64,000 nucleotides of DNA from contig QEVO01000001.1 in NCBI GenBank assembly GCA_003577275.1, positions 434,001-498,000 of the forward strand, in the 5' to 3' direction. The notes under the pieces were generated by a model, which saw nothing but the letters and a program-made list of their open reading frames with translations, was not told the origin of the DNA and did no database searches. The translations under genes and the position numbers were made by a program. The first letter of the stretch is position 1. Each line of letters opens with the position of its first letter. Of the stretch, positions 1 through 64,000 are shown piece by piece. Source of the DNA: Pseudomonadota bacterium. GTDB lineage: Bacteria > Pseudomonadota > Alphaproteobacteria > Sphingomonadales > Govanellaceae.

Positions 1-1820
1 TGCGCCGCGCCCGCGAGAAGGAAAAGCGCCATCTGCGTAATGACTCTCAGCCGCCGCAAAAAGTGGTGCGCGACGTCATCATTCCGGAAGCCATCACCGT
101 TCAGGAACTGGCCAACCGCATGGCGGAACGTTCGGTGGACGTCATCCGCGCGCTGATGAAAATGGGCGTCATGGCCACCATCAATGACGTGCTCGACGCC
201 GATACCGCCGAACTCCTGGTCAATGAATTCGGCCATAAGATGAAACGGGTGAGCGAGGCGGACGTGGAGATTGGTCTTGAAGGCGAAGCCGACCGCGCGG
301 AGGATCTGCGGCCGCGACCGCCCATCGTTACCGTCATGGGTCACGTCGACCACGGCAAGACGTCGCTCCTCGACGCGCTGCGCACCACCGACGTGGCGGC
401 CGGCGAAGCGGGCGGCATCACCCAACACATCGGCGCCTATCAAGTGCAGATGAAGTCGGGCGCCAAGATCACCTTCCTCGACACCCCGGGCCACGAAGCG
501 TTCACCGCCATGCGCTCGCGCGGCGCGAAAGTCACCGACATCGTGGTCTTGGTGGTGGCCGCCGATGACGGCGTCATGCCGCAGACCGTGGAGGCGATCA
601 ATCACGCCCGCGCCGCCGAGGTGCCCATCATCGTCGCCATCAACAAGGTCGATAAGCCGGGCGCTAACCCGAACCGGGTGCGTCAGGAGCTCCTCCAGCA
701 TGGCGTGGTGGTGGAGGACATGGGCGGCGACATTCTGGATGTCGAAGTCTCAGCGATCAAGAAGACCAACCTTGATAAGCTGGAGGAAGCAATCCTCCTG
801 CAATCGGAAATCCTCGAACTGAAAGCCAATCCCAATCGCGCCGCCGAAGGCGTGGTGGTGGAAGCGAAACTCGACAAAGGACGCGGCCCAGTGGCCACCG
901 TGCTCATCCGTCGCGGCACCTTGAAAGTCGGCGACGTGCTGGTGGCCGGTTCGGAATGGGGCCGGGTGCGCGCCTTGATGGACGATCGCGGTCAGCGCGT
1001 GGACGCCGCCGCGCCGGCGCAGCCGGTGGAAATCTTAGGGCTTAACGGCACGCCCGGCGCCGGCGATGACTTCATCGTTGTCGAGAACGAGGCGCGGGCG
1101 CGGGAGATTGCCGATTTCCGCGGCCGTCAGCGCAGCGCGCGCCGTCACGCCATCGGCCGGCCGGCAACGCTGGAGACCATGTTCGACCGCTTGAAGGCGG
1201 GCGAAGTGAAGTTCCTGCCGATCGTGATCAAGGCCGATGCCCAAGGCTCGGTGGAAGCCATCGCCGCCGCCCTCGACAAGCTCGGCACCGACGAAGTGGA
1301 AGCGCGCCTCATCCACGGCGCGGTGGGCGCCATCACCGAAAGCGACGTGACGTTGGCGCAAGCCTCGCACGCGCCGATCATGGCGTTCAACGTGCGCGCC
1401 AGCAAACAGGCGCGAGAATTGGCGGAGCACGATGGCGTCGAGATCCGCTACTACTCGGTGATTTACGATCTCGTCGACGATGTGAAGAAGGCCCTGTCGG
1501 GTCTGCTCACGCCGGAGCGCCGGGAAACCATTCTCGGCACCGCCGAAGTGTTGCAGGTGTTCTCCGCCGGCAAGGCCGGCCGCGCCGCCGGCTGTCTGGT
1601 CACCGATGGCGTCATGCGCGCCAACGCCAAGGCGCGACTGTTGCGCGACAACGTGGTGGTGTTCGACGGCGAATTGTCATCGCTGCGCCGCTTCAAGGAC
1701 GAAGTTGCGGAAGTCAAGGCCGGCACCGAGTGCGGCATCGCGTTTAAGAACTACACCGACATGAAGGCCGGCGACGTGGTCGAGGTCTACACCGTCGAAG
1801 AAGTCACGCGCACGCTCTAA
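1..1820 (+). CDS. infB: Translation initiation factor IF-2, 5' end missing
   Basis: IF-2 is the GTPase that brings initiator tRNA to the 30S subunit and promotes subunit joining. The frame is open from base 3, so the gene begins before the window and about 605 C-terminal residues are visible. The GTP-binding motifs are present in order: GHVDHGKT (G1), DTPGHEAF (G3), NKVDK (G4) and a SAI segment (G5). The elongation-factor-like domain II and the IF2-specific C-terminal domains follow. The visible start is a charged linker (REKEKRH). It is followed 39 bases later by rbfA, the classical infB-rbfA-truB-rpsO-pnp order. The identification is very secure; only the true start is unseen. Confidence 0.98.
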
Positions 1821-1859
1821 CGGTTAAGCGATGAATCCAGCAACGAAAGGGGGCTTGCG

Positions 1860-2258
1860 ATGCGCGCCGGGCAAAGCCACAGGTTGTTGCGGGTGGGCGA
1901 GGCGTTGCGCCACGCCCTATCCGACATTTTGATGCGCGGCGATCTGCGCGATCCGGCGCTGGAAGGGGCGTCGGTCACGGTGACCGAGGTGCGCCCCAGC
2001 GCCGACCTGCGCCACGCCACGGTCTACATCATGCCGTTGGGCGGCAAGGATACTGACGAGGTGCTCGACGGGCTGGCCCGCTCTGCCGGCTATTTGAGCA
2101 GCCACGCGGCGCAACGGGTCAGGATGAAGTTTTTTCCCAAGTTCATCTTCCGCCTCGATCCGTCGTTTGACACCGCCGATCGCATCGAAAAGCTGTTGCG
2201 CGACCCCCGGGTCGCCCGCGATCTTGAGCACGAACAAACGCCGCCGGACGAAGAATAG
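1860..2258 (+). CDS. rbfA: 30S ribosome-binding factor A
   Basis: This 132-residue protein has the size and character of RbfA, a KH-fold factor that binds immature 30S subunits and helps 16S rRNA 5'-end maturation. It starts at an ATG preceded by the Shine-Dalgarno sequence AAAGGGGG at 1846-1853. The family-type start RVGEALRHALSDIL and the segment LRHATVYIMPLGG are visible. The tail is acidic (EHEQTPPDEE). It lies between infB and truB, 11 bases before truB, which fits co-transcription with the translation-factor operon. Both sequence and position support the call. Confidence 0.95.
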   Translation: MRAGQSHRLLRVGEALRHALSDILMRGDLRDPALEGASVTVTEVRPSADLRHATVYIMPLGGKDTDEVLDGLARSAGYLSSHAAQRVRMKFFPKFIFRLDPSFDTADRIEKLLRDPRVARDLEHEQTPPDEE

Positions 2259-2269
2259 GGACCATCGCC

Positions 2270-3172
2270 TTGGCAAGACGCAATCGCGGCCGGCCGATCT
2301 CCGGCTGGCTCAACCTCGATAAGCCGGCCGGCATGACCTCGACTCAGGCGGTGGGCGCGGTGCGCCGCTTGCTTGACGCCCAGAAAGTGGGCCATGGCGG
2401 CACCCTCGACCCTCTGGCCACTGGGGTGCTGCCCATCGCGCTCGGCGAAGCCACCAAGACCGTCGCCTATGTCATGGATGGCGAGAAGGAATACGAATTC
2501 ACCATCCGCTGGGGCGAGGAGCGGGATACCGATGACGCCGAGGGGGCGGTGGTAGCCGCTTCCGATAAGCGCCCCAGCCGGGCCGAGGTGGCGGCCGCTC
2601 TTCCCGCGTTCATCGGGGAAATCTCCCAGCTGCCGCCGGCCTTCTCCGCCCTTAAAGTAGCCGGCGAGCGGGCCTATGACATCGCCCGCCGGGGGGACGA
2701 GGTGGCGCTCCACCCCCGCACCGTCACCGTGCGCGCCTTTGCCCCGGCCAAGGGGGCTTTGGACGACGCAAATCACATGACTTTTCAAGTGGTTTGCGGC
2801 AAGGGCACCTATGTGCGCGCGCTGGCCCGCGACTTGGCGCGGGCCCTGGGCACGGTAGGCCACGTGGCGGCGCTTCGACGCACCCGGGTCGGGCCGTTTC
2901 GGTCCGAGGCGGCGATTTCTCTGGATCGGCTCGCCGATTTGGTCCATAGTGCGCCGCTTGATAGCGTACTACTTCCGGTAAAGACCGCGCTGGACGACAT
3001 CCCGGCCCTGGCCATTACCGGCGGTGAGGCGGAACGCCTCAAGGCGGGGCAGCCGCTCCGCGTCCCTAGCCGAAAGCAGGGCATCGTCCAGGTTCGCTCG
3101 GGCGATGCTCTTATTGCTTTGGGCGAAGTGGACGGCGGCTTGTTGCGGCCCCTGCGTGTGTTCAACATCTAA
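2270..3172 (+). CDS. truB: tRNA pseudouridine(55) synthase
   Basis: TruB converts U55 in the T-loop of tRNAs to pseudouridine. The 300-residue frame starts with TTG; no better ATG lies before the conserved [13 protein letters not shown] motif. The catalytic Asp is about residue 47 in [13 protein letters not shown]. The [14 protein letters not shown] segment of the family is also present, and a short C-terminal PUA-like tail follows. The gene sits 11 bases after rbfA and 20 bases before rpsO. The TTG start is the only uncertain point. Confidence 0.96.
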
Positions 3173-3192
3173 ACGGTTTGAAGGAGCAACCG

Positions 3193-3462
3193 ATGTCGAT
3201 AGCTGCTGAGCGGAAGCAGTCACTGATCAATGAATTCGCAACCAAGCCCGGCGATACGGGCTCACCCGAAGTGCAGGTGGCGATCCTGACTGAACGGATC
3301 AACAATCTCACCGATCACTTCAAAACCCACGTCAAGGACAACCATTCGCGCCGCGGGCTTCTCAAGCTCGTCAATCAGCGCCGTCGTCTCCTTGACTATT
3401 TAAAGAGCGGCGACGAAAGACGCTATGCTCAACTCATCGAGCGACTTGGGCTGCGCAAGTAG
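3193..3462 (+). CDS. rpsO: 30S ribosomal protein S15
   Basis: S15 (89 residues) is a primary binder of the central domain of 16S rRNA. The start chosen is ATG 3193, because AAGGAG at 3181-3186 is a Shine-Dalgarno sequence placed just before it; the upstream in-frame TTG at 3178 would overlap that site. Typical S15 segments are visible: [36 protein letters not shown] and the terminal ERLGLRK. It precedes pnp as in many proteobacteria. Between them lies a strong hairpin, described separately. Confidence 0.98.
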
Positions 3463-3471
3463 CGGTGGCGC

Positions 3472-3570
3472 GCGTGAGCGTTGCATCGAGGCGGACAAGG
3501 ACACGACTTGCCGCCGATGCAACCGGTTTGCTCACGCCTGGACCGCTGATCGGCGCTGCCGTCGCGGCAG
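3472..3570 (+). promoter_or_regulatory. Paired hairpins in the rpsO-pnp gap (likely RNase III site / PNPase autoregulation)
   Basis: A long imperfect hairpin spans 3472-3537. Arm GCGTGAGC (3472-3479) pairs with 3530-3537, GTTGCATCG (3480-3488) pairs with 3515-3523, and GGCGG plus CAAG (3490-3499) pair with 3507-3515. A second hairpin, CTGCCG-TCG-CGGCAG, lies at 3556-3570, just before the pnp Shine-Dalgarno region. In E. coli the pnp leader carries an RNase III-cleaved stem through which PNPase represses itself. The same arrangement here suggests, but does not prove, that control. There is no U-tract, so it is not an intrinsic terminator. Confidence 0.7.
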
Positions 3571-3589
3571 GTTCGTATAGGAAAGAAGC

Positions 3590-5731
3590 ATGTTTGAAAT
3601 CTATCGCAAGGAATTAGATTGGGGCGGCCGCAAGCTGGTCCTGGAAACCGGGCATATCGCCCGCCAGGCAGACGGCGCGGTTCTCGCCACGTATGGCGGC
3701 ACCACCGTGTTGTGCGTCGCCGTTGCCGCCAAGCAACCAAAAGCCGGGATCGATTTTTTCCCGCTCACCGTCAACTACATCGAGCGCGCTTATGCCGCCG
3801 GCAAGATTCCCGGCGGTTTCTTCAAGCGCGAAGGCCGCCCGAGCGAAAAGGAAACCCTGGTTTCCCGTCTCATCGACCGGCCGATCCGGCCGCTGTTCGC
3901 CGATGATTTCCGCAATGAGACCCAGGTCACGTGCACAGTGTTGAGTCACGACATCGAGAACGACGCCGACGTCGTCGCCATGATTGGGGCGAGCGCTGCG
4001 CTGACTCTGTCGGGCATCCCCTTCTTCGGTCCCATCGGCGCCGCCAAGGTCGGATACAAGGATGGCGCGTACATCTTGAACCCCACCAAGGATCAGCTGG
4101 AGACCAGCGAGCTGGAGCTGGTGGTCGCCGGCACCCGCGACGCCGTGCTGATGGTCGAATCGGAAGCCAAGGAGCTCTCCGAAGAGGTCATGCTCGGCGC
4201 GGTGATGTTTGGTCATCAAGCGATGGCGCCGGTGATCGACGCCATTATCGAACTCGCCGGCGCCGCCGCCAAGGATCCCTGGGATCTGCCGCCGGCCGCC
4301 GATGTATCCGCTATCAAGAAGGCCATCGCCGATCTGGCGGAATCCGACCTGCGCGCCGCGTACAAGGAAACCCGCAAGCAGATTCGCGTCGCCAAGATCG
4401 ACGAAGCGAAATCTCGCGTCAAAACCGCGCTCATCGATGAGGCGGGCCATGATCCTATCCTTATCGGCGATCTGCTGAAGAAGCTGGAGAAGGATATCGT
4501 CCGCAACGATATTCTCGACACTGGCCGGCGCATCGATGGCCGCGATCTCGTCACCGTGCGGCCGATCGTCGCCGAAGTGGGGGTGCTGCCGCGCTCGCAC
4601 GGCTCGGCGCTGTTCACCCGCGGCGAAACGCAGGCGCTGGTGGTCACCACGCTCGGCACCGGCGACGATGAGCAGATCATCGACGCGCTGGAAGGCGAAT
4701 ACCGCGAGCGCTTCCTTCTGCACTACAACTTCCCGCCCTATTCGGTGAACGAGGTAGGCCGCGTTGGCTTTACCGGGCGGCGCGAAGTGGGCCATGGCAA
4801 GCTGGCGTGGCGGGCAGTTCAGGCGGTGCTGCCGGACAAGGAAGCCTTTCCCTACACCATCCGCGTGGTGTCGGAAATCACCGAGTCCAACGGCTCGTCC
4901 TCCATGGCTTCGGTGTGCGGCGCGTCCTTGTCGATGATGGATGCTGGCGTACCGCTTACGCATCCGGTGTCGGGCATCGCCATGGGGCTCATTCTGGAAG
5001 GCGATCGCTATGCGGTGCTGTCCGACATTCTCGGCGATGAGGATCATTTGGGCGATATGGACTTCAAGGTCGCCGGCACCGCCAAGGGCGTCACCGCCTT
5101 GCAGATGGACATCAAGATCGCCGGCATCACCGAGGAGATCATGAAAAAGGCGTTGGCCCAGGCCAACGGCGGGCGCATGCACATCCTCGGCGAAATGGAC
5201 AAGGCGCTGTCCGGCGCGCGCGAGGAAATGAGCGTGCACGCGCCGCGCATCGAGACCTTCAAGATCAACCGCGACAAGATTCGCGAAGTGATCGGCACCG
5301 GCGGCAAGGTGATCCGCGAAATCTGCGAGGTTACCGGCGCCAAGGTCGACATCGAGGACGATGGCACCATCAAGGTGGCGTCCGCCAACCTCGACGCCAT
5401 CAAGCAGGCGGTGAAGTGGATTCAAGGCATCGTCGCCGAGCCCGAAGTCGGGGTGGTCTATGACGGCAAGGTAGTCAAGGTCGTCGACTTCGGCGCCTTC
5501 GTCAATTTCCTCGGCAGTCGCGATGGCTTGGTGCACATCTCCGAACTGGCGCCGCGCCGGGTGGCCAAGGTGACCGACGTGGTCAACGAAGGCGATGCGG
5601 TCAAGGTCAAGGTGCTGGGCGTCGACGAGCGCGGCAAGGTGCGGCTGAGCATGAAGGTGGTCAATCAGGAGACCGGCGAGACCATCGAGCCGGCCGACAA
5701 GTCCCGCGCCAAGGAAGAGGCCGACGCCTGA
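3590..5731 (+). CDS. pnp: Polyribonucleotide nucleotidyltransferase (PNPase)
   Basis: PNPase degrades RNA 3'-to-5' by phosphorolysis and is a core degradosome enzyme. The 713-residue length is normal. Two RNase PH-like cores are visible: the first begins with [18 protein letters not shown] and the second contains [16 protein letters not shown] and [22 protein letters not shown] domain with [11 protein letters not shown] follows near residues 565-600, then an S1 domain starting around residue 625 with [20 protein letters not shown]. The ATG at 3590 follows GGAAAG. It ends the infB-pnp operon. Confidence 0.98.
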
Positions 5732-5742
5732 GCGGTAACGCA

Positions 5743-5771
5743 TTGGCGTATCCGGCTTTCAACTGTATACT
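5743..5771 (+). promoter_or_regulatory. Putative sigma-70-type promoter for the nitronate monooxygenase-like gene
   Basis: TTGGCG (5743-5748) and TATACT (5766-5771) are separated by exactly 17 bases just after the pnp stop codon. Transcription would start near 5778. The match and spacing are good, but no transcript data exist. Confidence 0.5.
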
Positions 5772-5776
5772 GTTCC

Positions 5777-5810
5777 AAGGGCGCTGGGGGTATCCTCCGG
5801 CGCCTTTGTT
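5777..5810 (+). terminator. GC-rich hairpin followed by TTTGTT, possible pnp terminator
   Basis: AAGGGCGC (5777-5784) can pair imperfectly with GGCGCCTT (5799-5806), followed by a short T-rich run. It could terminate pnp transcripts. It also coincides with the expected 5' end of transcripts from the promoter at 5743-5771, so it may instead be a leader hairpin of the next gene. Confidence 0.45.
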
Positions 5811-5834
5811 GCTGGTTTGGTAAGGATTGAGTTG

Positions 5835-7226
5835 ATGAAGGCATTGAAACCGTTGTTGATTTCTGGTCGCGAGGTGCTGCCGCTCGTTGAAGGCGGCAAG
5901 GGCGTCTCGGTGACCACCGGCGTTTCCTCTGGGGCCTGGGCGGCGGCCGGCGGGGTCGGTACGGTATCCTGCGTCAACGCCGACGCTTTCGACGCCTTTG
6001 GCAACATCATCCCGCAGGTTTATCGCGGCGCCACCCGCCGCGACCGGCACGAGGAACTGGTCAAGTACGGCATCGAAGGCGGCATCGCCCAGATCAAGAA
6101 AGCCTATGAAATCGCCAGTGGTCAGGGCCGCCTCCATATTAACGTGCTGTGGGAGATGGGCGGTGCCGAGCGGGTGCTGCGCGCCGTTCTGGAGAAGACC
6201 AAGGGCTTGGTGCACGGCGTTACCTGCGGCGCCGGCATGCCGTATCGCCTGTCCGAAATCGCCGCCGAGTTCAAGGTCCACTACCACCCCATCGTATCCT
6301 CGGCCCGCGCCTTTAATGCGCTGTGGAAACGCGCCTACCGCAAATACGCCGAGTGGTTGGGGAGCGTGGTCTACGAGGACCCATGGCTGGCCGGCGGCCA
6401 TAACGGCCTATCGAATTCCGAAGATCCGACCAAGCCGGAAGATCCCTATCCCCGGGTGCTGGCGTTGCGTCAGCAGATGCGTGAGTTCGGCCTCGGCGAG
6501 ACGCCGATCATCATGGCCGGCGGGGTGTGGTATTTGCGCGACTGGGCCAACTGGATCGACAACTCCGAGTTGGGGCCGATCGCCTTCCAGTATGGCACTC
6601 GGCCGCTGCTGACCAAGGAAAGTCCCATTCCGGAGGCCTGGAAGCAGAAGCTTCTGACCTTGAAGGAAGGCGATGTGTTGCTGCACCGCTTCAGCCCCAC
6701 CGGGTTTTACTCCTCGGCGGTCAAGAACGCTTTCCTGGACGAACTTGTGGCGCGCAGCGAGCGGCAGATTCCGTTCGCGCCCTTGCCGGTGGGCGAGCTG
6801 ACGGAAGCGTTGCAACTGGCCAAGCGCGAGGTCTTCGTCGCCCACGCCGACCGCGTGCATGCCCTGGCTTGGATGCGCGACGGCTACACCGAAGCCTTGT
6901 CGACCCCAGATCAGACGCTGATTTTCGTTACCCCTCAGAAGCGCGAGGAAATCCGCGCCGACCAGGTCGCCTGCATGGGCTGCTTAAGCCAGTGCTCATT
7001 TTCCAACTGGGCCGATAACGAGACCAATTCCACCGGCCGCAAGGCCGATCCCCGCAGCTTTTGCATCCAAAAGACCTTGCAGGAGATCGCCCATGGCGGC
7101 GATATCGAGCACAACCTGATGTTTGCCGGGCACAACGCCTATAAATTCGCCTCCGACCCCTTTTATTCCAACGGCTTCGTACCCACCGTGCGCCAGCTGG
7201 TGGACCGCATCCTGACCGGTGACTAA
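5835..7226 (+). CDS. Nitronate monooxygenase-family flavoprotein with a C-terminal Cys cluster
   Basis: This 463-residue protein resembles the 2-nitropropane dioxygenase / nitronate monooxygenase TIM-barrel family, which binds FMN and oxidises alkyl nitronates; the substrate here is unknown. Family-like segments are GVTCGAGMPYRLSEIA, TPIIMAGGVWYLRDWA and GPIAFQYGTRPLL. The start at ATG 5835 is preferred because TAAGGA (5821-5826) precedes it; the upstream in-frame TTG at 5817 would overlap that site. It is longer than classical members. The extension contains CMGCLSQC followed about 30 residues later by another Cys (SFCIQK), which could hold a metal or Fe-S centre. It stands alone between pnp and irr. 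Confidence 0.8.
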   Translation: MKALKPLLISGREVLPLVEGGKGVSVTTGVSSGAWAAAGGVGTVSCVNADAFDAFGNIIPQVYRGATRRDRHEELVKYGIEGGIAQIKKAYEIASGQGRLHINVLWEMGGAERVLRAVLEKTKGLVHGVTCGAGMPYRLSEIAAEFKVHYHPIVSSARAFNALWKRAYRKYAEWLGSVVYEDPWLAGGHNGLSNSEDPTKPEDPYPRVLALRQQMREFGLGETPIIMAGGVWYLRDWANWIDNSELGPIAFQYGTRPLLTKESPIPEAWKQKLLTLKEGDVLLHRFSPTGFYSSAVKNAFLDELVARSERQIPFAPLPVGELTEALQLAKREVFVAHADRVHALAWMRDGYTEALSTPDQTLIFVTPQKREEIRADQVACMGCLSQCSFSNWADNETNSTGRKADPRSFCIQKTLQEIAHGGDIEHNLMFAGHNAYKFASDPFYSNGFVPTVRQLVDRILTGD

Positions 7227-7339
7227 GCATCCTGTTATAGCTGCGCTTGATTTTTAATAACCGTAAAGCCATCTTAGAGGTGGATCGGGTGGTTATATCG
7301 CGGGTAGGCGATTCGCGAATTCAAGGAAGCCAGGCGGAC

Positions 7340-7783
7340 ATGAAGCCTCACATGCATCAAATCAAGCCTCAACCCTATGCCCGGGCATTGGAACGCCTGC
7401 GCTCGGTGGGCTTGCGGCCGACCCGCCAGCGGCTGGCGCTGGCGCGGCTCCTCTTTGATCGCGGCATGGAGCGGCACATCACCGCCGAGGCGCTGCATGA
7501 GGAAGTGCAGGCCACCGGCGCCAAGGTGTCGCTGGCCACCATCTACAATACCCTCCATCAGTTCACCGACATGGGGCTGTTGCGGGAGGTGGTGGTCGAC
7601 TGCGGCCGCGCCTACTTCGACACCAATGTCGGCGACCATCATCATTTCTTCTTCGAGGATGAAGGCCGGCTCGACGACATCCCGGCCAGCAACGTCCGCT
7701 TTGCGGAAATGCCCGCCCCGCCCGAAGGCTCGGCGGTGGTGGGCGTGGACGTGGTGATCCGGGTCCGCCGCCAGCAGAAGTAG
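7340..7783 (+). CDS. irr: Iron response regulator Irr (Fur superfamily)
   Basis: The 147-residue protein matches alphaproteobacterial Irr, a Fur-superfamily repressor/activator that reads haem status and controls iron-responsive genes. A winged-helix domain (GLRPTRQRLALARLLF, VSLATIYNTLHQFTDMGLL) is followed by a dimerisation domain with the Irr hallmark HHH at about residues 100-102, in DHHHFFFEDEGRL. The N-terminal haem regulatory motif (GCPWHD-type) of Bradyrhizobium Irr is absent. The start is taken at ATG 7340; ATG 7352 is possible. AAGGA lies upstream at 7323-7327. No Irr box is obvious nearby. Confidence 0.88.
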   Translation: MKPHMHQIKPQPYARALERLRSVGLRPTRQRLALARLLFDRGMERHITAEALHEEVQATGAKVSLATIYNTLHQFTDMGLLREVVVDCGRAYFDTNVGDHHHFFFEDEGRLDDIPASNVRFAEMPAPPEGSAVVGVDVVIRVRRQQK

Positions 7784-7787
7784 GCGG

Positions 7788-8336
7788 TTATTCGGGCTTA
7801 TCGTCCGCCGGCAGGACGCCCCATAGCGCGTCCATCGTCAGCCAGCCGCTCTTGCCCTCGATTTTGATCTTGCACCAGCTCAGGCGGCAGCCATCCAGCT
7901 CGCCGATCACCCCGTCCTCGGCCCGCAGGACCGGCACGCTCGCCGGGTGAGGGGATTCATAGAGCGTGCGCACCCCCTCTCGGCCGCCGGCGATGACCAC
8001 GGTGCGCCGGCCAGACAGCAGGCTGCCGTGTATCCATCCCACCTCGCCGTCGCGATCGCGCACTTTGCGCCAGATGTCGTATTCGGCCTCCACCAGCACC
8101 GGCAGGCCGCGCCGGCCGTAGAGCCACTTGATGGGATACTGGGTGCCGGGGCCGGTGCGCATATTGACCTCGCGGGCGCCCAGGGAGACGAAACGCGGCA
8201 CCGGCAGCCCCGAGGCTCCGACCTTCAGGGGCGTTGGATCGCTTTCCGCCGCCCCGGCTGGGGTCAACAACAGGCCGGCCGCCAGCAAGCCGAGCAGGGC
8301 GGCGCGGCGGCGTGGGGGGATTCTTGAAGGTTTCAT
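7788..8336 (-). CDS. Exported SH3-domain protein
   Basis: The 182-residue product begins with a basic, hydrophobic signal peptide (RRRAALLGLLAAGLLLTPAGAA), so it is probably periplasmic. A bacterial SH3 (SH3b) domain follows, with REVNMRTGPGTQYPIKWLY and a C-terminal repeat of the fold (DGCRLSWCKIKIEGKSGWL). Such domains usually bind peptidoglycan or act as structural modules. Two Cys six residues apart (CRLSWC) may form a disulfide. It converges with irr (5-base gap) and is divergent from the hydroxyacid dehydrogenase. The precise role is unknown. Confidence 0.8.
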   Translation of the reverse strand: MKPSRIPPRRRAALLGLLAAGLLLTPAGAAESDPTPLKVGASGLPVPRFVSLGAREVNMRTGPGTQYPIKWLYGRRGLPVLVEAEYDIWRKVRDRDGEVGWIHGSLLSGRRTVVIAGGREGVRTLYESPHPASVPVLRAEDGVIGELDGCRLSWCKIKIEGKSGWLTMDALWGVLPADDKPE

Positions 8337-8410
8337 GAGGGTGTTGTTTAGGGGCCAAGACGCCGGGTGGTCAAGCCGCTTGCGACGGGGTGCGACAAGG
8401 TATTAAGATT

Positions 8411-8458
8411 TGTCCGGACATCTCATTATTTGAAAGCCCAAACCAGTTCTGCTACACA
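8411..8458 (+). promoter_or_regulatory. Putative promoter of the hydroxyacid dehydrogenase gene with upstream palindrome
   Basis: TTGAAA (8430-8435), a 17-base spacer and TACACA (8453-8458), preceded by TG one base upstream (extended -10), form a good sigma-70-type promoter. A perfect 10-base palindrome TGTCCGGACA lies at 8411-8420, just upstream of the -35 box, and could be an operator. Confidence 0.5.
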
Positions 8459-8557
8459 AGATTTAAGATCGTATCGCCAGCCGCAAAACGGTGGTAGAAA
8501 CGGGCGCTTTTTAAGCAAAGCCGTCCGGGGTCCAGGGTATCAGTCAAAGAGGAAGGT

Positions 8558-9559
8558 ATGAGCCAGAAGAAGCCTCTCGTCATCGTGACGCGAAAGCTTC
8601 CCGATCAGATCGAGACACGGATGGCGGAGCTCTTTGACGTTCGGCTCAACGTCGAAGACAAGCCGTTCAGCGATCGCGATCTCATTGAGGCGGTCAAAAC
8701 GGCGGACATCCTGGTGCCGACGGTCACCGACCGCATCACCGCCGGCATCCTGTCGCACACCAACCCCAATCTGCGCCTGATTGCCAATTTCGGCACCGGC
8801 ATCGACCACATCGACCTAGCCTCGGCCCGCCAGCGCGGCATCACCATCACCAATACCCCCGGCGTCCTGACCGAGGATACCGCCGACATGACCATGGCCC
8901 TGATGCTGGCCGTGCCGCGCCGCCTGACCGAGGGCGAACGCCTGTTGCGCGCCGGCAAATGGCAGGGCTGGTCGCCCACCAGCATGCTGGGCAACCGTAT
9001 TTGGGGCAAGCGGCTGGGCATCATCGGCATGGGCCGCATCGGCCAGGCGGTGGCGCGCCGCGCTCGCGCCTTCGGGCTGTCCATCCACTATCACAACCGC
9101 AGCCGGGTCGGTGAGGATATCGAGGCGGAGCTGGAAGCGACGTTCTGGGAAAGCCTGGATCAAATGCTGGCCCGGGTGGATATCGTATCGGTCAACTGCC
9201 CGCACACCCCGGCCACCTATCATCTGCTGTCCAGCCGGCGGCTCGATCTTTTGAAGCCGCACGCCTTCATCATCAACACCTCGCGCGGCGAGGTGATCGA
9301 CGAGAATGCGCTGGTGCGGCTATTGCGCGACGGCAAGATCGGCGGCGCCGGCCTCGACGTTTTCGAGCACGAGCCGGCGATCAATCCCAAACTTCTGGAG
9401 TTGCCCAATGTGGTGCTGCTGCCGCATATGGGGTCCGCGACCCTGGAAGGCCGCCTCGACATGGGCGAGAAGGTGATCATCAACATCAAGACATTCGTCG
9501 ATGGCCACACCCCGCCCGATCGCGTGCTCAGCGACTGGCAGGATAATCTTTATCTGTAA
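8558..9559 (+). CDS. D-2-hydroxyacid dehydrogenase (glyoxylate reductase-like)
   Basis: This 333-residue enzyme belongs to the D-isomer-specific 2-hydroxyacid dehydrogenase family, which reduces 2-oxoacids such as glyoxylate or hydroxypyruvate with NAD(P)H. The Rossmann motif GMGRIGQAVARRARAFG is near residue 155. The substrate-binding and catalytic residues appear in order: NFGTGIDHID, Arg in TSRGEVIDE, Glu in FEHEP and His in LLPHMGSAT. The ATG at 8558 follows GAGGAAGG. The last 10 bases overlap the convergent moeB-like gene. The physiological substrate cannot be read from sequence. Confidence 0.88.
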   Translation: MSQKKPLVIVTRKLPDQIETRMAELFDVRLNVEDKPFSDRDLIEAVKTADILVPTVTDRITAGILSHTNPNLRLIANFGTGIDHIDLASARQRGITITNTPGVLTEDTADMTMALMLAVPRRLTEGERLLRAGKWQGWSPTSMLGNRIWGKRLGIIGMGRIGQAVARRARAFGLSIHYHNRSRVGEDIEAELEATFWESLDQMLARVDIVSVNCPHTPATYHLLSSRRLDLLKPHAFIINTSRGEVIDENALVRLLRDGKIGGAGLDVFEHEPAINPKLLELPNVVLLPHMGSATLEGRLDMGEKVIINIKTFVDGHTPPDRVLSDWQDNLYL

Positions 9560-10308
9560 GGCCCGCACGACGGGCACTTGGGATCGCGCTTCAGCTTCAC
9601 CTTGCGGGTGCGCGCCAAGAGCGCGTCGTAAAGCACTAAATGACCGGCGAGACTGTCGCCAATGCCGATGATCTCTTTCAGCACTTCCACCGCCTGCCAC
9701 GTTCCCATCACGCCGGCCACCGCGCCCAGGATGCCGGCCTCGGCGCAATTTTGCACTTGCGGCGGCGCTTCCGGCACAAAGCAGCGATAGCAGGGCAGAT
9801 CGTCGCCGGCGAACGGCTTGAAGGTTGCCAATTGCCCCTCGAATTGGCTCAAGGCGGCGGAGACCAGAATCTTTTTTTGCCGCACGCAGGCGTCGTTGAC
9901 GGCAAAGCGGGTGGCGAAATTGTCCGAACCTTCGGCGACAACGTCATAATCGGCGATGATCGCATCGGCATTATCCGCGGCGATCTTGACCGGATGCTCA
10001 ATGACCTTAACGCCGGGATTGATGGCGGCCAGCGTGCGCGCCGCGCTCGTAGTTTTCAGTTCGCCGATGGCGGCGGTGGCGTGCGCCACCTGGCGCTGCA
10101 GGTTGGACAGCGACACCCGGTCGTCATCGACGATGCCGATGACGCCGACGCCGGCGGCGGCAAGATAGAGAAGCAGCGGCGAGCCCAAACCACCGGCGCC
10201 GATCACCAGCACGCGGGCCGATAAAAGCGCTTTCTGGCCAGCGCCGCCAACATCCTTGAGCACGATGTGACGGGCGTAGCGTTCCAGCTCGTCGTCGGAA
10301 AGATCCAT
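9550..10308 (-). CDS. moeB: ThiF/MoeB/HesA-family adenylyltransferase
   Basis: The 252-residue protein is an E1-like enzyme that adenylates the C-terminal glycine of a sulfur-carrier protein (MoaD or ThiS type). Visible features are LSDDELERYARHI, the ATP-binding GAGGLGSPLLLYLAAAGVG, NLQRQVAHAT and the zinc Cys pairs CYRC and CPSC. The start is taken at ATG 10308, which keeps it 10 bases clear of cysK; an earlier in-frame start would overlap cysK. Location downstream of cysK and an Rrf2 regulator suggests a sulfur-related role. MoeB and ThiF cannot be told apart with certainty. Confidence 0.82.
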   Translation of the reverse strand: MDLSDDELERYARHIVLKDVGGAGQKALLSARVLVIGAGGLGSPLLLYLAAAGVGVIGIVDDDRVSLSNLQRQVAHATAAIGELKTTSAARTLAAINPGVKVIEHPVKIAADNADAIIADYDVVAEGSDNFATRFAVNDACVRQKKILVSAALSQFEGQLATFKPFAGDDLPCYRCFVPEAPPQVQNCAEAGILGAVAGVMGTWQAVEVLKEIIGIGDSLAGHLVLYDALLARTRKVKLKRDPKCPSCGPYR

Positions 10309-10318
10309 GGGTTGCCGG

Positions 10319-11278
10319 TCACAACCCCTCAAACAACGCAGTCGTCAGGTAACGTTCCGCGAATGAGGGAATGATGGCGACGATGAGCTTGCCTTTCATC
10401 TCCGGCCGTTTCGCCACTTCCAAGGCGGCAGCCACCGCCGCGCCCGAGGAAATGCCCACCGGAATGCCTTCCTCCCGCGCCACCTGGCGCGCTACGGCGA
10501 AAGCGGTTTCGTTGCCGATGGTGATCACTTCGTCAATCAGCTTGGTGTCGAGGATGGACGGCACGAAGCCGGCGCCGATGCCCTGGATTTTGTGCGGCCC
10601 CGCCTGGCCCTTGGACAGCATCGGGCTGTCCTCGGGCTCCACCGCCACCATGCGCACCGAGGGTTTGCGTTTTTTAAGCACCTCGCCGACGCCGGTCAGC
10701 GTGCCGCCGGTGCCGACGCCGGAAATCACCACGTCGACGCGGCCGTCGGTGTCGTTCCAAATCTCCTCCGCGGTGGTGATGCGGTGAATGGCGGGATTGG
10801 CCGGGTTATCAAACTGCTGCGGCATCACTGCGTTGGGATTTTGCGCCAGGATTTCATTGGCCCGCGCAATCGCCCCCTTCATGCCCTGCGCCGCCGGCGT
10901 CAGTTCCAATTGCGCGCCGAGAAGCGCCAGCATCTTGCGCCGCTCGATGGACATACTCTCGGGCATGACGAGTATGAGCTTATAGCCCTTGGCGGCGCAG
11001 ACGAAGGCGAGCGCAATGCCGGTGTTGCCTGAGGTCGGCTCGACAATGAGCGTGTCGGGCTTAATCTTGCCGGCTTTCTCCAGGGCTTCGATCATCGACA
11101 CGCCGATGCGATCCTTGACCGAGGCGATGGGATTGAAGAACTCCAGCTTGGCGACCACGTCCGCGCCCAGTCCCTTGGTCATGCGGTTGAGGCGCACCAG
11201 CGGCGTATTGCCGATGGTTTCCGTGATGCTGTCGTAAATCTTGCCGTGTCCTTTGGTGCCTTCCGTTGTTACCGACAT
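10319..11278 (-). CDS. cysK: Cysteine synthase A
   Basis: CysK (O-acetylserine sulfhydrylase, PLP-dependent) makes cysteine from O-acetylserine and sulfide. The PLP lysine is about residue 55 in [11 protein letters not shown]. The substrate loop TSGNTG and the phosphate-binding [11 protein letters not shown] are intact, and 319 residues is the usual length. The start ATG 11278 follows the Shine-Dalgarno sequence GAGGTGA. It lies 30 bases downstream of an Rrf2-family regulator and just upstream of the moeB-like gene, which suggests a sulfur-assimilation transcription unit. Confidence 0.95.
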
Positions 11279-11308
11279 GGATCACCTCATGAATTTTCTT
11301 GCGTGGGG

Positions 11309-11764
11309 TTAAATGTTGAAATCGAGGCCGTTGGCCGCTTCGATCTGGATGCCGCGATTATCGGCGGCGTCGCACAGCTCCTCGATGGTCACCGCATTCA
11401 AGCGCCGCGTGATGTCGCGGTTGATCTCATCGATGAACGGCCAGATGACTTTTTTGCCAAGCTCAGACTGGGAGTCGTACTCGTTGCGCTCCGATCCGCC
11501 TTCCAGCGCGCTCACCACGTCGATGATCTCGCCCACCGTGATGCGCCGCCGTTCGCGGGCCAAGAAATAACCGCCACGCGGCCCACGAAGACCTTTAAGC
11601 ACGCCGGCGCGCACCAATTGCTGCATGACCTGCTCCAGATAGCGCTGGGGAATGCCCTGGCGGCGGGTGATGTCCTTCGACTGCACGGGCTCGGCGCGGC
11701 CATTGTAGGCGATGTCCACCACTGCTTCCAAAGCATAGATCATTTTCTTTGATAGCCGAAACAT
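11309..11764 (-). CDS. Rrf2-family transcriptional regulator without Fe-S cysteines
   Basis: The 151-residue protein has an N-terminal winged helix typical of Rrf2 regulators (MFRLSKKMIYALEAVVDIA, RRQGIPQRYLEQVMQQL, GLRGPRGGYFLAR). IscR and NsrR carry three Cys after this domain; here that segment reads EGGSERNEYDSQSELGKK, with no Cys, and only one Cys occurs later (ELCDAADN). It therefore probably does not bind an Fe-S cluster in the usual way and is closer in type to CymR, the cysteine-metabolism repressor. Its position directly upstream of cysK supports control of cysteine synthesis. Confidence 0.85.
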   Translation of the reverse strand: MFRLSKKMIYALEAVVDIAYNGRAEPVQSKDITRRQGIPQRYLEQVMQQLVRAGVLKGLRGPRGGYFLARERRRITVGEIIDVVSALEGGSERNEYDSQSELGKKVIWPFIDEINRDITRRLNAVTIEELCDAADNRGIQIEAANGLDFNI

Positions 11765-11789
11765 GTCCCCTCAAACCCTGCCTGATGCG

Positions 11790-12260
11790 TCATATCCCCG
11801 TCGAGCCGAAGCCGCCGCCGCCGCGCGCGCTGTCGGGCAACTCCGTTGCTTCGCGCCAGCTCGCCCGGGTCACCGGCGCCACCACCATCTGGGCGATGCG
11901 CATGCCACGGCTGACGGCGAACGGCTCTCCCCCATGATTGATCAGAATGACCTTGATCTCGCCGCGATAATCGGCATCCACCGTGCCCGGACTGTTGAGC
12001 ACGGTGACGCCGTGCTTGGCGGCGAGCCCCGAGCGCGGCCGCACCTGCGCCTCATAGCCCGGCGGCAAGGCGATGGCGAGGCCGGTGGGTATGAGCGCCC
12101 GCGCGCCGGGAGCGAGCGTTATCGCCTCGCCGTCCGGCAGCGCCGCCCGCAGATCCATGCCGGCGGCGTGCGGCGTTTCGTATGCCGGCAGGTCCAGTCC
12201 CGCCCCATGGGGCAGGCGGGTGACGGCGACCGCAACGCCGCTCGTGACCATCGCATCCAT
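11790..12260 (-). CDS. dut: dUTP diphosphatase
   Basis: Dut hydrolyses dUTP to dUMP and PPi, limiting uracil in DNA and supplying dTMP synthesis. The five trimeric-dUTPase motifs are visible: [36 protein letters not shown] and the glycine-rich C-terminal [10 protein letters not shown]. The length of 156 residues is normal. It starts 3 bases after the coaBC stop codon, so translation is probably coupled; the coaBC-dut pairing is common in proteobacteria. Confidence 0.97.
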
Positions 12261-12263
12261 GCT

Positions 12264-13469
12264 TTAAGCCACCCCGGTCAGCGCGCCGGCGATGCGCTCG
12301 GCGAGGCGAGCGGCGACGTCCTCCTTGGTGGCGGTGGGCCAGTCCTCCACGCCGTTGGCCGTCACCAAGTGCACGGTATTGCATTCGCCGCCCATGACGC
12401 CCTTCTCGTGGCAGACATCATTGGCGATAATCCAGTCGCAGCCCTTGCGGGCCAGCTTGTCCTGGGCATAGGCGACGACGTTCTCGGTCTCGGCGGCGAA
12501 GCCCACCACCAGCTTCGGCCGCCGGCGGTTGTGGCGAGAGAGCGTGGCCAGGATGTCGGGATTCTCGATCAGCTCCACGGACGGCGGCGCGCCGTTCTTT
12601 TTCAGCTTCTGCCCGCCGCCAACGGCCGCCCGCCAGTCGGACACCGCAGCGACGCACACCGCCACGTCGGCGGGAAGCGCCGCTTCCGTCGCCGCTAGCA
12701 TGTCGCGCGCTGATTCAACGCACACTCGGGCCACCCCGGCGGGGGCGTTCAGCGCGGTGGGGCCGGAAATCAGGGTGGTGCGGGCGCCCAGACGGGCCAG
12801 CGCGCCGGCGATGGCATAGCCCTGCTTGCCCGACGAGCGGTTGGCGATATAGCGCACCGGGTCGATGGCTTCCCAGGTCGGGCCGGCGGTGACCAGCGCG
12901 TGCCGCCCGGCCAATGGGCGCGGCGCGGCCTGCAGGCGATCAAGAATCACGCTCAGGATGGCGTCGGGCTCGGCCATGCGCCCCGGCCCGGTCTCGCCGC
13001 AGGCGAGCGCGCCCGAGCCCGGCTCGATCACCGTCACGCCGTCGGCCTTCAAGGTGGCGACGTTGCGCTGGGTCGCCGGGTGCAGCCACATGCGGGCGTT
13101 CATCGCCGGAGCGATGATCACCGGCTTGTCGGTGGCGAGAAGCGCGGTGGAGGCCAGGTCATTGGCCAGCCCATTGGCGAGCTTGGCCATAAGATCGGCG
13201 GTGGCCGGCGCCACCACCACCAGGGACGCCTCGCGGGACAGCCGGATGTGGCCCATTTCCGATTCGTCGGTGAGCGAGAAGAGATCGCCATAGACCTTAT
13301 CTCCGGCCAGGCTCGATACCGACAGCGGGGTGACAAATTCCGCCCCTCCCTTGGTCAGGATGACCCGCACCTGAACCCCGGCCTCGCGCAGCCGGCGAAT
13401 CAGCTCGAGGCACTTATAGGCGGCGATGCCGCCGCCGATGATCAGCAGTACGCGCTGTTGCTCGGTCAT
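12264..13469 (-). CDS. coaBC: Bifunctional phosphopantothenoylcysteine decarboxylase / phosphopantothenate-cysteine ligase
   Basis: CoaBC performs two successive steps of coenzyme A synthesis. The N-terminal flavoprotein decarboxylase domain shows LIIGGGIAAYK, PAMNARMW and the active-site Cys in ALACGETGPGRMAEP. The C-terminal ligase domain starts near residue 185 (HALVTAGPTWEAIDPVRYI, NRSSGKQGYA) and has KLKKNG. The start is placed at ATG 13469 (MTEQQRVLLIIGGG); a start 10 codons earlier is open but adds a non-conserved leader. The protein is 401 residues. It is the third gene of the ubiE-ubiB-coaBC-dut run. Confidence 0.95.
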   Translation of the reverse strand: MTEQQRVLLIIGGGIAAYKCLELIRRLREAGVQVRVILTKGGAEFVTPLSVSSLAGDKVYGDLFSLTDESEMGHIRLSREASLVVVAPATADLMAKLANGLANDLASTALLATDKPVIIAPAMNARMWLHPATQRNVATLKADGVTVIEPGSGALACGETGPGRMAEPDAILSVILDRLQAAPRPLAGRHALVTAGPTWEAIDPVRYIANRSSGKQGYAIAGALARLGARTTLISGPTALNAPAGVARVCVESARDMLAATEAALPADVAVCVAAVSDWRAAVGGGQKLKKNGAPPSVELIENPDILATLSRHNRRRPKLVVGFAAETENVVAYAQDKLARKGCDWIIANDVCHEKGVMGGECNTVHLVTANGVEDWPTATKEDVAARLAERIAGALTGVA

Positions 13470-13561
13470 GGGATGTCCAAATATGTCCACTCTCGACAAA
13501 ACTACTGGCTTTAAGGTGGAATCGCAACCTTTCCACGGAAAGAAACTGTACTTAAAACAAG

Positions 13562-15127
13562 TTAGCGGACCAGCGCTGCCGCCAAGGCCAGGGTGGCGAT
13601 GAGTCCGCCCAGAAATCCGTAGATCATCGGCCGCCAGGGTCCGGGGTTGGCGGGCGCGGGACGCAGCGCCGCCAGCGTTTCATCAGAAAGCTTAAGGCCG
13701 GCCTTGCGACTCTCCTCCAGCACCGCATCCAGGTTGGCGAGCGCGGCGGGCAGCCGTTCGGCGGCATGGAGCGCCGCGTCGCCCAAGGTCTTCAGGCGGG
13801 CGGCGGGCGAAAGGTTATCCTTGATCCATTTCTCGATCACCGGCCGCGAGGCTTCCCACATGTTGATTTCCGGATTGAGCTGGGAGGCCACTCCTTCCGC
13901 CATAACCATGGTCTTTTGTAGGAGCAACAGCTGCGGCTGGGTCTGCATGGCGAAGGTTTCGGTGGTCTTGAGCAACTGGGCCAGCAGATTGCCCAGCGAA
14001 ATGTCGCGCAAGGGCCGATCGGCGATGGGCTCGCCGATGGCGCGCAGGGCCTGGGCGAACTTGGCCCGGGATTGGCTCGCCGGCACATAGCCGGCGCGGA
14101 AATGGGCGTCCGCCACCCGTTCGTAATCGCGCTCCAGAAAACCATAGAGGATTTCGGCCATGGTGCGCCGGGTTTCCGCATCGAGCCGGCCCATGATGCC
14201 GAAATCAACGGCGATCAGGCGGCCGTTAGGGCTGGCGAACAGATTGCCGTGATGGAGGTCGCCATGGAAGAAGCCATGGACCAGCGCCTGAGACAGGAAG
14301 GTCTGCACCAGATGGGCGGCCAACGCCGGCAGATCAACGCCGGCGGCGAGGAGCGCCGGGCGGTCGCCCACCGGAATGCCGTAGACCCGCTCCAAGGTCA
14401 ATACCCGGCGGGCGGTGAGCGGCCAGATCACCGCGGGTACGCTGTAATAGGGATCGTCGGCGGAGTTTTGCCGCAACTCGGAGGCCGCCGCGCCCTCATA
14501 GCGCAGGTCAAGCTCCATGGCCACGGTCTGGGCGAAGGCGTCGATCACCGCGGTGGGCCGCAGCCGGCGCAGCGCCGGCTCGAAGCGCTCCAGCTTGGCC
14601 GCCGCCCAGCGGAAGGAGGCGAGGTCGCGCTGAAAGGACTGCTCGATGCCCGGCCGCAGCACCTTGACCGCCACCGCTTGGCCGTCGATGGTTTCGGCGA
14701 AATGCACCTGGGCGATGGAGGCGGCGGCCACCGCCTCGTCCTCGAAGCGGGCGAACAACTGGGCGATCGGCTTGCCTAGCTGCTCTTCGATGGTTTGCCG
14801 CGCCGCCGCGCCGGGAAACGGCGGCAGGCGGTCCTGCAAGGCGGTTAGATCAAGCGCCAGCTCCTCGCCCACCAGATCGGGGCGGGTGGACAGCGCCTGC
14901 CCAGCCTTGATGAAGGTCGGCCCCATGGCCTGCAGCGCCGCCGCCAGCCGCTGGCCCGGTCGGGCGTCGCTGCTTTGTCGCCGCACCGACAGCTTCAGCA
15001 GCGTCAGGGCGAGCTGCGCCGAGCGTGGCTTTGGGCCCAAGAGATCGAGAATGAACAGCGCGTCATGGCGCGCCAGGATGCGGGCGATGGCGAGAAGCCG
15101 GAAGGAATGTCGAAGCGCGCCGGCCAT
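13562..15127 (-). CDS. ubiB: UbiB-type atypical kinase, ubiquinone biosynthesis
   Basis: The 521-residue protein belongs to the ABC1/ADCK/UbiB family, membrane-associated atypical kinases/ATPases needed for ubiquinone synthesis. The family KxGQ motif is in FIKAGQALSTRPDL. Kinase-like motifs include AVKVLRPGIE, the catalytic-loop FFHGDLHHGNLFA and AVDFGIMGRLD. A C-terminal hydrophobic helix (IYGFLGGLIATLALAAALV) probably anchors it to the inner membrane. It lies 12 bases downstream of ubiE, a typical pairing. Confidence 0.94.
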   Translation of the reverse strand: MAGALRHSFRLLAIARILARHDALFILDLLGPKPRSAQLALTLLKLSVRRQSSDARPGQRLAAALQAMGPTFIKAGQALSTRPDLVGEELALDLTALQDRLPPFPGAAARQTIEEQLGKPIAQLFARFEDEAVAAASIAQVHFAETIDGQAVAVKVLRPGIEQSFQRDLASFRWAAAKLERFEPALRRLRPTAVIDAFAQTVAMELDLRYEGAAASELRQNSADDPYYSVPAVIWPLTARRVLTLERVYGIPVGDRPALLAAGVDLPALAAHLVQTFLSQALVHGFFHGDLHHGNLFASPNGRLIAVDFGIMGRLDAETRRTMAEILYGFLERDYERVADAHFRAGYVPASQSRAKFAQALRAIGEPIADRPLRDISLGNLLAQLLKTTETFAMQTQPQLLLLQKTMVMAEGVASQLNPEINMWEASRPVIEKWIKDNLSPAARLKTLGDAALHAAERLPAALANLDAVLEESRKAGLKLSDETLAALRPAPANPGPWRPMIYGFLGGLIATLALAAALVR

Positions 15128-15139
15128 GGCTTGAACTTT

Positions 15140-15946
15140 TTAAAGCCGCCAGGCGCTGTGCAGCGCCACGATGCCGCCCGACAGGTTGCGGTAACCGGCG
15201 CGCGCCAGTCCCGCCGCCGTCATCATCTCGGCGAAGCGGGCCTGGGCCGGGAAGCGGCGGATGCTTTCCACCAGATACTGGTAAGACTCGCGGTCCTCGG
15301 TGACCATCTCGCCCAAGGCCGGGATGACGTTGAAGGAATAGGCGTCGTAGAGCTTATCAAGGCCGGGCAGCACGACGTGGGAGAATTCCAGGCACAGGAA
15401 GCGGCCGCCGGGTTTTAGCACGCGGCGCGCCTCGGCCAGGGCGCGGTCGATATGGGTGACGTTGCGGATGCCGAAGGCGATGGTGTAGGCGTCGACGCTG
15501 GCGTCGGGCAGCGGCAGCGCCTCGGCATTGCCGCACAGCCAGCGGATATCATTCATCAAATTGCGGTCGATGGCGCGGTCGCGCCCCACCGTCAGCATCG
15601 CCGGGTTGATGTCGCATACGGTGATGTCGAGGGGTGCGTCCGGCCAACGCGTTTTCACCCGCTCGATGACGCGAAAGGCGATGTCGCCGGTGCCGCCCGC
15701 CACGTCGAGCAGGGATAGCCCCGGCCGGGGCGCCAGCGCATCCACCAGCGCCGTCTTCCAGAGCCGATGCACGCCCAGACTCATCAGGTCGTTCATCAGG
15801 TCGTAGCGGTCGGCCACGTTGTCAAACACCTGGCGCACCAGGGTTGCCTTTTCCGCCGCCGGCACGTCGCGAAAGCCGAAGGAGGCGGTCTTTCGCCCGT
15901 CGTCGTGCGGCTTGTCAGTTACTGGCGCGGCGCTATGCTCGGACAT
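15140..15946 (-). CDS. ubiE: Demethylmenaquinone / 2-polyprenyl-6-methoxy-1,4-benzoquinol methyltransferase
   Basis: UbiE is the SAM-dependent C-methyltransferase of ubiquinone (and menaquinone) synthesis. The 268-residue protein shows [36 protein letters not shown], the SAM-binding [12 protein letters not shown], and [20 protein letters not shown] followed by [11 protein letters not shown]. The start ATG 15946 gives the usual UbiE N-terminus; the frame is open further upstream but that stretch lies opposite mutM and is not conserved-looking. It is the first gene of the ubiE-ubiB-coaBC-dut run and is divergent from mutM, with 64 bases between. Confidence 0.96.
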
Positions 15947-16010
15947 GAGCGGCACCATAGAGCATCGTGCCAACATATGGAACCGTTCTGACGGAGACAA
16001 AGCATCAGCC

Positions 16011-16847
16011 ATGCCCGAATTGCCCGAGGTTGAAACCGTGCGCCGCGGCATCGCGCCGGTGCTGGAAGGCCGCCGCCTGATCCGCGTGCTGCAACGCCGG
16101 GCCGATCTGCGGGTACCGTTTCCCCAGGGCTTTGTCGCCCGGCTGGAGGGCCGCCGGGTGGAGGCCGTGGGCCGGCGGGCCAAGTATCTGACCCTGGCGC
16201 TCGACAGCGGCGAGACGCTCCTGGTGCATCTTGGCATGTCGGGCAGCTTCGTGATCAAGCCCGGCGGCGCCGGCGGCAACGTCTTGGAGCCGCACGACCA
16301 CGCGGTATTCGATACCGAAGCCGGCGACCGCCTGGTGTTCAATGATCCCCGCCGCTTCGGGCTGATGACCCTGGCCGAGACCGCCCGGCTCGATCAGACG
16401 GCGGAACTGAAAGACCTGGGCCCCGAGCCGCTCAGCGAGGAGTTCGCGGCGGACGTTCTGGCGGCGGCGCTGGCGCGTCGCCACACGCCGATCAAGGCGG
16501 CGCTCCTCGACCAGCGGGTGGTGGCGGGGCTGGGCAACATCTATGTCAGCGAGGCGCTCTATCGCGCCGGCATCTCGCCGCGACGCTCCTCCCATACCAT
16601 TGGCGCGGCGCGCGCCGCGCGCCTGGCGGACGCCATCAAGGCGGTGCTTAAGGACGCCATCGCCGCCGGCGGCTCCACGCTGAATGATTACGTTCAGGCC
16701 GATGGTACGCTCGGCTATTTCCAGCACGCCTTTCGTGTTTATGACCGGGAGGGCAAGCCGTGCGCGACGCCCGGCTGCGGACGGCCGGTGCGCCGCATCG
16801 TGCAAAGCGGCCGCTCGACCTTCTATTGTCCGGCCTGCCAGCGTTGA
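16011..16847 (+). CDS. mutM: Formamidopyrimidine-DNA glycosylase
   Basis: MutM/Fpg removes 8-oxoguanine and formamidopyrimidines and nicks the abasic site. The N-terminal catalytic proline follows the initiator Met ([14 protein letters not shown]), which fixes the start at ATG 16011. The H2TH region contains [20 protein letters not shown]. The C-terminal zinc finger is complete, with CATPGC and YCPACQR, and the 278-residue length is standard. The adjacent divergent ubiE operon is a common alphaproteobacterial neighbourhood. Confidence 0.97.
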
Positions 16848-16910
16848 AAAAAGCCCCGGGGTGTGGTGTAAGAGCTCTAAGAACAGAGAAAAATTTTGGA
16901 GATGGGTCAC

Positions 16911-17690
16911 ATGCAACACTATGAAAACATTATCGTCGAGCGTCTGGACGGGGTCGCCGTCATCACCTTAAACCGGCCGAAGGCGCTCAACGCCCTCAAC
17001 GGCCAGTTGATGGACGAACTGACCGACGCCTTGCGCGCCATCGAGGCCGACGCCGCCATCGGCGCCACGGTGATCACCGGCTCGGAAAAAGCCTTTGCCG
17101 CCGGCGCCGATATCAAGGAAATGCAATCGAAATCCTACATGGACGTGTTCATGGAGGACTTCATCACCAATAACTGGGAAGCGGCCACCCGCTGCCGCAA
17201 GCCAATCATCGCCGCGGTGGCGGGCTATGCTCTGGGCGGCGGCTGCGAACTGGCCATGATGTGCGACTTCATCATCGCCGCCGACAACGCCAAGTTCGGC
17301 CAGCCGGAAATCAACTTGGGCGTCATCCCGGGGGCCGGCGGCACCCAACGCCTGACCCGCTTTGTCGGCAAATCGAAGGCCATGGACATGTGCCTCACGG
17401 GCCGCATGATGGACGCCGCCGAGGCCGAGCGCGCAGGGCTCGTCAGCCGGGTGGTGCCGCTCGATAAGCTCAAGGAGGAGGCGCTGAAGGCCGCCCAGAC
17501 CATCGCCAAACTATCGCGGCCGGCGGTGATGATCGCCAAGGAGGCGGTCAACCGCGCCTACGAGACGACCCTGACCGAAGGCGTGCGCTTCGAGCGCCGG
17601 GTGTTCCATTCCCTGTTCGCCACCGAGGACCAGAAGGAAGGCATGAGCGCCTTTGCCGAAAAGCGCCCGGCCCAGTTCAAGCATCGCTAG
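16911..17690 (+). CDS. Enoyl-CoA hydratase
   Basis: This 259-residue crotonase-family enzyme hydrates trans-2-enoyl-CoA to 3-hydroxyacyl-CoA in fatty-acid beta-oxidation. It closely resembles the short-chain mitochondrial type. The two catalytic Glu positions are in [11 protein letters not shown] and [16 protein letters not shown]; the oxyanion-hole region [10 protein letters not shown] and the C-terminal [14 protein letters not shown] are also present. The start is placed at ATG 16911 because GGAGA (16898-16902) is a suitable Shine-Dalgarno sequence; ATG 16902 is in frame but overlaps it. It stands alone between mutM and rpsT. Confidence 0.93.
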
Positions 17691-17704
17691 CGCTACGCCG
17701 GCTA

Positions 17705-17733
17705 TTGACCGCGCCGGCGGGCGCGGGTATAAG
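17705..17733 (+). promoter_or_regulatory. Putative rpsT promoter
   Basis: TTGACC (17705-17710), a 17-base spacer and TATAAG (17728-17733) form a strong sigma-70-type promoter between the enoyl-CoA hydratase stop codon and rpsT, about 75 bases before the S20 start. A second TATAAT at 17786-17791 has no well-spaced -35 box. Confidence 0.65.
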
Positions 17734-17810
17734 CCTGCGACGATTTTTATGGCCGTGCCTTGGGTCAAGGCGCGGCCTTACGGCTTATAATGCAGGCAAG
17801 GACTAGACTC

Positions 17811-18074
17811 ATGGCGAATAATCCGCAGGCCAAGAAACGCATCCGGCAGACCGCTCGGCGCAGCGCGGTGAATACCGCGCGCGTCAGCCGCATCCGCACC
17901 TTCGTGCGCAAGGTCGAGGAAGCGATCGAGAGCGGCAACAAGGCGGCCGCCGAGTCGGCCTTGGCCGCGGTGCAGCCGGAGTTGATGCGGGGCGCCGCCA
18001 AGGGCGTCATGCACAAGAGTACGGCGTCGCGCAAGGTGTCGCGACTCACCCGCCGCGTCAAGGCGATGGCGTAA
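17811..18074 (+). CDS. rpsT: 30S ribosomal protein S20
   Basis: S20 (87 residues) binds the 5' and 3' minor domains of 16S rRNA. The start ATG 17811 gives the family N-terminus [14 protein letters not shown], followed by [20 protein letters not shown] and the conserved [19 protein letters not shown]. It is highly basic and alpha-helical, as expected. It has its own promoter upstream and a terminator hairpin downstream. It lies near dnaA, an arrangement seen in other alphaproteobacteria. Confidence 0.97.
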
Positions 18075-18119
18075 GCAAAAAACGAATCGGCGCGCCCCAA
18101 CGGCGAGCATTTTTCACGC

Positions 18120-18156
18120 GGCCGCACCACTTCCCGGTGCGGCCGTCGCCTTTTGA
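18120..18156 (+). terminator. rpsT terminator
   Basis: A perfect 9-bp stem, GGCCGCACC (18120-18128) with GGTGCGGCC (18136-18144), has a 7-base loop and is followed by a short run ending in TTTT (18151-18154). It sits 46 bases after the rpsT stop codon. The T-tract is weak, but position and stem support termination. Confidence 0.65.
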
Positions 18157-18469
18157 TACACTCGTTCCTGTTCTGACCGTTCCTCCCTGTCGCATGGAGC
18201 GGCGGGTGGCAAAAATGAGTCCCCATATTTTGTGGTTGTAGGCCTGCACGCTACAACTGCGCCGACCTTTTCCCGCGTTCTCGTTCCGGACCCGTTGTAT
18301 CGTCGCGAGGCTGTCGTTACGCTACACGGCTCATGCGTCGCGGGGGACTTTTTTCGTCCTATTCGTCAGATCGGGAAACGGCCCTTCATGCCTCTGATAA
18401 CGGGGCGCTCCGCCTATGGGCGGATGGCGACGCGAGGTTGGGTTTTGCGGATTGGGTAACGATACAATC
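18155..18469. other. Intergenic stretch between rpsT terminator and rhodanese gene
   Basis: About 315 bases hold no convincing gene, DnaA-box cluster or AT-rich unwinding region. Short open frames here lack Shine-Dalgarno sequences and recognisable motifs. A TACAAT at 18463-18468 directly before the rhodanese ATG is too close to the start codon to serve as its -10 box. Presumably it holds the promoter for the rhodanese and dnaA genes, but I cannot place it. Confidence 0.5.
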
Positions 18470-18889
18470 ATGCGGGATTATGCAGGCGATATTCCGCCTA
18501 CGAAAGCTTGGGAGATTTTGGCCAACGACCGGCGTGCGGCGCTGATCGATGTGCGCACCGTGCCGGAATGGAACTTTGTCGGCGTCCCCGACTTGAGCGG
18601 GCTTAACAAGAACGCGGCGCTGATCTCGTGGCAAAATTATCCCGACATGGCGCGCAACGATGAGTTCGAGACGGCGGTCGAGGCGCTGGGCGTGGCCAAG
18701 GACTCGCCGCTGTTGTTTCTCTGTCGCTCCGGCGCGCGCTCGCGGGCGGCGGCGATCGCCATGACGGCGCGAGGATACAAGGCTTGTTATAATGTTGCGG
18801 AAGGCTTCGAAGGGGACGTCGACGCCGCGCATCATCGCGGCAGCAAGAACGGCTGGAAGGTGGCGGGGCTGCCCTGGGTGCAACGATAG
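18470..18889 (+). CDS. Rhodanese-like domain protein
   Basis: The 139-residue protein is a single rhodanese domain. The N-terminal ALIDVRTVPEWNFVGVPDL is the CH2A-type motif. The active-site loop CRSGARSR carries the persulfide Cys expected of a sulfurtransferase. The C-terminal segment YNVAEGFEGDVDAAHHRG with GWKVAGLPWVQ resembles stand-alone rhodaneses of alphaproteobacteria. The sulfur acceptor is unknown. It lies between rpsT and dnaA on the same strand, which may put it under shared control. Confidence 0.85.
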   Translation: MRDYAGDIPPTKAWEILANDRRAALIDVRTVPEWNFVGVPDLSGLNKNAALISWQNYPDMARNDEFETAVEALGVAKDSPLLFLCRSGARSRAAAIAMTARGYKACYNVAEGFEGDVDAAHHRGSKNGWKVAGLPWVQR

Positions 18890-18989
18890 GATCAAAAAAA
18901 TAGCGACGTGAACTTTATTGGCGTTGGCGAAAAGCGGGAACAGGGATGTGACGTTCGTTGAGACAATCAAGCGAGAGACGGACACGGGA

Positions 18990-20369
18990 ATGACCGACTT
19001 GGAAACCCAGTGGGGACGGGTTCAAAGTCGCCTCAAGACGGAATTCGGCGAGGCGGCGTATAACAGCTGGCTGAAGCCCTTAAGTCTCATCCATGCGGAT
19101 GGCGGCCGCGTGCAGATGGCGGTGCCGACGCGCTTCATGCGCGATTGGGTGCAGTCGCACTACATGGATCGTCTGCGCGATTTATGGTCGGTGGAAAATC
19201 CCGACATCGAGGAAGTGGAGCTGAAAGTCGCCTCCGGTTTTCGTCGCTCCAATGCCAGCGTTGCCCGCGCGGAAGCCACGCCGACAGAAGCAGCGCCAAC
19301 GCCGTCGGCGCGCACGCTGCGCCAGAACGATGACGATGACGAATTCGGCGCGCCTTTGGATCCGCGCTTCACCTTCGAGGATTTCGTGGTCGGCAAATCC
19401 AACGAGCTCGCCTACGCCGCCGCGCGCCGGGTTGCGGAATCAAAAGCGGTGAATTTCAATCCGCTGTTTCTGCACGGCGGCGTCGGGCTGGGCAAAACGC
19501 ATTTGATGCACGCCATCGCTTGGCACGTTCGCCGGCAAGCGCCGCAGCGCCGGGTGATTTATCTGTCCGCCGAAAAGTTCATGTATCAGTTCATCAGCGC
19601 GCTTCGCTACAAGGACACCATGGCCTTCAAGCAAAAGTTTCGCGCGGTCGATGTGCTGATGATCGACGACGTGCAGTTCATCGCCAACAAGAACTCGACC
19701 CAGGAGGAATTCTTTCACACCTTCAACGCGCTCATTGACCACCACCGCCAGGTGGTGATCTCCGCCGACCGCTCGCCATCCGATCTGGAAGGCATCGAGG
19801 AGCGCATCCGCTCGCGCTTGGGCTGGGGCCTGGTCGCCGACATTCACCCCACCGACTACGAACTGCGGCTCGGCATCCTGCAGCAGAAGGTGGATGGCAT
19901 CAATGGCGCCAAGGTGCCCAGCGAAGTGCTGGAGTTTCTCGCTCGCCGCATCGCCTCCAACGTGCGCGAGTTGGAAGGCGCCTTGAACCGGGTGGTGGCG
20001 CACGCCACCCTGATCGGCCGGCCGATCACCATGGCGCTGGCCGAAACCGTGTTGCAGGACCTGTTGCGTGCCAATGATCGTCGTATTACTGTTGAGGATA
20101 TTCAACGTAGAGTAGCTGAATACTACAACCTCCGCCTGGCCGATCTCCTCTCCCCGCGCCGGGCCCGGACCGTGGCGCGGCCTCGGCAGGTGGCCATGTA
20201 CCTCTCTAAACAGCTGACCACCCGCTCCCTGCCCGACATCGGCCGCAAGTTCGGCGGCCGCGACCACACCACCGTCATGCACGCCGTCAAACGGGTCGAG
20301 GAACTGGTCCGCAGCGACGGCACGTTGGAGGAGGATATTCATCACCTCCGCCGGCTCGTCGAGGGCTAA
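18990..20369 (+). CDS. dnaA: Chromosomal replication initiator protein DnaA
   Basis: DnaA binds DnaA boxes and opens the replication origin. The 459-residue protein has the N-terminal domain I ([20 protein letters not shown]), a variable linker, and the AAA+ domain with Walker [11 protein letters not shown] and Walker [10 protein letters not shown]. The C-terminal DNA-binding domain carries the signature [18 protein letters not shown]. The start is taken at ATG 18990; the frame is open 24 codons upstream, but MTDLETQW is the more typical N-terminus. No DnaA-box cluster was seen upstream or in the 102 bases before dnaN. Confidence 0.97.
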
Positions 20370-20471
20370 AATACTCAAGTTTTTGCTGTCGTTGAGCCGC
20401 AAGACCGGATATCTTGTGTCGACTGATTTTGGCCGTCTAAGGGTATGCAGTAGCCGGGGCAAAACACGCAC

Positions 20472-21590
20472 ATGAAGCTGACGATCGAACGCGCGGAACT
20501 CTTAAAAGCGCTCAGCCACGTCCAAAGCGTGGTCGAGCGGCGCAACACCATTCCGATCCTGTCCAACGTCAAGCTGGCGGCGGAGGACGGCAAGCTGGCG
20601 CTGACCGCCACCGACCTTGACCTGGCCTTCATCGAGGCGATCGACGCCAGGGTGGACGTGGGCGGCCTCACCACCGCGCCGGCGCTCACCTTGCATGACA
20701 TCGTGCGCAAAATTCCCGAAGGCGCGCAGATCGACCTCACGGTGACCGGCGAAGGCCAGCGCCTGCAGGTCGCCGCCGGCCGTTCGCGGTTTACGCTGTC
20801 CTGCCTGCCGGCCCAGGACTTTCCCGAAATCAAGGACGATAACCTGCCCCACCGCTTCAAGTTGTCGGCATCGGACCTGAAGCGCCTCATCGACAAGACG
20901 CGCTTTGCGGTATCCACCGAGGAAACGCGCTACTACCTCAATGGCATCTATTTCCATGTCACCGATACTGATGGCGGCCAGGTGCTGCGGGCGGTGGCCA
21001 CCGACGGCCACCGTTTGGCGCGGGTGGAAATGCCGGCCCCGGCCGGGGCCAAGGGCATGCCGGGGGTGATCGTGCCGCGCAAGACCGTCAACGAGCTGAG
21101 AAAGCTGATCGACGAATTCGCCGGGGAAATCAGCGTCGGCCTGTCCGACAGCAAGATCCGCTTCACCTTCAATGACGCCGTGCTGTCGTCCAAGCTCATC
21201 GACGGCACCTTCCCCGACTATGGCCGGGTGATCCCGGCCAACAACGACAAGGTGGCGGAGCTTGACGCCAGGCTCTTCGCCGACGCCGTGGATCGCGTCT
21301 CCACCATCTCCACCGATAAGACGCGGGCGGTGAAATTGGCGCTCAACGGCAACAAGCTTGAACTGTCGGTGACCAGCCCCGACAACGGCGCCGCCACCGA
21401 CGAACTGGCCGCGACCTATACCGGCGCGCCGCTGGAAGTCGGCTTCAATTCCCGTTATCTCCTCGATATCCTGGCGCAGATCGACGGCAACACGGCGCAG
21501 ATGCTGTTGGCCGATGCGGCCTCGCCGACGCTCCTAAAGGATGCCGAGGACGAGGGCGCGCTTTACGTCCTGATGCCGATGCGGGTGTGA
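20472..21590 (+). CDS. dnaN: DNA polymerase III beta subunit (sliding clamp)
   Basis: The 372-residue protein forms the ring-shaped clamp that tethers DNA polymerase III to DNA. Three clamp domains are present: MKLTIERAELLKALSHVQSV at the start, GRSRFTLSCLPAQDFPEI in the first, and the terminal LYVLMPMRV, part of the protein-binding groove. It follows dnaA by 102 bases and overlaps the open frame upstream of recF. The gene order dnaA-dnaN-recF-gyrB is the ancestral replication cluster. Confidence 0.97.
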   Translation: MKLTIERAELLKALSHVQSVVERRNTIPILSNVKLAAEDGKLALTATDLDLAFIEAIDARVDVGGLTTAPALTLHDIVRKIPEGAQIDLTVTGEGQRLQVAAGRSRFTLSCLPAQDFPEIKDDNLPHRFKLSASDLKRLIDKTRFAVSTEETRYYLNGIYFHVTDTDGGQVLRAVATDGHRLARVEMPAPAGAKGMPGVIVPRKTVNELRKLIDEFAGEISVGLSDSKIRFTFNDAVLSSKLIDGTFPDYGRVIPANNDKVAELDARLFADAVDRVSTISTDKTRAVKLALNGNKLELSVTSPDNGAATDELAATYTGAPLEVGFNSRYLLDILAQIDGNTAQMLLADAASPTLLKDAEDEGALYVLMPMRV

Positions 21591-21670
21591 CCCGCCCGCC
21601 GTTGATGAGCAGGTACGCCGCCGCCGATCTTCCCCTCACCGCTCGGATTGTGCCCGAGGAGCGGGCGACC

Positions 21671-25268
<3,598 letters not shown>

Positions 25269-25269
25269 C

Positions 25270-27186
25270 ATGGCCAAGAATGACAACGCCGCCGAGCAAA
25301 AGCCGCGCGCTAGAAAAAAGCGCGGCGCTTGGCGTTGGGTGCTCGGCGGCCTTGCCTGGTTCGTCATTGCGCTGATCATCGCCGGCATTTACCTCACCCA
25401 CGATCTGCCGCCCATCGACGCCGCCGCGCCGCCGCGGCCGGAGCCCAGCATGGTGATCGTCGCCCGCGATGGCTCCACCATCGCCACTTATGGCGACGTC
25501 TACGGCGATTGGCTGCGCTTTGAGGAATTTCCCGAGCCGCTCGTCGCCGCCGCCATCGCCACCGAGGATCGGCGGTTTTTCAGCCACATCGGCATCGATA
25601 TCAAAGGAATTTTACGCGCCGGGGTGAAGAACATGCTGGCCGGCGGCCTGGTGGAAGGCGGCAGCACCATCACGCAGCAATTGGCGAAAAATCTCTTTCT
25701 TTCTTCGGAACGCACGTTGCGGCGCAAGGTGCAGGAAATCATTCTGGCGTTATGGTTGGAACTGCGCCTGAAGAAACGCGACATCCTGACGCTTTATTTC
25801 AACCGCATGTTTTTCGGCGACCGCGCCTACAGCGTCGACGCCGCCGCGCGCACCTATTTCGGCCACAGCGCGCGCAAGCTTTCCGTCGCCGAGGCGGCGC
25901 TCCTCGTTGGTCTGTTGAAAGCGCCGTCGGCGCTGGCGCCCACCCGCGACTATGAAGCGGCAGTGGCGCGCAGCCATGAGGTCATCGACAACATGGTGGA
26001 GGTGGGCGCGCTGGATGCCGAGGAAGCGGCGGCTGCCAAGATGAAACCGCCCAAGGTGCTGCGCTCGCTGGTGGGCACCGATTCGCGCTATTTCGCCGAC
26101 TGGGTGAGCGACAGCGTGGCGCAACAGGACAAGGCGCGCGGCGTGCCGCTCATCGTCGAGACGACGCTCGATCCGAGAGCGCAGGAAATCGCCGAGCGGG
26201 CGCTCCTGCGTTCCCTTAACAGCGATGGCATTCCCGGCAACATCACCCAGGGCGCGGTGGTGGTGATGACCGCCGACGGCGCGGTGCGCGCCATGGTGGG
26301 TGGCCGCGCTTACGGCGAAAGCCAGTTCAACCGCGCCGTACAGGCGCGCCGGCAGCCGGGTTCGGCGTTCAAGCTCTTTGTCTATCTGGCGGCGCTGGAA
26401 GTAGGCATGACGCCGGACGATGTGCTGCGCGACAGCCCGGTGGTTTTTGATGGCTGGGAGCCCGCCAACTACGATGGCCAGTATCAGGGCGCGGTGACGC
26501 TGCGCTGGGCGTTCGCCCAGTCGATCAACACGGTGGCGGTCAAGTTATCGGAAATGGTCGACCGTCACCGCGTCATCAAGGTGGCGCGCCAGCTCGGCGT
26601 CGCCAGCCCGTTAAAAGCCACGCCCAGCCTGGCGCTGGGCGCGTCCGAAGTGACGCTATTGGAATTAACCGCGGCCTACGCCGGTGTCGCCAACGGCGGC
26701 TATGCGGTCACCCCCAGCGGCATTGCCGAAGTCAGAAGCAACAAAGGCAAGCTCCTGTCACGGCGAAAGCGCGGCGTCGGTCCGCAGGTGATCGCGCCGG
26801 GCGCTAACGAGCTGATGCGCTCCATGCTTGAGGACGTGGTGCGCTACGGCACCGGCAGCGCCGCCCGGCTCGGCGACCGCCCGGCCTACGGCAAGACCGG
26901 CACCAGCCAGGAGTCGCGCGACGCCTGGTTCATCGGCTTTGCCGGCGACTATGTGGTGGGGGTGTGGCTCGGCAATGACGACGGCACGCCGATGCGCCAG
27001 GTCTCCGGCGGCGCCGCCCCGGCCCGACTGTGGCGGACGGTGATGGAAGGGCTCATCCACGGCAATCGGCTGGTGCCGTCCGGGCGGCCGATGATGCGGC
27101 CCGGCTCAGGGGAGGCCGAGAAGGCGCAAAGCCCCGGCTTCTTCCAGCGTCTCAAAGAACGCATGAAGGCGTTGGAGGGGGAGTAA
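25270..27186 (+). CDS. Class A penicillin-binding protein (transglycosylase/transpeptidase)
   Basis: The 638-residue protein polymerises and cross-links peptidoglycan at the inner membrane. A basic N-terminus and one transmembrane helix (residues about 20-42) precede the GT51 glycosyltransferase domain, with EDRRFFSHIGID, GGSTITQQLAKNLFLS and KKRDILTLYFNRMFFG. The transpeptidase domain follows with SxxK in QPGSAFKLFVYL, SIN in FAQSINTVAVKL and KTG in YGKTGTSQ. It is compact for the PBP1A/PBP1b group. It begins 2 bases after gyrB, so the two may be translationally coupled, an unusual partner. Confidence 0.92.
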   Translation: MAKNDNAAEQKPRARKKRGAWRWVLGGLAWFVIALIIAGIYLTHDLPPIDAAAPPRPEPSMVIVARDGSTIATYGDVYGDWLRFEEFPEPLVAAAIATEDRRFFSHIGIDIKGILRAGVKNMLAGGLVEGGSTITQQLAKNLFLSSERTLRRKVQEIILALWLELRLKKRDILTLYFNRMFFGDRAYSVDAAARTYFGHSARKLSVAEAALLVGLLKAPSALAPTRDYEAAVARSHEVIDNMVEVGALDAEEAAAAKMKPPKVLRSLVGTDSRYFADWVSDSVAQQDKARGVPLIVETTLDPRAQEIAERALLRSLNSDGIPGNITQGAVVVMTADGAVRAMVGGRAYGESQFNRAVQARRQPGSAFKLFVYLAALEVGMTPDDVLRDSPVVFDGWEPANYDGQYQGAVTLRWAFAQSINTVAVKLSEMVDRHRVIKVARQLGVASPLKATPSLALGASEVTLLELTAAYAGVANGGYAVTPSGIAEVRSNKGKLLSRRKRGVGPQVIAPGANELMRSMLEDVVRYGTGSAARLGDRPAYGKTGTSQESRDAWFIGFAGDYVVGVWLGNDDGTPMRQVSGGAAPARLWRTVMEGLIHGNRLVPSGRPMMRPGSGEAEKAQSPGFFQRLKERMKALEGE

Positions 27187-27187
27187 T

Positions 27188-27877
27188 TTACCCCACCCGT
27201 TGCAAGGCGGCGCCCTCTCGGCCGAGCCAGGCGCGGGCCGGCGCGGGATCGCCCACCAGACGGCGGACATGGGCCCAGAAGCGGCGGGAATGGTTCATTT
27301 CCTTCAAATGGGCGACCTCGTGGGCGACCACGTAGTCGATGATCCAGCCGGGGGCCATCACCAGCCGCCACGAAAACGACAACGTGCCGGTGGCCGAACA
27401 GCTACCCCAGCGGCCCATAGGGTCATTGAGCCGCAGCCGACTGTAGCTGACGTCGAGCGCGGCGGTGTAATGCGCCACCCGGGGCGTCAATTCCTCGCCG
27501 GCGCGGCTTTTCAGGTAACGGCGGACGCGGTTGGCGACCTCGCTTATCTCGCCGCCCACCCGAAGCGCCGCCGGTTCGGCCTCCACCGCCGGCTGGCGGC
27601 CGGCCATGGCGTCATGAATGATGACGTGCGGCCGGCCCAGGATCGGCACCTCCTCGCCAGGCGCGAGGCGGATGGCCGGCGGCAGCGCCGCCCGCTGGCG
27701 GGCGAGCCAGCCCTTGTGTTCGGTGGCGAACAGCGCCGCTTCCCGCACCGATACCCCCTGCGGCACGGTGAGAATGGCGGCTCCGGTGCGGTTGTCCAGG
27801 CGCAAGCTCAGCTGTCGCGCCCGGGGCGAGCGGCGGACGATCAAGTTATCGTCAATCTGCAAGAACCTCGATGACAT
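27188..27877 (-). CDS. YgjP-like (M48/SprT-type) metallopeptidase
   Basis: The 229-residue protein belongs to the YgjP-like metallopeptidase family (DUF45). The zinc motif [16 protein letters not shown] contains HExxH. The preceding [19 protein letters not shown] is also typical. Its substrate is not known for the family as a whole. It converges with the PBP gene, with only one base between the stop codons, and its 5' end overlaps the end of the YcgN-type gene by 26 bases, so the two are probably co-transcribed. Confidence 0.82.
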
Positions 27878-28289
27878 GGTCCTCCAACGGTCCGGCGCGG
27901 CGCTCCGAGACGGCCCAGGCGCGCACCGAGACGCCGGCGTCGTGCACGGTGTCGCGTGTGCCGGAGACCAGCGGGTGCCAGGAGGGCAGATCCTTCCCTT
28001 CGGCCAGCAGCCGATAGGCGCAGGTCACCGGCATCCACTTAAGCTTGTCGATATTTTGCGGCGTCAGCAAGACGCAATCCGGCACCAGACGCTGCCGCTC
28101 GGCATATTTCCGGCAGCGGCAGGTGCGCAGGTCGAGGAGCCGGCAGACCACGTTGGTATTGACGATGCGGCCGGTATCCTCATCCTCGAGCTTTAAGAGA
28201 CAGCAGCGACCGCAGCCGTCGCACAGCGATTCCCATTCCGCCGGGGTCAGGCGGTCCAGCGGCTTGGCCTTCCAGAACGGCAGGGGCAT
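27852..28289 (-). CDS. YcgN-family cysteine-cluster protein (UPF0260)
   Basis: The 145-residue protein matches the YcgN/UPF0260 family. It carries the conserved cysteine cluster CDGCGRCC near residue 23, then [14 protein letters not shown], and further Cys in VPDCVLL and [10 protein letters not shown]. The spacing suggests Zn or Fe-S binding; the function is not established. Its start codon shares a base with the SCO1 stop codon (TAATG), so translation is likely coupled to the upstream SCO1 gene. Confidence 0.85.
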
Positions 28290-28903
28290 TAAAGAAGGTC
28301 TTTCAGCCGCGCCGCCATGGCCTCGGGCTTGGTGCCGGGGGAGAAATGGGTGACATATTTGCCATCCGGCCCCATCAGATAGACGATGGCGCTGTGGTCC
28401 ATCAGGTAGCTGTCATCGTCAGCCGCCTCCATGGCGGCCTTCTGATAATAGATGCGGTAGGCGCGGGCGGCGGCGGCGATCTCCTCCGCCGTACCGGTCA
28501 GCCCGATAAGGCGGGGATGAAACGCCTTGACGTAGGCCGCCATCACCGCCACCGTATCGCGCGCCGGGTCGATGGTGATGAACACCGGCGTGACCTCGGC
28601 CGCCGTCTTTTGGTCCAGCATGTCGAGCGCCGCCGACATCGACTGCAATTCCACCGGGCAGACGTCGGGGCAGAAAGTATAGCCAAAGAAAACAAGCGTG
28701 TAGCGACCGCGAAAGTCGGCTTCGGTGACCCGTTTCCCGGTCTGGTCGACGAGCGAGAAGGGGCCGCCGATGAGGGTCGTGGGATCAGCCACGCGGGTCG
28801 GGCCATTGGCCTTGGTGAACCATAGGGCCGCGACGATGGCGGCCACCGCCGCCGCCGCGACGAGAAGCCATAATGGCGCCGTCATTTTGTGTTTGTCTGC
28901 CAT
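28289..28903 (-). CDS. SCO1/SenC-family copper chaperone
   Basis: The 204-residue protein has an N-terminal membrane anchor (residues 11-29) and a periplasmic thioredoxin-fold domain. The Cu-binding CPDVC motif is at about residues 78-82, and the third ligand His lies in [14 protein letters not shown] proteins deliver copper to, or reduce, the CuA site of cytochrome c oxidase. The start ATG 28903 gives a clean membrane anchor; the open frame extends upstream but into the divergent promoter region. Upstream of YcgN with a TAATG junction. Confidence 0.92.
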
Positions 28904-28934
28904 AAGCAGAATGTTGTCCGACGTGGCGCGCGGT

Positions 28935-28963
28935 TTGTCAACCGCTTGCGGACTCCTTATATA
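28935..28963 (+). promoter_or_regulatory. Putative promoter of the exported ankyrin gene
   Basis: TTGTCA (28935-28940), a 17-base spacer and TATATA (28958-28963) give a strong sigma-70-type promoter between the divergent SCO1 and ankyrin genes. Transcription would start near 28970, about 19 bases before the ankyrin start codon. Confidence 0.6.
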
Positions 28964-28988
28964 AGGCCAAGGCATCAAGGAACAAAGG

Positions 28989-29594
28989 ATGAGAGGATCG
29001 ATGGGTCCGGGACGTGTAACGATCATAAGCCTGCGGCGAAAGTGGATGGCGGCGGCAATTTTTCTGGCGGCGGCCGTGCTTGGGCTTACCCCCGCAGCGG
29101 CGCAGTTTTCCCCCACCTTCCAGTTCATGCAGGCGCTAAAAAAACAGGATTTCTACGGCATTAAGACCAATGTCTTGAAGGGCGCCAATGTCAACGCCCG
29201 GGACGACGACGGTACGCCGGCCCTGGTCCTTGCCGCCGGCATGGGCGAAGCGGGCGTGGTGCGCTTTCTCATCGAACAGGGCGCCAATGTCGACGCCGCC
29301 AGCGGCTCGAACAAGGAGACGGCGCTGATGCGCGCCGCCGCCAACGGCGATAAATTCTCCACCGCGGTGCTGCTTTACTTTAAAGCCAATCCCAATATGG
29401 GCGACAAGCTGGGCGAGACGGCCCTGATGAAGGCGGTGAAAAGCGGCAACGCCGATGTCATCAAGCTGTTCATCGACGCCAAGGCGGATTTGATGGTGGA
29501 GGACAACACCGGCCATACCGCGCTCGATTACGCCAAGAGCAGCCGCAAAAGCTCCATCGTCAAGCTCTTGACCGAGGCCGGCGCGGAGTATTGA
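28989..29594 (+). CDS. Exported ankyrin-repeat protein
   Basis: The 201-residue protein starts with a signal peptide (KWMAAAIFLAAAVLGLTPAAAQ), predicted to direct it to the periplasm. About four ankyrin repeats follow, with repeat cores such as DDGTPALVLAAGMGEAGVV, KETALMRAAANGD, GETALMKAVKSGNADVI and GHTALDYAKSS. Ankyrin repeats mediate protein-protein contacts; no partner is evident. AAGGA (28977-28981) precedes ATG 28989. An in-frame ATG at 29001 is possible. Confidence 0.83.
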   Translation: MRGSMGPGRVTIISLRRKWMAAAIFLAAAVLGLTPAAAQFSPTFQFMQALKKQDFYGIKTNVLKGANVNARDDDGTPALVLAAGMGEAGVVRFLIEQGANVDAASGSNKETALMRAAANGDKFSTAVLLYFKANPNMGDKLGETALMKAVKSGNADVIKLFIDAKADLMVEDNTGHTALDYAKSSRKSSIVKLLTEAGAEY

Positions 29595-29633
29595 ACGGCG
29601 TTACACTTGAAAGGCGAGAAAAGGAATAACAGA

Positions 29634-30482
29634 CTAAATCTTAGGTGCTGATTTTAGTTTCTTTTGTAGTTTAACCCGTTTCTTAACCTCCTTTATTGGC
29701 TCTTCGACAGGAAGGTCTTCCGGCATGGTTGCGCCGCTTTGACGCATAACTTCCCGGACATCTTGTGCGATCTTCCTATTTCGTCTGATTACGTTATGTT
29801 CTCCACGGATATCTTCCTTTTTTATTACGTCCGCAGCCATGTTCATCTGGAATTCATTTGCTGACAATTCCAACGGCCCCGCGAAGTCAAATGGATTATC
29901 GTCGGGTTTTAGGCCTTTCTTTGTCTTAACATCACGCCCGGTCATCCCATAAAGTCCTTGGTAACGTGCGTCATGAAAAAGAGGCTGTTTGTTATTGGGA
30001 ACGCCAGCTTCCTTGGCGACTCCACTTACGATTTTAAACGCGGAACTGACTTTTTCCCTAAGGTGTAGTCGTTTTTCATCTGCACTAAGGGCGTCATATT
30101 CTTCCATGCGGTGTGTTTGCACTAAAAAGTAAGCTTGTGCAGCGGCAATCTCAGGTTTATGTGGGTCACCGTTCATTGCAATTAAACGACATGCTCCACG
30201 TGAGAGAAAATAATCTGTCCCACGTCTTTTTGCTCCCCCACCAACTCCCATCATTTTGTGCGTCAACACAATTTGATGGGATGGATCAATCCCATTTCCA
30301 ATCATTGCATCTCGCGCACGCTCAATAACGGCTTCAAACTCCCGCCAGCTTGGATATCCCAGTATCTCATTGATTTCCCTAGCCATCCAATAACTGACCC
30401 CCCTGGCAGTTTGATGTTTAACCGCTTCCAATTGTTCGATGGTGTGAAGATAATTCGGGTGATGCTCGATTTCATGTGACAT
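29634..30482 (-). CDS. dinD: DinD-like DNA-damage-inducible protein (BRO-N family)
   Basis: The 282-residue protein resembles E. coli DinD, an SOS-induced protein reported to inhibit RecA filament activities. Shared features are an N-terminal BRO-N-like domain (YWMAREINEILGYPSWREF), LSRGACRLIAMNGDPHKPEIA, AQAYFLVQTHR, DEKRLHLRE, YQGLYGM and ATMPEDLPVEEPIKEVKK near the end. The start is placed at ATG 30482 (MSHEIEHH), though the frame is open 12 codons upstream. No alphaproteobacterial LexA box (GTTC-N7-GTTC) was seen in its promoter region. It is divergent from the HARE-HTH gene in a low-GC islet, suggesting acquisition. Confidence 0.85.
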   Translation of the reverse strand: MSHEIEHHPNYLHTIEQLEAVKHQTARGVSYWMAREINEILGYPSWREFEAVIERARDAMIGNGIDPSHQIVLTHKMMGVGGGAKRRGTDYFLSRGACRLIAMNGDPHKPEIAAAQAYFLVQTHRMEEYDALSADEKRLHLREKVSSAFKIVSGVAKEAGVPNNKQPLFHDARYQGLYGMTGRDVKTKKGLKPDDNPFDFAGPLELSANEFQMNMAADVIKKEDIRGEHNVIRRNRKIAQDVREVMRQSGATMPEDLPVEEPIKEVKKRVKLQKKLKSAPKI

Positions 30483-30495
30483 TAGAAGAAATCCC

Positions 30496-30535
30496 TTGTA
30501 GTCACGACATCCCATCACATATCATACATCACATA
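30496..30535 (+). promoter_or_regulatory. Promoter with iterated repeats between dinD and the HARE-HTH gene
   Basis: TTGTAG (30496-30501), an 18-base spacer and TATCAT (30520-30525) form a plausible promoter for the rightward gene. The 9-base sequence CATCACATA occurs twice as a direct repeat (30513-30521 and 30527-30535; 14-base period), overlapping the -10 box. Such iterons often bind a regulator, possibly one of the two divergent gene products. Confidence 0.5.
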
Positions 30536-30549
30536 CAGGAGTCGATGCT

Positions 30550-31014
30550 ATGAATGAGCGCAAGAAAATAGAAAATCGCCTGCAGAAAAAAGAACAGGAA
30601 ATCAATGCATTAGAAGAAAAGATCAAAGCTGCAAGGGTATATGTTCAAGCGTTGCGGGATATCCTAAAGATGTTAGATGATGAACTTAGTGAAGCAAACC
30701 CCGAATCGATTTTACGCCCTGGCAGTGCGGTTGCCGAAACAAGACTAGCAATTCTTCATAAAGGCGCACCTCTTCACATCAATGATATTCTGTCTATTCT
30801 TGGTAAGAAAGTAACCCGTGAATCTAAAGCGTCGTTAACCAGTTCATTAGCGGCGTACGTTCGGAGAAACGACATTTTTACGCGCCCAGCTCCCAACACC
30901 TTTGGGCTGATTGAATTAGGACATGAAACGGTTGAAGACAGCACAACAGAACCACCTGAGAATTTTGGTGGTTTTGGCCCCCCTCAATCACTTGATGAGG
31001 AGATTCCCTTCTAA
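30550..31014 (+). CDS. Coiled-coil protein with a HARE-HTH-like winged helix
   Basis: The 154-residue protein has a charged coiled coil at about residues 3-47 (RLQKKEQEINALEEKIKAA). A segment at about 60-124 (VAETRLAILHKGAPLHINDI through SSLAAYVRRNDIFTRPA to FGLIEL) resembles the HARE-HTH winged helix found in some restriction and chromatin proteins. The tail is acidic/proline-rich (TTEPPENFGGFGPPQSLDEE). AGGAG (30537-30541) precedes ATG 30550. A DNA-binding role is inferred. It is divergent from dinD in the same low-GC islet; a link between the two is plausible but unproven. Confidence 0.65.
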   Translation: MNERKKIENRLQKKEQEINALEEKIKAARVYVQALRDILKMLDDELSEANPESILRPGSAVAETRLAILHKGAPLHINDILSILGKKVTRESKASLTSSLAAYVRRNDIFTRPAPNTFGLIELGHETVEDSTTEPPENFGGFGPPQSLDEEIPF

Positions 31015-31040
31015 AATAAACTCTTAAGTTCTTAATGCCC

Positions 31041-32243
31041 CTACTTGGTCTTGGTTTCCCGGTCGGGATGGGCGCCGGTATAGAGCACGATGCCGGCGCG
31101 CTGGCCGAAGCTGAGGCTGGCGGCGGCCGAGCAGTCGGTCAGGATCACTTTCGCCGCGCCGGCGGCGCGCACCGTCTCGGCGACGCTCAAACGCCAATCC
31201 TCGCGGAAATTCTCAAACAGCGCCGGTTTCCAGGAAATCTTATAGAAATGCGCGTTTAAGCGCCGCGGGTCGCTCATGGCGAAGGCGTAGATGTCCCAGT
31301 CGGCCAGGCATAGCTTATGGCCGCTGCGGGCCAGGCGATCGCGGGCGGCGATAAAGGTCTCAGGCTCGCGCAATGCCTCCAGCCAGTTCAGCTCGATCAG
31401 CGCCGGGGTGCGGGACAACCGTTTGTAGGCCTCATGGAAGCGGTCGAATTCCGGCAGCAGCACCGTCATAGGATGAAGCGGCAGCACCAAGGTGCGCGGC
31501 GCCGAGCGGCTGTTGTCAAAACAGGCGGCCATGAAGTCAGGGGTCATTTCGTCGCTGAGCACGTCGAGCAGCCAGCGGTCGGACATGCCGGAGGTGGTGG
31601 AGAGGCCGCGGTGGGCGCGCATCAGGCTTAAATGGAAACGGATCTCCGATAAAATCGGCGACAGCCGGCCGTCGCGATCGATGGCGAATACTGCGCTGGT
31701 CTGAAGGTCGTCGAGGAGGCGCGGGCGCTCCGGCTTGGGTTCCGGGTCGGCGGCGGGGCGCGTCAGCTCCGTGAAGGCGACAATGCTGGGGCTTTCCTCG
31801 TCTTGCGCCGCCGGCCGCAGCAGGCTGCCGGTCCAGGCGAGAAAGGCGTCGTAGTGCCGCTCCATGTCGTAGTAGGTGCAAAAACGGTCGCTGTCGGAGG
31901 CGTTCTCCACCTCGCGGAAGTAGGGGTCGTCGGAGAACATGTAGCGCAGGCGCAGCACCACCTCGTCCATGGCGGCGACGGTGACATCCTTGGCGATGAA
32001 CACGATGTCGTGGTTGGAGAGGCGGAAGATTTCACCCTCATAGCGCCGCGCCAGGGGCAGGAAGGCTTCCGCCGCCAGCCGCAGGTCTTGGGGATGCTGG
32101 CTGGCGCGGCTGAGACGCGAAAGATGCACCAGCGCCGCTCGCCGCCCCTTGCGATGCAGCCGCAGCCGCTTGGCGTAATCGGCGAGGACTTCCTCTTGGC
32201 TCGGCAACGAGGATGGCGTGGCGGTACGGCGCTTTCTGAACAC
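31041..32243 (-). CDS. Uncharacterised protein with degenerate EAL-like C-terminal region
   Basis: I do not recognise this 400-residue cytoplasmic protein with certainty. Its middle N-terminal region (RYEGEIFRLSNHDIVFIAKD, then AMDEVVLRLRYMF) is reminiscent of a GGDEF fold without the GGDEF motif. The C-terminal part (LIELNWLEALREPETFIAAR, LARSGHKLCLADWDIYAF, AKVILTDCSAAASLSFGQRAG) resembles an EAL fold that lacks the EAL motif and most metal ligands. It may therefore bind rather than make or degrade cyclic-di-GMP, or bind nothing. No membrane segments are visible. It lies beside a LapG-like protease and a degenerate HD-GYP protein. Confidence 0.55.
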   Translation of the reverse strand: MFRKRRTATPSSLPSQEEVLADYAKRLRLHRKGRRAALVHLSRLSRASQHPQDLRLAAEAFLPLARRYEGEIFRLSNHDIVFIAKDVTVAAMDEVVLRLRYMFSDDPYFREVENASDSDRFCTYYDMERHYDAFLAWTGSLLRPAAQDEESPSIVAFTELTRPAADPEPKPERPRLLDDLQTSAVFAIDRDGRLSPILSEIRFHLSLMRAHRGLSTTSGMSDRWLLDVLSDEMTPDFMAACFDNSRSAPRTLVLPLHPMTVLLPEFDRFHEAYKRLSRTPALIELNWLEALREPETFIAARDRLARSGHKLCLADWDIYAFAMSDPRRLNAHFYKISWKPALFENFREDWRLSVAETVRAAGAAKVILTDCSAAASLSFGQRAGIVLYTGAHPDRETKTK

Positions 32244-32339
32244 CCAAAACCCTTGTGACGTTGAAGCTCGACTTTAACCCATGGCGTAACGCCAGCCATG
32301 ATCACACGGCGCAGCTTGCAAATAGGTTAAGAACGGCGG

Positions 32340-32975
32340 TTACAGCCGGTGCAGCCACCAGGCGTCCTCGTTGATGGAATAGATCGGCCGGTAATGGACG
32401 ATGCTTTCCGCCCGTACCGGGGCGGGGAGCTGGTTGTCGAGGATCAGGGTCTGGTCGTCGAGATAAAGCGCCAGTACGGCGTGGGGCGTCTTCAAGTTCA
32501 AATCCTCGACCACCACCACCCGCATGCGGGCGGGATCAAAGCCCAGCGCTTTGAGTGAGAAGTACTTGGCGATGGCGTAATCCTCGCAGTCGCCGTCCTT
32601 GCGCAAAAACTCGTAGACCGTCGCCCAGTAGTCGGCCATGCCATAATTGGCGCTGTCGGTGATGTACGGCGCTTGGTTCAGGAAGCCATTGACGCGATTG
32701 ATCTTTTCGCCCCGCGCCAGGGCCTTCAGGGCGCTCAAGAGGGCGCGCCACTCGTCATCCCGGCATTTGAAGGAAGCGCTCAAGCGGCAGGGCAGCTTGC
32801 GTCCCGTGCGCTCGGTTTCCCACTGGTGGCGGGCGAGCATGTCGGTCCATTTGGAGAAGGCCGACAGGGTTGAGCCCTTGATCTCCTGCGAGCCGAACAG
32901 CCCCGCCGCCGTGGCCGGGGCGGCGTAAAGGAGGCTGCAAGCGAGTACCACGATAAGCCGGCGCACGGCGAACAC
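32340..32975 (-). CDS. Transglutaminase-like cysteine peptidase (LapG-like, BTLCP)
   Basis: The 211-residue protein has a signal peptide (VRRLIVVLACSLLYAAPATAA) and the bacterial transglutaminase-like cysteine proteinase fold. The catalytic Cys-His-Asp triad is visible: Cys in DGDCEDYAIAKYF, His in TPHAVLAL and Asp in TLILDNQL. In Pseudomonas, LapG of this family cleaves a surface adhesin under control of the cyclic-di-GMP receptor LapD. No LapA-like adhesin or canonical LapD is in the window, so the substrate is unknown. It is divergent from the HD-GYP-like gene, with 89 bases between. Confidence 0.82.
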   Translation of the reverse strand: MFAVRRLIVVLACSLLYAAPATAAGLFGSQEIKGSTLSAFSKWTDMLARHQWETERTGRKLPCRLSASFKCRDDEWRALLSALKALARGEKINRVNGFLNQAPYITDSANYGMADYWATVYEFLRKDGDCEDYAIAKYFSLKALGFDPARMRVVVVEDLNLKTPHAVLALYLDDQTLILDNQLPAPVRAESIVHYRPIYSINEDAWWLHRL

Positions 32976-33064
32976 CTATGGTCAAAGGAAGGCGAAACCA
33001 GTATCGTGATGGAACGTGCCAGAAAAAGGGTTAACTCCTTGTTAACGCTAAATCTACGGGGGCG

Positions 33065-35221
33065 ATGATCGACCAGGGCGAAGCGCGCGGCGAGGTATTT
33101 TCCGCCCTCGATGAACGGCGGCTGCGGCGCTGGGCGGCGGTGCTGGCCGGCGGCCTGTTCCTGGCCGCCGCGATTGGCTTTCTGGTGGTGTTTCGCTTCG
33201 CCGAAGCGAGCCGGGCGCGGGATTTGGAAACCTGGCGCGAGCGCTTGACGCTGGTGGCGCAAGCCCGCGCCGCGGCCGCCGACGAATGGCTGGCGGCGCA
33301 GCGCGAGGTGGTGCGCGGCATCGCCGGCAATACCACGGTGCGATTTTTTTTCACCGAACTGTCCTGGACCGGCAAGCTGCAGGACATCACCGACGGCGAA
33401 GCGCGCGTTGAAATCATGCGCCATTTGTTGACCTTCACCGCCAGCCAATCGGGATTTGCCGCGCCGCCCGCCGGCGCTGATATCCCCGCCAATATCGAGC
33501 GGCCGGGCCGGGCCGGGCTGGCGGTGGCGATGCTTGATGGCCGCGCCGTGGCGTCCACCGCCTGGATGCCCAAAATCGGTCCCCTGCTCGACCAGTACCG
33601 CGCCTTGCGGCCCAAGGCGGACGCGGTGGAAATCATCGGTCCCTACCGTGGCGAGAGCGGCGAGGCGACGCTGGCGGTGGTGGCGCCGATCGCGCCGGTG
33701 GAGGGCGCGGACGGCGGCGCGCCGGTGGGGCTGGCGATCGGGGTGCGGCTGTTGGGCGACGGGCTTTATACCCGCTTGCGGCAGCCGGGCGATGATGCGG
33801 GCGGCGGCGAGAGCTATCTGGTGCGCCGCCGGGACGCCGCCATCGACGTGCTGTCGCCTCTGGCGGACGGCACCGCGCCGCTGGTCCACGCCTTGCCTGA
33901 CGAGCCGGACGAAGCGGCGGCGTTTGCCGCGTTGCATCCCGGCGCCTTTGCCGTGAAACGCAATTACGACGGCAAGCAAGTTCTGGTGGTGGGCGCGCCC
34001 CTGGAGCAGGCGCCATGGACGGTGGTGCGCGCCGTCAACGCCAAGGCGGCGCTGGGCGAGATCACGGCCCGGCGCAACGCCATGCTGTTGATCTTGAGCC
34101 TCATCATCGCGCTTCTGGCCGCCGCTGGTCTGATGCTGTGGCGTCACGGCGCGTCCATCCGGGCGGCGGCGGCGGCGGCGCAAGCCTCGGATCTGGCCGG
34201 CCGCTTCCGCGCCCTGTCGGATTTCCTGCAAGGGGTGATGGACGTTCAGCCGACCCAGATCCTGGCCCTTGATGCCGAGGGTCGCTGCCGCTTCGGCAAT
34301 CGTCAGGCGGCAACCGAGGCCGGCCAGACCGCCATGGATCTGGAGGGCAAGTCGCTTGCCGCCATATTCGGCCGTGAATTCGGCGAAGTTCTCGCCGCCG
34401 GCAGCCGCCGCGCCCTGGCCGAAGGAACGCTGATCACCGCCACCCATCGCATTGGCCGGGAGGGAGCAGTCCGGGATTTCATCGCCAGCTATGCGCCGGT
34501 GACCTTGCCGCGCCACGGCGAGGCCGCGCCCGAACAGGGGACGCTCCTGGTGATCGAGGACGTGACCGCGCTGGTGGGCGAGCGCGACCGTCGCGAGGCA
34601 ACGCTGCGGCAGCTGGTGGCCACCATCGTCACCCTCATCGACAGCCGCGATCCATACGCGGCGCAACATTCGCGCTGGGTCGCCGAGCTGGCCCGCGCCA
34701 TTGCCGAAGAGATGGGCTTGAGTGCCGCCGAGATTGAGACGGCGGAAGCGGCCGCGGCCCTCCTGAATTTGGGCAAGCTCTTGGTCCGCCGCGAAATTCT
34801 GACAAAATCCGAGGCCTTGGCGCCGGCGGAGATCGATGAAGTGCGCTCCAGCCTCTTGAAAAGCGCCGAGCTGTTGCGCGGCATCCCGTTCGACGGCCCG
34901 GTGGTGGAAACCCTGGAGCAGGCGCAGGCCCATTGGGACGGCAGCGGCATCCCGGCCGGCCTGAAGGGCGACGCCATTCTGCCCACCGCCCGGGCGCTTG
35001 CCGTGGCCAATGCCTTCATCGCCATGATCAGCGCCCGCGCCTACCGCGCGCCGCTGCCCATCGAAATGGCCATCCAGCTGCTCCTCGGCCAAGCCGGCGC
35101 CATCTACGACCGACGGCCGGTGGCGGCGCTGATCCATTATCTGGATAGCCGCGGCGGGCGGGAGATTTGGGAACAGCGCTCCCGCGACAGCGTGCGCTTT
35201 GCCTCGTCCGCAGAAGAATAG
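33065..35221 (+). CDS. Membrane sensor with extracytoplasmic domain, PAS-like domain and degenerate HD-GYP domain
   Basis: The 718-residue protein has two transmembrane segments (about 22-43 and 340-361) flanking a roughly 300-residue periplasmic sensor region. A PAS-like domain (about 385-500, with ILALDAEGRCRFGNRQAA) and an HD-GYP-like domain (about 520-690) follow. In the latter, the metal-binding HD is replaced (LLNLGK instead of HDIGK), the HHE motif reads QAH, and GYP reads GIP in WDGSGIPAGLKG. It is therefore unlikely to hydrolyse cyclic-di-GMP and may act as a receptor or scaffold. The ATG at 33065 follows GGGGG. Confidence 0.75.
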   Translation: MIDQGEARGEVFSALDERRLRRWAAVLAGGLFLAAAIGFLVVFRFAEASRARDLETWRERLTLVAQARAAAADEWLAAQREVVRGIAGNTTVRFFFTELSWTGKLQDITDGEARVEIMRHLLTFTASQSGFAAPPAGADIPANIERPGRAGLAVAMLDGRAVASTAWMPKIGPLLDQYRALRPKADAVEIIGPYRGESGEATLAVVAPIAPVEGADGGAPVGLAIGVRLLGDGLYTRLRQPGDDAGGGESYLVRRRDAAIDVLSPLADGTAPLVHALPDEPDEAAAFAALHPGAFAVKRNYDGKQVLVVGAPLEQAPWTVVRAVNAKAALGEITARRNAMLLILSLIIALLAAAGLMLWRHGASIRAAAAAAQASDLAGRFRALSDFLQGVMDVQPTQILALDAEGRCRFGNRQAATEAGQTAMDLEGKSLAAIFGREFGEVLAAGSRRALAEGTLITATHRIGREGAVRDFIASYAPVTLPRHGEAAPEQGTLLVIEDVTALVGERDRREATLRQLVATIVTLIDSRDPYAAQHSRWVAELARAIAEEMGLSAAEIETAEAAAALLNLGKLLVRREILTKSEALAPAEIDEVRSSLLKSAELLRGIPFDGPVVETLEQAQAHWDGSGIPAGLKGDAILPTARALAVANAFIAMISARAYRAPLPIEMAIQLLLGQAGAIYDRRPVAALIHYLDSRGGREIWEQRSRDSVRFASSAEE

Positions 35222-35223
35222 TC

Positions 35224-36054
35224 TTACATACCGCCGCCGGGGCTGGCCCAGGCGTAGCGCATCAGGCCTTCGGTGATGTAGTCAAAGGTTTCGTCCAGGG
35301 AGTCGGTCTTGAAGAACAGGTCAAGATCGCCGGAACTGACCGTGCCATAGCGCACCAGGGCCGGGAAATTCAGCACCTCATCCCAGAATTTGCTGCCGAA
35401 CAACACGATCGGCACCTTCTTGGTCATTTTGCGGGTTTGCAGCAGGGTCAGGATTTCCAGGATCTCGTCCAACGTGCCATAGCCGCCGGGCATGGCGATG
35501 AACGCCTTGGCGAGATAGGCGAACCAGAACTTGCGCATGAAGAAGTAATGGAACTGGAAGCTCAAGTCGCCGGTGATAAAGGGATTGCCGGTATCCTCCA
35601 TGGGCAGCGAGATGCCCAGACCGACGCTTTCGCCGCCGGCTTCCGCCGCGCCGCGGTTGGTCGCTTCCATGATGCCGGGGCCGCCGCCCGAGCAGACCAC
35701 GAAACGGCGCACCGTCTCCTCCAGGGACAGCGACCATTCGGTCAGCCGCCGGGCCAGTTCGCGGGTCGCCTCGTAGTAGACCGACATCTCCAGTAGCCGC
35801 TCGGCGGCGGCGATATCCCCGCCCTCGGCGCGGGCCAGCGCCAGCGCCGCTTCCGCCGCCTCCCGCGATTTCAGCCGTGCCGAGCCGAAAAACACGATGG
35901 TGTCTTGGATACGGTGGCGCTCGAACCGCTCCTTGGGGGCGAAATATTCGGACAGGATGCGTACCGGGCGCGCCGCCGGGCTGTGGATAAAGAGCTCGTC
36001 GGTATAGGCTTTGATCGGTGGCGGCGAGGGGCGGGGGCGCTTGCGATTGGACAT
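35224..36054 (-). CDS. LOG-family (TIGR00730-type) Rossmann-fold protein
   Basis: The 276-residue protein contains the two family signatures: GGGPGIMEATNRGAAEAGG and PGGYGTLDEILEILTLLQT. Members include cytokinin-riboside 5'-monophosphate phosphoribohydrolases (LOG) and nucleotide-5'-monophosphate nucleosidases such as PpnN. This one has a longer N-terminus (KRPRPSPPPIKAYTDELF) and DTIVFFGSARLKSREAAEAA. The substrate is probably a nucleoside monophosphate. It converges with the HD-GYP-like gene with a 2-base gap. Confidence 0.85.
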   Translation of the reverse strand: MSNRKRPRPSPPPIKAYTDELFIHSPAARPVRILSEYFAPKERFERHRIQDTIVFFGSARLKSREAAEAALALARAEGGDIAAAERLLEMSVYYEATRELARRLTEWSLSLEETVRRFVVCSGGGPGIMEATNRGAAEAGGESVGLGISLPMEDTGNPFITGDLSFQFHYFFMRKFWFAYLAKAFIAMPGGYGTLDEILEILTLLQTRKMTKKVPIVLFGSKFWDEVLNFPALVRYGTVSSGDLDLFFKTDSLDETFDYITEGLMRYAWASPGGGM

Positions 36055-36294
36055 GATGAGGCGATACTACAGCGGTTTGCTTTTGGATTGAATTAATTTC
36101 ACACGATCGTCATCCCCGCCTCGAGCGGGGATCCATTTTTGTTTTCAATAAGATGCCGGATGCCCGCTCGGGGCGGGAATGACCATTAGAGTGTCATGCC
36201 AATGGCCACACGCCCCAGCCGGAATCCACAGGCGGAAATATAAAACCGAAATGGTTTCCGATCGCTTGATGACGGCTACGGCCCGCCGGGCGCG
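36055..36294. other. Intergenic region with palindromic repeat
   Basis: This stretch between the LOG-family gene and the small-RNA candidate holds the large palindromic repeat at 36109-36183 and no convincing coding frame. Confidence 0.6.
36109..36183. repeat. REP-like palindromic element, GTCAT-CCCCG family
   Basis: Two 26-base arms, 36109-36134 and 36158-36183, are inverted copies matching at about 23 of 26 positions; the centre is 23 bases, T-rich. The outer boundary GTCATyCCCG is shared with the element at 51964-52033, so this is a dispersed family. Such elements are usually transcribed as hairpins or act as miniature mobile sequences. Confidence 0.8.
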
Positions 36295-36327
36295 AAAAAA
36301 ATGCCCTGCCGCTAAAGCGGCAGGGCA
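36295..36327 (-). terminator. Strong Rho-independent terminator
   Basis: A perfect 12-bp stem, 36302-36313 with 36316-36327 (loop of two bases in the palindrome centre), is followed on the minus strand by six T residues (36300-36295). It lies 264 bases beyond the hydrolase stop codon, too far for a simple terminator, and defines the 3' end of the small-RNA candidate. Confidence 0.85.
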
Positions 36328-36515
36328 ATTGGTGCACAGAGAGATTAAGAGGGAAGGAAGAAAACTTCAGTGTTAATGTCGCTTGCGCACTTGCGTGCGC
36401 CCAACTGAGCCCCATCTCGCCCCACCAGTGACAGAAACCCACGGTGCGACATCAAACACTGCGGCTAATTTTCAGAGCAGAGCCCATCCAACCAGGCCGG
36501 TCACGTTGCCGCGAC
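36295..36515 (-). ncRNA. Candidate FNR-dependent small RNA
   Basis: A minus-strand transcript of about 221 nt is predicted. An FNR/CRP-type box, TTGAT-CTAA-GTCAA (36563 to 36550), is centred exactly 41.5 bases upstream of the start expected from a -10-like TAGGTT (36527-36522). Inside lie a long-range stem, 36368-36374 and 36376-36382 pairing with 36446-36452 and 36455-36461 (14 pairs), and a hairpin GCGCAC-GCAA-GTGCGC (36400-36385) with a GNRA tetraloop. It ends in a 12-bp terminator with a T6 run. No coding frame fits. It could instead be a 3' UTR of the cell-wall hydrolase gene. Confidence 0.5.
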
Positions 36516-36549
36516 ACCCCAAACCTAGCGAATCGCCCCCTCGCCCGAC

Positions 36550-36563
36550 TTGACTTAGATCAA
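36550..36563 (-). promoter_or_regulatory. FNR/FixK-like binding site
   Basis: The minus strand reads TTGAT, four bases, GTCAA; nine of ten bases match the FNR-family consensus TTGAT-N4-ATCAA. It ends 28 bases past the hydrolase stop codon and lies at the class II activator distance from a -10-like hexamer at 36527-36522. Confidence 0.6.
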
Positions 36564-36590
36564 GAGCCAGGGAAAAAACTTCATTTTTTG

Positions 36591-37235
36591 TCAGTTGGAG
36601 CTGCGAACCGCCGCCGCCCGGCCATTCTCGCGATAGAAGATGTGCTGGCCGACCCGCGCCGTCTCCACCAGGGCCGGGGCCCAAGTTGGGGCGACATAGC
36701 GGGCATGGTAGTGGGTCGAGGCGTTGGTCACGTCCTCGCCGACCCCGGCCAGGGTCTGCAACGCCACCTCCAGGGAGCGCCGCCAGGCGGTGATATCATG
36801 GGGCCGGTCCGAACGGCCGTCGCAGGCAAAGGAAAACTGGCAGCGGTTCTTTAAGTGTTCGTTTTGGAACACCACGCCGCACACGGTTTGGGGATAGCGG
36901 CGGTCCTTGACGCGGTTGAGCACCACGTGGGCGACGGCGCGCTGGCCGGCATCGCTTTCGCCCCGGGCCTCGAAGTAGACCGCCTGGGCTAGGCATCTGT
37001 ATTGCTGGCCGACAGCGATTTCCCGTTTTGAGACAGTTCCGACCTCGGCGGCGACCGCGCCAAAATAACCCGTCAGCCGCGTCAGACTGGCGACGGTGGT
37101 CGAGATCTGGTTTACGACAGAGCCGCTCTCGGGCGCCGGCTTGGGGGAAATTTCACTTGCCAATGAAGGCGTTAATGCCCCAAGGGTGGTCAGGGTGATG
37201 AGGACTCCAGCGATCGCTGAGATACGTTTCGCCAT
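36591..37235 (-). CDS. SleB-type cell wall hydrolase (exported)
   Basis: The 214-residue protein starts with a signal peptide (MAKRISAIAGVLITLTTLG ending near SLAS) and has a C-terminal Hydrolase_2 domain of the SleB/CwlJ type. Characteristic segments are LAQAVYFEARGESDAGQRAV, HVVLNRVKDRRYPQTVCGVV, QFSFACDG and NASTHYHARYVAPTW. Such enzymes cut peptidoglycan, with the Glu of EARGE as the likely catalytic residue. The start is ATG 37235, because AGGAGA (37247-37242) sits seven bases before it; ATG 37241 overlaps that site. Confidence 0.87.
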   Translation of the reverse strand: MAKRISAIAGVLITLTTLGALTPSLASEISPKPAPESGSVVNQISTTVASLTRLTGYFGAVAAEVGTVSKREIAVGQQYRCLAQAVYFEARGESDAGQRAVAHVVLNRVKDRRYPQTVCGVVFQNEHLKNRCQFSFACDGRSDRPHDITAWRRSLEVALQTLAGVGEDVTNASTHYHARYVAPTWAPALVETARVGQHIFYRENGRAAAVRSSN

Positions 37236-37251
37236 TGTCATTCTCCTAATC

Positions 37252-37313
37252 GGCACGTCAACTCGATCAAATAAGCATCAAGCTTTCATAAAATTGTAAG
37301 CAAATGACGTGCC
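37252..37313. promoter_or_regulatory. Inverted repeat flanking the hydrolase promoter region
   Basis: GGCACGTCA (37252-37260) and TGACGTGCC (37305-37313) are perfect 9-base inverted copies separated by 44 A/T-rich bases directly upstream of the cell-wall hydrolase gene. They could be paired operator half-sites or the base of a leader stem. No clear -35/-10 pair was fixed between them. Confidence 0.4.
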
Positions 37314-37487
37314 ATCCCCCTTGGTGAGACACCCCGCGGAGAAATCGCCAGGAAAATCGTCGAGAACGAGGTAAAAAACAAGTAAAAAATGCGCCATCAC
37401 AACTCCGTGAGACTTGACGAATTCACGCGGCGACAAAAAGATTTGCTGTAACATGAAGGAATTACTTCCTTTTTTCGGAGAGACGTC
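37314..37487. other. Intergenic region upstream of the exported methyltransferase
   Basis: The only structure noted is a short hairpin AAGGAA-TTAC-TTCCTT (37456-37471) followed by four T residues, just upstream of the methyltransferase start. It is weak and A/T-paired. TTGACG at 37413-37418 may be a -35 box, but no good -10 follows at the right distance. Confidence 0.35.
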
Positions 37488-38306
37488 ATGCGACTACCAG
37501 TGGCTTGGCTGCATGCTTTGATCATTGGCTTTTTCCTTCCTGCCGCCGCCATCGCCCAAACCGATGCCCGTCTGCAAGAGATCGCCACCGGCGACCACAG
37601 ATCGGCGGAAAACCGCGCCCGCAATGACTTTCGCCACCCCGTTGAAACGCTGAGCTTTTTTGGTCTTAAAGACGATATGACCGTGGTCGAATTATGGCCG
37701 GGCGGGGGGTGGTACACGGAAATTCTCGCCCCCTACCTGCGGGACAAAGGGCGGTTCATCGCCGCCGGCTTCGATCAGGAGGTCAAGGACGGCTATTACG
37801 CCCGCGGCACCGCGGCCCTGGCCGCCAAATTGGCGGCGCGGCCCGATCTTTACGACCGGGTGACGGTGAGTGAGCTGGCACCGCCCCATAAGCTGGACAT
37901 CGCTCCCGCCGGTTCGGCGGACATGGTGCTGACCTTCCGCAACCTCCATAACTGGATGGGCCAGGGTCAGGCGGAAGCGGTCCTGGCCGCCGCCTATCTG
38001 GCCTTGAAGCCCGGCGGCGTGCTGGGGCTGGTGGAGCACCGCGGCGATCCCGCCAAGCCCCAGGATCCGGCGGCGAAATCAGGCTATGTCACCGAGGCAT
38101 ACGCCATCGCCCTGGCGGAACGGGCAGGCTTTCGTCTGGCCGCGCGCTCGGAGATCAACGCCAACCCCAAGGACACCAAGGATCATCCCAAGGGGGTGTG
38201 GACGTTGCCGCCCAACCTGGCGCTGGGCGAAGAGAGCCGCGCGCATTACCAGGCCATCGGCGAAAGCGACCGCATGACCTTGAAATTCGTCAAGCCGGCG
38301 GAGTGA
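37488..38306 (+). CDS. Exported class I SAM-dependent methyltransferase-like protein
   Basis: The 272-residue protein combines a clear signal peptide (LHALIIGFFLPAAAIAQ) with a Rossmann methyltransferase domain. The SAM-binding motif is VVELWPGGGWYTEILAPYL. Later motifs are ADMVLTFRNLHNWMGQG and LKPGGVLGLVEHRG. A methyltransferase outside the cytoplasm is odd because SAM is cytoplasmic; the fold may be reused for another activity. GGAGAG upstream of ATG 37488 supports the start, so the leader is translated. No operon partner is evident. Confidence 0.78.
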   Translation: MRLPVAWLHALIIGFFLPAAAIAQTDARLQEIATGDHRSAENRARNDFRHPVETLSFFGLKDDMTVVELWPGGGWYTEILAPYLRDKGRFIAAGFDQEVKDGYYARGTAALAAKLAARPDLYDRVTVSELAPPHKLDIAPAGSADMVLTFRNLHNWMGQGQAEAVLAAAYLALKPGGVLGLVEHRGDPAKPQDPAAKSGYVTEAYAIALAERAGFRLAARSEINANPKDTKDHPKGVWTLPPNLALGEESRAHYQAIGESDRMTLKFVKPAE

Positions 38307-38307
38307 T

Positions 38308-38703
38308 CTAGCGGCGCTCGTCGCCGGTGATGCCGGCCGCCCACATGACCCCCACCACTGCGCCCTTGATGCAGGGCAGGAAGGCCAGGGTCAGGGCCGC
38401 CGTCAGCGCCGGCCACAGCGCCATGTGCAGCGCCACCGACGGGTGGGCGATCTGCTCGGTCAACAGCATCGCCGGCACCACGATGTGGCCCACCGTCAGG
38501 ATGGTGAAATAGGGCGGCGCATCGTCGGCCCGGATCTCGCCCAGGGCCGCGCCGCAAGAAGCGCAAGCGGCGGTGAGCTTCAAATAGCCGGCAAAGGCGT
38601 TGCCGTGCCCGCACTGGGGGCAGCGGCGGCGCAAGCCGCGGCCCAGGGCGCGCCACCAGATCGGGCGCTGGGTAAAGCTCAAGCGAGCGGGATGATTGGT
38701 CAT
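38308..38703 (-). CDS. DUF983 family membrane protein
   Basis: The 131-residue protein matches the DUF983 type. A zinc-ribbon-like N-terminus contains CPQCGHGNAFAGYLKLTAACA followed by SCG. Two transmembrane helices follow (about YFTILTVGHIVVPAMLLTEQ and ALWPALTAALTLAFLP). The function is unknown; in some alphaproteobacteria members lie near cytochrome oxidase genes, which is not so here. The start is ATG 38703; the frame is open upstream without a typical N-terminus. Confidence 0.8.
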   Translation of the reverse strand: MTNHPARLSFTQRPIWWRALGRGLRRRCPQCGHGNAFAGYLKLTAACASCGAALGEIRADDAPPYFTILTVGHIVVPAMLLTEQIAHPSVALHMALWPALTAALTLAFLPCIKGAVVGVMWAAGITGDERR

Positions 38704-38729
38704 GGGACTCTCTCTGTGTTTTGTATTTT

Positions 38730-38758
38730 TTGCGTGGCGGAAGCGTGTAGCATATAAA
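38730..38758 (+). promoter_or_regulatory. Putative promoter of the thioesterase gene
   Basis: TTGCGT (38730-38735), a 17-base spacer and TATAAA (38753-38758) are well placed for transcription from about 38765, 37 bases before the thioesterase start. Confidence 0.55.
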
Positions 38759-38801
38759 CCCTCCGTCGACCAAGTCGCCAACTATTAAGAAAGGCCCGCC
38801 G

Positions 38802-39245
38802 GTGTCCCGATCAGATTTCAGTTTTTTTGTGCCGTTACGGGCGCGATACTCGGAAGTGGACGCCCAAGGCGTGGTTTATACGTCCCATTACTTGACCTAT
38901 TACGATATCGCCATCACCGAATACATGCGCCGCTTCGGCCATCTCTCCGATCTCAACAAGGTGAAAAGTGGCGTCGACGTTCACACCGTCAAGGCGACGG
39001 TGGAGTGGAAAGCGCCGATCCTGGTGGATGAAGAGGTGGACATCTGCATCCGGGTGTCCCGCATCGGCCGCTCCAGCATGACGTTTACCGGCGAAATTCA
39101 CCGCAAGGGTGAAGACAGGGCGGTCAATCTCGGCGAAGTCATCTGGGTCAATACCGATCAAAAGGCGCGCAAGGCGGTGCCGTTCGATGCCGACCTCATA
39201 GCGCGTATCCGCGCCGCCGAGGGCGATAAGCTAGTGATGGGTTAA
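38802..39245 (+). CDS. Acyl-CoA thioesterase, YbgC/4-hydroxybenzoyl-CoA thioesterase family
   Basis: This 147-residue hot-dog-fold protein hydrolyses acyl-CoA thioesters. The signature YSEVDAQGVVYTSHYLTYYD contains the catalytic-type Asp and the typical DAxGVVY pattern. ATVEWKAPILVDEEVDICI and GRSSMTFTGEIHRKG follow as in the family. It starts with GTG at 38802. The actual acyl group is unknown. It converges with the dehydrogenase gene and overlaps its stop region by 4 bases. Confidence 0.85.
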   Translation: MSRSDFSFFVPLRARYSEVDAQGVVYTSHYLTYYDIAITEYMRRFGHLSDLNKVKSGVDVHTVKATVEWKAPILVDEEVDICIRVSRIGRSSMTFTGEIHRKGEDRAVNLGEVIWVNTDQKARKAVPFDADLIARIRAAEGDKLVMG

Positions 39246-40114
39246 GGTTTTTCCAACCGCGCCATTAGGCTGGAGGTGTCCCACCGGCCGCCGCCCATGG
39301 CCTGCACCTCGGCGTAGAACTGATCGACCAGTGCGGTCAGCGGCAGCTTGGCATGGTTGAGGCGCGCTTCGTCCAGGGCGATGGCGAGATCCTTTCTCAT
39401 CCAATCCACGGCAAAGCCGAAATTGAACTTGCCGTCGATCATGGTGACGGCGCGGTTGTCCATCTGCCACGACCCGGCGGCGCCCTTGGAGATGGTTTCG
39501 ATCACCGCCGCCGCATCAAGTCCCGCCGCCTTGGCGAAATGGAGGCCCTCGGCCAGCCCCTGCACCACGCCGGCGATGCAGATCTGATTGACCATCTTGG
39601 CGAGCTGACCCGACCCCGCCGGCCCTAAGAGCTTGACGAAGCGGGCGTAGGCGTCGATCGCCGGCCGCGCCTGCGCGAAGGCGTCGTCGTCGCCGCCCAC
39701 CATGACGGTCAGCACGCCCTTTTCGGCTCCAGCCTGGCCGCCAGACACCGGCGCATCGAGGAAGAGGAGGCCGCGCCGCGCCGCTTCGCCATAAAGTTCG
39801 CGGGCGATGGCGGCGGAGGCGGTGGTGTGATCAACGAAGATCGCGTTCTTTTTCATGGCGTCGAAGGCGCCGCCGGGGCCCAGCGTGACCTGCCGCAGGT
39901 GATCGTCGTTGCCGACGCAGGCAAAGACGATGTCGGCGTCGCGGACCGCATCGGCCGGGGTGCGCCCGGCGTGGCCCTTGTGCTCCACGGCCCAGCGGTC
40001 GGCGGTGGCCAGCGTGCGGTTGTAAACGGTGACGCGATGGCCGGCGCGGGCCAAGTGTCCGGCCATCGGATATCCCATGACGCCAAGTCCCAGGAATGCC
40101 AATGTGAGGGCCAT
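39242..40114 (-). CDS. 3-hydroxyisobutyrate dehydrogenase-family oxidoreductase
   Basis: The 290-residue enzyme belongs to the beta-hydroxyacid dehydrogenase family (3-hydroxyisobutyrate, tartronate semialdehyde or related substrates). The NAD(P)-binding motif is FLGLGVMGYPMAGHLARAGH. The substrate-binding signature is DAPVSGGQAGAEKG, and the catalytic Lys lies in GSGQLAKMVNQ. The HRVTVYNRT segment, with Arg after the Rossmann beta2 strand, favours NADP(H). The substrate is not decided by sequence. It stands alone. Confidence 0.88.
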   Translation of the reverse strand: MALTLAFLGLGVMGYPMAGHLARAGHRVTVYNRTLATADRWAVEHKGHAGRTPADAVRDADIVFACVGNDDHLRQVTLGPGGAFDAMKKNAIFVDHTTASAAIARELYGEAARRGLLFLDAPVSGGQAGAEKGVLTVMVGGDDDAFAQARPAIDAYARFVKLLGPAGSGQLAKMVNQICIAGVVQGLAEGLHFAKAAGLDAAAVIETISKGAAGSWQMDNRAVTMIDGKFNFGFAVDWMRKDLAIALDEARLNHAKLPLTALVDQFYAEVQAMGGGRWDTSSLMARLEKP

Positions 40115-40239
40115 AGTCGTATGCTCCTTGCCTGCGAAAACCGCCCCGGACCATAGCGTGTCCGTCGCTGCAAAGAAACTGGCTGTCGGCGAGTGACAAT
40201 GCTAAAACTCCGGCACCTGCCGCCGCTGGAGTCGATGCC

Positions 40240-40467
40240 GTGGACGATCGCGAAATCCTGAAGTTACAGCGCTACCTCAATACCCTGTTCGGTTCCCATG
40301 CCGTGCGTGTCAAACGGGGCCCGCAAAAAGAAGCGGCGGAAGTGGAAGTCGATGAGGAGTTTGTCGGCACCATCTACCGCGACGATGAGGAGGGCGAGGT
40401 GTCCTACACCTTCACCATGGTGATCCTCGATGTCGACCTTGAGAAAAACGGCGCCGCCGCACGCTGA
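40240..40467 (+). CDS. DUF3126 family small protein
   Basis: This 75-residue protein matches DUF3126, a small conserved alphaproteobacterial family of unknown function. It is rich in acidic residues (EVEVDEEFVGTIYRDDEEGE) and probably forms a compact beta structure. It starts with GTG at 40240 and overlaps the following lipoprotein gene by 38 bases in another frame, suggesting translational coupling. Confidence 0.8.
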   Translation: MDDREILKLQRYLNTLFGSHAVRVKRGPQKEAAEVEVDEEFVGTIYRDDEEGEVSYTFTMVILDVDLEKNGAAAR

Positions 40468-41116
40468 GCGCATAGCCGTCAGCTTGCTCTGCGCCGCGAC
40501 GGTGGCGGGCTGCGTCATCACCGGCCGCGATCTCGATCGCCGCTACGCCGCCGTCAGCGATGACCCGGCGCGCATTCTGGTCTGCCACGGTTACGGCTGT
40601 GATGAGCGGCAGGAGGTGTCCCTGACCGCCGAGGAATGGGGATATATCGTCGCCCTATTCGCACCGCCGGCGGCATCCGCCGCTGTTGAGCGGGCGCGCG
40701 TGGCGGCGGCCATCGGGCGCATGGAGCGGTTCATCGGGCCAAAAACCGGCACCGCCGGCGATCAGGCGCGCTCGGCGGTCTTTACCTTCGACGCCCGCGG
40801 CCAGATGGATTGCCTGGACGAATCCACCAACACCACCCGCTACTTGCGCCTGTTCGCGGCGCACGGACTATTGCGTTTTCATGCCATCGGCGCCATCGCC
40901 TACCGCGGTCGCCTTGTTGACGGGATAGGGCCGCACAACGCCGCCACCCTGCGGGACATCGCCACCGGCCAAGAATTCGCCGTCGATTCCTGGTTTCACG
41001 CCAACGGCCAGCCGGCGGAAATCGCGCCGCTTGACGACTGGCGGCGCGGCTGGCGGCCCACCGCCGACGCTCCACCTGGCGGCGGAAACGTCGGTGGCGG
41101 CCCTGCTTTGCCTTAA
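40430..41116 (+). CDS. Putative lipoprotein of unknown function
   Basis: I do not recognise the family. The 228-residue product has an N-terminal hydrophobic segment ending in a lipobox (SLLCAATVAGC, lipidated Cys about residue 28), so it is probably anchored in a membrane facing the periplasm. The body contains two Cys in CHGYGCDERQEVSL and a hydrophilic C-terminus ending in glycine-rich GGGNVGGGPALP. It overlaps the end of the DUF3126 gene and converges with the next gene. Confidence 0.65.
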   Translation: MSTLRKTAPPHAERIAVSLLCAATVAGCVITGRDLDRRYAAVSDDPARILVCHGYGCDERQEVSLTAEEWGYIVALFAPPAASAAVERARVAAAIGRMERFIGPKTGTAGDQARSAVFTFDARGQMDCLDESTNTTRYLRLFAAHGLLRFHAIGAIAYRGRLVDGIGPHNAATLRDIATGQEFAVDSWFHANGQPAEIAPLDDWRRGWRPTADAPPGGGNVGGGPALP

Positions 41117-41119
41117 GGG

Positions 41120-41611
41120 TTACTCGACCAGACCTTCGCTCTCGCTATCGTCGTCGTCATCAAGAATGAGATAAAGCCCGACGCCGGCGGCCACCGCCAG
41201 GCCAAGCCACAGCCAGCCATTGCCGTTGCCGCTATTGCCCAGGAAATTCAAGGACTTTTCCTGGTCGATCGCCTTGCCCTCGGCATCCAGGGTCAGGGCC
41301 GTCAGATTGCCGAAGCGGAAAGTGGTCAACTGGTCCTGGGACAACCGCACCTCGGCCAGATTGACCTTGTAGTAGGTATTATCCCGATACCCGACGGCGC
41401 CATCGAAGTTGCGGGTGGCGGTCAAGCCGAGGCCGATCCAGGCTGGCTTTTCCGCCGCGGTGCGCGGGCCGAAGGGCAGGGTCAAGCGGACGCCTGCGGT
41501 GACTTCCTTATCGGCGGCCAGACCTTCGAACCGCTCGAACGCAAACGCTGGAGATACCGTTACAGAAGCGAATACTGCGGCGGTAGCGCCGGCAATCACT
41601 CTCTTTAACAT
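41120..41611 (-). CDS. Exported hypothetical protein with C-terminal membrane helix
   Basis: I do not recognise the family. The 163-residue product has a signal peptide (KRVIAGATAAVFASVTVSPAFA), a central region with GVRLTLPFGPRTAAEKP and alternating beta-like segments, and a C-terminal hydrophobic helix (WLWLGLAVAAGVGLYLIL) followed by an acidic tail (DDDDDSESEG). The start is ATG 41611 because GGGAGGATCCC precedes it. Possibly an envelope protein; function unknown. Confidence 0.65.
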   Translation of the reverse strand: MLKRVIAGATAAVFASVTVSPAFAFERFEGLAADKEVTAGVRLTLPFGPRTAAEKPAWIGLGLTATRNFDGAVGYRDNTYYKVNLAEVRLSQDQLTTFRFGNLTALTLDAEGKAIDQEKSLNFLGNSGNGNGWLWLGLAVAAGVGLYLILDDDDDSESEGLVE

Positions 41612-41698
41612 GGGATCCTCCCTTGAATGGAGATGGCAGGAAGGCCATGGTCTCACCGCGGCGGGTTTTAGGCAAGCCGGCGCCGGCGAAGAATTCTA

Positions 41699-41727
41699 TT
41701 GAACGACGGCGATTCGGTCAGTAATAG
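41699..41727 (+). promoter_or_regulatory. Possible promoter of the ferredoxin reductase gene
   Basis: TTGAAC (41699-41704), a 17-base spacer and TAATAG (41722-41727) lie about 80 bases before the ferredoxin reductase start. The -10 match is moderate. Confidence 0.35.
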
Positions 41728-41804
41728 GGGTCGGTCGCGCCCGGCGATGAATAAAAAAACCCAGCCGCGGGCGGCGAACGGAGCAAAAGCTCGGGCAGGG
41801 AAGC

Positions 41805-43016
41805 ATGACCAGGACCATCGTGATCGTAGGCGCGGGGCAGGCGGCGGCGCAGGCCATCCAGACGCTGCAAGCCAACGAATTTGACGGCAAGATCGCGCTC
41901 GTCGGCGATGAGGCTTACGTGCCCTATGAGCGGCCGCCCTTATCCAAGGGACTCTTGGCCGGCGAGATCGAGCTGGAAAAACTGTTCTTCAAGAAGCCGG
42001 CGTATTTTGCCGAAAAGGGCATCGATCTGCGCTTGAAGACCACCGTGACGCGGATCGAGCGGGCAGCCAAGCGGTTAAAGCTGGATGACGGCTCGACCTT
42101 GGCTTACGACCAATTGCTGCTCGCCACCGGCGCGCGGGTCCGCCGCATCTCCATTCCCGGCGCCGATCTGCCGGGCATTCATTATCTGCGCGGCATCGAC
42201 GATGTGCTGGGCATCCGCGCCGAGCTGGCGCCCGGCAAGCGACTGGTGCTGGTGGGCGCGGGCTACATCGGCCTGGAAGTGGCGGCGGTGGCCAACAAGC
42301 TCGGGGCCGAGGTCTTGGTCCTGGAAATGATGGACCGCGTCATGGCGCGGGTGGTGGCGCCGCCGGTATCGGCGTTTTACGATCAGGTGCATCGCGCCGC
42401 CGGCGTGGATATTCGCTTGCAAACCGGCGTGGTGGCGTTCGAGGGCGATGGCCGGGTCACCGCGGTGGTTACCGACAAGGGCGATAAGGTTGCTGCCGAC
42501 ATGGTCATTGTCGGCATCGGCGTGGTGCCCAATGTGGAGCTGGCCAAGGACGCCGGCTTGGCGGTGGACAACGGCATCGTGGTCGATGACTGCTGCCGCA
42601 CCAGCGATCCTGATATTTTCGCCGCCGGCGATGTCACCAATCATCCCAGCGCGCTAATGGGCCGCAACATCCGCTTGGAATCGGTGCAAAATGCGGTCAG
42701 CCAAGGCCGCGCCGCGGCGCTCGCCATGCTGGGCAAGCCGGAGCCGTATAACGAGGTGCCGTGGTTCTGGTCGGATCAGTATGATCTGAAGCTGCAGATC
42801 GCAGGTTTGTCGGAGCCAACGGACGAAGCCATCGTGCGCGGCGATCCGGCGACGCGCAAATTCTCCGTGGCGTATTTGCGCGACGGCGTTTTCGTCGCCA
42901 TCAACACCATCAACATGCTCAAGGATTTTCTTCCCGCGAAAAAACTCATCGCGGAAAAACGAGTGGTGGACAAGCCAAAATTGGCTGACCCCAATGTGTC
43001 TTTGAAAGAACTATAA
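41805..43016 (+). CDS. FAD-dependent ferredoxin/putidaredoxin-type reductase
   Basis: The 403-residue flavoprotein transfers electrons from NAD(P)H to a [2Fe-2S] ferredoxin. Motifs are the FAD-binding VIVGAGQAAAQAIQTL, the PPLSKGLLAGE segment, the NAD-binding LVLVGAGYIGLEVAAVANKL and the second FAD motif DPDIFAAGDVTNHP. It resembles the reductases of P450 and dioxygenase systems. The ferredoxin gene follows 45 bases downstream, consistent with a functional pair; no P450 or terminal oxygenase gene is seen in the window. Confidence 0.9.
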   Translation: MTRTIVIVGAGQAAAQAIQTLQANEFDGKIALVGDEAYVPYERPPLSKGLLAGEIELEKLFFKKPAYFAEKGIDLRLKTTVTRIERAAKRLKLDDGSTLAYDQLLLATGARVRRISIPGADLPGIHYLRGIDDVLGIRAELAPGKRLVLVGAGYIGLEVAAVANKLGAEVLVLEMMDRVMARVVAPPVSAFYDQVHRAAGVDIRLQTGVVAFEGDGRVTAVVTDKGDKVAADMVIVGIGVVPNVELAKDAGLAVDNGIVVDDCCRTSDPDIFAAGDVTNHPSALMGRNIRLESVQNAVSQGRAAALAMLGKPEPYNEVPWFWSDQYDLKLQIAGLSEPTDEAIVRGDPATRKFSVAYLRDGVFVAINTINMLKDFLPAKKLIAEKRVVDKPKLADPNVSLKEL

Positions 43017-43061
43017 CAATAAGCAGTTGTAAACTCTAAGCCGGCGGATTGAGGATAACGG

Positions 43062-43379
43062 ATGTCAAAGATTATTGTCACCACGCAAAAGGGTAAAACC
43101 CGCGAAGTGAAGGGGGCAAGCGGCAGCTCGCTGATGGAAATTTTACGCGACGCCGACATGGGCGTTGCGGCGATTTGCGGCGGTGTATGCTCATGCGCCA
43201 CCTGTCATGTCTACATCAATGGCGAATGGGAAAAGAAGCTGCCGCCGCGCAGCGAAGAAGAGACCGATTTGTTGAAGGAGCTGGAAAGCTACGATCCGTC
43301 GGCCTCCCGCTTAAGCTGCCAGATCGAATTCACCGAGGAACTCGACGGTCTAACGCTCACCGTCGCGCCGGAAGAATAA
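43062..43379 (+). CDS. [2Fe-2S] ferredoxin, adrenodoxin/putidaredoxin type
   Basis: The 105-residue protein is a vertebrate/plant-type [2Fe-2S] ferredoxin of the ISC/P450 group. The cluster ligands are visible as Cys39, Cys45 and Cys48 (in CGGVCSCATC, pattern C-x5-C-x2-C) and Cys86 (in SRLSCQIEF). AGGATAACGG precedes ATG 43062. It lies immediately downstream of a ferredoxin reductase gene on the same strand, indicating an electron-transfer pair whose final acceptor is not encoded here. Confidence 0.92.
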   Translation: MSKIIVTTQKGKTREVKGASGSSLMEILRDADMGVAAICGGVCSCATCHVYINGEWEKKLPPRSEEETDLLKELESYDPSASRLSCQIEFTEELDGLTLTVAPEE

Positions 43380-43383
43380 CAGT

Positions 43384-44190
43384 CTACAGCACCCGTAACT
43401 TCTGCACCGGGATGCGAGCGCGCACGGCGTCGACCTTGGCCTTGTCCAGCGTGGCGTAAAGAATGGTTTCCTCCTCGCCCGCTTCGGCGATAACTTCGCC
43501 CCAGGGGTCGACGATCAGCGAATGGCCCCAGGTGCGTTTCGCACCCTGATCGAAGGTTCCGGTTTGATCGGGCGCCACCACGTATGATTGAAACTCGATG
43601 GCGCGGGATTGGATCAGCGTCTTCCAGTGCGCCTGTCCGGTGGCGTAGGTAAACGCGCTGGGGATCACGATCACCTCCGCGCCCTTGTCCTGCAAGGCGC
43701 GAAAAAGCTCGCCGAAGCGCAGATCAAAGCAAATGGCGCAGCCCACGGTCAAATCGCCGAGGGGATAGGTGACGATGTTCTCGCCGCGTCCCACCACGGC
43801 GGACTCTAAATAGCTCGCGCCATCGGGCGAGGTGATGTCGAAGCGGTGTATCTTGCGGTAGCGGGCGATTTCGCGGCCTTTGCCGTCAAACACCACGCTG
43901 GTGTTATAAGGCTTATCGGCGCTCGTCTCGCTCATGCTGCCGGCGTGCACGGTGACGCCATGGCGGCGGGCAAAGTCGCCGAGCGCCGTATAGACCGCGC
44001 CGCCCGGCATGTCCTCGGCGTGTCTTGCCATGAGCGCGGCATCGGTGGAATAGCAGGTGAAATTTTCCGGCAGCACGATCAAATCCGGCGCGCCTTCGGC
44101 CACCGCGCGCGCCATCAGCGCCAAGGCGCGGCGCACATTATCGGCCTTGTCGGCTTGCGCGTTCATCTGGATGACGGCGACCTTGATCAT
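43384..44190 (-). CDS. Nitrilase-family amidase (carbon-nitrogen hydrolase)
   Basis: The 268-residue protein shows the Glu-Lys-Cys triad of the nitrilase superfamily: Glu in LPENFTCY, Lys in RYRKIHRFDI and Cys in GCAICFDLRFGELFR. It is closest in character to Nit1/Nit2-type amidases, which repair deaminated glutathione or omega-amides; the substrate is not decided. The start is ATG 44190 (MIKVAVIQMN); ATG 44196 two codons earlier is possible. It follows the phosphotransferase-kinase fusion on the same strand with a gap of 7 bases or less. Confidence 0.85.
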   Translation of the reverse strand: MIKVAVIQMNAQADKADNVRRALALMARAVAEGAPDLIVLPENFTCYSTDAALMARHAEDMPGGAVYTALGDFARRHGVTVHAGSMSETSADKPYNTSVVFDGKGREIARYRKIHRFDITSPDGASYLESAVVGRGENIVTYPLGDLTVGCAICFDLRFGELFRALQDKGAEVIVIPSAFTYATGQAHWKTLIQSRAIEFQSYVVAPDQTGTFDQGAKRTWGHSLIVDPWGEVIAEAGEEETILYATLDKAKVDAVRARIPVQKLRVL

Positions 44191-44197
44191 GAACATC

Positions 44198-45742
44198 TTA
44201 TAAGGTGGAATCTTGACGTATGCCAAGCCGGAAGCGCACGGCCGATTCGGCATCGGCGATGACGCGCTCCAAAGGCTGATCGGCGGCGATCTGCAGCCAG
44301 CCGATATCGCCCACATCGACCGCGAGTTGTTTTTCCAGAACCGCCAGATCGGCGTCGGAGATGTCCTTATCTCTGCCGCCGACGCGCCGCCGCAATGCTG
44401 CCGCCGGCGCATCAAGCCATAATCCGCAAAACGGTGCGTCCGCCGCCCTTGCTGTCGCTTCGGCGGCCTGGCGCGTCGCCGGGTCCATGTGCGTGGCGTC
44501 GAGGATCACCGACCAGCCGGCGCGTAGCGCCCGCGCGGCGTCTTCCCGCATGATGTCGAACACCTGGCGCGACACCGCCGGCGCGTAAGCGTCTTGGCTC
44601 AGACGATCCTCGGGACGCTTGCCCAACAAGCGCTTGCGCACTTCATCGCTGCGGATGAGGAGCGCGCCGGGCGGCGGCGCAAGATTTGCGGCGAGCGAGC
44701 GCGCCACCGTCGATTTGCCGCTGCCCGACAGCCCGCCGACGGCCACCACCCAAGGCGTGTGCGGCGCCATAAGTTGCCTGGCCGTGGCCAGATAGCGCCG
44801 ACCACGGTCAAGTTTACCCACAAGGCCGGTGGCCATGGCGCGCACTAGCGCCCGATAGCCGAGGTATAACGGCAGCAAGGACAGGCCGTCCATGTCACGG
44901 GTGGCCATCAGATAGCGGTTGAAAAATCCGTTGGCTTGCAGCGGCAAGTCGTGGGCCACCATATCCATCAGCGGGAACGCCATGTCGTGGAGCGTATCGA
45001 CGCAGGCAATGTCATCGCTGAATTCGATGGCGTCAAACGGCACCGGATGGTCGTTGATGAGGGCAATGTTGCCAAGGTGCATATCGCCGTGGCAAAGGCG
45101 CACGAAGCCTTGGTCTTTGCGGTTGTTGATTTCATCCGATTTGCTGGCGGCGAGGATGAGCAATATGTCAGAAAGTTCACAGGCGGCGGCGGTAAAGGCT
45201 GCATCGCTTGCCATGGCGAAGGCGGCGTGGACATTAAGGAGCGATGCGTGAAAAGCCGCCGCGCCGCCTTTATCATGACAGGGCGGCAGGGTTTTGTGAA
45301 ATGCCGCCAGGGCGTCGGCCAGTTCCAAAGCATGGGACAGACGGAAGCGATGGGTTGCGGCGGCGTGATCTGCAAGGTCTTCTTCCGCGAACCGGCGCAT
45401 ATGCAGCACCCAGTCCACCGCTGCGCCCGGCCCACCCAAATGCAGGCGGCCGTCTTTTTCCGTAACCGGCAGCACATCGAGATAAATATCGGGTGCGGTG
45501 CGGCGATTGAGTTCCAGCTCGCGCCGACAGAGCGCATGACGCAATTCCAGCGTTGAATAGTCAAGGAACGGCATTTTGCGGGCGCGCTTCAATTTGTAGG
45601 CATTGGCGCCCGCCAGAAAGACATGGGATGTCGGCGTTGAGCGCACGGCGACAGGATGGCCGCCATGGGTATTAGGATCGGACAGAAACGCGACTACGGC
45701 GCGCTGCGCTTCTTCCGTATCTGAAAAATCAGCGCCGGCCAT
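44198..45742 (-). CDS. Fusion of aminoglycoside-phosphotransferase-like domain and P-loop kinase domain
   Basis: The 514-residue protein has an N-terminal phosphotransferase-like domain with the catalytic loop LCHGDMHLGNIALI and metal-binding PFDAIEFSDDIACVDT (residues about 190-250). The C-terminal AAA/zeta-type kinase domain begins near residue 335 with Walker A GLSGSGKSTVARSL and contains LIRSDEVRKRLLG and DATHMDPATRQ. This architecture is widespread in proteobacteria, but the substrate is not known. The start is ATG 45742, overlapping the exonuclease gene by 14 bases. Downstream is the nitrilase-family gene. Confidence 0.82.
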   Translation of the reverse strand: MAGADFSDTEEAQRAVVAFLSDPNTHGGHPVAVRSTPTSHVFLAGANAYKLKRARKMPFLDYSTLELRHALCRRELELNRRTAPDIYLDVLPVTEKDGRLHLGGPGAAVDWVLHMRRFAEEDLADHAAATHRFRLSHALELADALAAFHKTLPPCHDKGGAAAFHASLLNVHAAFAMASDAAFTAAACELSDILLILAASKSDEINNRKDQGFVRLCHGDMHLGNIALINDHPVPFDAIEFSDDIACVDTLHDMAFPLMDMVAHDLPLQANGFFNRYLMATRDMDGLSLLPLYLGYRALVRAMATGLVGKLDRGRRYLATARQLMAPHTPWVVAVGGLSGSGKSTVARSLAANLAPPPGALLIRSDEVRKRLLGKRPEDRLSQDAYAPAVSRQVFDIMREDAARALRAGWSVILDATHMDPATRQAAEATARAADAPFCGLWLDAPAAALRRRVGGRDKDISDADLAVLEKQLAVDVGDIGWLQIAADQPLERVIADAESAVRFRLGIRQDSTL

Positions 45743-46238
45743 AGCGCCAGCCGTCGGCCAGCGCGGCGATGACGATCTCGGCGCAGGCGCGGGAATCGGA
45801 ATCCGCCTTGTGGTGATCGAGGGGGATCGACAAATAGCGGCAGACGTCCGGCAGCTTGGTGGGCCGTACCTGCCATAGGCTCCGCGCCAGGTCGACGGTG
45901 CACAGGAACGGCAAGCGCGGCGGCGTGATGGCGTACGTCTCGCAGCAGCCGTAAAGCACGCCGCGGTCAAAACCGGCGTTGTGGGCGGAGATGAAATCGA
46001 CGCCATCGAAGAGATCGGCGATCTGCGGCCAGATGCCGGCGAAATCCGGCGCCTCGGCGACATCCTTCCAGGTCAGTCCATGGATGTGGGTATACCAGAA
46101 TTCCTTGGACGGCGGCCGGATCAGGTGATGCGCCTCGGCGACGATCCGGCCCTTGGACACCCGCGCCAGCCCGATGGCGCAGGCGCTGTCACGGCGGTTG
46201 TTGGCGGTCTCGAAATCAATGGCGATAAATTCAGTCAT
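45729..46238 (-). CDS. DEDDh-family 3'-5' exonuclease
   Basis: The 169-residue protein is a single DnaQ-like exonuclease domain. The DEDDh catalytic residues appear as Asp/Glu in FIAIDFETAN, Asp in HNAGFDRGVL, and His/Asp in DHHKADSDSRACAE. Stand-alone proteins of this size can process DNA or RNA 3' ends; the substrate is unknown. The start is ATG 46238 (MTEFIAIDFET). It is transcribed with the following phosphotransferase-kinase fusion gene, whose start overlaps its end. Confidence 0.87.
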   Translation of the reverse strand: MTEFIAIDFETANNRRDSACAIGLARVSKGRIVAEAHHLIRPPSKEFWYTHIHGLTWKDVAEAPDFAGIWPQIADLFDGVDFISAHNAGFDRGVLYGCCETYAITPPRLPFLCTVDLARSLWQVRPTKLPDVCRYLSIPLDHHKADSDSRACAEIVIAALADGWRYGRR

Positions 46239-46300
46239 GGCGTGGGCGCATGGTGTCACGGCCCCGGCCGGCGATCAACTGGTCAGTTGCGGTCTTTAAC

Positions 46301-46542
46301 ACGTCTTTTCTTCAGCTGCCCTTCGACAAGCTCAGGGCGGGCAGGCGCGGGCCACGCTGTTTCAAGAGGCGCGACGGCTCCAGGTGAAGATCCGTGGCGA
46401 CTTGAAGCCCTTCGGCATCCGGCTCCGACGCCATCAAGCGGCAGCCGCCGAGCTGACCCGCGAACAGAAGCACGAAGCCCGGCTACGCATCCCACTTGGC
46501 GGCAATTACAGAAGCCTGTCGAAGGACGAATGGGTAAAGTGA
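46301..46542 (+). pseudogene. Possible remnant coding frame inside the split repeat
   Basis: A plus-strand frame from just after a TAA at about 46298-46300 to TGA 46540-46542 encodes about 80 residues, including LFQEARRLQVKIRGDLKP, FGIRLRRHQ and LRIPLGGNYRSLSKDEWVK. It has no ATG or Shine-Dalgarno sequence and its two ends are formed by repeat arms. It may be a fragment of a lost gene or chance; I do not recognise a family. Confidence 0.25.
46319..46534. repeat. TTCGACA-type repeat halves flanking a 175-base insert
   Basis: CCTTCGACAAGCTCAGGGC (46320-46338) and GCCTGTCGAAGGACGAATGGG (46514-46534) are inverted versions of the arms of the palindrome at 50893-50947; TTCGACAAGC and GCCTGTCGAA match at nine of ten positions when inverted. 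The unit is therefore a member of the same family with an enlarged centre. Confidence 0.65.
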
Positions 46543-46557
46543 GACGCTGCCTGGGCC

Positions 46558-48960
46558 TTAGGACCGCAAGGTGGCTCCGGTGCGCGCCCCCACCGCCGCC
46601 ACCAGCCGGCCGGCGATGGCGTCGATCTCGGCGTCGGTCAGCGTGCGGTCGTCGGCTTGCAGGCGGACGCTGACGGCGACGGATTTCTTGCCCTCGCCGA
46701 CATGGGGCCCCTCATAGACGTCAAACACGCCGATGTCGCGGATCAGGGTCTTTTCCGCCCCGCGCAGCGCCCGCACGATATCATCGGCCGTGACCTTGCG
46801 ATCGACCACGAAGGCGAAATCGCGCTCCACCATTTGGAAGTCGGAGGCTTTCAAGGGCCCTCGCGACCGTCCGCCGCGGGCTTTGGGTAGCGGGATGGCT
46901 TCCAGAAAGACCTCAAAGGTGGCCACCGGGCCGTTCAGGCCGAGGGCGGCCAGCACCGCCGGGTGGATCTCGCCGAAGCGGGCGAGGACCGTCTTGGGGC
47001 CAAGCTTCAAGACGCCGGAACGGCCGGGATGATACCAGCCGGGGGCCTCCGCCGCCGTTTGCAGGTTATCCACCGGGGCGCCGGCGGCCGCCAGCGCGGC
47101 CAGGGCATCGGCTTTGCCGACAAAGGCGTCAACCGGGGTCTGCTGTCCGCTCCAATGCCGCTCGCCGGTCATCCCGCCGCGCACGCCGGCGGCCACCAGC
47201 CGCTGCTCCTCCGGCTTGTCGCCGTGAAACTCGTTGCCGACCTCAAACAGGCCGAGATTTACCGCCCCGCGGTCGGCGTTGCGCCCCAGCGCCCGCAGCA
47301 GATTGGGCAGCAGGGAAGGCCGCATGGTGTCAAGATCGGCGCTGATGGGATTGGCCAGCCGCAAAGAGGAAGGCACGCCGCCAAAGAGGTCGGCGGCGGC
47401 GCTGGCCAGGAACGACCAAGTGACCGCTTCGCGCAAGCCCCGGCCGGCCAGGGTGCGCTTGACCAGCCGCACCCGCTTTTGACCTGACGTCATGACGCCC
47501 ATGGGGGCGACGGGCCGCGTCATGGGAACCGCCGGCACGTTATCGTAGCCGTGGACGCGCAGCACCTCTTCCACCAGATCGGCCTCGCCGTCGATATCGG
47601 GCCGCCACGATGGGACGGCAACCTCAAGCCGCGCGCCGTCACCGGAAATCTTGAAGCCAAGCGCGGATAAGATGCGCCTGCAGTCTGTCTCGGGCAGGGT
47701 CAAGCCGCCCAGCGATCCCACCCGGGAAGGGCGGAAGGCAACGGATTTCACCTCGCCAGGGACGGCGCCGGCGATCACCAGCTCGCTGGGCTGACCGCCG
47801 CACAGGTCGAGGATCAGACGGGTGGCTAGCTCGGCGCCGGGGATGGTGGTCGCCGGATCAACGCCGCGCTCGAAGCGGTAGCGGGCGTCGCTCAAGATGC
47901 CCAGCGCGCGGCCGGTGGCGGCGATGGTGAGAGGATCAAAGAGGGCGGATTCCACGAACACATTGACCGTGCCGTCGCTGCACCCAGTTTCCTCGCCGCC
48001 GATGACGCCGCCCAGCCCCAAGGCGCGAGCCTCGTCGGCGATGACGCACATCTCCTCGCTTAGGGTATAGGTTCGGCCATCGAGCGCCAGCACGCGCTCT
48101 CCAGCCTTGGCCAGGCGCACGATGATGTCGCCGGAAAGCTTATCGGCGTCATAGACGTGAAGCGGCCGGCCGCGGTCATACATGACATAGTTGGTGACGT
48201 CGACCAGGGCCGAGATCGGCCGCAAGCCGATCGCTTTCAGGCGGTCCTGCAGCCACTTCGGGCTGGGACCGTTCTTGACGCCGCGGATATAACGTCCGAC
48301 GAACACCGGCGAGACATGCGCCTTGTCCTTGGGCAGGCCCATGCGCACCCCGACCGGGCTTTGAAAGACGCCGGGTACGGGGGCGATGTCCGCGCCCTTC
48401 AGCCGTCCCAGCCCGGCCGCCGCCAGATCGCGGGCGACGCCGAAGACGCCCAGGGCGTCAGGCCGGTTGGGGGTGATGGCGATGTCGATCACCGGATCAT
48501 CAAGGCCGGCATAGCGGGCGAACGGCTGGCCCACCGGGGCATCGCCGGGCAGTTCGATGATGCCTTCATGGTTGTCGCTCAGTTGCAACTCCCGCTCCGA
48601 ACACAGCATGCCGTTGGATTTGACGCCGCGGATTTCGGTCGGCTTCAAGGTGATGTCGCTGCCGGGAATGTAGGAGCCCATGGGCGCGAACACGCCCTTC
48701 ATGCCGGTGCGCGCATTGGGCGCGCCGCACACCACCTCCATCACCTCGCGGCCGGTGTCGACCTTGCATACCCGCAGGCGGTCGGCATTGGGGTGCTGCT
48801 TGGCCTCCAGCACGTGGGCGACGATGAAGGGGGAAAGCTTTTTCGCGCGATCCTCCACCCCCTCGACCTCCAGGCCAAGCGCGGTCAGCTTGGCGACGAT
48901 CTCTTCAAGCGTCGCCGCGGTCTCAAGATGCTCTTTGAGCCAGGACAGGGTGAATTTCAT
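46558..48960 (-). CDS. pheT: Phenylalanyl-tRNA synthetase beta subunit
   Basis: PheT is the tRNA-binding and editing subunit of the alpha2-beta2 enzyme. The 800-residue protein starts [14 protein letters not shown], followed by the EMAP-like tRNA-binding domain ([38 protein letters not shown]), the B3/B4 editing region ([16 protein letters not shown]), B5 and the catalytic-like core. The C-terminal anticodon-binding FDX-ACB domain ([20 protein letters not shown]) is present. The start codon overlaps the pheS stop codon (ATGA), as is usual. Confidence 0.97.
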
Positions 48961-50033
48961 TGGACGCCTCGTTGCCCAAGAGCCGGAATATCGAGCGCGG
49001 AAAAGCCGTAGTGGCGCAGCCAACGCACATCGGAATAAAAGAACTGCCGCAAATCCGGAATGCCGTATTTCAGCATCGCCAGGCGGTCGATGCCGCAGCC
49101 GAAGGCAAAGCCCTGATACTCGTTGGGATCAAGGCCGACGTTGGCGATCACCCGCGGGTGCACCATGCCGCAGCCGAGGATCTCCAGCCAGTCGTCGCCC
49201 TCGCCGAAGGCGATCTCGCCCTCTTTGAAGGCGCAGCCGATGTCCACCTCCGCCGATGGCTCGGTGAAGGGGAAGTAGCTGGGGCGGAAGCGCATCTTGA
49301 CCTTCTCCACCTCGAAGAAGGCGCGCGCGAAAGCCTCCAGGCAGCCTTTCAGATGCCCCATGTGGGTCTCGCGGTCGATCACCAGCCCTTCCACCTGATG
49401 AAACATCGGGGTGTGGGTGGCGTCGGAATCGCAGCGGTAGGTGCGACCCGGCGCGATGATGCGAATGGGCGGCTTAGCCGTCAGCATAGTGCGGATCTGC
49501 ACCGGCGAGGTATGGGTGCGCAGGAGCTTGCGCTCGCCCGTCTCGTTGGGCTCCAGATAGAAGGTGTCGTGCATCTCCCGCGCGGGGTGGCCCGGGGGGA
49601 AGTTCAAGGCCGCAAAATTATGAAAATCATCTTCGATGTCAGGGCCTTCGGCGACGGAAAAGCCCATGTCGGCGAAGATTTCGATGACCTCGTCCATGAC
49701 CTGGCTGACGGGGTGAATGGAGCCCTGGGGCTCGGGCCGCGCCGGCAGCGTCACGTCCACCCGCTCGGCTTCCAGTCGCGCGGCCAGCGCCGCAGCCTCC
49801 AGCGCCTGACGGCGCTGGGCGATGGCGTCGGTCAGGCGGTCCTTCAGGCCGTTATAAAGCGGCCCAAAGGTCTTGCGCTCTTCGGCGCCCATGCCCCCCA
49901 GCGCCTTCATCAGCTCGCTGATCCGGCCTTTCTTGCCCAGCGCCGCCACCCGCACCGCCTCTAAGGCGGCAAGATCGGCGGCGGCCGTGACGGCGGCCAT
50001 CAGCTCTTGTTCTAAGTCTTTAATTTCATTCAT
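48957..50033 (-). CDS. pheS: Phenylalanyl-tRNA synthetase alpha subunit
   Basis: PheS is the catalytic subunit that charges tRNA-Phe. The 358-residue protein has an N-terminal coiled coil, then class II motifs: motif 1 region [19 protein letters not shown], motif 2 [19 protein letters not shown], and motif 3 [15 protein letters not shown]. The start is ATG 50033 ([11 protein letters not shown]). The frame is open upstream as far as the rplT stop codon but runs through a terminator hairpin, so the longer form is unlikely. Confidence 0.97.
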
Positions 50034-50066
50034 GATCTTTGACTCTGTCGCGCTATTTTTGAACAC

Positions 50067-50104
50067 GAAAAAAGGGCTCCTTCCCCACGGGAAGGCCCTT
50101 TTCT
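50067..50104 (-). terminator. Intrinsic terminator in the rplT-pheS gap (possible attenuator)
   Basis: On the minus strand AAGGGCCTTCC pairs with GGAAGGAGCCC around a short CGTGG loop and is followed by six T residues (50072-50067). It lies between rplT and pheS, so it would partly uncouple pheST expression from rpmI-rplT. No separate Phe-rich leader peptide with its own start and stop was found. Confidence 0.75.
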
Positions 50105-50135
50105 CGCTTAACCGATAAAGTGGGAGCTTGGTGCC

Positions 50136-50501
50136 TCAGGCGGCCTTGGCGAGGGCAGCCTGCACCTGCTCGGCGAGCGCCTTGAACGCCTCCGGTTCAC
50201 GGACGGCGAGATCGGCGAGCACCTTGCGGTCAAGGTCGATCTGGGCCTTCTTCAGGCCGTCCATAAATCGGGAGTAGGTCAGTCCGTACAGCCGCGCCCC
50301 GGCGTTGATGCGCTGAATCCACAGCGCCCGGAACTGGCGTTTGCGGTTGCGGCGGTCGCGATAGGCGTATTGCAGCGACTTCTCCACCGCCTCGACAGCG
50401 GCGCGATAGACGTTTTTCTTACGACCACGGAAGCCTTTGGCCTGATCGAGAATTTTCTTGTGACGGGCGCGGGCCGTCACTCCCCGTTTGACGCGAGCCA
50501 T
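50136..50501 (-). CDS. rplT: 50S ribosomal protein L20
   Basis: L20 (121 residues) binds 23S rRNA early in 50S assembly and in many bacteria represses its own operon. Typical segments are [60 protein letters not shown] and [20 protein letters not shown]. It follows rpmI by 12 bases. A terminator lies downstream before pheS. Confidence 0.98.
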
Positions 50502-50513
50502 GGGTAATACCCC

Positions 50514-50711
50514 TTAAGCGTAAGGCAGAAATTGTTTGACGATCTTCGCATCCTGGTCCGCCAGCGTGGCGGCGCCGCGCTGGTTGCGGATTTGCTTATT
50601 GGTACGCTTGATCATGCCGTGCCGTTTACCGGCCTGGCCGGCTTTGACCTTACCCGAGGCGGTCAGACGGAAGCGCTTCTTAGCGCCGCTTTTGGTCTTC
50701 ATCTTGGGCAT
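50514..50711 (-). CDS. rpmI: 50S ribosomal protein L35
   Basis: L35 (65 residues) has the expected [20 protein letters not shown] and [17 protein letters not shown]. The start ATG 50711 is fixed by the upstream Shine-Dalgarno sequence AAGGA eight bases before it; the longer open frame upstream runs through the leader hairpin. It is the first gene of the rpmI-rplT-pheS-pheT unit here, because infC is separated from it by an opposite-strand gene. Confidence 0.97.
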
Positions 50712-50777
50712 TTTGCAATCCTTCATATATTCTTTAGATGTCATGGACTTCCATGAGCTCCGGCTGGATGCCTTCGT

Positions 50778-50808
50778 GGGTGAGCAGGCATGCCCTGCCA
50801 TCTCACCC
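50778..50808 (-). promoter_or_regulatory. Leader hairpin upstream of rpmI
   Basis: GGGTGAG (50778-50784) pairs with CTCACCC (50802-50808), enclosing a second short stem CAGG/CCTG. It lies in the predicted 5' leader of the rpmI transcript. L20-type leaders in other bacteria fold to allow L20 autorepression, so this is a candidate for the same role. Confidence 0.5.
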
Positions 50809-50823
50809 GTTTAGAGCCCGAGG

Positions 50824-50852
50824 GTTATAACGAGTAAGGTTTGGAAAGGCAA
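50824..50852 (-). promoter_or_regulatory. Putative rpmI-rplT promoter
   Basis: On the minus strand TTGCCT (50852-50847), a 17-base spacer and TATAAC (50829-50824) form a strong sigma-70-type promoter. Transcription would begin near 50817, giving a leader of about 105 nt before rpmI. Confidence 0.65.
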
Positions 50853-50892
50853 GAGCCGGTCAGCAGCGTCTTAAGGGTTGCGCCGTTCATGG

Positions 50893-50947
50893 TTCGACAG
50901 GCTCACCATGAACGGGATAAAGTCCCGTTCGCCCTGAGCGTGTCGAA
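50893..50947. repeat. TTCGACA-type palindromic repeat
   Basis: Outer arms TTCGACAGGCTCA (50893-50905) and TGAGCGTGTCGAA (50935-50947) are inverted with one mismatch. Inner arms GAACGGGA (50910-50917) and TCCCGTTC (50923-50930) are perfect. The unit continues into GGGCGAATGGG. The same family, split, occurs at 46319-46534. It lies between rpmI and the opposite-strand TraB-family gene. Confidence 0.8.
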
Positions 50948-51008
50948 GGGCGAATGGGAAGTTCAAGAGGCCGCCACCCGGCCTTGGTCCTAAAGTTACG
51001 GAGATTTC

Positions 51009-51917
51009 ATGCATCGCCTGCTTGCTTTTGTCGCCACCCTGATCGCCACAGCCTTGCTTGCCTTCAGTCCCGCACGGGCGGCAGAAGCCGCCGACGCCGG
51101 CAGCGCCGCCTCGCCCGCCTTGTGGGCGGTGGATGGCGGCCAGGGCCAAGTGGTCATCATGGGCTCGATCCACCTCCTAAAACCCGGCACCCCATGGCTG
51201 ACCAACCGTCTGCAGAGCATGGTGGCCGGCGCCGATACCATCGCCGTCGAGATCGATCGGACCCCGGCAGCCAACGCCCGCATTCAGGCGCTGATGCAGG
51301 AGCGGGGATTTTACGCCAACGGCGGCTCGCTGGAAGCGACGCTGCCGCCCCAGCTCTATCGCGGCGCTGTCGCCATCGCCGGCATGCTTGGCATACCGGA
51401 ACAGCAATTCCGCCGCTTTCGGCCGTGGGCGGCATCCATGGTGATCGGGCTTGGCGCGGTGATCAAGGCCGGCTTCGATCCCGCCCATGGCGTCGAAGAG
51501 ACGCTGTTGCGGCTGGCCCGCCAGGACGGCAAGGCGATCGTCAGTCTGGAAACCGCGGATGAGGTGGTTGCCGCATTGGCCGACCACCCCGACAGCTTGC
51601 AGGCTGATATGCTGCGACAGGCGGTGGATGAGTTCGATACGGTCGACGCCATGCTCAGCGAGCTGACCGCCGCCTGGGTTACCGGCGACATGGCGGCGTT
51701 GGAGACGCTGTTGTTGGACCGTATGAAGGAGTCGCCGGCGTTCTATCGGACGCTGATCGTGGAGCGCAACCGCGCCTGGCTGCCGCAGGTGAAAACCATC
51801 CTGGAAACGCCGGGCCGCCATGTGGTGATGGTCGGCGCCGCCCACCTGCTCGGCGATGATAACCTGCTCAAAATGCTCGAAGCGGCGGGGTATAAGGTGC
51901 GGCGGATCGAAGGGTAG
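51009..51917 (+). CDS. TraB/GumN-family exported protein
   Basis: The 302-residue protein has a signal peptide (RLLAFVATLIATALLAFSPARAA) and the TraB/GumN (PrgY) fold. Two family motifs with conserved His are visible: VVIMGSIHLLKPG near the N-terminus and VVMVGAAHLLGDD near the C-terminus, likely metal-binding. Some members are proteases; others have been linked to pheromone inhibition or exopolysaccharide genes. It interrupts the normally contiguous infC-rpmI arrangement on the opposite strand, flanked on both sides by palindromic repeats. Confidence 0.83.
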   Translation: MHRLLAFVATLIATALLAFSPARAAEAADAGSAASPALWAVDGGQGQVVIMGSIHLLKPGTPWLTNRLQSMVAGADTIAVEIDRTPAANARIQALMQERGFYANGGSLEATLPPQLYRGAVAIAGMLGIPEQQFRRFRPWAASMVIGLGAVIKAGFDPAHGVEETLLRLARQDGKAIVSLETADEVVAALADHPDSLQADMLRQAVDEFDTVDAMLSELTAAWVTGDMAALETLLLDRMKESPAFYRTLIVERNRAWLPQVKTILETPGRHVVMVGAAHLLGDDNLLKMLEAAGYKVRRIEG

Positions 51918-51963
51918 GGCGGAGAGAGGACTCTGTGAAAGTGGTATTTTGAAACTTAACACC

Positions 51964-52033
51964 GTCATTCCCGACAAGCCGCTGACAAACGGCGCGATCG
52001 GGAATCCACCTCCCCGCTTTCGCGGGGATGACG
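51964..52033. repeat. REP-like palindromic element, GTCAT-CCCCG family
   Basis: The unit starts with GTCATTCCCG (51964-51973) and ends with GCGGGGATGACG, with internal CGGGAATCC (51999-52007) and a CCCCGC-TTTC-GCGGGG hairpin (52012-52027). It shares boundary sequences with the element at 36109-36183. It lies between the convergent TraB-family gene and infC. Confidence 0.7.
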
Positions 52034-52083
52034 ATTGGATAATGGAATGTCGTGGTAAGGGGCAAGCAGCCTAAGCCGAGGCC

Positions 52084-52620
52084 TTACTTCGGGCCTAAGA
52101 CCATGACCACCTGGCGGCCTTCCGATTTTGCTTCCTGCTCGATCTTGGCGATCTCGGCGGTATCGGCCTCGATGCGCTTTAAGACCGCCAGCCCCAAATC
52201 CTGGTGGGCCATTTCCCGGCCGCGGAAGCGCAGCGTCACCTTGACCTTGTCGCCTTCGTCCAAGAATTTCTTGATCGACCGCATCTTGACCTCATAGTCA
52301 TGGGTCTCGATGCCGGGTCGGATCTTGATTTCCTTGATTTCGATAGTCTTCTGCTTCTTGCGGGCAAGATTGGCTTTTTTCTGTTCGGCGTATTTGTACT
52401 TGCCGAAATCGAGAATCTTGCATACCGGCGGGCTCGAGTCGGGGGAAACCTCGACGAGATCGAGGCCGGCCTCAACCGCCATCGTAAGCGCTTTCTCTAT
52501 CCCTACTACGCCGTGGTTTTCGCCATCCTGATCGATCAGACGGACTTCACGGACCTTGATTTGATCGTTAACGCGCGGACCCTCCTGAGAGGGGGGAGCG
52601 CCCATGGGAGCTCTGGCTAT
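52084..52620 (-). CDS. infC: Translation initiation factor IF-3, probable AUA start
   Basis: IF-3 binds the 30S subunit, prevents premature subunit joining and checks the start codon. The protein shows [54 protein letters not shown] and the C-terminal domain with [19 protein letters not shown] (minus strand, 52633-52628) lies seven bases before ATA 52620, giving 178 residues and an N-terminus [10 protein letters not shown]. Many infC genes use rare start codons (AUU in E. coli) for autoregulation, so ATA is favoured over the in-frame GTG at 52653, which lies upstream of the Shine-Dalgarno, or ATG 52605. Confidence 0.93.
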
Positions 52621-52627
52621 GAAACTT

Positions 52628-52633
52628 CCTCCT
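52628..52633 (-). promoter_or_regulatory. infC ribosome-binding site
   Basis: AGGAGG is a perfect Shine-Dalgarno core seven bases before ATA 52620. It decides the infC start codon and places it on a non-AUG triplet. Confidence 0.7.
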
Positions 52634-52720
52634 TTACTGGGGCGCGATGGCACGCCGCCAATAACTTAGTTGTCATCGTTTATCGGAGGCGACAAAACAC
52701 CCCCTCCCACCGCAGCGCGG

Positions 52721-54658
52721 CTAGAAGGGTGCTTTCGCCTCCGCCACAAGTCTATTCACGGCGTCGTCAAGCGCAAGGCTTTCTTGCTTGTCGACGCTCA
52801 AGCGACGGAGGTTGACTGTCCGCTCCGCCGCCTCGCGTTCGCCCACCACCAGGATGACCGGGGTCTTGGCCAGGGAATGTTCGCGTACTTTGTAGTTAAT
52901 TTTCTCATTGCGAACATCCGCCTCGGCCCTGATTCCCGCCTGTCGCAAGGCATTGAGAACCGCGTAGGCATAGTCATCGGCCTTGGAGGTAATGGTGGCG
53001 ACCACCACCTGCTCAGGGGCAAGCCACAGCGGGAAGCGCCCGGCGTAATGCTCAATGAGGATGCCGGTGAAACGCTCCAGGGAACCAAACAGCGCCCGGT
53101 GCAGCATCACCGGATGGTGCTTGGCGCCGTCGGCGCCGATGTAGGTGGCGCCCAGCCGGCCCGGCAGATTAAGATCGACCTGCAGCGTGCCGCACTGCCA
53201 GTCGCGGCCGATGGCGTCGCGGAGCACGAATTCGATCTTGGGGCCATAGAACGCGCCCTCGCCGGGGTTATAGCTATAGTCCAGCCCGGTGGCCTCGATG
53301 GCGGCCTTCAAGGCCGCTTCCGACTTGTCCCAAACGTCGTTTGAACCGATGCGCTTTGACGGCCGGTCGGAGAATTTCAGGCGCACGTCGGTAAAGCCGA
53401 AGTCCTTGTAGATGTCGAGAATGAGCCTTGTGACGGTGACGCATTCATCCTGCAACTGGTCTTCGCTACAAAAGATATGAGCATCGTCCTGAGTAAAGGC
53501 GCGCACCCGCATCAGGCCATGCAGCGCGCCCGACGGCTCATAACGATGCACCTTGCCAAACTCCGCCATTTTCAGGGGCAGATCGCGGTAGCTCTTCATG
53601 CCGATCTTGAACACCTGCACGCAGCCCGGACAGTTCATCGGTTTGATGGCGTAGGTGCGCTCGTCCGGCGTCACGGTGGTGTACATGTTCTCGCCGAACT
53701 TTTCCCAGTGTCCGGACGCTTCCCATAAGGAACGGTCCATGACCTCGGGCGTATTAATCTCTAGATAGCCGGCGGCGTCCTGGCGGCGGCGCATGTAGGT
53801 GATGAGCGTTTGAAACAGCGTCCAACCTTTGGGATGCCAGAACACCGCGCCCGGCGCTTCCTCCTGGAAGTGAAACAGGCTCATCTCCTTGCCGAGCTTG
53901 CGGTGATCGCGCTTCTCGGCTTCTTCCAGGCGATTAAGATACTCTTTCAGTTCCTTCTCGTCGCGCCAAGCGGTGCCGTAGATGCGTTGCAGCATTTCGT
54001 TCCTGGCATCGCCGCGCCAGTAGGCGCCGGCCACCGACATCAGCTTGAAGGCATGGCCGAGCTTGCCCGTTGACGGCAGATGCGGGCCGCGACAGAGGTC
54101 GATGAAATCGCCCTGGCGGTAGAGCGTGATGTCCTCGTCGCCGGGGATCGCCTCGATGATCTGCGCCTTGTAGTGCTCGCCATCCTGCTTGAAGAAATCG
54201 ATGGCGTCGGCGCGCTGCCACACTTCGCGCACGATGCGCTCATCACGATCGACGATCTCGTGCATGCGGGCCTCGATCCGGGCGAGGTCTTCCGGCGTGA
54301 ACGGTTCGGCGCGGGAGAAATCGTAATAAAAGCCGTTCTCGATGGCCGGACCGATGGTGACCTGGGTCTCGGGGTAAAGCTCTTGCACCGCCTCGGCCAT
54401 GATGTGCGCCGCGTCATGGCGCAACAGCTCCAGCGCCTCCTCGTTCTTGCGAGTGACGATGGCGACCTTGGCGTCGCGATCGATGAGGCGCGACAAATCC
54501 CGCAACTCGCCGTCAACGCGCATGGCGAGGGCGGCCTTGGCTAGCCCGGGTCCGATGTCGGCGGCCAGCGTCTCGCCGGTGACGGCGCGGTCATAGCGGC
54601 GTTGACTGCCATCGGGCAGGGTAATGGTTACGGCACGGTGCGGCTCACGCTCGCTCAT
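52721..54658 (-). CDS. thrS: Threonyl-tRNA synthetase
   Basis: ThrRS charges tRNA-Thr and edits mischarged Ser. The 645-residue protein has an N-terminal TGS domain ([19 protein letters not shown]), the second editing domain ([20 protein letters not shown]), class II motifs ([56 protein letters not shown]) and a C-terminal anticodon-binding domain ([17 protein letters not shown]). The Cys in NCPGC is a zinc ligand. It precedes infC on the same strand, the standard thrS-infC order. Confidence 0.97.
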
Positions 54659-54724
54659 GGCGGTTCTCGTCCAACGATGGGGCTCTTTTGGTCAGCCCGG
54701 AAGGTAGTGGGATTTCCCGCCCTG

Positions 54725-55942
54725 TCAAGCGCTGCGGCGGGTTTCCGCCTGGCCCGCCGCCAGAACGCGGGCGTAGACCTCAAAGGTGCGACGGCACATC
54801 GCTTCCAGGGTGAAATGCCGCTCGATGTGGGCACGGGCGGCCAGCGCGATGCGCTCGCGCTTGGCGGGGCCGAGCGATAACCCTTCCGCGATGGCGGTAC
54901 TCAAGGCCGCCGCATCCCGCGGTTTGAACAGCCAGCCGGCCTCCGGCGCGCGCACGATCTCGGGCGCGCTGCCATGATCGGCGGCCACCACCGGCCGACC
55001 CATGGCCTGCGCCTCGGCGGCGGCCAGGGCGAAGGCTTCCGGCTCCAGGCTTGGGATAACCACCAGGTCGGCCAGCATGTAGAGCGCCGGCATATCGTCG
55101 CAAAAGCCGCCGAAGCGCACCTTGCCCTCAAGATTTTTGGCGACGATCAGTTCCTCGATCTCCTGACGGTAGGTGTCGTTCTGGCTGTCGTCGCCCAGCA
55201 TCAGGCAATAGAACGGCCGCGCGCCGAGAAGGGCCAGCGCCTCGATGAGGAGGGCATGGCCTTTTTCCGGCAGCAATGACGCCGGCATGATGATCAAGGG
55301 CACGCCGTCGGGCAGCAGGAGTTTTTGCGCGTGCTTGATCAGCCGGTCGGCGTTGATCGCGCCGGGATTGAAGCGCGCCAGATTGATGCCGTGCGGGATG
55401 ACCGTCAGCCGGTCATTGGCGATCCCTAGAACGTTGCGCGCCTCAGCGGCGACGAAATCGGACACCGCAATGACATGATCGGCGTGGCGCAAGGCGTCGG
55501 CGTACCAGTGATGGATGCGGCGCGTCGGCATATCACAATCGTGAAGGGTGACGATGACCGGCAGCTTGGCGAAGCGTTGCGCTTTTACCGTCGCCCAGGC
55601 GGCGGGAGCGCTGCGGGCGTGAAAAATGTCGATCCCGTCACGCCCGGCCAAGCGGCTCAAGTGCCAGGCCAGCTTCAACATCAGCCAAGGCGATTCACTA
55701 TCTACCCGCAGGGTTTCATGGGTGATGCCGCCGCGCAACACTTCCGGCAACAATCGCCCACCTTCCGAGACGATGAGGGCGCGGCCGCCGGCGCGCACCA
55801 GGGCCATGGACAAGTCGATGGCGCTGCGCGCCGTTCCGCCGACTTCAAGACGCGGCAGGATCTCCAGCACCGACAGCGCTTGCCGCGCCGCCGGCGATTC
55901 GCTAGCTAAAGAAGCTGACGATGAAGAAGGGTCAATGGGCAT
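54725..55942 (-). CDS. GT4-family glycosyltransferase
   Basis: The 405-residue protein is a GT-B glycosyltransferase of family 4. The N-terminal Rossmann domain has LPRLEVGGTARSAIDLSMAL. The C-terminal domain has the nucleotide-sugar-binding pattern SLEPEAFALAAAEAQAMGRP (E-x7-E type) and VVAADHGSAPEIV. The acceptor is unknown; such enzymes often act on lipopolysaccharide or other surface glycans. The ATG at 55942 overlaps the 5' end of the divergent hydrolase gene by eight bases, so the true start may be further downstream. Confidence 0.85.
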   Translation of the reverse strand: MPIDPSSSSASLASESPAARQALSVLEILPRLEVGGTARSAIDLSMALVRAGGRALIVSEGGRLLPEVLRGGITHETLRVDSESPWLMLKLAWHLSRLAGRDGIDIFHARSAPAAWATVKAQRFAKLPVIVTLHDCDMPTRRIHHWYADALRHADHVIAVSDFVAAEARNVLGIANDRLTVIPHGINLARFNPGAINADRLIKHAQKLLLPDGVPLIIMPASLLPEKGHALLIEALALLGARPFYCLMLGDDSQNDTYRQEIEELIVAKNLEGKVRFGGFCDDMPALYMLADLVVIPSLEPEAFALAAAEAQAMGRPVVAADHGSAPEIVRAPEAGWLFKPRDAAALSTAIAEGLSLGPAKRERIALAARAHIERHFTLEAMCRRTFEVYARVLAAGQAETRRSA

Positions 55943-56684
55943 GGTTCAACGAATCGAAGTCTCTGACGGCACCATCATTGCCTATGAACGGACGCCGGGG
56001 AAGGGGCCGGGCGTGATTTTTCTTGGCGGCTTCATGTCGGACATGACCGGCGCCAAGGCGACGGCGCTGGAGGCGCATTGCCAAACCGCCGGTCGGGCGT
56101 TCGTCCGCTTCGATTATCTCGGGCATGGCCAATCGTCGGGCGCGGTGCGCGACGGCACCATCGGCCGCTGGCTGGCAGATTCGCTCCTGGCATTCGACCG
56201 CCTGACCGCAGGACCGCAGATCGTCATCGGCTCCAGCATGGGCAGTTGGCTGGCGCTGTTGTTGACGCTGGCCCGCCCGGACCGCGTCAAGGCGCTGATC
56301 GGCATCGGCTCGGCGCCCGACTTTACCCGCGAGCTGATGTGGCCGAATTTTTCCGAGGACGAAAAGCGGCAACTCCTCGCCAGCGGGTTCATCGAGCAGC
56401 CGTCCTATTACAGCCCCGATCCTTACGTCATCAGTTACCGGCTGATCGAAGAGGCGGATCGACATTTGCTGCTGGCGCGCGAGATCGCCATCGAGTGTCC
56501 GGTGCGGCTCTATCACGGCCTCCTTGATCATGATGTTCCCTGGCAGCTTGCCCAGCGTCTCATGGAACGCTTGAGATCAAAAGATGTGACGCTGACGCTG
56601 GTCAAGAACGGTGATCATCGGCTGTCATCGCCGGCCGACATTGCGCGCCTGATTGCCGAGGTGGAAGCCTTGGCTGCGTTATAA
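55935..56684 (+). CDS. Alpha/beta-hydrolase, ABHD10-like
   Basis: The 249-residue protein has the hydrolase fold with nucleophile Ser in IGSSMGSWLALLL, oxyanion region FLGGFMSDMTGAKA, and a late acid and His (HGLLDHDVPWQLAQRL, KNGDHRLSSPADI). It resembles mitochondrial ABHD10, a thioesterase/glucuronide esterase; the natural substrate here is not known. ATG 55935 is preceded by GAAGAAGGG. Its 5' end overlaps that of the divergent glycosyltransferase gene, and its 3' end overlaps the convergent epimerase-like gene by six bases. Confidence 0.82.
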   Translation: MGMVQRIEVSDGTIIAYERTPGKGPGVIFLGGFMSDMTGAKATALEAHCQTAGRAFVRFDYLGHGQSSGAVRDGTIGRWLADSLLAFDRLTAGPQIVIGSSMGSWLALLLTLARPDRVKALIGIGSAPDFTRELMWPNFSEDEKRQLLASGFIEQPSYYSPDPYVISYRLIEEADRHLLLAREIAIECPVRLYHGLLDHDVPWQLAQRLMERLRSKDVTLTLVKNGDHRLSSPADIARLIAEVEALAAL

Positions 56685-57518
56685 CAGGGCCTTCAGTCCT
56701 TCCCGGTAGGTCGGGTAAAGCAGCCGCACGCCAAGCTCGCTCTTGATACGATCGTTGCGCACCCGCTTGTTTTCGGCGTAAAAACTTTTCGCCATCTCGC
56801 TTAGCGACGGATCATCGGCGCTGACGGTCGGCGGCGGCGGCAGGCCAAGCAACGCCGCGGCGTAATCCATCACCGTCTCGGGCGGCGCCGCCTCGTCATC
56901 GCAGACATTGTAAAGGCGGCCAGGATGGGGACGCCGCATAGAGGCCATAAGAACTTGCACGATGTCATCGACATGGATGCGCGAGAATACCTGTCCGGGT
57001 TTGATCACGCGCCGCGCCTCGCCGCGCTTTAAGGACTCCAACTGATTGCGTCCCGGGCCATAGATGCCGGCCAGGCGGAAGACATGCACCGGCAGGCCGC
57101 GCCGGCGATAAAGATCAAGCCATTGCCGTTCAGCCAGCGCCCGGCGTTGGCCGCGCGGCGTCGTGGGAGCTGGCGGGGAGTCTTCATCCACCCAAGCGCC
57201 CCCTTTGTCGCCATAGACGCCGGTGGTGGACAAATAGCCAAGCCAATGCAAGCCCGGCAGCCGGCGCAAGGCATCGGCCATGATCCGCGCCGCCGGATCG
57301 CCCGCCTCATCCGGCGGTATGCTGAGCAGCACATGGCTGACATCATCGGGAAGCTTGATTTCCGCGCTGCCGTCAAAGGCATGGAGCCGAATGCCATCAA
57401 CGCTATCTGCTTCGGGCGCGCGGCGAGTGCCGGACACCCTCCAGCCCGCGGCCAGAAGATCGCGCGCCAGATGGCTTGCCGTATAGCCGAGCCCGAAACA
57501 AAAAAGGTGATGGGTCAT
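56679..57518 (-). CDS. NAD-dependent epimerase/dehydratase-like protein (YeeZ type)
   Basis: The 279-residue protein is an extended SDR-like protein with the dinucleotide-binding N-terminus LFCFGLGYTASHLARDLLAAGW. Further segments are STTGVYGDKGG, AWVDEDSPP, VFRLAGIYGPGRNQLESLK and SRIHVDDIVQVLMASM. YeeZ-type members lack a known reaction; the YxxxK catalytic motif is not evident. The start is ATG 57518 (MTHHLFCFGLGY). The TPR gene diverges from it. Confidence 0.8.
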   Translation of the reverse strand: MTHHLFCFGLGYTASHLARDLLAAGWRVSGTRRAPEADSVDGIRLHAFDGSAEIKLPDDVSHVLLSIPPDEAGDPAARIMADALRRLPGLHWLGYLSTTGVYGDKGGAWVDEDSPPAPTTPRGQRRALAERQWLDLYRRRGLPVHVFRLAGIYGPGRNQLESLKRGEARRVIKPGQVFSRIHVDDIVQVLMASMRRPHPGRLYNVCDDEAAPPETVMDYAAALLGLPPPPTVSADDPSLSEMAKSFYAENKRVRNDRIKSELGVRLLYPTYREGLKALL

Positions 57519-57588
57519 ACTTTCGCTCAGGTCTTGTGCATCTCTGTCATACGATGCTACGACCGGGAAAGCCAAAAGGTTTGCACCC

Positions 57589-58377
57589 ATGTTGATGATT
57601 TTAGCCGTTGTGGTTCAGCTTGCCGCCGCCGACAACCCGTTCGCGGGCGCGCCGCAGCCGGACGCCGCGCGCTATCAGGCTTGTCTCGCCCAGGCGGCCG
57701 TCAACCCGGTGGTGGCGCGCCGCGCCGCCGAGCTGTGGCTGGACAACGAGGGCGGCGCGCCGGCCAAGCACTGCTTAGGGGCCGCGCTGGCGGGCCTCGG
57801 GCAGATGGAAGAGGCCGCCGCCTGGGTAGAGGATGCGGCGCATGACGTCGCCGCCGGCAAAAGCGCCGCCGCGCTGGGCGCCTTACGCACGCCGGAACTC
57901 ATCGCCGAGTTGAAGGCCCAGGCTGCCGACTATTGGCTGGAGGCGCGCGACTATGAGATCGCCCTGGCGCGGCTTGAGGAAGCGATCGCGCTGGTCTCGG
58001 CGGCGTCGGAGAAAATGGTCGATTACCTGATTCTCTATGCCCGCGCCGCCGCTGGGTTGGGTCGATACGCGCTCGCCGTCGACTCGCTAACCCAGCTCAT
58101 CGACCGCCACCCCGACCATGCCGAGGCTCATGTGCTGCGCGCCACTGCGTCGCGCCACCTCGGACATTACGAGGAGGCGGAAGTTGATCTGACCCGTGCG
58201 CTGACGCTCTCGCCCGATGACAAGGATGCGTTGCTGGAACGCGGCATCGTGCGCCGCTTGGGCGGCGACACCGAAGGGGCCAAAGCCGATTGGCGGCGAA
58301 TCGTGACGCTTTATCCGGAGAGTGACGCGGCAGCCACGGCGCAGCGCAATCTGAAGCTTCTCGAAGGTGGGTATTGA
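57589..58377 (+). CDS. Exported TPR-repeat protein
   Basis: The 262-residue protein starts with a short hydrophobic signal-like segment (MLMILAVVVQLAAA). Tetratricopeptide repeats are visible in the C-terminal half, for example YALAVDSLTQLIDRHPDHAE, ATASRHLGHYEEAEVDLTRA and RGIVRRLGGDTEGAKADWRR. TPRs mediate protein-protein contacts. It is probably periplasmic; no specific function is assignable. A palindromic repeat follows the stop codon. Confidence 0.78.
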   Translation: MLMILAVVVQLAAADNPFAGAPQPDAARYQACLAQAAVNPVVARRAAELWLDNEGGAPAKHCLGAALAGLGQMEEAAAWVEDAAHDVAAGKSAAALGALRTPELIAELKAQAADYWLEARDYEIALARLEEAIALVSAASEKMVDYLILYARAAAGLGRYALAVDSLTQLIDRHPDHAEAHVLRATASRHLGHYEEAEVDLTRALTLSPDDKDALLERGIVRRLGGDTEGAKADWRRIVTLYPESDAAATAQRNLKLLEGGY

Positions 58378-58401
58378 GGAGTTATTGCAAAACTAATTCC
58401 A

Positions 58402-58493
58402 TGTCATTGCGAGGAGACCTTCAGGTCGACGACGCAATCCACAAAACAATATGCGGCAAAAAATGGATTGCTTCGCTGACGCTCGCAATGACG
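58402..58493. repeat. TCATTGCGAG-type palindromic repeat
   Basis: Outer arms TGTCATTGCGAG (58402-58413) and CTCGCAATGACG (58482-58493) are inverted copies, as are inner arms GCAATCCA (58434-58441) and TGGATTGC (58464-58471). The 92-base element lies between the TPR gene and the convergent queG gene and extends almost to the queG stop codon. It is a different sequence family from the GTCAT-CCCCG and TTCGACA elements. Confidence 0.8.
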
Positions 58494-58498
58494 TTCCC

Positions 58499-59620
58499 TC
58501 ACCTTACCCATTCGGCGCGCACGTCGGCATCGGGTTCGCCATCAAGGTGCGCGCGGCGTAACTCAGCGAAAGCGGCGGCGGAAAGCAGGCGCGACAACGC
58601 CCACACCGCCATGGCGCGCACCAGCGGCGAGGCATCAGCGAGCAACATTTTGGCGGTTTCAGCCAATGTCGCATCGCCCGAATTGCCGATAGCGATCAGC
58701 ACATTGCGGACGAAGCGATCACGGCCCAGGCGCTTGACGGGCGAGCCGGAAAACAGTGCGCGGAAGGCGGCATCATCAAGCTGCGCCAGCTCGACAAGTT
58801 TGGGCGCGGTCAGATCGGGGCGCGGCTGCAGCGCGGCTTCGCGGGCGATTTGAGCGAACTTGTTCCACGGGCAAACCGCCAGACAATCATCGCAGCCGTA
58901 AATGCGATTGCCCATCAACGCGCGAAGCTCGCGGGCGATGTGTCCCTTATGCTCGATGGTCAGATACGAAATGCAGCGCCGGGCATCGAGCACGTAGGGC
59001 GCGGGAAAAGCCTTGGTGGGGCAGATATCCAGACAGCGCCGGCAGTCGCCGCAGCGGTCGGCATGGGGCGCGTCGGGGATCAGGTCGAGCGTGGTGAAGA
59101 TCGCGCCCAGGAACGTCCACGAGCCGAGATCGCGCGTCACCAGATTGGTATGCTTACCCTGCCAGCCGAGACCGGCGGCGGCGGCCAGCGGCTTTTCCAT
59201 CACCGGCGCGGTGTCGACGAAGACCTTGACTTGCGCGCCGTAGGTTCCGGCGATGAAACGCGCCACTGCTTTGAGGCGCTTTTTGACGAGATCGTGATAA
59301 TCGCGGTTTTGCGCATAAACCGAAATCACGCCGCGATCAACGCGGCTCAAGCGCGCCAGCGCGTCTTCCTCGGGGCCATAGTTCATCGCCATCATGACGA
59401 CGCTTTTCGCCTCCGGCCACAGGGCTCGCGGGTCGCGCCGCCAACCCGCCTTCTCAACGAGCCACGCCATATCGCCATGATAGCCGCGCCGCAATGCTTC
59501 CATCAGATGATCGCCCGAACCTGAAACGGCGGCAGGATCGGCGACGCCGACGAGATCGAAGCCGGCGCGGCGCGCCTCGGTAAAGATGCGGGCTTTGGCC
59601 TCAGAAATCGAGGTCGGCAT
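58499..59620 (-). CDS. queG: Epoxyqueuosine reductase
   Basis: QueG performs the last step of queuosine synthesis, reducing epoxyqueuosine in tRNA with cobalamin and two [4Fe-4S] clusters. The 373-residue protein has the N-terminal cobalamin-binding domain ([35 protein letters not shown]). Cluster ligands are in [16 protein letters not shown] and [16 protein letters not shown]-like C-terminus follows ([15 protein letters not shown]). Its 5' end overlaps the end of fzlA by 20 bases, suggesting a shared transcript. Confidence 0.95.
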
Positions 59621-60269
59621 AATGGGCGGGTGGCCGCAAGCCGGCGACGAAATCCTTCAGGATCGGCCGCATGCTGGGGCGCGATTTGATGCGCACGTAC
59701 CACGCCTTGGCGCGTTCATTGGCGTCCCACGGAACCGCGCCCAGATAATCCGCGGCAGAGAGGTGAGCGGCGGCGGCGATGTCGGCCAGCGTCATGCGGT
59801 CGCCGGCCAACCAGTCGCGCCGATCGGCGAGGTAGGCGATGTAATCAAGATGAATGCGGATGTTGTGGGCGGCGACGCGCAGGGCGTCCGAATCGGGCTC
59901 GCCCAGGCGCAGGAAACGCTTCATCACCTTTTCGGTGACGACATAATTGGTCACCTCGCGATAAAACTTGGCGTCGAACCACCATAGCAGCCGCCGCACC
60001 TCGGCGCGCATGTGCGGCGTCTCGCCCATCAGATTGCGTTCAGGATAGGCTTCTTCCAGGTATTCGGTGATGGCGTGATTGTCGACCACTACCAGGCCGC
60101 TGGCCTCGATCAGCACCGGCACCGTACCCGAGGGATTGAGCGCCAGGAACTCGCGCCGCCGCTCCCAGGTTTTTTCAACCTTCAGCTCGACCTCGAGCCC
60201 TTTTTCCGCCAGCACGATCCGCGCCTTGCGGGAATAGGAGCAAAACCAACTGTGATAGAGTGTTCGCAT
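59601..60269 (-). CDS. fzlA: FtsZ-binding GST-like protein FzlA
   Basis: The 222-residue protein has a glutathione S-transferase fold ([38 protein letters not shown]) and the features of FzlA, an alphaproteobacterial division protein that binds Fts[53 protein letters not shown] and the conserved C-terminus [10 protein letters not shown]. In Caulobacter FzlA bundles and curves FtsZ filaments and is needed for constriction. It precedes and overlaps queG. Confidence 0.87.
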
Positions 60270-60307
60270 GGGGGCAATTTAGCTTAACTGTTATAGTAAA
60301 AATAGGC

Positions 60308-60676
60308 TCATCGTGCATGGCCGCGCAGCCACTCCTCAAGGATGTTGAATGTGAACCGCTGGCTTTCATAAAGCGGGTTTAGGAAGGCATAGAGGGCGTC
60401 GGCGTCCGCCGTGATGGTCAGGCCGTTGGTTTTTAGAAAGGTGTACGTTGCGGCAAACGCCACGCGCTTATTGCCGTCAATGAAGGGATGATTTTGCGAC
60501 AGGCTTTCCCATAGCGCGGCGGCTTGCGCGATCAGGTCGGGATAGTAGCCAGTTTGCGGGCGAAACAGTGCCGCTTCAAGAAGGCCGGCGTCGCGTAAGC
60601 CCGGCTCGCCGCCATAGCGGGCGATCAGGTCGGCGTGAATGGTGATTACTTCCGTTGCCGTCAGGTAGTCGGTCAC
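60308..60676 (-). CDS. doc: Doc-type (Fic family) toxin
   Basis: The 122-residue protein carries the Fic motif HPFIDGNKRVAFAA (catalytic His about residue 63), as in the death-on-curing toxins that phosphorylate EF-Tu. The N-terminus (YLTATEVITIHADLIARYGG) and ALFRPQTGYYPD are also typical. Its start overlaps the end of the antitoxin gene (ATGA), a typical toxin-antitoxin junction. The EF-Tu kinase activity is inferred from the family. Confidence 0.9.
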   Translation of the reverse strand: MTDYLTATEVITIHADLIARYGGEPGLRDAGLLEAALFRPQTGYYPDLIAQAAALWESLSQNHPFIDGNKRVAFAATYTFLKTNGLTITADADALYAFLNPLYESQRFTFNILEEWLRGHAR

Positions 60677-60900
60677 TTGGCCAGTCGTTCATAGAGCGTG
60701 GCATAATGGTCATGGCTCGCTTGGTAGTGAGCCATGATGTGGCGGCGCGGGGTGGCGCGCCGGCGCTCCTCAAGGTAGATGCGTAGGGCATCTTCAATCA
60801 CCGCCTGAAGCTGCCGGCCATCCTCTTCGGCGGTGCGGCGGATTTCTGCCAACAGTGTCGCTTCTACCTGAGTGGCGAATTTTTGACGAGAGATGTTCAT
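60673..60900 (-). CDS. Ribbon-helix-helix-like antitoxin of the Doc toxin
   Basis: The 75-residue protein has an N-terminal segment (RQKFATQVEATLLAEIRRTA, EEDGRQLQAVIEDALRIYLE) that fits a ribbon-helix-helix DNA-binding domain. Its C-terminal part (MAHYQASHDHYATLYERLAK) is a likely toxin-binding region. This differs from the classical Phd antitoxin. It lies immediately upstream of doc and downstream of a promoter with an embedded palindrome, consistent with autoregulation. GAGG precedes ATG 60900. Confidence 0.78.
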   Translation of the reverse strand: MNISRQKFATQVEATLLAEIRRTAEEDGRQLQAVIEDALRIYLEERRRATPRRHIMAHYQASHDHYATLYERLAK

Positions 60901-60924
60901 GGGCTTACCTCAATTAATTACTTT

Positions 60925-60954
60925 ATTTTATCATGATTAATCATGAAATATCAA
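60925..60954 (-). promoter_or_regulatory. Toxin-antitoxin promoter with embedded palindromic operator
   Basis: On the minus strand TTGATA (60954-60949), an 18-base spacer and TAAAAT (60930-60925) form the promoter. The spacer holds the perfect 16-base palindrome TCATGATTAATCATGA (60931-60946), so a protein bound there would block RNA polymerase. It is the likely operator of the ribbon-helix-helix-like antitoxin. Confidence 0.75.
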
Positions 60955-60963
60955 GAAATATAC

Positions 60964-60996
60964 TAAAAAAGGAGGCCGCGATAATCTCGCGGCCCC
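60964..60996 (-). terminator. gltB terminator
   Basis: A perfect 8-bp stem GGCCGCGA (60974-60981) with TCGCGGCC (60987-60994), loop of five, is followed on the minus strand by CC and a run of six T (60970-60965). It lies 30 bases beyond the gltB stop codon. Confidence 0.85.
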
Positions 60997-61025
60997 TTAC
61001 ATGGAAGATAAAAATGCTTTATCGA

Positions 61026-64000
61026 TCAAGCCGTTGCGGCCAAGTAGCCGGTTTCCTCCAGGGGCGCGGCGAGGCGGTCGACGATCTCCTTCGGGCAGAC
61101 CTGCCAGAAGAGTCCGCGGGTGGCGTCCCAGTTGGCCAGAATGGTGGCGGCATGGGCCGATTGGGTCTCCGCTGCGTGCTCGCCAACCAGGCGCTTGACC
61201 ACTCCTTCCCAGTGCGCCGAGGCGATGCGCCGCACCACCACCGAATCGGGGTTCAGATGGCTCATGAAGGTCTCGTTCTCGTCATAGACGAAGGCCATGC
61301 CGCCGGTCATGCCGGCGGCGAAATTGTCGCCCACTTCGCCCAGAATCACCGCGACGCCGCCGGTCATGTACTCGCAGCCGTTGGCGCCGCAGCCCTCGAT
61401 CACCACCTCGGCGCCTGAGTTGCGCACCGCGAAGCGCTCGCCGGCCTGGCCGGCGGCGAACAGCTTGCCGGCGGTGGCGCCATAAAGCACGGTGTTGCCG
61501 ATGATGGTGTTGTAGTTGCTGACCAACGGGCTTGAGGTCATGGGACGGACCACGATGGTGCCGCCCGACAGTCCCTTGCCGACGTAATCATTGGCGTCGC
61601 CGAACACTTCGAGCTTTAGGCCCTGTACCGCGAACGCCCCCAGTGACTGCCCGGCCGAGCCGCGCAGGCGCACGGTGATATGGCCGGGCTTCAAGCCGGT
61701 CATGCCGAAGCGGCGCACGATGTGCGAAGAAAACCGCGTGCCGATGGCGCGCAGGGTGTTGCGCACGGTATAGGTGAGCTGCATCTTCTCGCCCTGCTCG
61801 AACACCGCCTTGGCGTCTTCGACCATCTTGGCGTCGAGAGTGTCAGGCACCGGATTGCGCCAGGTGGCGCGGGTCTTGCGGTCGCCGGGGGCGACGTCGA
61901 CGCGGGCCAAGAGCGGGTTTAAGTCCAGATCGTCCAAGTGCGCCGCGCCGCGGTTGACTTGCGCCAACAGGTCGCTGCGGCCGATGATGTCGTCGATGGA
62001 GCGATAGCCGAGCTTGGCGATGATCTCGCGCACTTCCTCGGCGACGAAGCTGAAGAGGTTGACGACTTTCTCCGGCGTGCCGGTGAATTTCTTGCGCAGC
62101 TCCGGGTCTTGCGTGCACACGCCCACCGGACAGGTGTTGGAGTGGCACTGGCGCACCATGATGCAGCCCATGGCGACGAGCGACGCCGTGCCGACGCCGT
62201 ATTCCTCGGCGCCCAAGAGCGCCGCCACCACCACGTCGCGCCCGGTTTTGATGCCGCCGTCGACGCGCAACGTCACGCGATCGCGCAATTTGTTCAAGGT
62301 CAGCACCTGATGCACTTCCGACAGGCCCATTTCCCACGGCGTGCCGGCGTACTTGATGCTGGTCTGCGGGCTCGCCCCGGTGCCGCCGCAGTTGCCGGAG
62401 ATCAGGATCACGTCGGCCTTGGCCTTGGCGACGCCGGCGGCGATGGTGCCGATGCCGGCCGCCGAAACGAGCTTGACGCACACCCGCGCTATGGGATTGA
62501 TCTGCTTTAGGTCATAGATGAGCTGCGCCAGATCCTCGATAGAATAAATATCGTGGTGCGGCGGCGGCGAGATCAGCATCACGCCGGGCGTCGAATGGCG
62601 CAGCCGTGCGATCTCGACTGTTACCTTGAAGCCCGGCAGCTGGCCGCCTTCGCCGGGCTTGGCGCCTTGCGCGATCTTGATCTCGATCTCGCTGCAATTG
62701 TTCAAATATTCGGCAGTAACGCCGAACCGCCCCGAGGCGATCTGCTTGATGGGTGAATTGGCATTGTCGCCGTTCTCCCGCGGCCGATAACGCTCCGCGC
62801 CTTCGCCGCCTTCGCCCGAGGACGATTTGGCGCCGATGCGGTTCATGGCGATAGTCAAGGTTTCGTGCGCCTCCGCCGACAGCGCGCCTAACGACATACC
62901 GGGGGTGATGAAACGCTTTCTGATCTCGGTGATGGATTCCACTTCCTCCAGCGCGCCCGGCTTTGCCGGATACTTGAAATCAAGAAGGTCGCGCAAATTG
63001 ACCGGCGGCATGTCGTAAAGCGCGTGCGCGTATTTCAAATACAGGGAATAGGAATCGGTGGCCACCGCCTGCTGCATCATGTGGATCAGGGGGCCGTCGA
63101 AAGCATGCACCTCGCCGCCCTTGCGGTAGCGGTAGATGCCGCCGATGGGCAAGCTGATCACATCATCGCGATAAGCCTTGGCGTGCTGTTCGAGAATTTT
63201 CTTCTGCACGCCGGCGGAGCCGATGCCAGAAATTTTCGACGGCATGCCGGGGAAGAATTCCAGCACCAGCGAGCGGCTCAATCCCACCGCTTCGAAATTA
63301 TAGCCGCCGCGATAGGAGCTGATGACCGAGATGCCCATCTTGGACATGATCTTCAAAATGCCTTGGTCGATGGCGGTGCGGAAATTGCGCAGACACTCGT
63401 CGAATGATTGGTCGCCGAACAGCCCGCGACGGTGGCGATCGGCGATGGATTCTTGCGCCAGATAGGCATTGACCGTGGTGGCGCCGACGCCGATCAGCAC
63501 CGCGAAGTAATGGGTGTCCAGACACTCCGAGGAGCGCACGTTGATCGAGGTATAGGTACGCAAGCCCTGCCGCATCAGGTGCGAGTGAACGCCGCCGGCG
63601 GCCAGAATCATCGGGATCGGCGCGCGATCCTCGCTGATGTATTCGTCGGTTAAAAAGAGCTGACCCTTGCCGGCGCGCACCGCATCCTCCGCCTCCGAGC
63701 GGATGCGTTTGATGGCGTCCTTCAAGGCGTCGTCGCCGCCGTCCGTCGGGAAGGTGCAGTCGATCACCTGGGCGCTGTCGCCCCAGTGCTTTAACAGCAG
63801 ATCGTATTCGCCGTTGGTGAGCACCGGCGAGGACAGCACCAGCACATTGGTCTGATTGGCGTTCTGCTCCAGCACGTTGTTGAAGTTGCCGAACCGCGTT
63901 TTTAAGCTCATCACGCGGTATTCGCGTAAACTATCGATGGGCGGGTTGGTGACTTGGCTGAAGTTCTGCCTGAAATAGTGGCTGAGCGGCCGATACTGGC
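61026..64000 (-). CDS. gltB: Glutamate synthase large subunit, N-terminal part beyond the window
   Basis: GltB (GOGAT) makes glutamate from glutamine and 2-oxoglutarate. About 990 C-terminal residues are visible, and the frame is open to the window end, so the glutaminase domain is not shown. Visible parts are the central domain (FSQVTNPPIDSLREYRVMSL), the FMN-binding barrel (GGQLPGFKVTVEIARLR, SPPPHHDIYSIEDLAQLIYD), the [3Fe-4S] cluster ligands in CIMVRQCHSNTCPVGVC, and the C-terminal GxGxG domain (FVYDENETFMSHLN). A terminator follows the stop codon. Confidence 0.96.
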   Translation of the reverse strand, partial: QYRPLSHYFRQNFSQVTNPPIDSLREYRVMSLKTRFGNFNNVLEQNANQTNVLVLSSPVLTNGEYDLLLKHWGDSAQVIDCTFPTDGGDDALKDAIKRIRSEAEDAVRAGKGQLFLTDEYISEDRAPIPMILAAGGVHSHLMRQGLRTYTSINVRSSECLDTHYFAVLIGVGATTVNAYLAQESIADRHRRGLFGDQSFDECLRNFRTAIDQGILKIMSKMGISVISSYRGGYNFEAVGLSRSLVLEFFPGMPSKISGIGSAGVQKKILEQHAKAYRDDVISLPIGGIYRYRKGGEVHAFDGPLIHMMQQAVATDSYSLYLKYAHALYDMPPVNLRDLLDFKYPAKPGALEEVESITEIRKRFITPGMSLGALSAEAHETLTIAMNRIGAKSSSGEGGEGAERYRPRENGDNANSPIKQIASGRFGVTAEYLNNCSEIEIKIAQGAKPGEGGQLPGFKVTVEIARLRHSTPGVMLISPPPHHDIYSIEDLAQLIYDLKQINPIARVCVKLVSAAGIGTIAAGVAKAKADVILISGNCGGTGASPQTSIKYAGTPWEMGLSEVHQVLTLNKLRDRVTLRVDGGIKTGRDVVVAALLGAEEYGVGTASLVAMGCIMVRQCHSNTCPVGVCTQDPELRKKFTGTPEKVVNLFSFVAEEVREIIAKLGYRSIDDIIGRSDLLAQVNRGAAHLDDLDLNPLLARVDVAPGDRKTRATWRNPVPDTLDAKMVEDAKAVFEQGEKMQLTYTVRNTLRAIGTRFSSHIVRRFGMTGLKPGHITVRLRGSAGQSLGAFAVQGLKLEVFGDANDYVGKGLSGGTIVVRPMTSSPLVSNYNTIIGNTVLYGATAGKLFAAGQAGERFAVRNSGAEVVIEGCGANGCEYMTGGVAVILGEVGDNFAAGMTGGMAFVYDENETFMSHLNPDSVVVRRIASAHWEGVVKRLVGEHAAETQSAHAATILANWDATRGLFWQVCPKEIVDRLAAPLEETGYLAATA

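Follow-up and report, generated by a model that had tools for sequence, protein, structure and literature searches.

A probable FNR-type small RNA locus of the Govanellaceae, with a predicted promoter shared by three genera and a CU-rich linker shared by two

Small RNAs (sRNAs) activated by FNR are well described in enterobacteria, and FnrL-bound sRNA promoters have been reported in Alphaproteobacteria, namely, those of RSs0019 and RSs2461 of Rhodobacter sphaeroides, which coincide with FnrL ChIP-seq peaks and whose RNAs are called uncharacterised in the excerpted text of that paper (PMC4263372). These two are likened to the present locus by description only. In Escherichia coli, the sRNA FnrS is controlled by FNR and represses genes that the cell can do without when oxygen is absent, and FnrS and NarS of E. 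coli together with PcrZ of Rhodobacter are the functional relatives considered here (excerpted text of PMC8139620). The RNA proposed in this work resembles FnrS in its proposed FNR control and repression, but the RNA itself is unrelated and the host class and candidate targets are different. PcrZ of R. sphaeroides is induced at low oxygen in a PrrA- and FnrL-dependent manner and, like the present RNA, is alphaproteobacterial; however, its FnrL control is possibly indirect and its targets are photosynthesis genes, according to the same excerpt (PMC8139620).

In this work, we found a candidate locus of this kind in the window, i.e., the whole stretch of 64,000 nucleotides analyzed. It lies in the gap between a SleB-like hydrolase gene and a LOG-like gene (Table 1), which spans 536 bases (ORF end 36591, ORF start 36054) rather than the 537 given in the first-pass annotation of this DNA.

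Table 1. Coordinates of the candidate sRNA locus and its neighbors in the window.
Feature	Position	Strand	Remarks
FNR-type box TTGATCTAAGTCAA	36563-36550	minus	one mismatch to TTGAT-N4-ATCAA; 27 nt past hydrolase stop
-10-like hexamer TAGGTT	36527-36522	minus	22 nt past FNR-type box
Predicted structured 5' domain	36368..36515	minus	two hairpins and 15-pair long stem enclosing GCAA-capped hairpin
CU-rich linker (candidate seed)	36328..36367	minus	40 nt, predicted unpaired
Intrinsic terminator	36295..36327	minus	11-pair hairpin and T7
SleB-like cell wall hydrolase, upstream neighbor	36591..37256	minus	Pfam Hydrolase_2; under NCBIfam SleB cut-off
LOG-like protein, downstream neighbor	35224..36054	minus	Pfam Lysine_decarbox; TIGR00730 94.9 bits, just under cut-off

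The FNR-type box is present where the first-pass annotation had placed it. The pattern TTGAT-N4-GTCAA occurs once in the window, as TTGATCTAAGTCAA, with 0.07 occurrences expected and one present in 7 of 100 shuffles. The looser pattern TTGAY-N4-RTCAA has three sites in the 464 kb sampled from this genome, TTGATCTAAGTCAA counted; the other two are located at L232:1549-1562 and L246:3884-3897. Given a transcription start at 36515, the gap between the box and TAGGTT places the box center at -41.5, and FNR bound at this position recruits polymerase (class II activation); we infer that transcription starts near 36515. The position and spacing annotated for TAGGTT were reproduced, but this hexamer agrees with TATAAT at only 3/6 positions and a sigma-70 consensus scan called no promoter there. 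The annotated terminator is also present, although its pairing and T run were computed as listed in Table 1 and not as 12 bp and T6, and terminator-like sites as such are not unusual here (three found vs. 2.5 expected in 2 kb). Between the terminator and the LOG-like gene, an inverted element (GTCATTCCCGC...GCGGGGATGAC, 36112-36190) looks like a dispersed repeat, and a similar one occupies the same place in a genome of the same genus (G001).

The predicted RNA (36515-36295) would be 221 nt long. Its minimum-energy fold (-89.2 kcal/mol, z -2.76; 2/200 shuffles fold as well) comprises, in order, two hairpins, the long stem around the GCAA-capped hairpin, the unpaired linker, and the terminator hairpin. 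The long-range stem and GNRA-capped hairpin proposed previously both appear in this fold, and the stem (36461-36446 with 36382-36368) has 15 pairs and one bulge where 14 pairs had been counted. The linker is predicted to be unpaired in the own genome (G000), in G001, and in a genome of a second genus (G002), and presumably stays so in the cell. The Rfam collection includes a model for FnrS, which was absent among the 11 covariance matches at E up to 10, and neither in the window nor in seven related loci did any Rfam family reach its gathering score. A weak full-length match to RsaE/RoxS (RF01820; 29.8 bits, E 0.0043) fell far short of the gathering score of 79; the C-rich single strands of RsaE/RoxS pair with ribosome-binding sites, and this is a Gram-positive family, unlike the present host. 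The first-pass annotation knew of no described RNA at this locus, and our searches agree: besides the lack of an Rfam family, they yielded no publication describing this RNA or an sRNA under FNR control that acts on the paa genes.

For comparison, we used four genomes from three genera of the family, namely, G000, G001, G002, and a genome of the third genus (G003). The gene order of hydrolase, gap, and LOG is common to all four, with LOG always in the same orientation. The box is retained in the orthologous gaps of G001, G002, and G003, and a box followed by exactly 22 nt and a -10-like hexamer is found in the orthologous gap of each of the three genera, which argues strongly for conservation of the predicted promoter. 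When the G000, G002, and G003 gaps were shuffled with dinucleotides preserved, such a pair arose in 1, 0, and 1 of 3000 shuffles, respectively, under a criterion (box with ≤1 mismatch; hexamer with A at position 2, T at position 6, and ≥3/6 matches; exactly 22 nt) whose hexamer part was chosen after the sites were seen and which the window itself fails at 4/6.

Downstream of this predicted promoter, the body of the RNA differs among genera. G001 is 98% identical to G000 across 301 bases, and the two 221-nt RNAs differ by one base. The gap of G002 contains TTGACCGGAATCAA, 22 nt, TAGATT, another folded 5' domain, and then GTTTTCCTTCCCTCTAATCTCTCTGTGCACC with the same terminator arms. Compared with G000, its linker is identical in TAATCTCTCTGTGCACC (17/17) and CCTTCCCTC (9/9), and the ten-base terminator arms are also identical. 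In the gap of G003, TTGATCGAGATCAA is followed after 22 nt by CATGAT and then by a 77-nt body, in which the linker is missing and the end is formed by a T8 terminator. In G003, the box is central in a 44-base near-palindrome (L044:2512-2555; 40/44 positions self-complementary), unlike in the other two genera. By sequence comparison, conservation of the linker and terminator thus spans two genera, G003 excluded. The long stem and GNRA hairpin were found in G000 and G001 only, which belong to one genus, and the sequence of the 5' structured domain is not conserved in G002. Because the linker and terminator persist in the second genus behind a different fold, while the stem and hairpin are limited to one genus, the functional part is probably the CU-rich linker, which the first-pass annotation had not singled out and which is a more likely seed than the stem or the GNRA hairpin. 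The first-pass annotation had named conservation of the stem, hairpin, and terminator in relatives as a check on its proposal. The terminator held up in G002, and the stem failed beyond one genus.

A putative FNR-type regulator is present in the genome. A Crp-family protein of G000 (L169) carries CIHCEIRRLAIC (CxxCx7C), a further central Cys, and ETVSR (ExxSR), which we take to be the motifs that define FNR. Its best NCBIfam model is FnrL, at 182.8 bits vs. a cut-off of 300. The orthologue in G001 matches FNR structures from residue 22 (E about 1e-24), and FixK2 scores above these structures, from residue 54 (E 5e-31). On these motifs and matches, we regard the protein encoded by G000 as FnrL-like. 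The earlier proposal of a single FNR-controlled, terminated RNA is therefore supported in its promoter and terminator by the three-genus comparison and the FnrL-like protein, but not in its emphasis on the stem.

The conserved gene arrangement could also be read as a cis-acting leader, in which the FNR-type promoter transcribes LOG and the hairpin attenuates read-through. LOG lies downstream in the same orientation in 4/4 family genomes and in G002 and G003 the hairpin is separated from LOG by short distances of about 113 and 100 nt, respectively, but the distance is ~240 nt in G000, where it is occupied by the repeat-like inverted element, and the T tract of the hairpin is complete, with no alternative antiterminator pairing seen in the fold; we consider a leader unlikely. 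Similarly improbable is that the RNA is the 3' UTR of the hydrolase mRNA, with the terminator ending the hydrolase gene and the FNR-type box being incidental or acting elsewhere. The box indeed begins shortly past the hydrolase stop, with no further terminator detected in the interval, but the spacing of the box and the -10-like hexamer recurs in three genera despite diverged intervening DNA. We rejected a small protein gene within the RNA as very improbable, given that the 35-codon frame in G000 and the 39-codon frame in G002 share the same TAA in the linker but differ in frame relative to the conserved linker, encode unrelated-looking peptides, and have no evident ribosome-binding site at either start.

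Candidate targets for the preferred reading, a trans-acting RNA, were found by complementarity to the linker. A BLAST search of the 63-nt linker region against the four family genomes gave seven matches, three of which are the RNA loci. The remaining four are each antisense to a gene and closely precede its start; the genes are paaI in G000 (E 0.002) and G001 (E 0.015) and, in G001, an E1-alpha-type dehydrogenase gene and a SnoaL-like gene. The paaI gene (TIGR02286, above cut-off) stands in a run with the order paaG-paaI-paaJ-paaK, next to paaN and a PaaH-like gene, and 21/22 positions of its ribosome-binding region are complementary to the linker. In G000, the E1-alpha gene has a 16/16 complement, GAGGGAAGGAAGAAAA, just before its start. 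In G001, the paaI site is kept without a break across the ribosome-binding core, although the identity of the paaI gene is 79%. Since paaG, on the other side of the site, is 93% identical (166/780 windows of 27 nt unbroken), we take this conservation as no more than suggestive. In G003, which lacks the linker, the paaG-paaI junction is short and the site is absent, and no paaI was detected in G002, a genome that is 81% complete.

Shorter patterns, each searched with one mismatch allowed, gave further candidates. The purine 13-mer AGAGGGAAGGAAG has three sites in G000 (the RNA itself, E1-alpha, and paaI), five in G001 (self, E1-alpha, the start of an APH-family ORF, and two without a nearby start of an ORF >50 aa), five in G002 (self, the start of phaC, a start resembling rpsQ, and two others), and none in G003. 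The reversed 13-mer has 2, 2, 1, and 0 sites in the four genomes, and 4/5 of these lie before start codons; a position at ribosome sites is therefore not specific for the purine half, and we rejected it as proof of targeting. For the other half, GGTGCACAGAGAGA, G000 has two non-self sites, both just before starts (the SnoaL-like gene and a P450 gene, the latter 4 nt ahead of the ATG), G001 has two (the SnoaL-like gene and one within a long open frame), and G002 and G003 have none. The reversed GGTGCACAGAGAGA has no site across the four family genomes. The P450 gene follows, in the stretch L250:69-5599 (G000 C2), two ORFs whose best models, below cut-offs, are glycyl radical enzymes; an oxygen-sensitive enzyme type adjoining an oxygen-using P450 would fit opposite oxygen control. 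In G002, AGAGGGAAGGGAG precedes the start of a class I PHA synthase gene (L156/L216, C52:4654), and the reversed control pattern matches the same site; this gene is a possible target of the linker, on weak evidence.

Pairing energies were compared with a background of 355 gene starts from 20 sampled stretches and the window. For target genes preselected for complementarity, the pairings of paaI (-40.0 in G000 and -37.2 in G001) and of E1-alpha in G000 (-37.2) were stronger than those of all 355 starts. The pairing of E1-alpha in G001 (-31.5) was equaled or exceeded by 2/355 starts, those of the SnoaL-like gene (-29.7 and -28.4) by 5/355 each, that of the APH-family gene (-27.1) by 6/355, and that of the P450 gene (-26.2) by 8/355. 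Over the same 355 starts, the minimum was -34.9 for the real linker and -28.9 to -37.4 kcal/mol for one reversed and eleven shuffled linkers, such that the linker, taken as a whole, does not exceed the controls in strength on sampled starts. Because control linkers reach similar minima and the genes were chosen for complementarity, the energies rank the hand-picked targets and prove none. A comparison of shuffled linkers with the chosen targets (0/60 as strong in every case) is circular and was dropped as evidence.

Outside the family, we found no convincing counterpart of the locus. With the 301-base query at E <1e-3, only G001 (whole) and G002 (70 bases) were matched among 39 relatives besides the own genome. 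At E up to 1, some match was found in 32/40 genomes, mostly of 15-40 bases. The core pattern was found in 3/396 genomes of the order, own included, all three of which belong to the family. Covariance model R1 matched 26/240 genomes of the class, counting the own one, at E up to 0.05; none of the eight inspected among the 19 listed outside loci has an FNR-type box, linker, and terminator together, and one outside locus (L209) has a one-mismatch box ~240 nt upstream and no evident terminator hairpin. For named LOG loci, 80 were taken from at least 434, and 71 of these have at least 800 upstream bases. The hydrolase motif was found upstream in 0/71, and the same motif detects the hydrolase in 4/4 family loci. 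A one-mismatch box was found within 900 bases in 2/71 (L068 and L122).

We regard this FNR-type sRNA locus as probably real; its sequence family is new and its kind is known, and the RNA is best filed as a lineage-restricted addition to the FNR-activated sRNAs. On balance, we think it likely that the FNR-type promoter drives the predicted 221-nt RNA, which would act in trans, with the linker probably blocking ribosome-binding sites at low oxygen. We infer FNR binding, transcription, and repression from the features described above. When oxygen is low, the FnrL-like protein, its cluster in place, would bind at -41.5 and bring in polymerase. The RNA would then accumulate, and the linker would mask ribosome-binding sites, that of paaI first and perhaps those of the genes after paaI as well. 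The likeliest first target would be the phenylacetate breakdown unit paaG-paaI-paaJ-paaK; ring epoxidation in this route requires oxygen. Anaerobic control of the paa genes has a precedent in another form, since ArcA keeps these genes off without oxygen in E. coli (excerpted text of PMC3798270); ArcA is a transcriptional repressor there, whereas an RNA is proposed here.

With a conserved promoter, a named seed, and a small set of candidate targets, the question can be tested directly. More tentatively, it is possible but somewhat doubtful that the locus represents a family-specific RNA oxygen switch, in which the promoter stayed fixed in three genera while the body was exchanged, and a CU-rich seed shared by two genera silences the phenylacetate unit, the P450, and the dehydrogenase post-transcriptionally. 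If it is true that the promoter stayed while the RNA was replaced, this would be a clear example of a regulatory RNA turning over while its input stays fixed.
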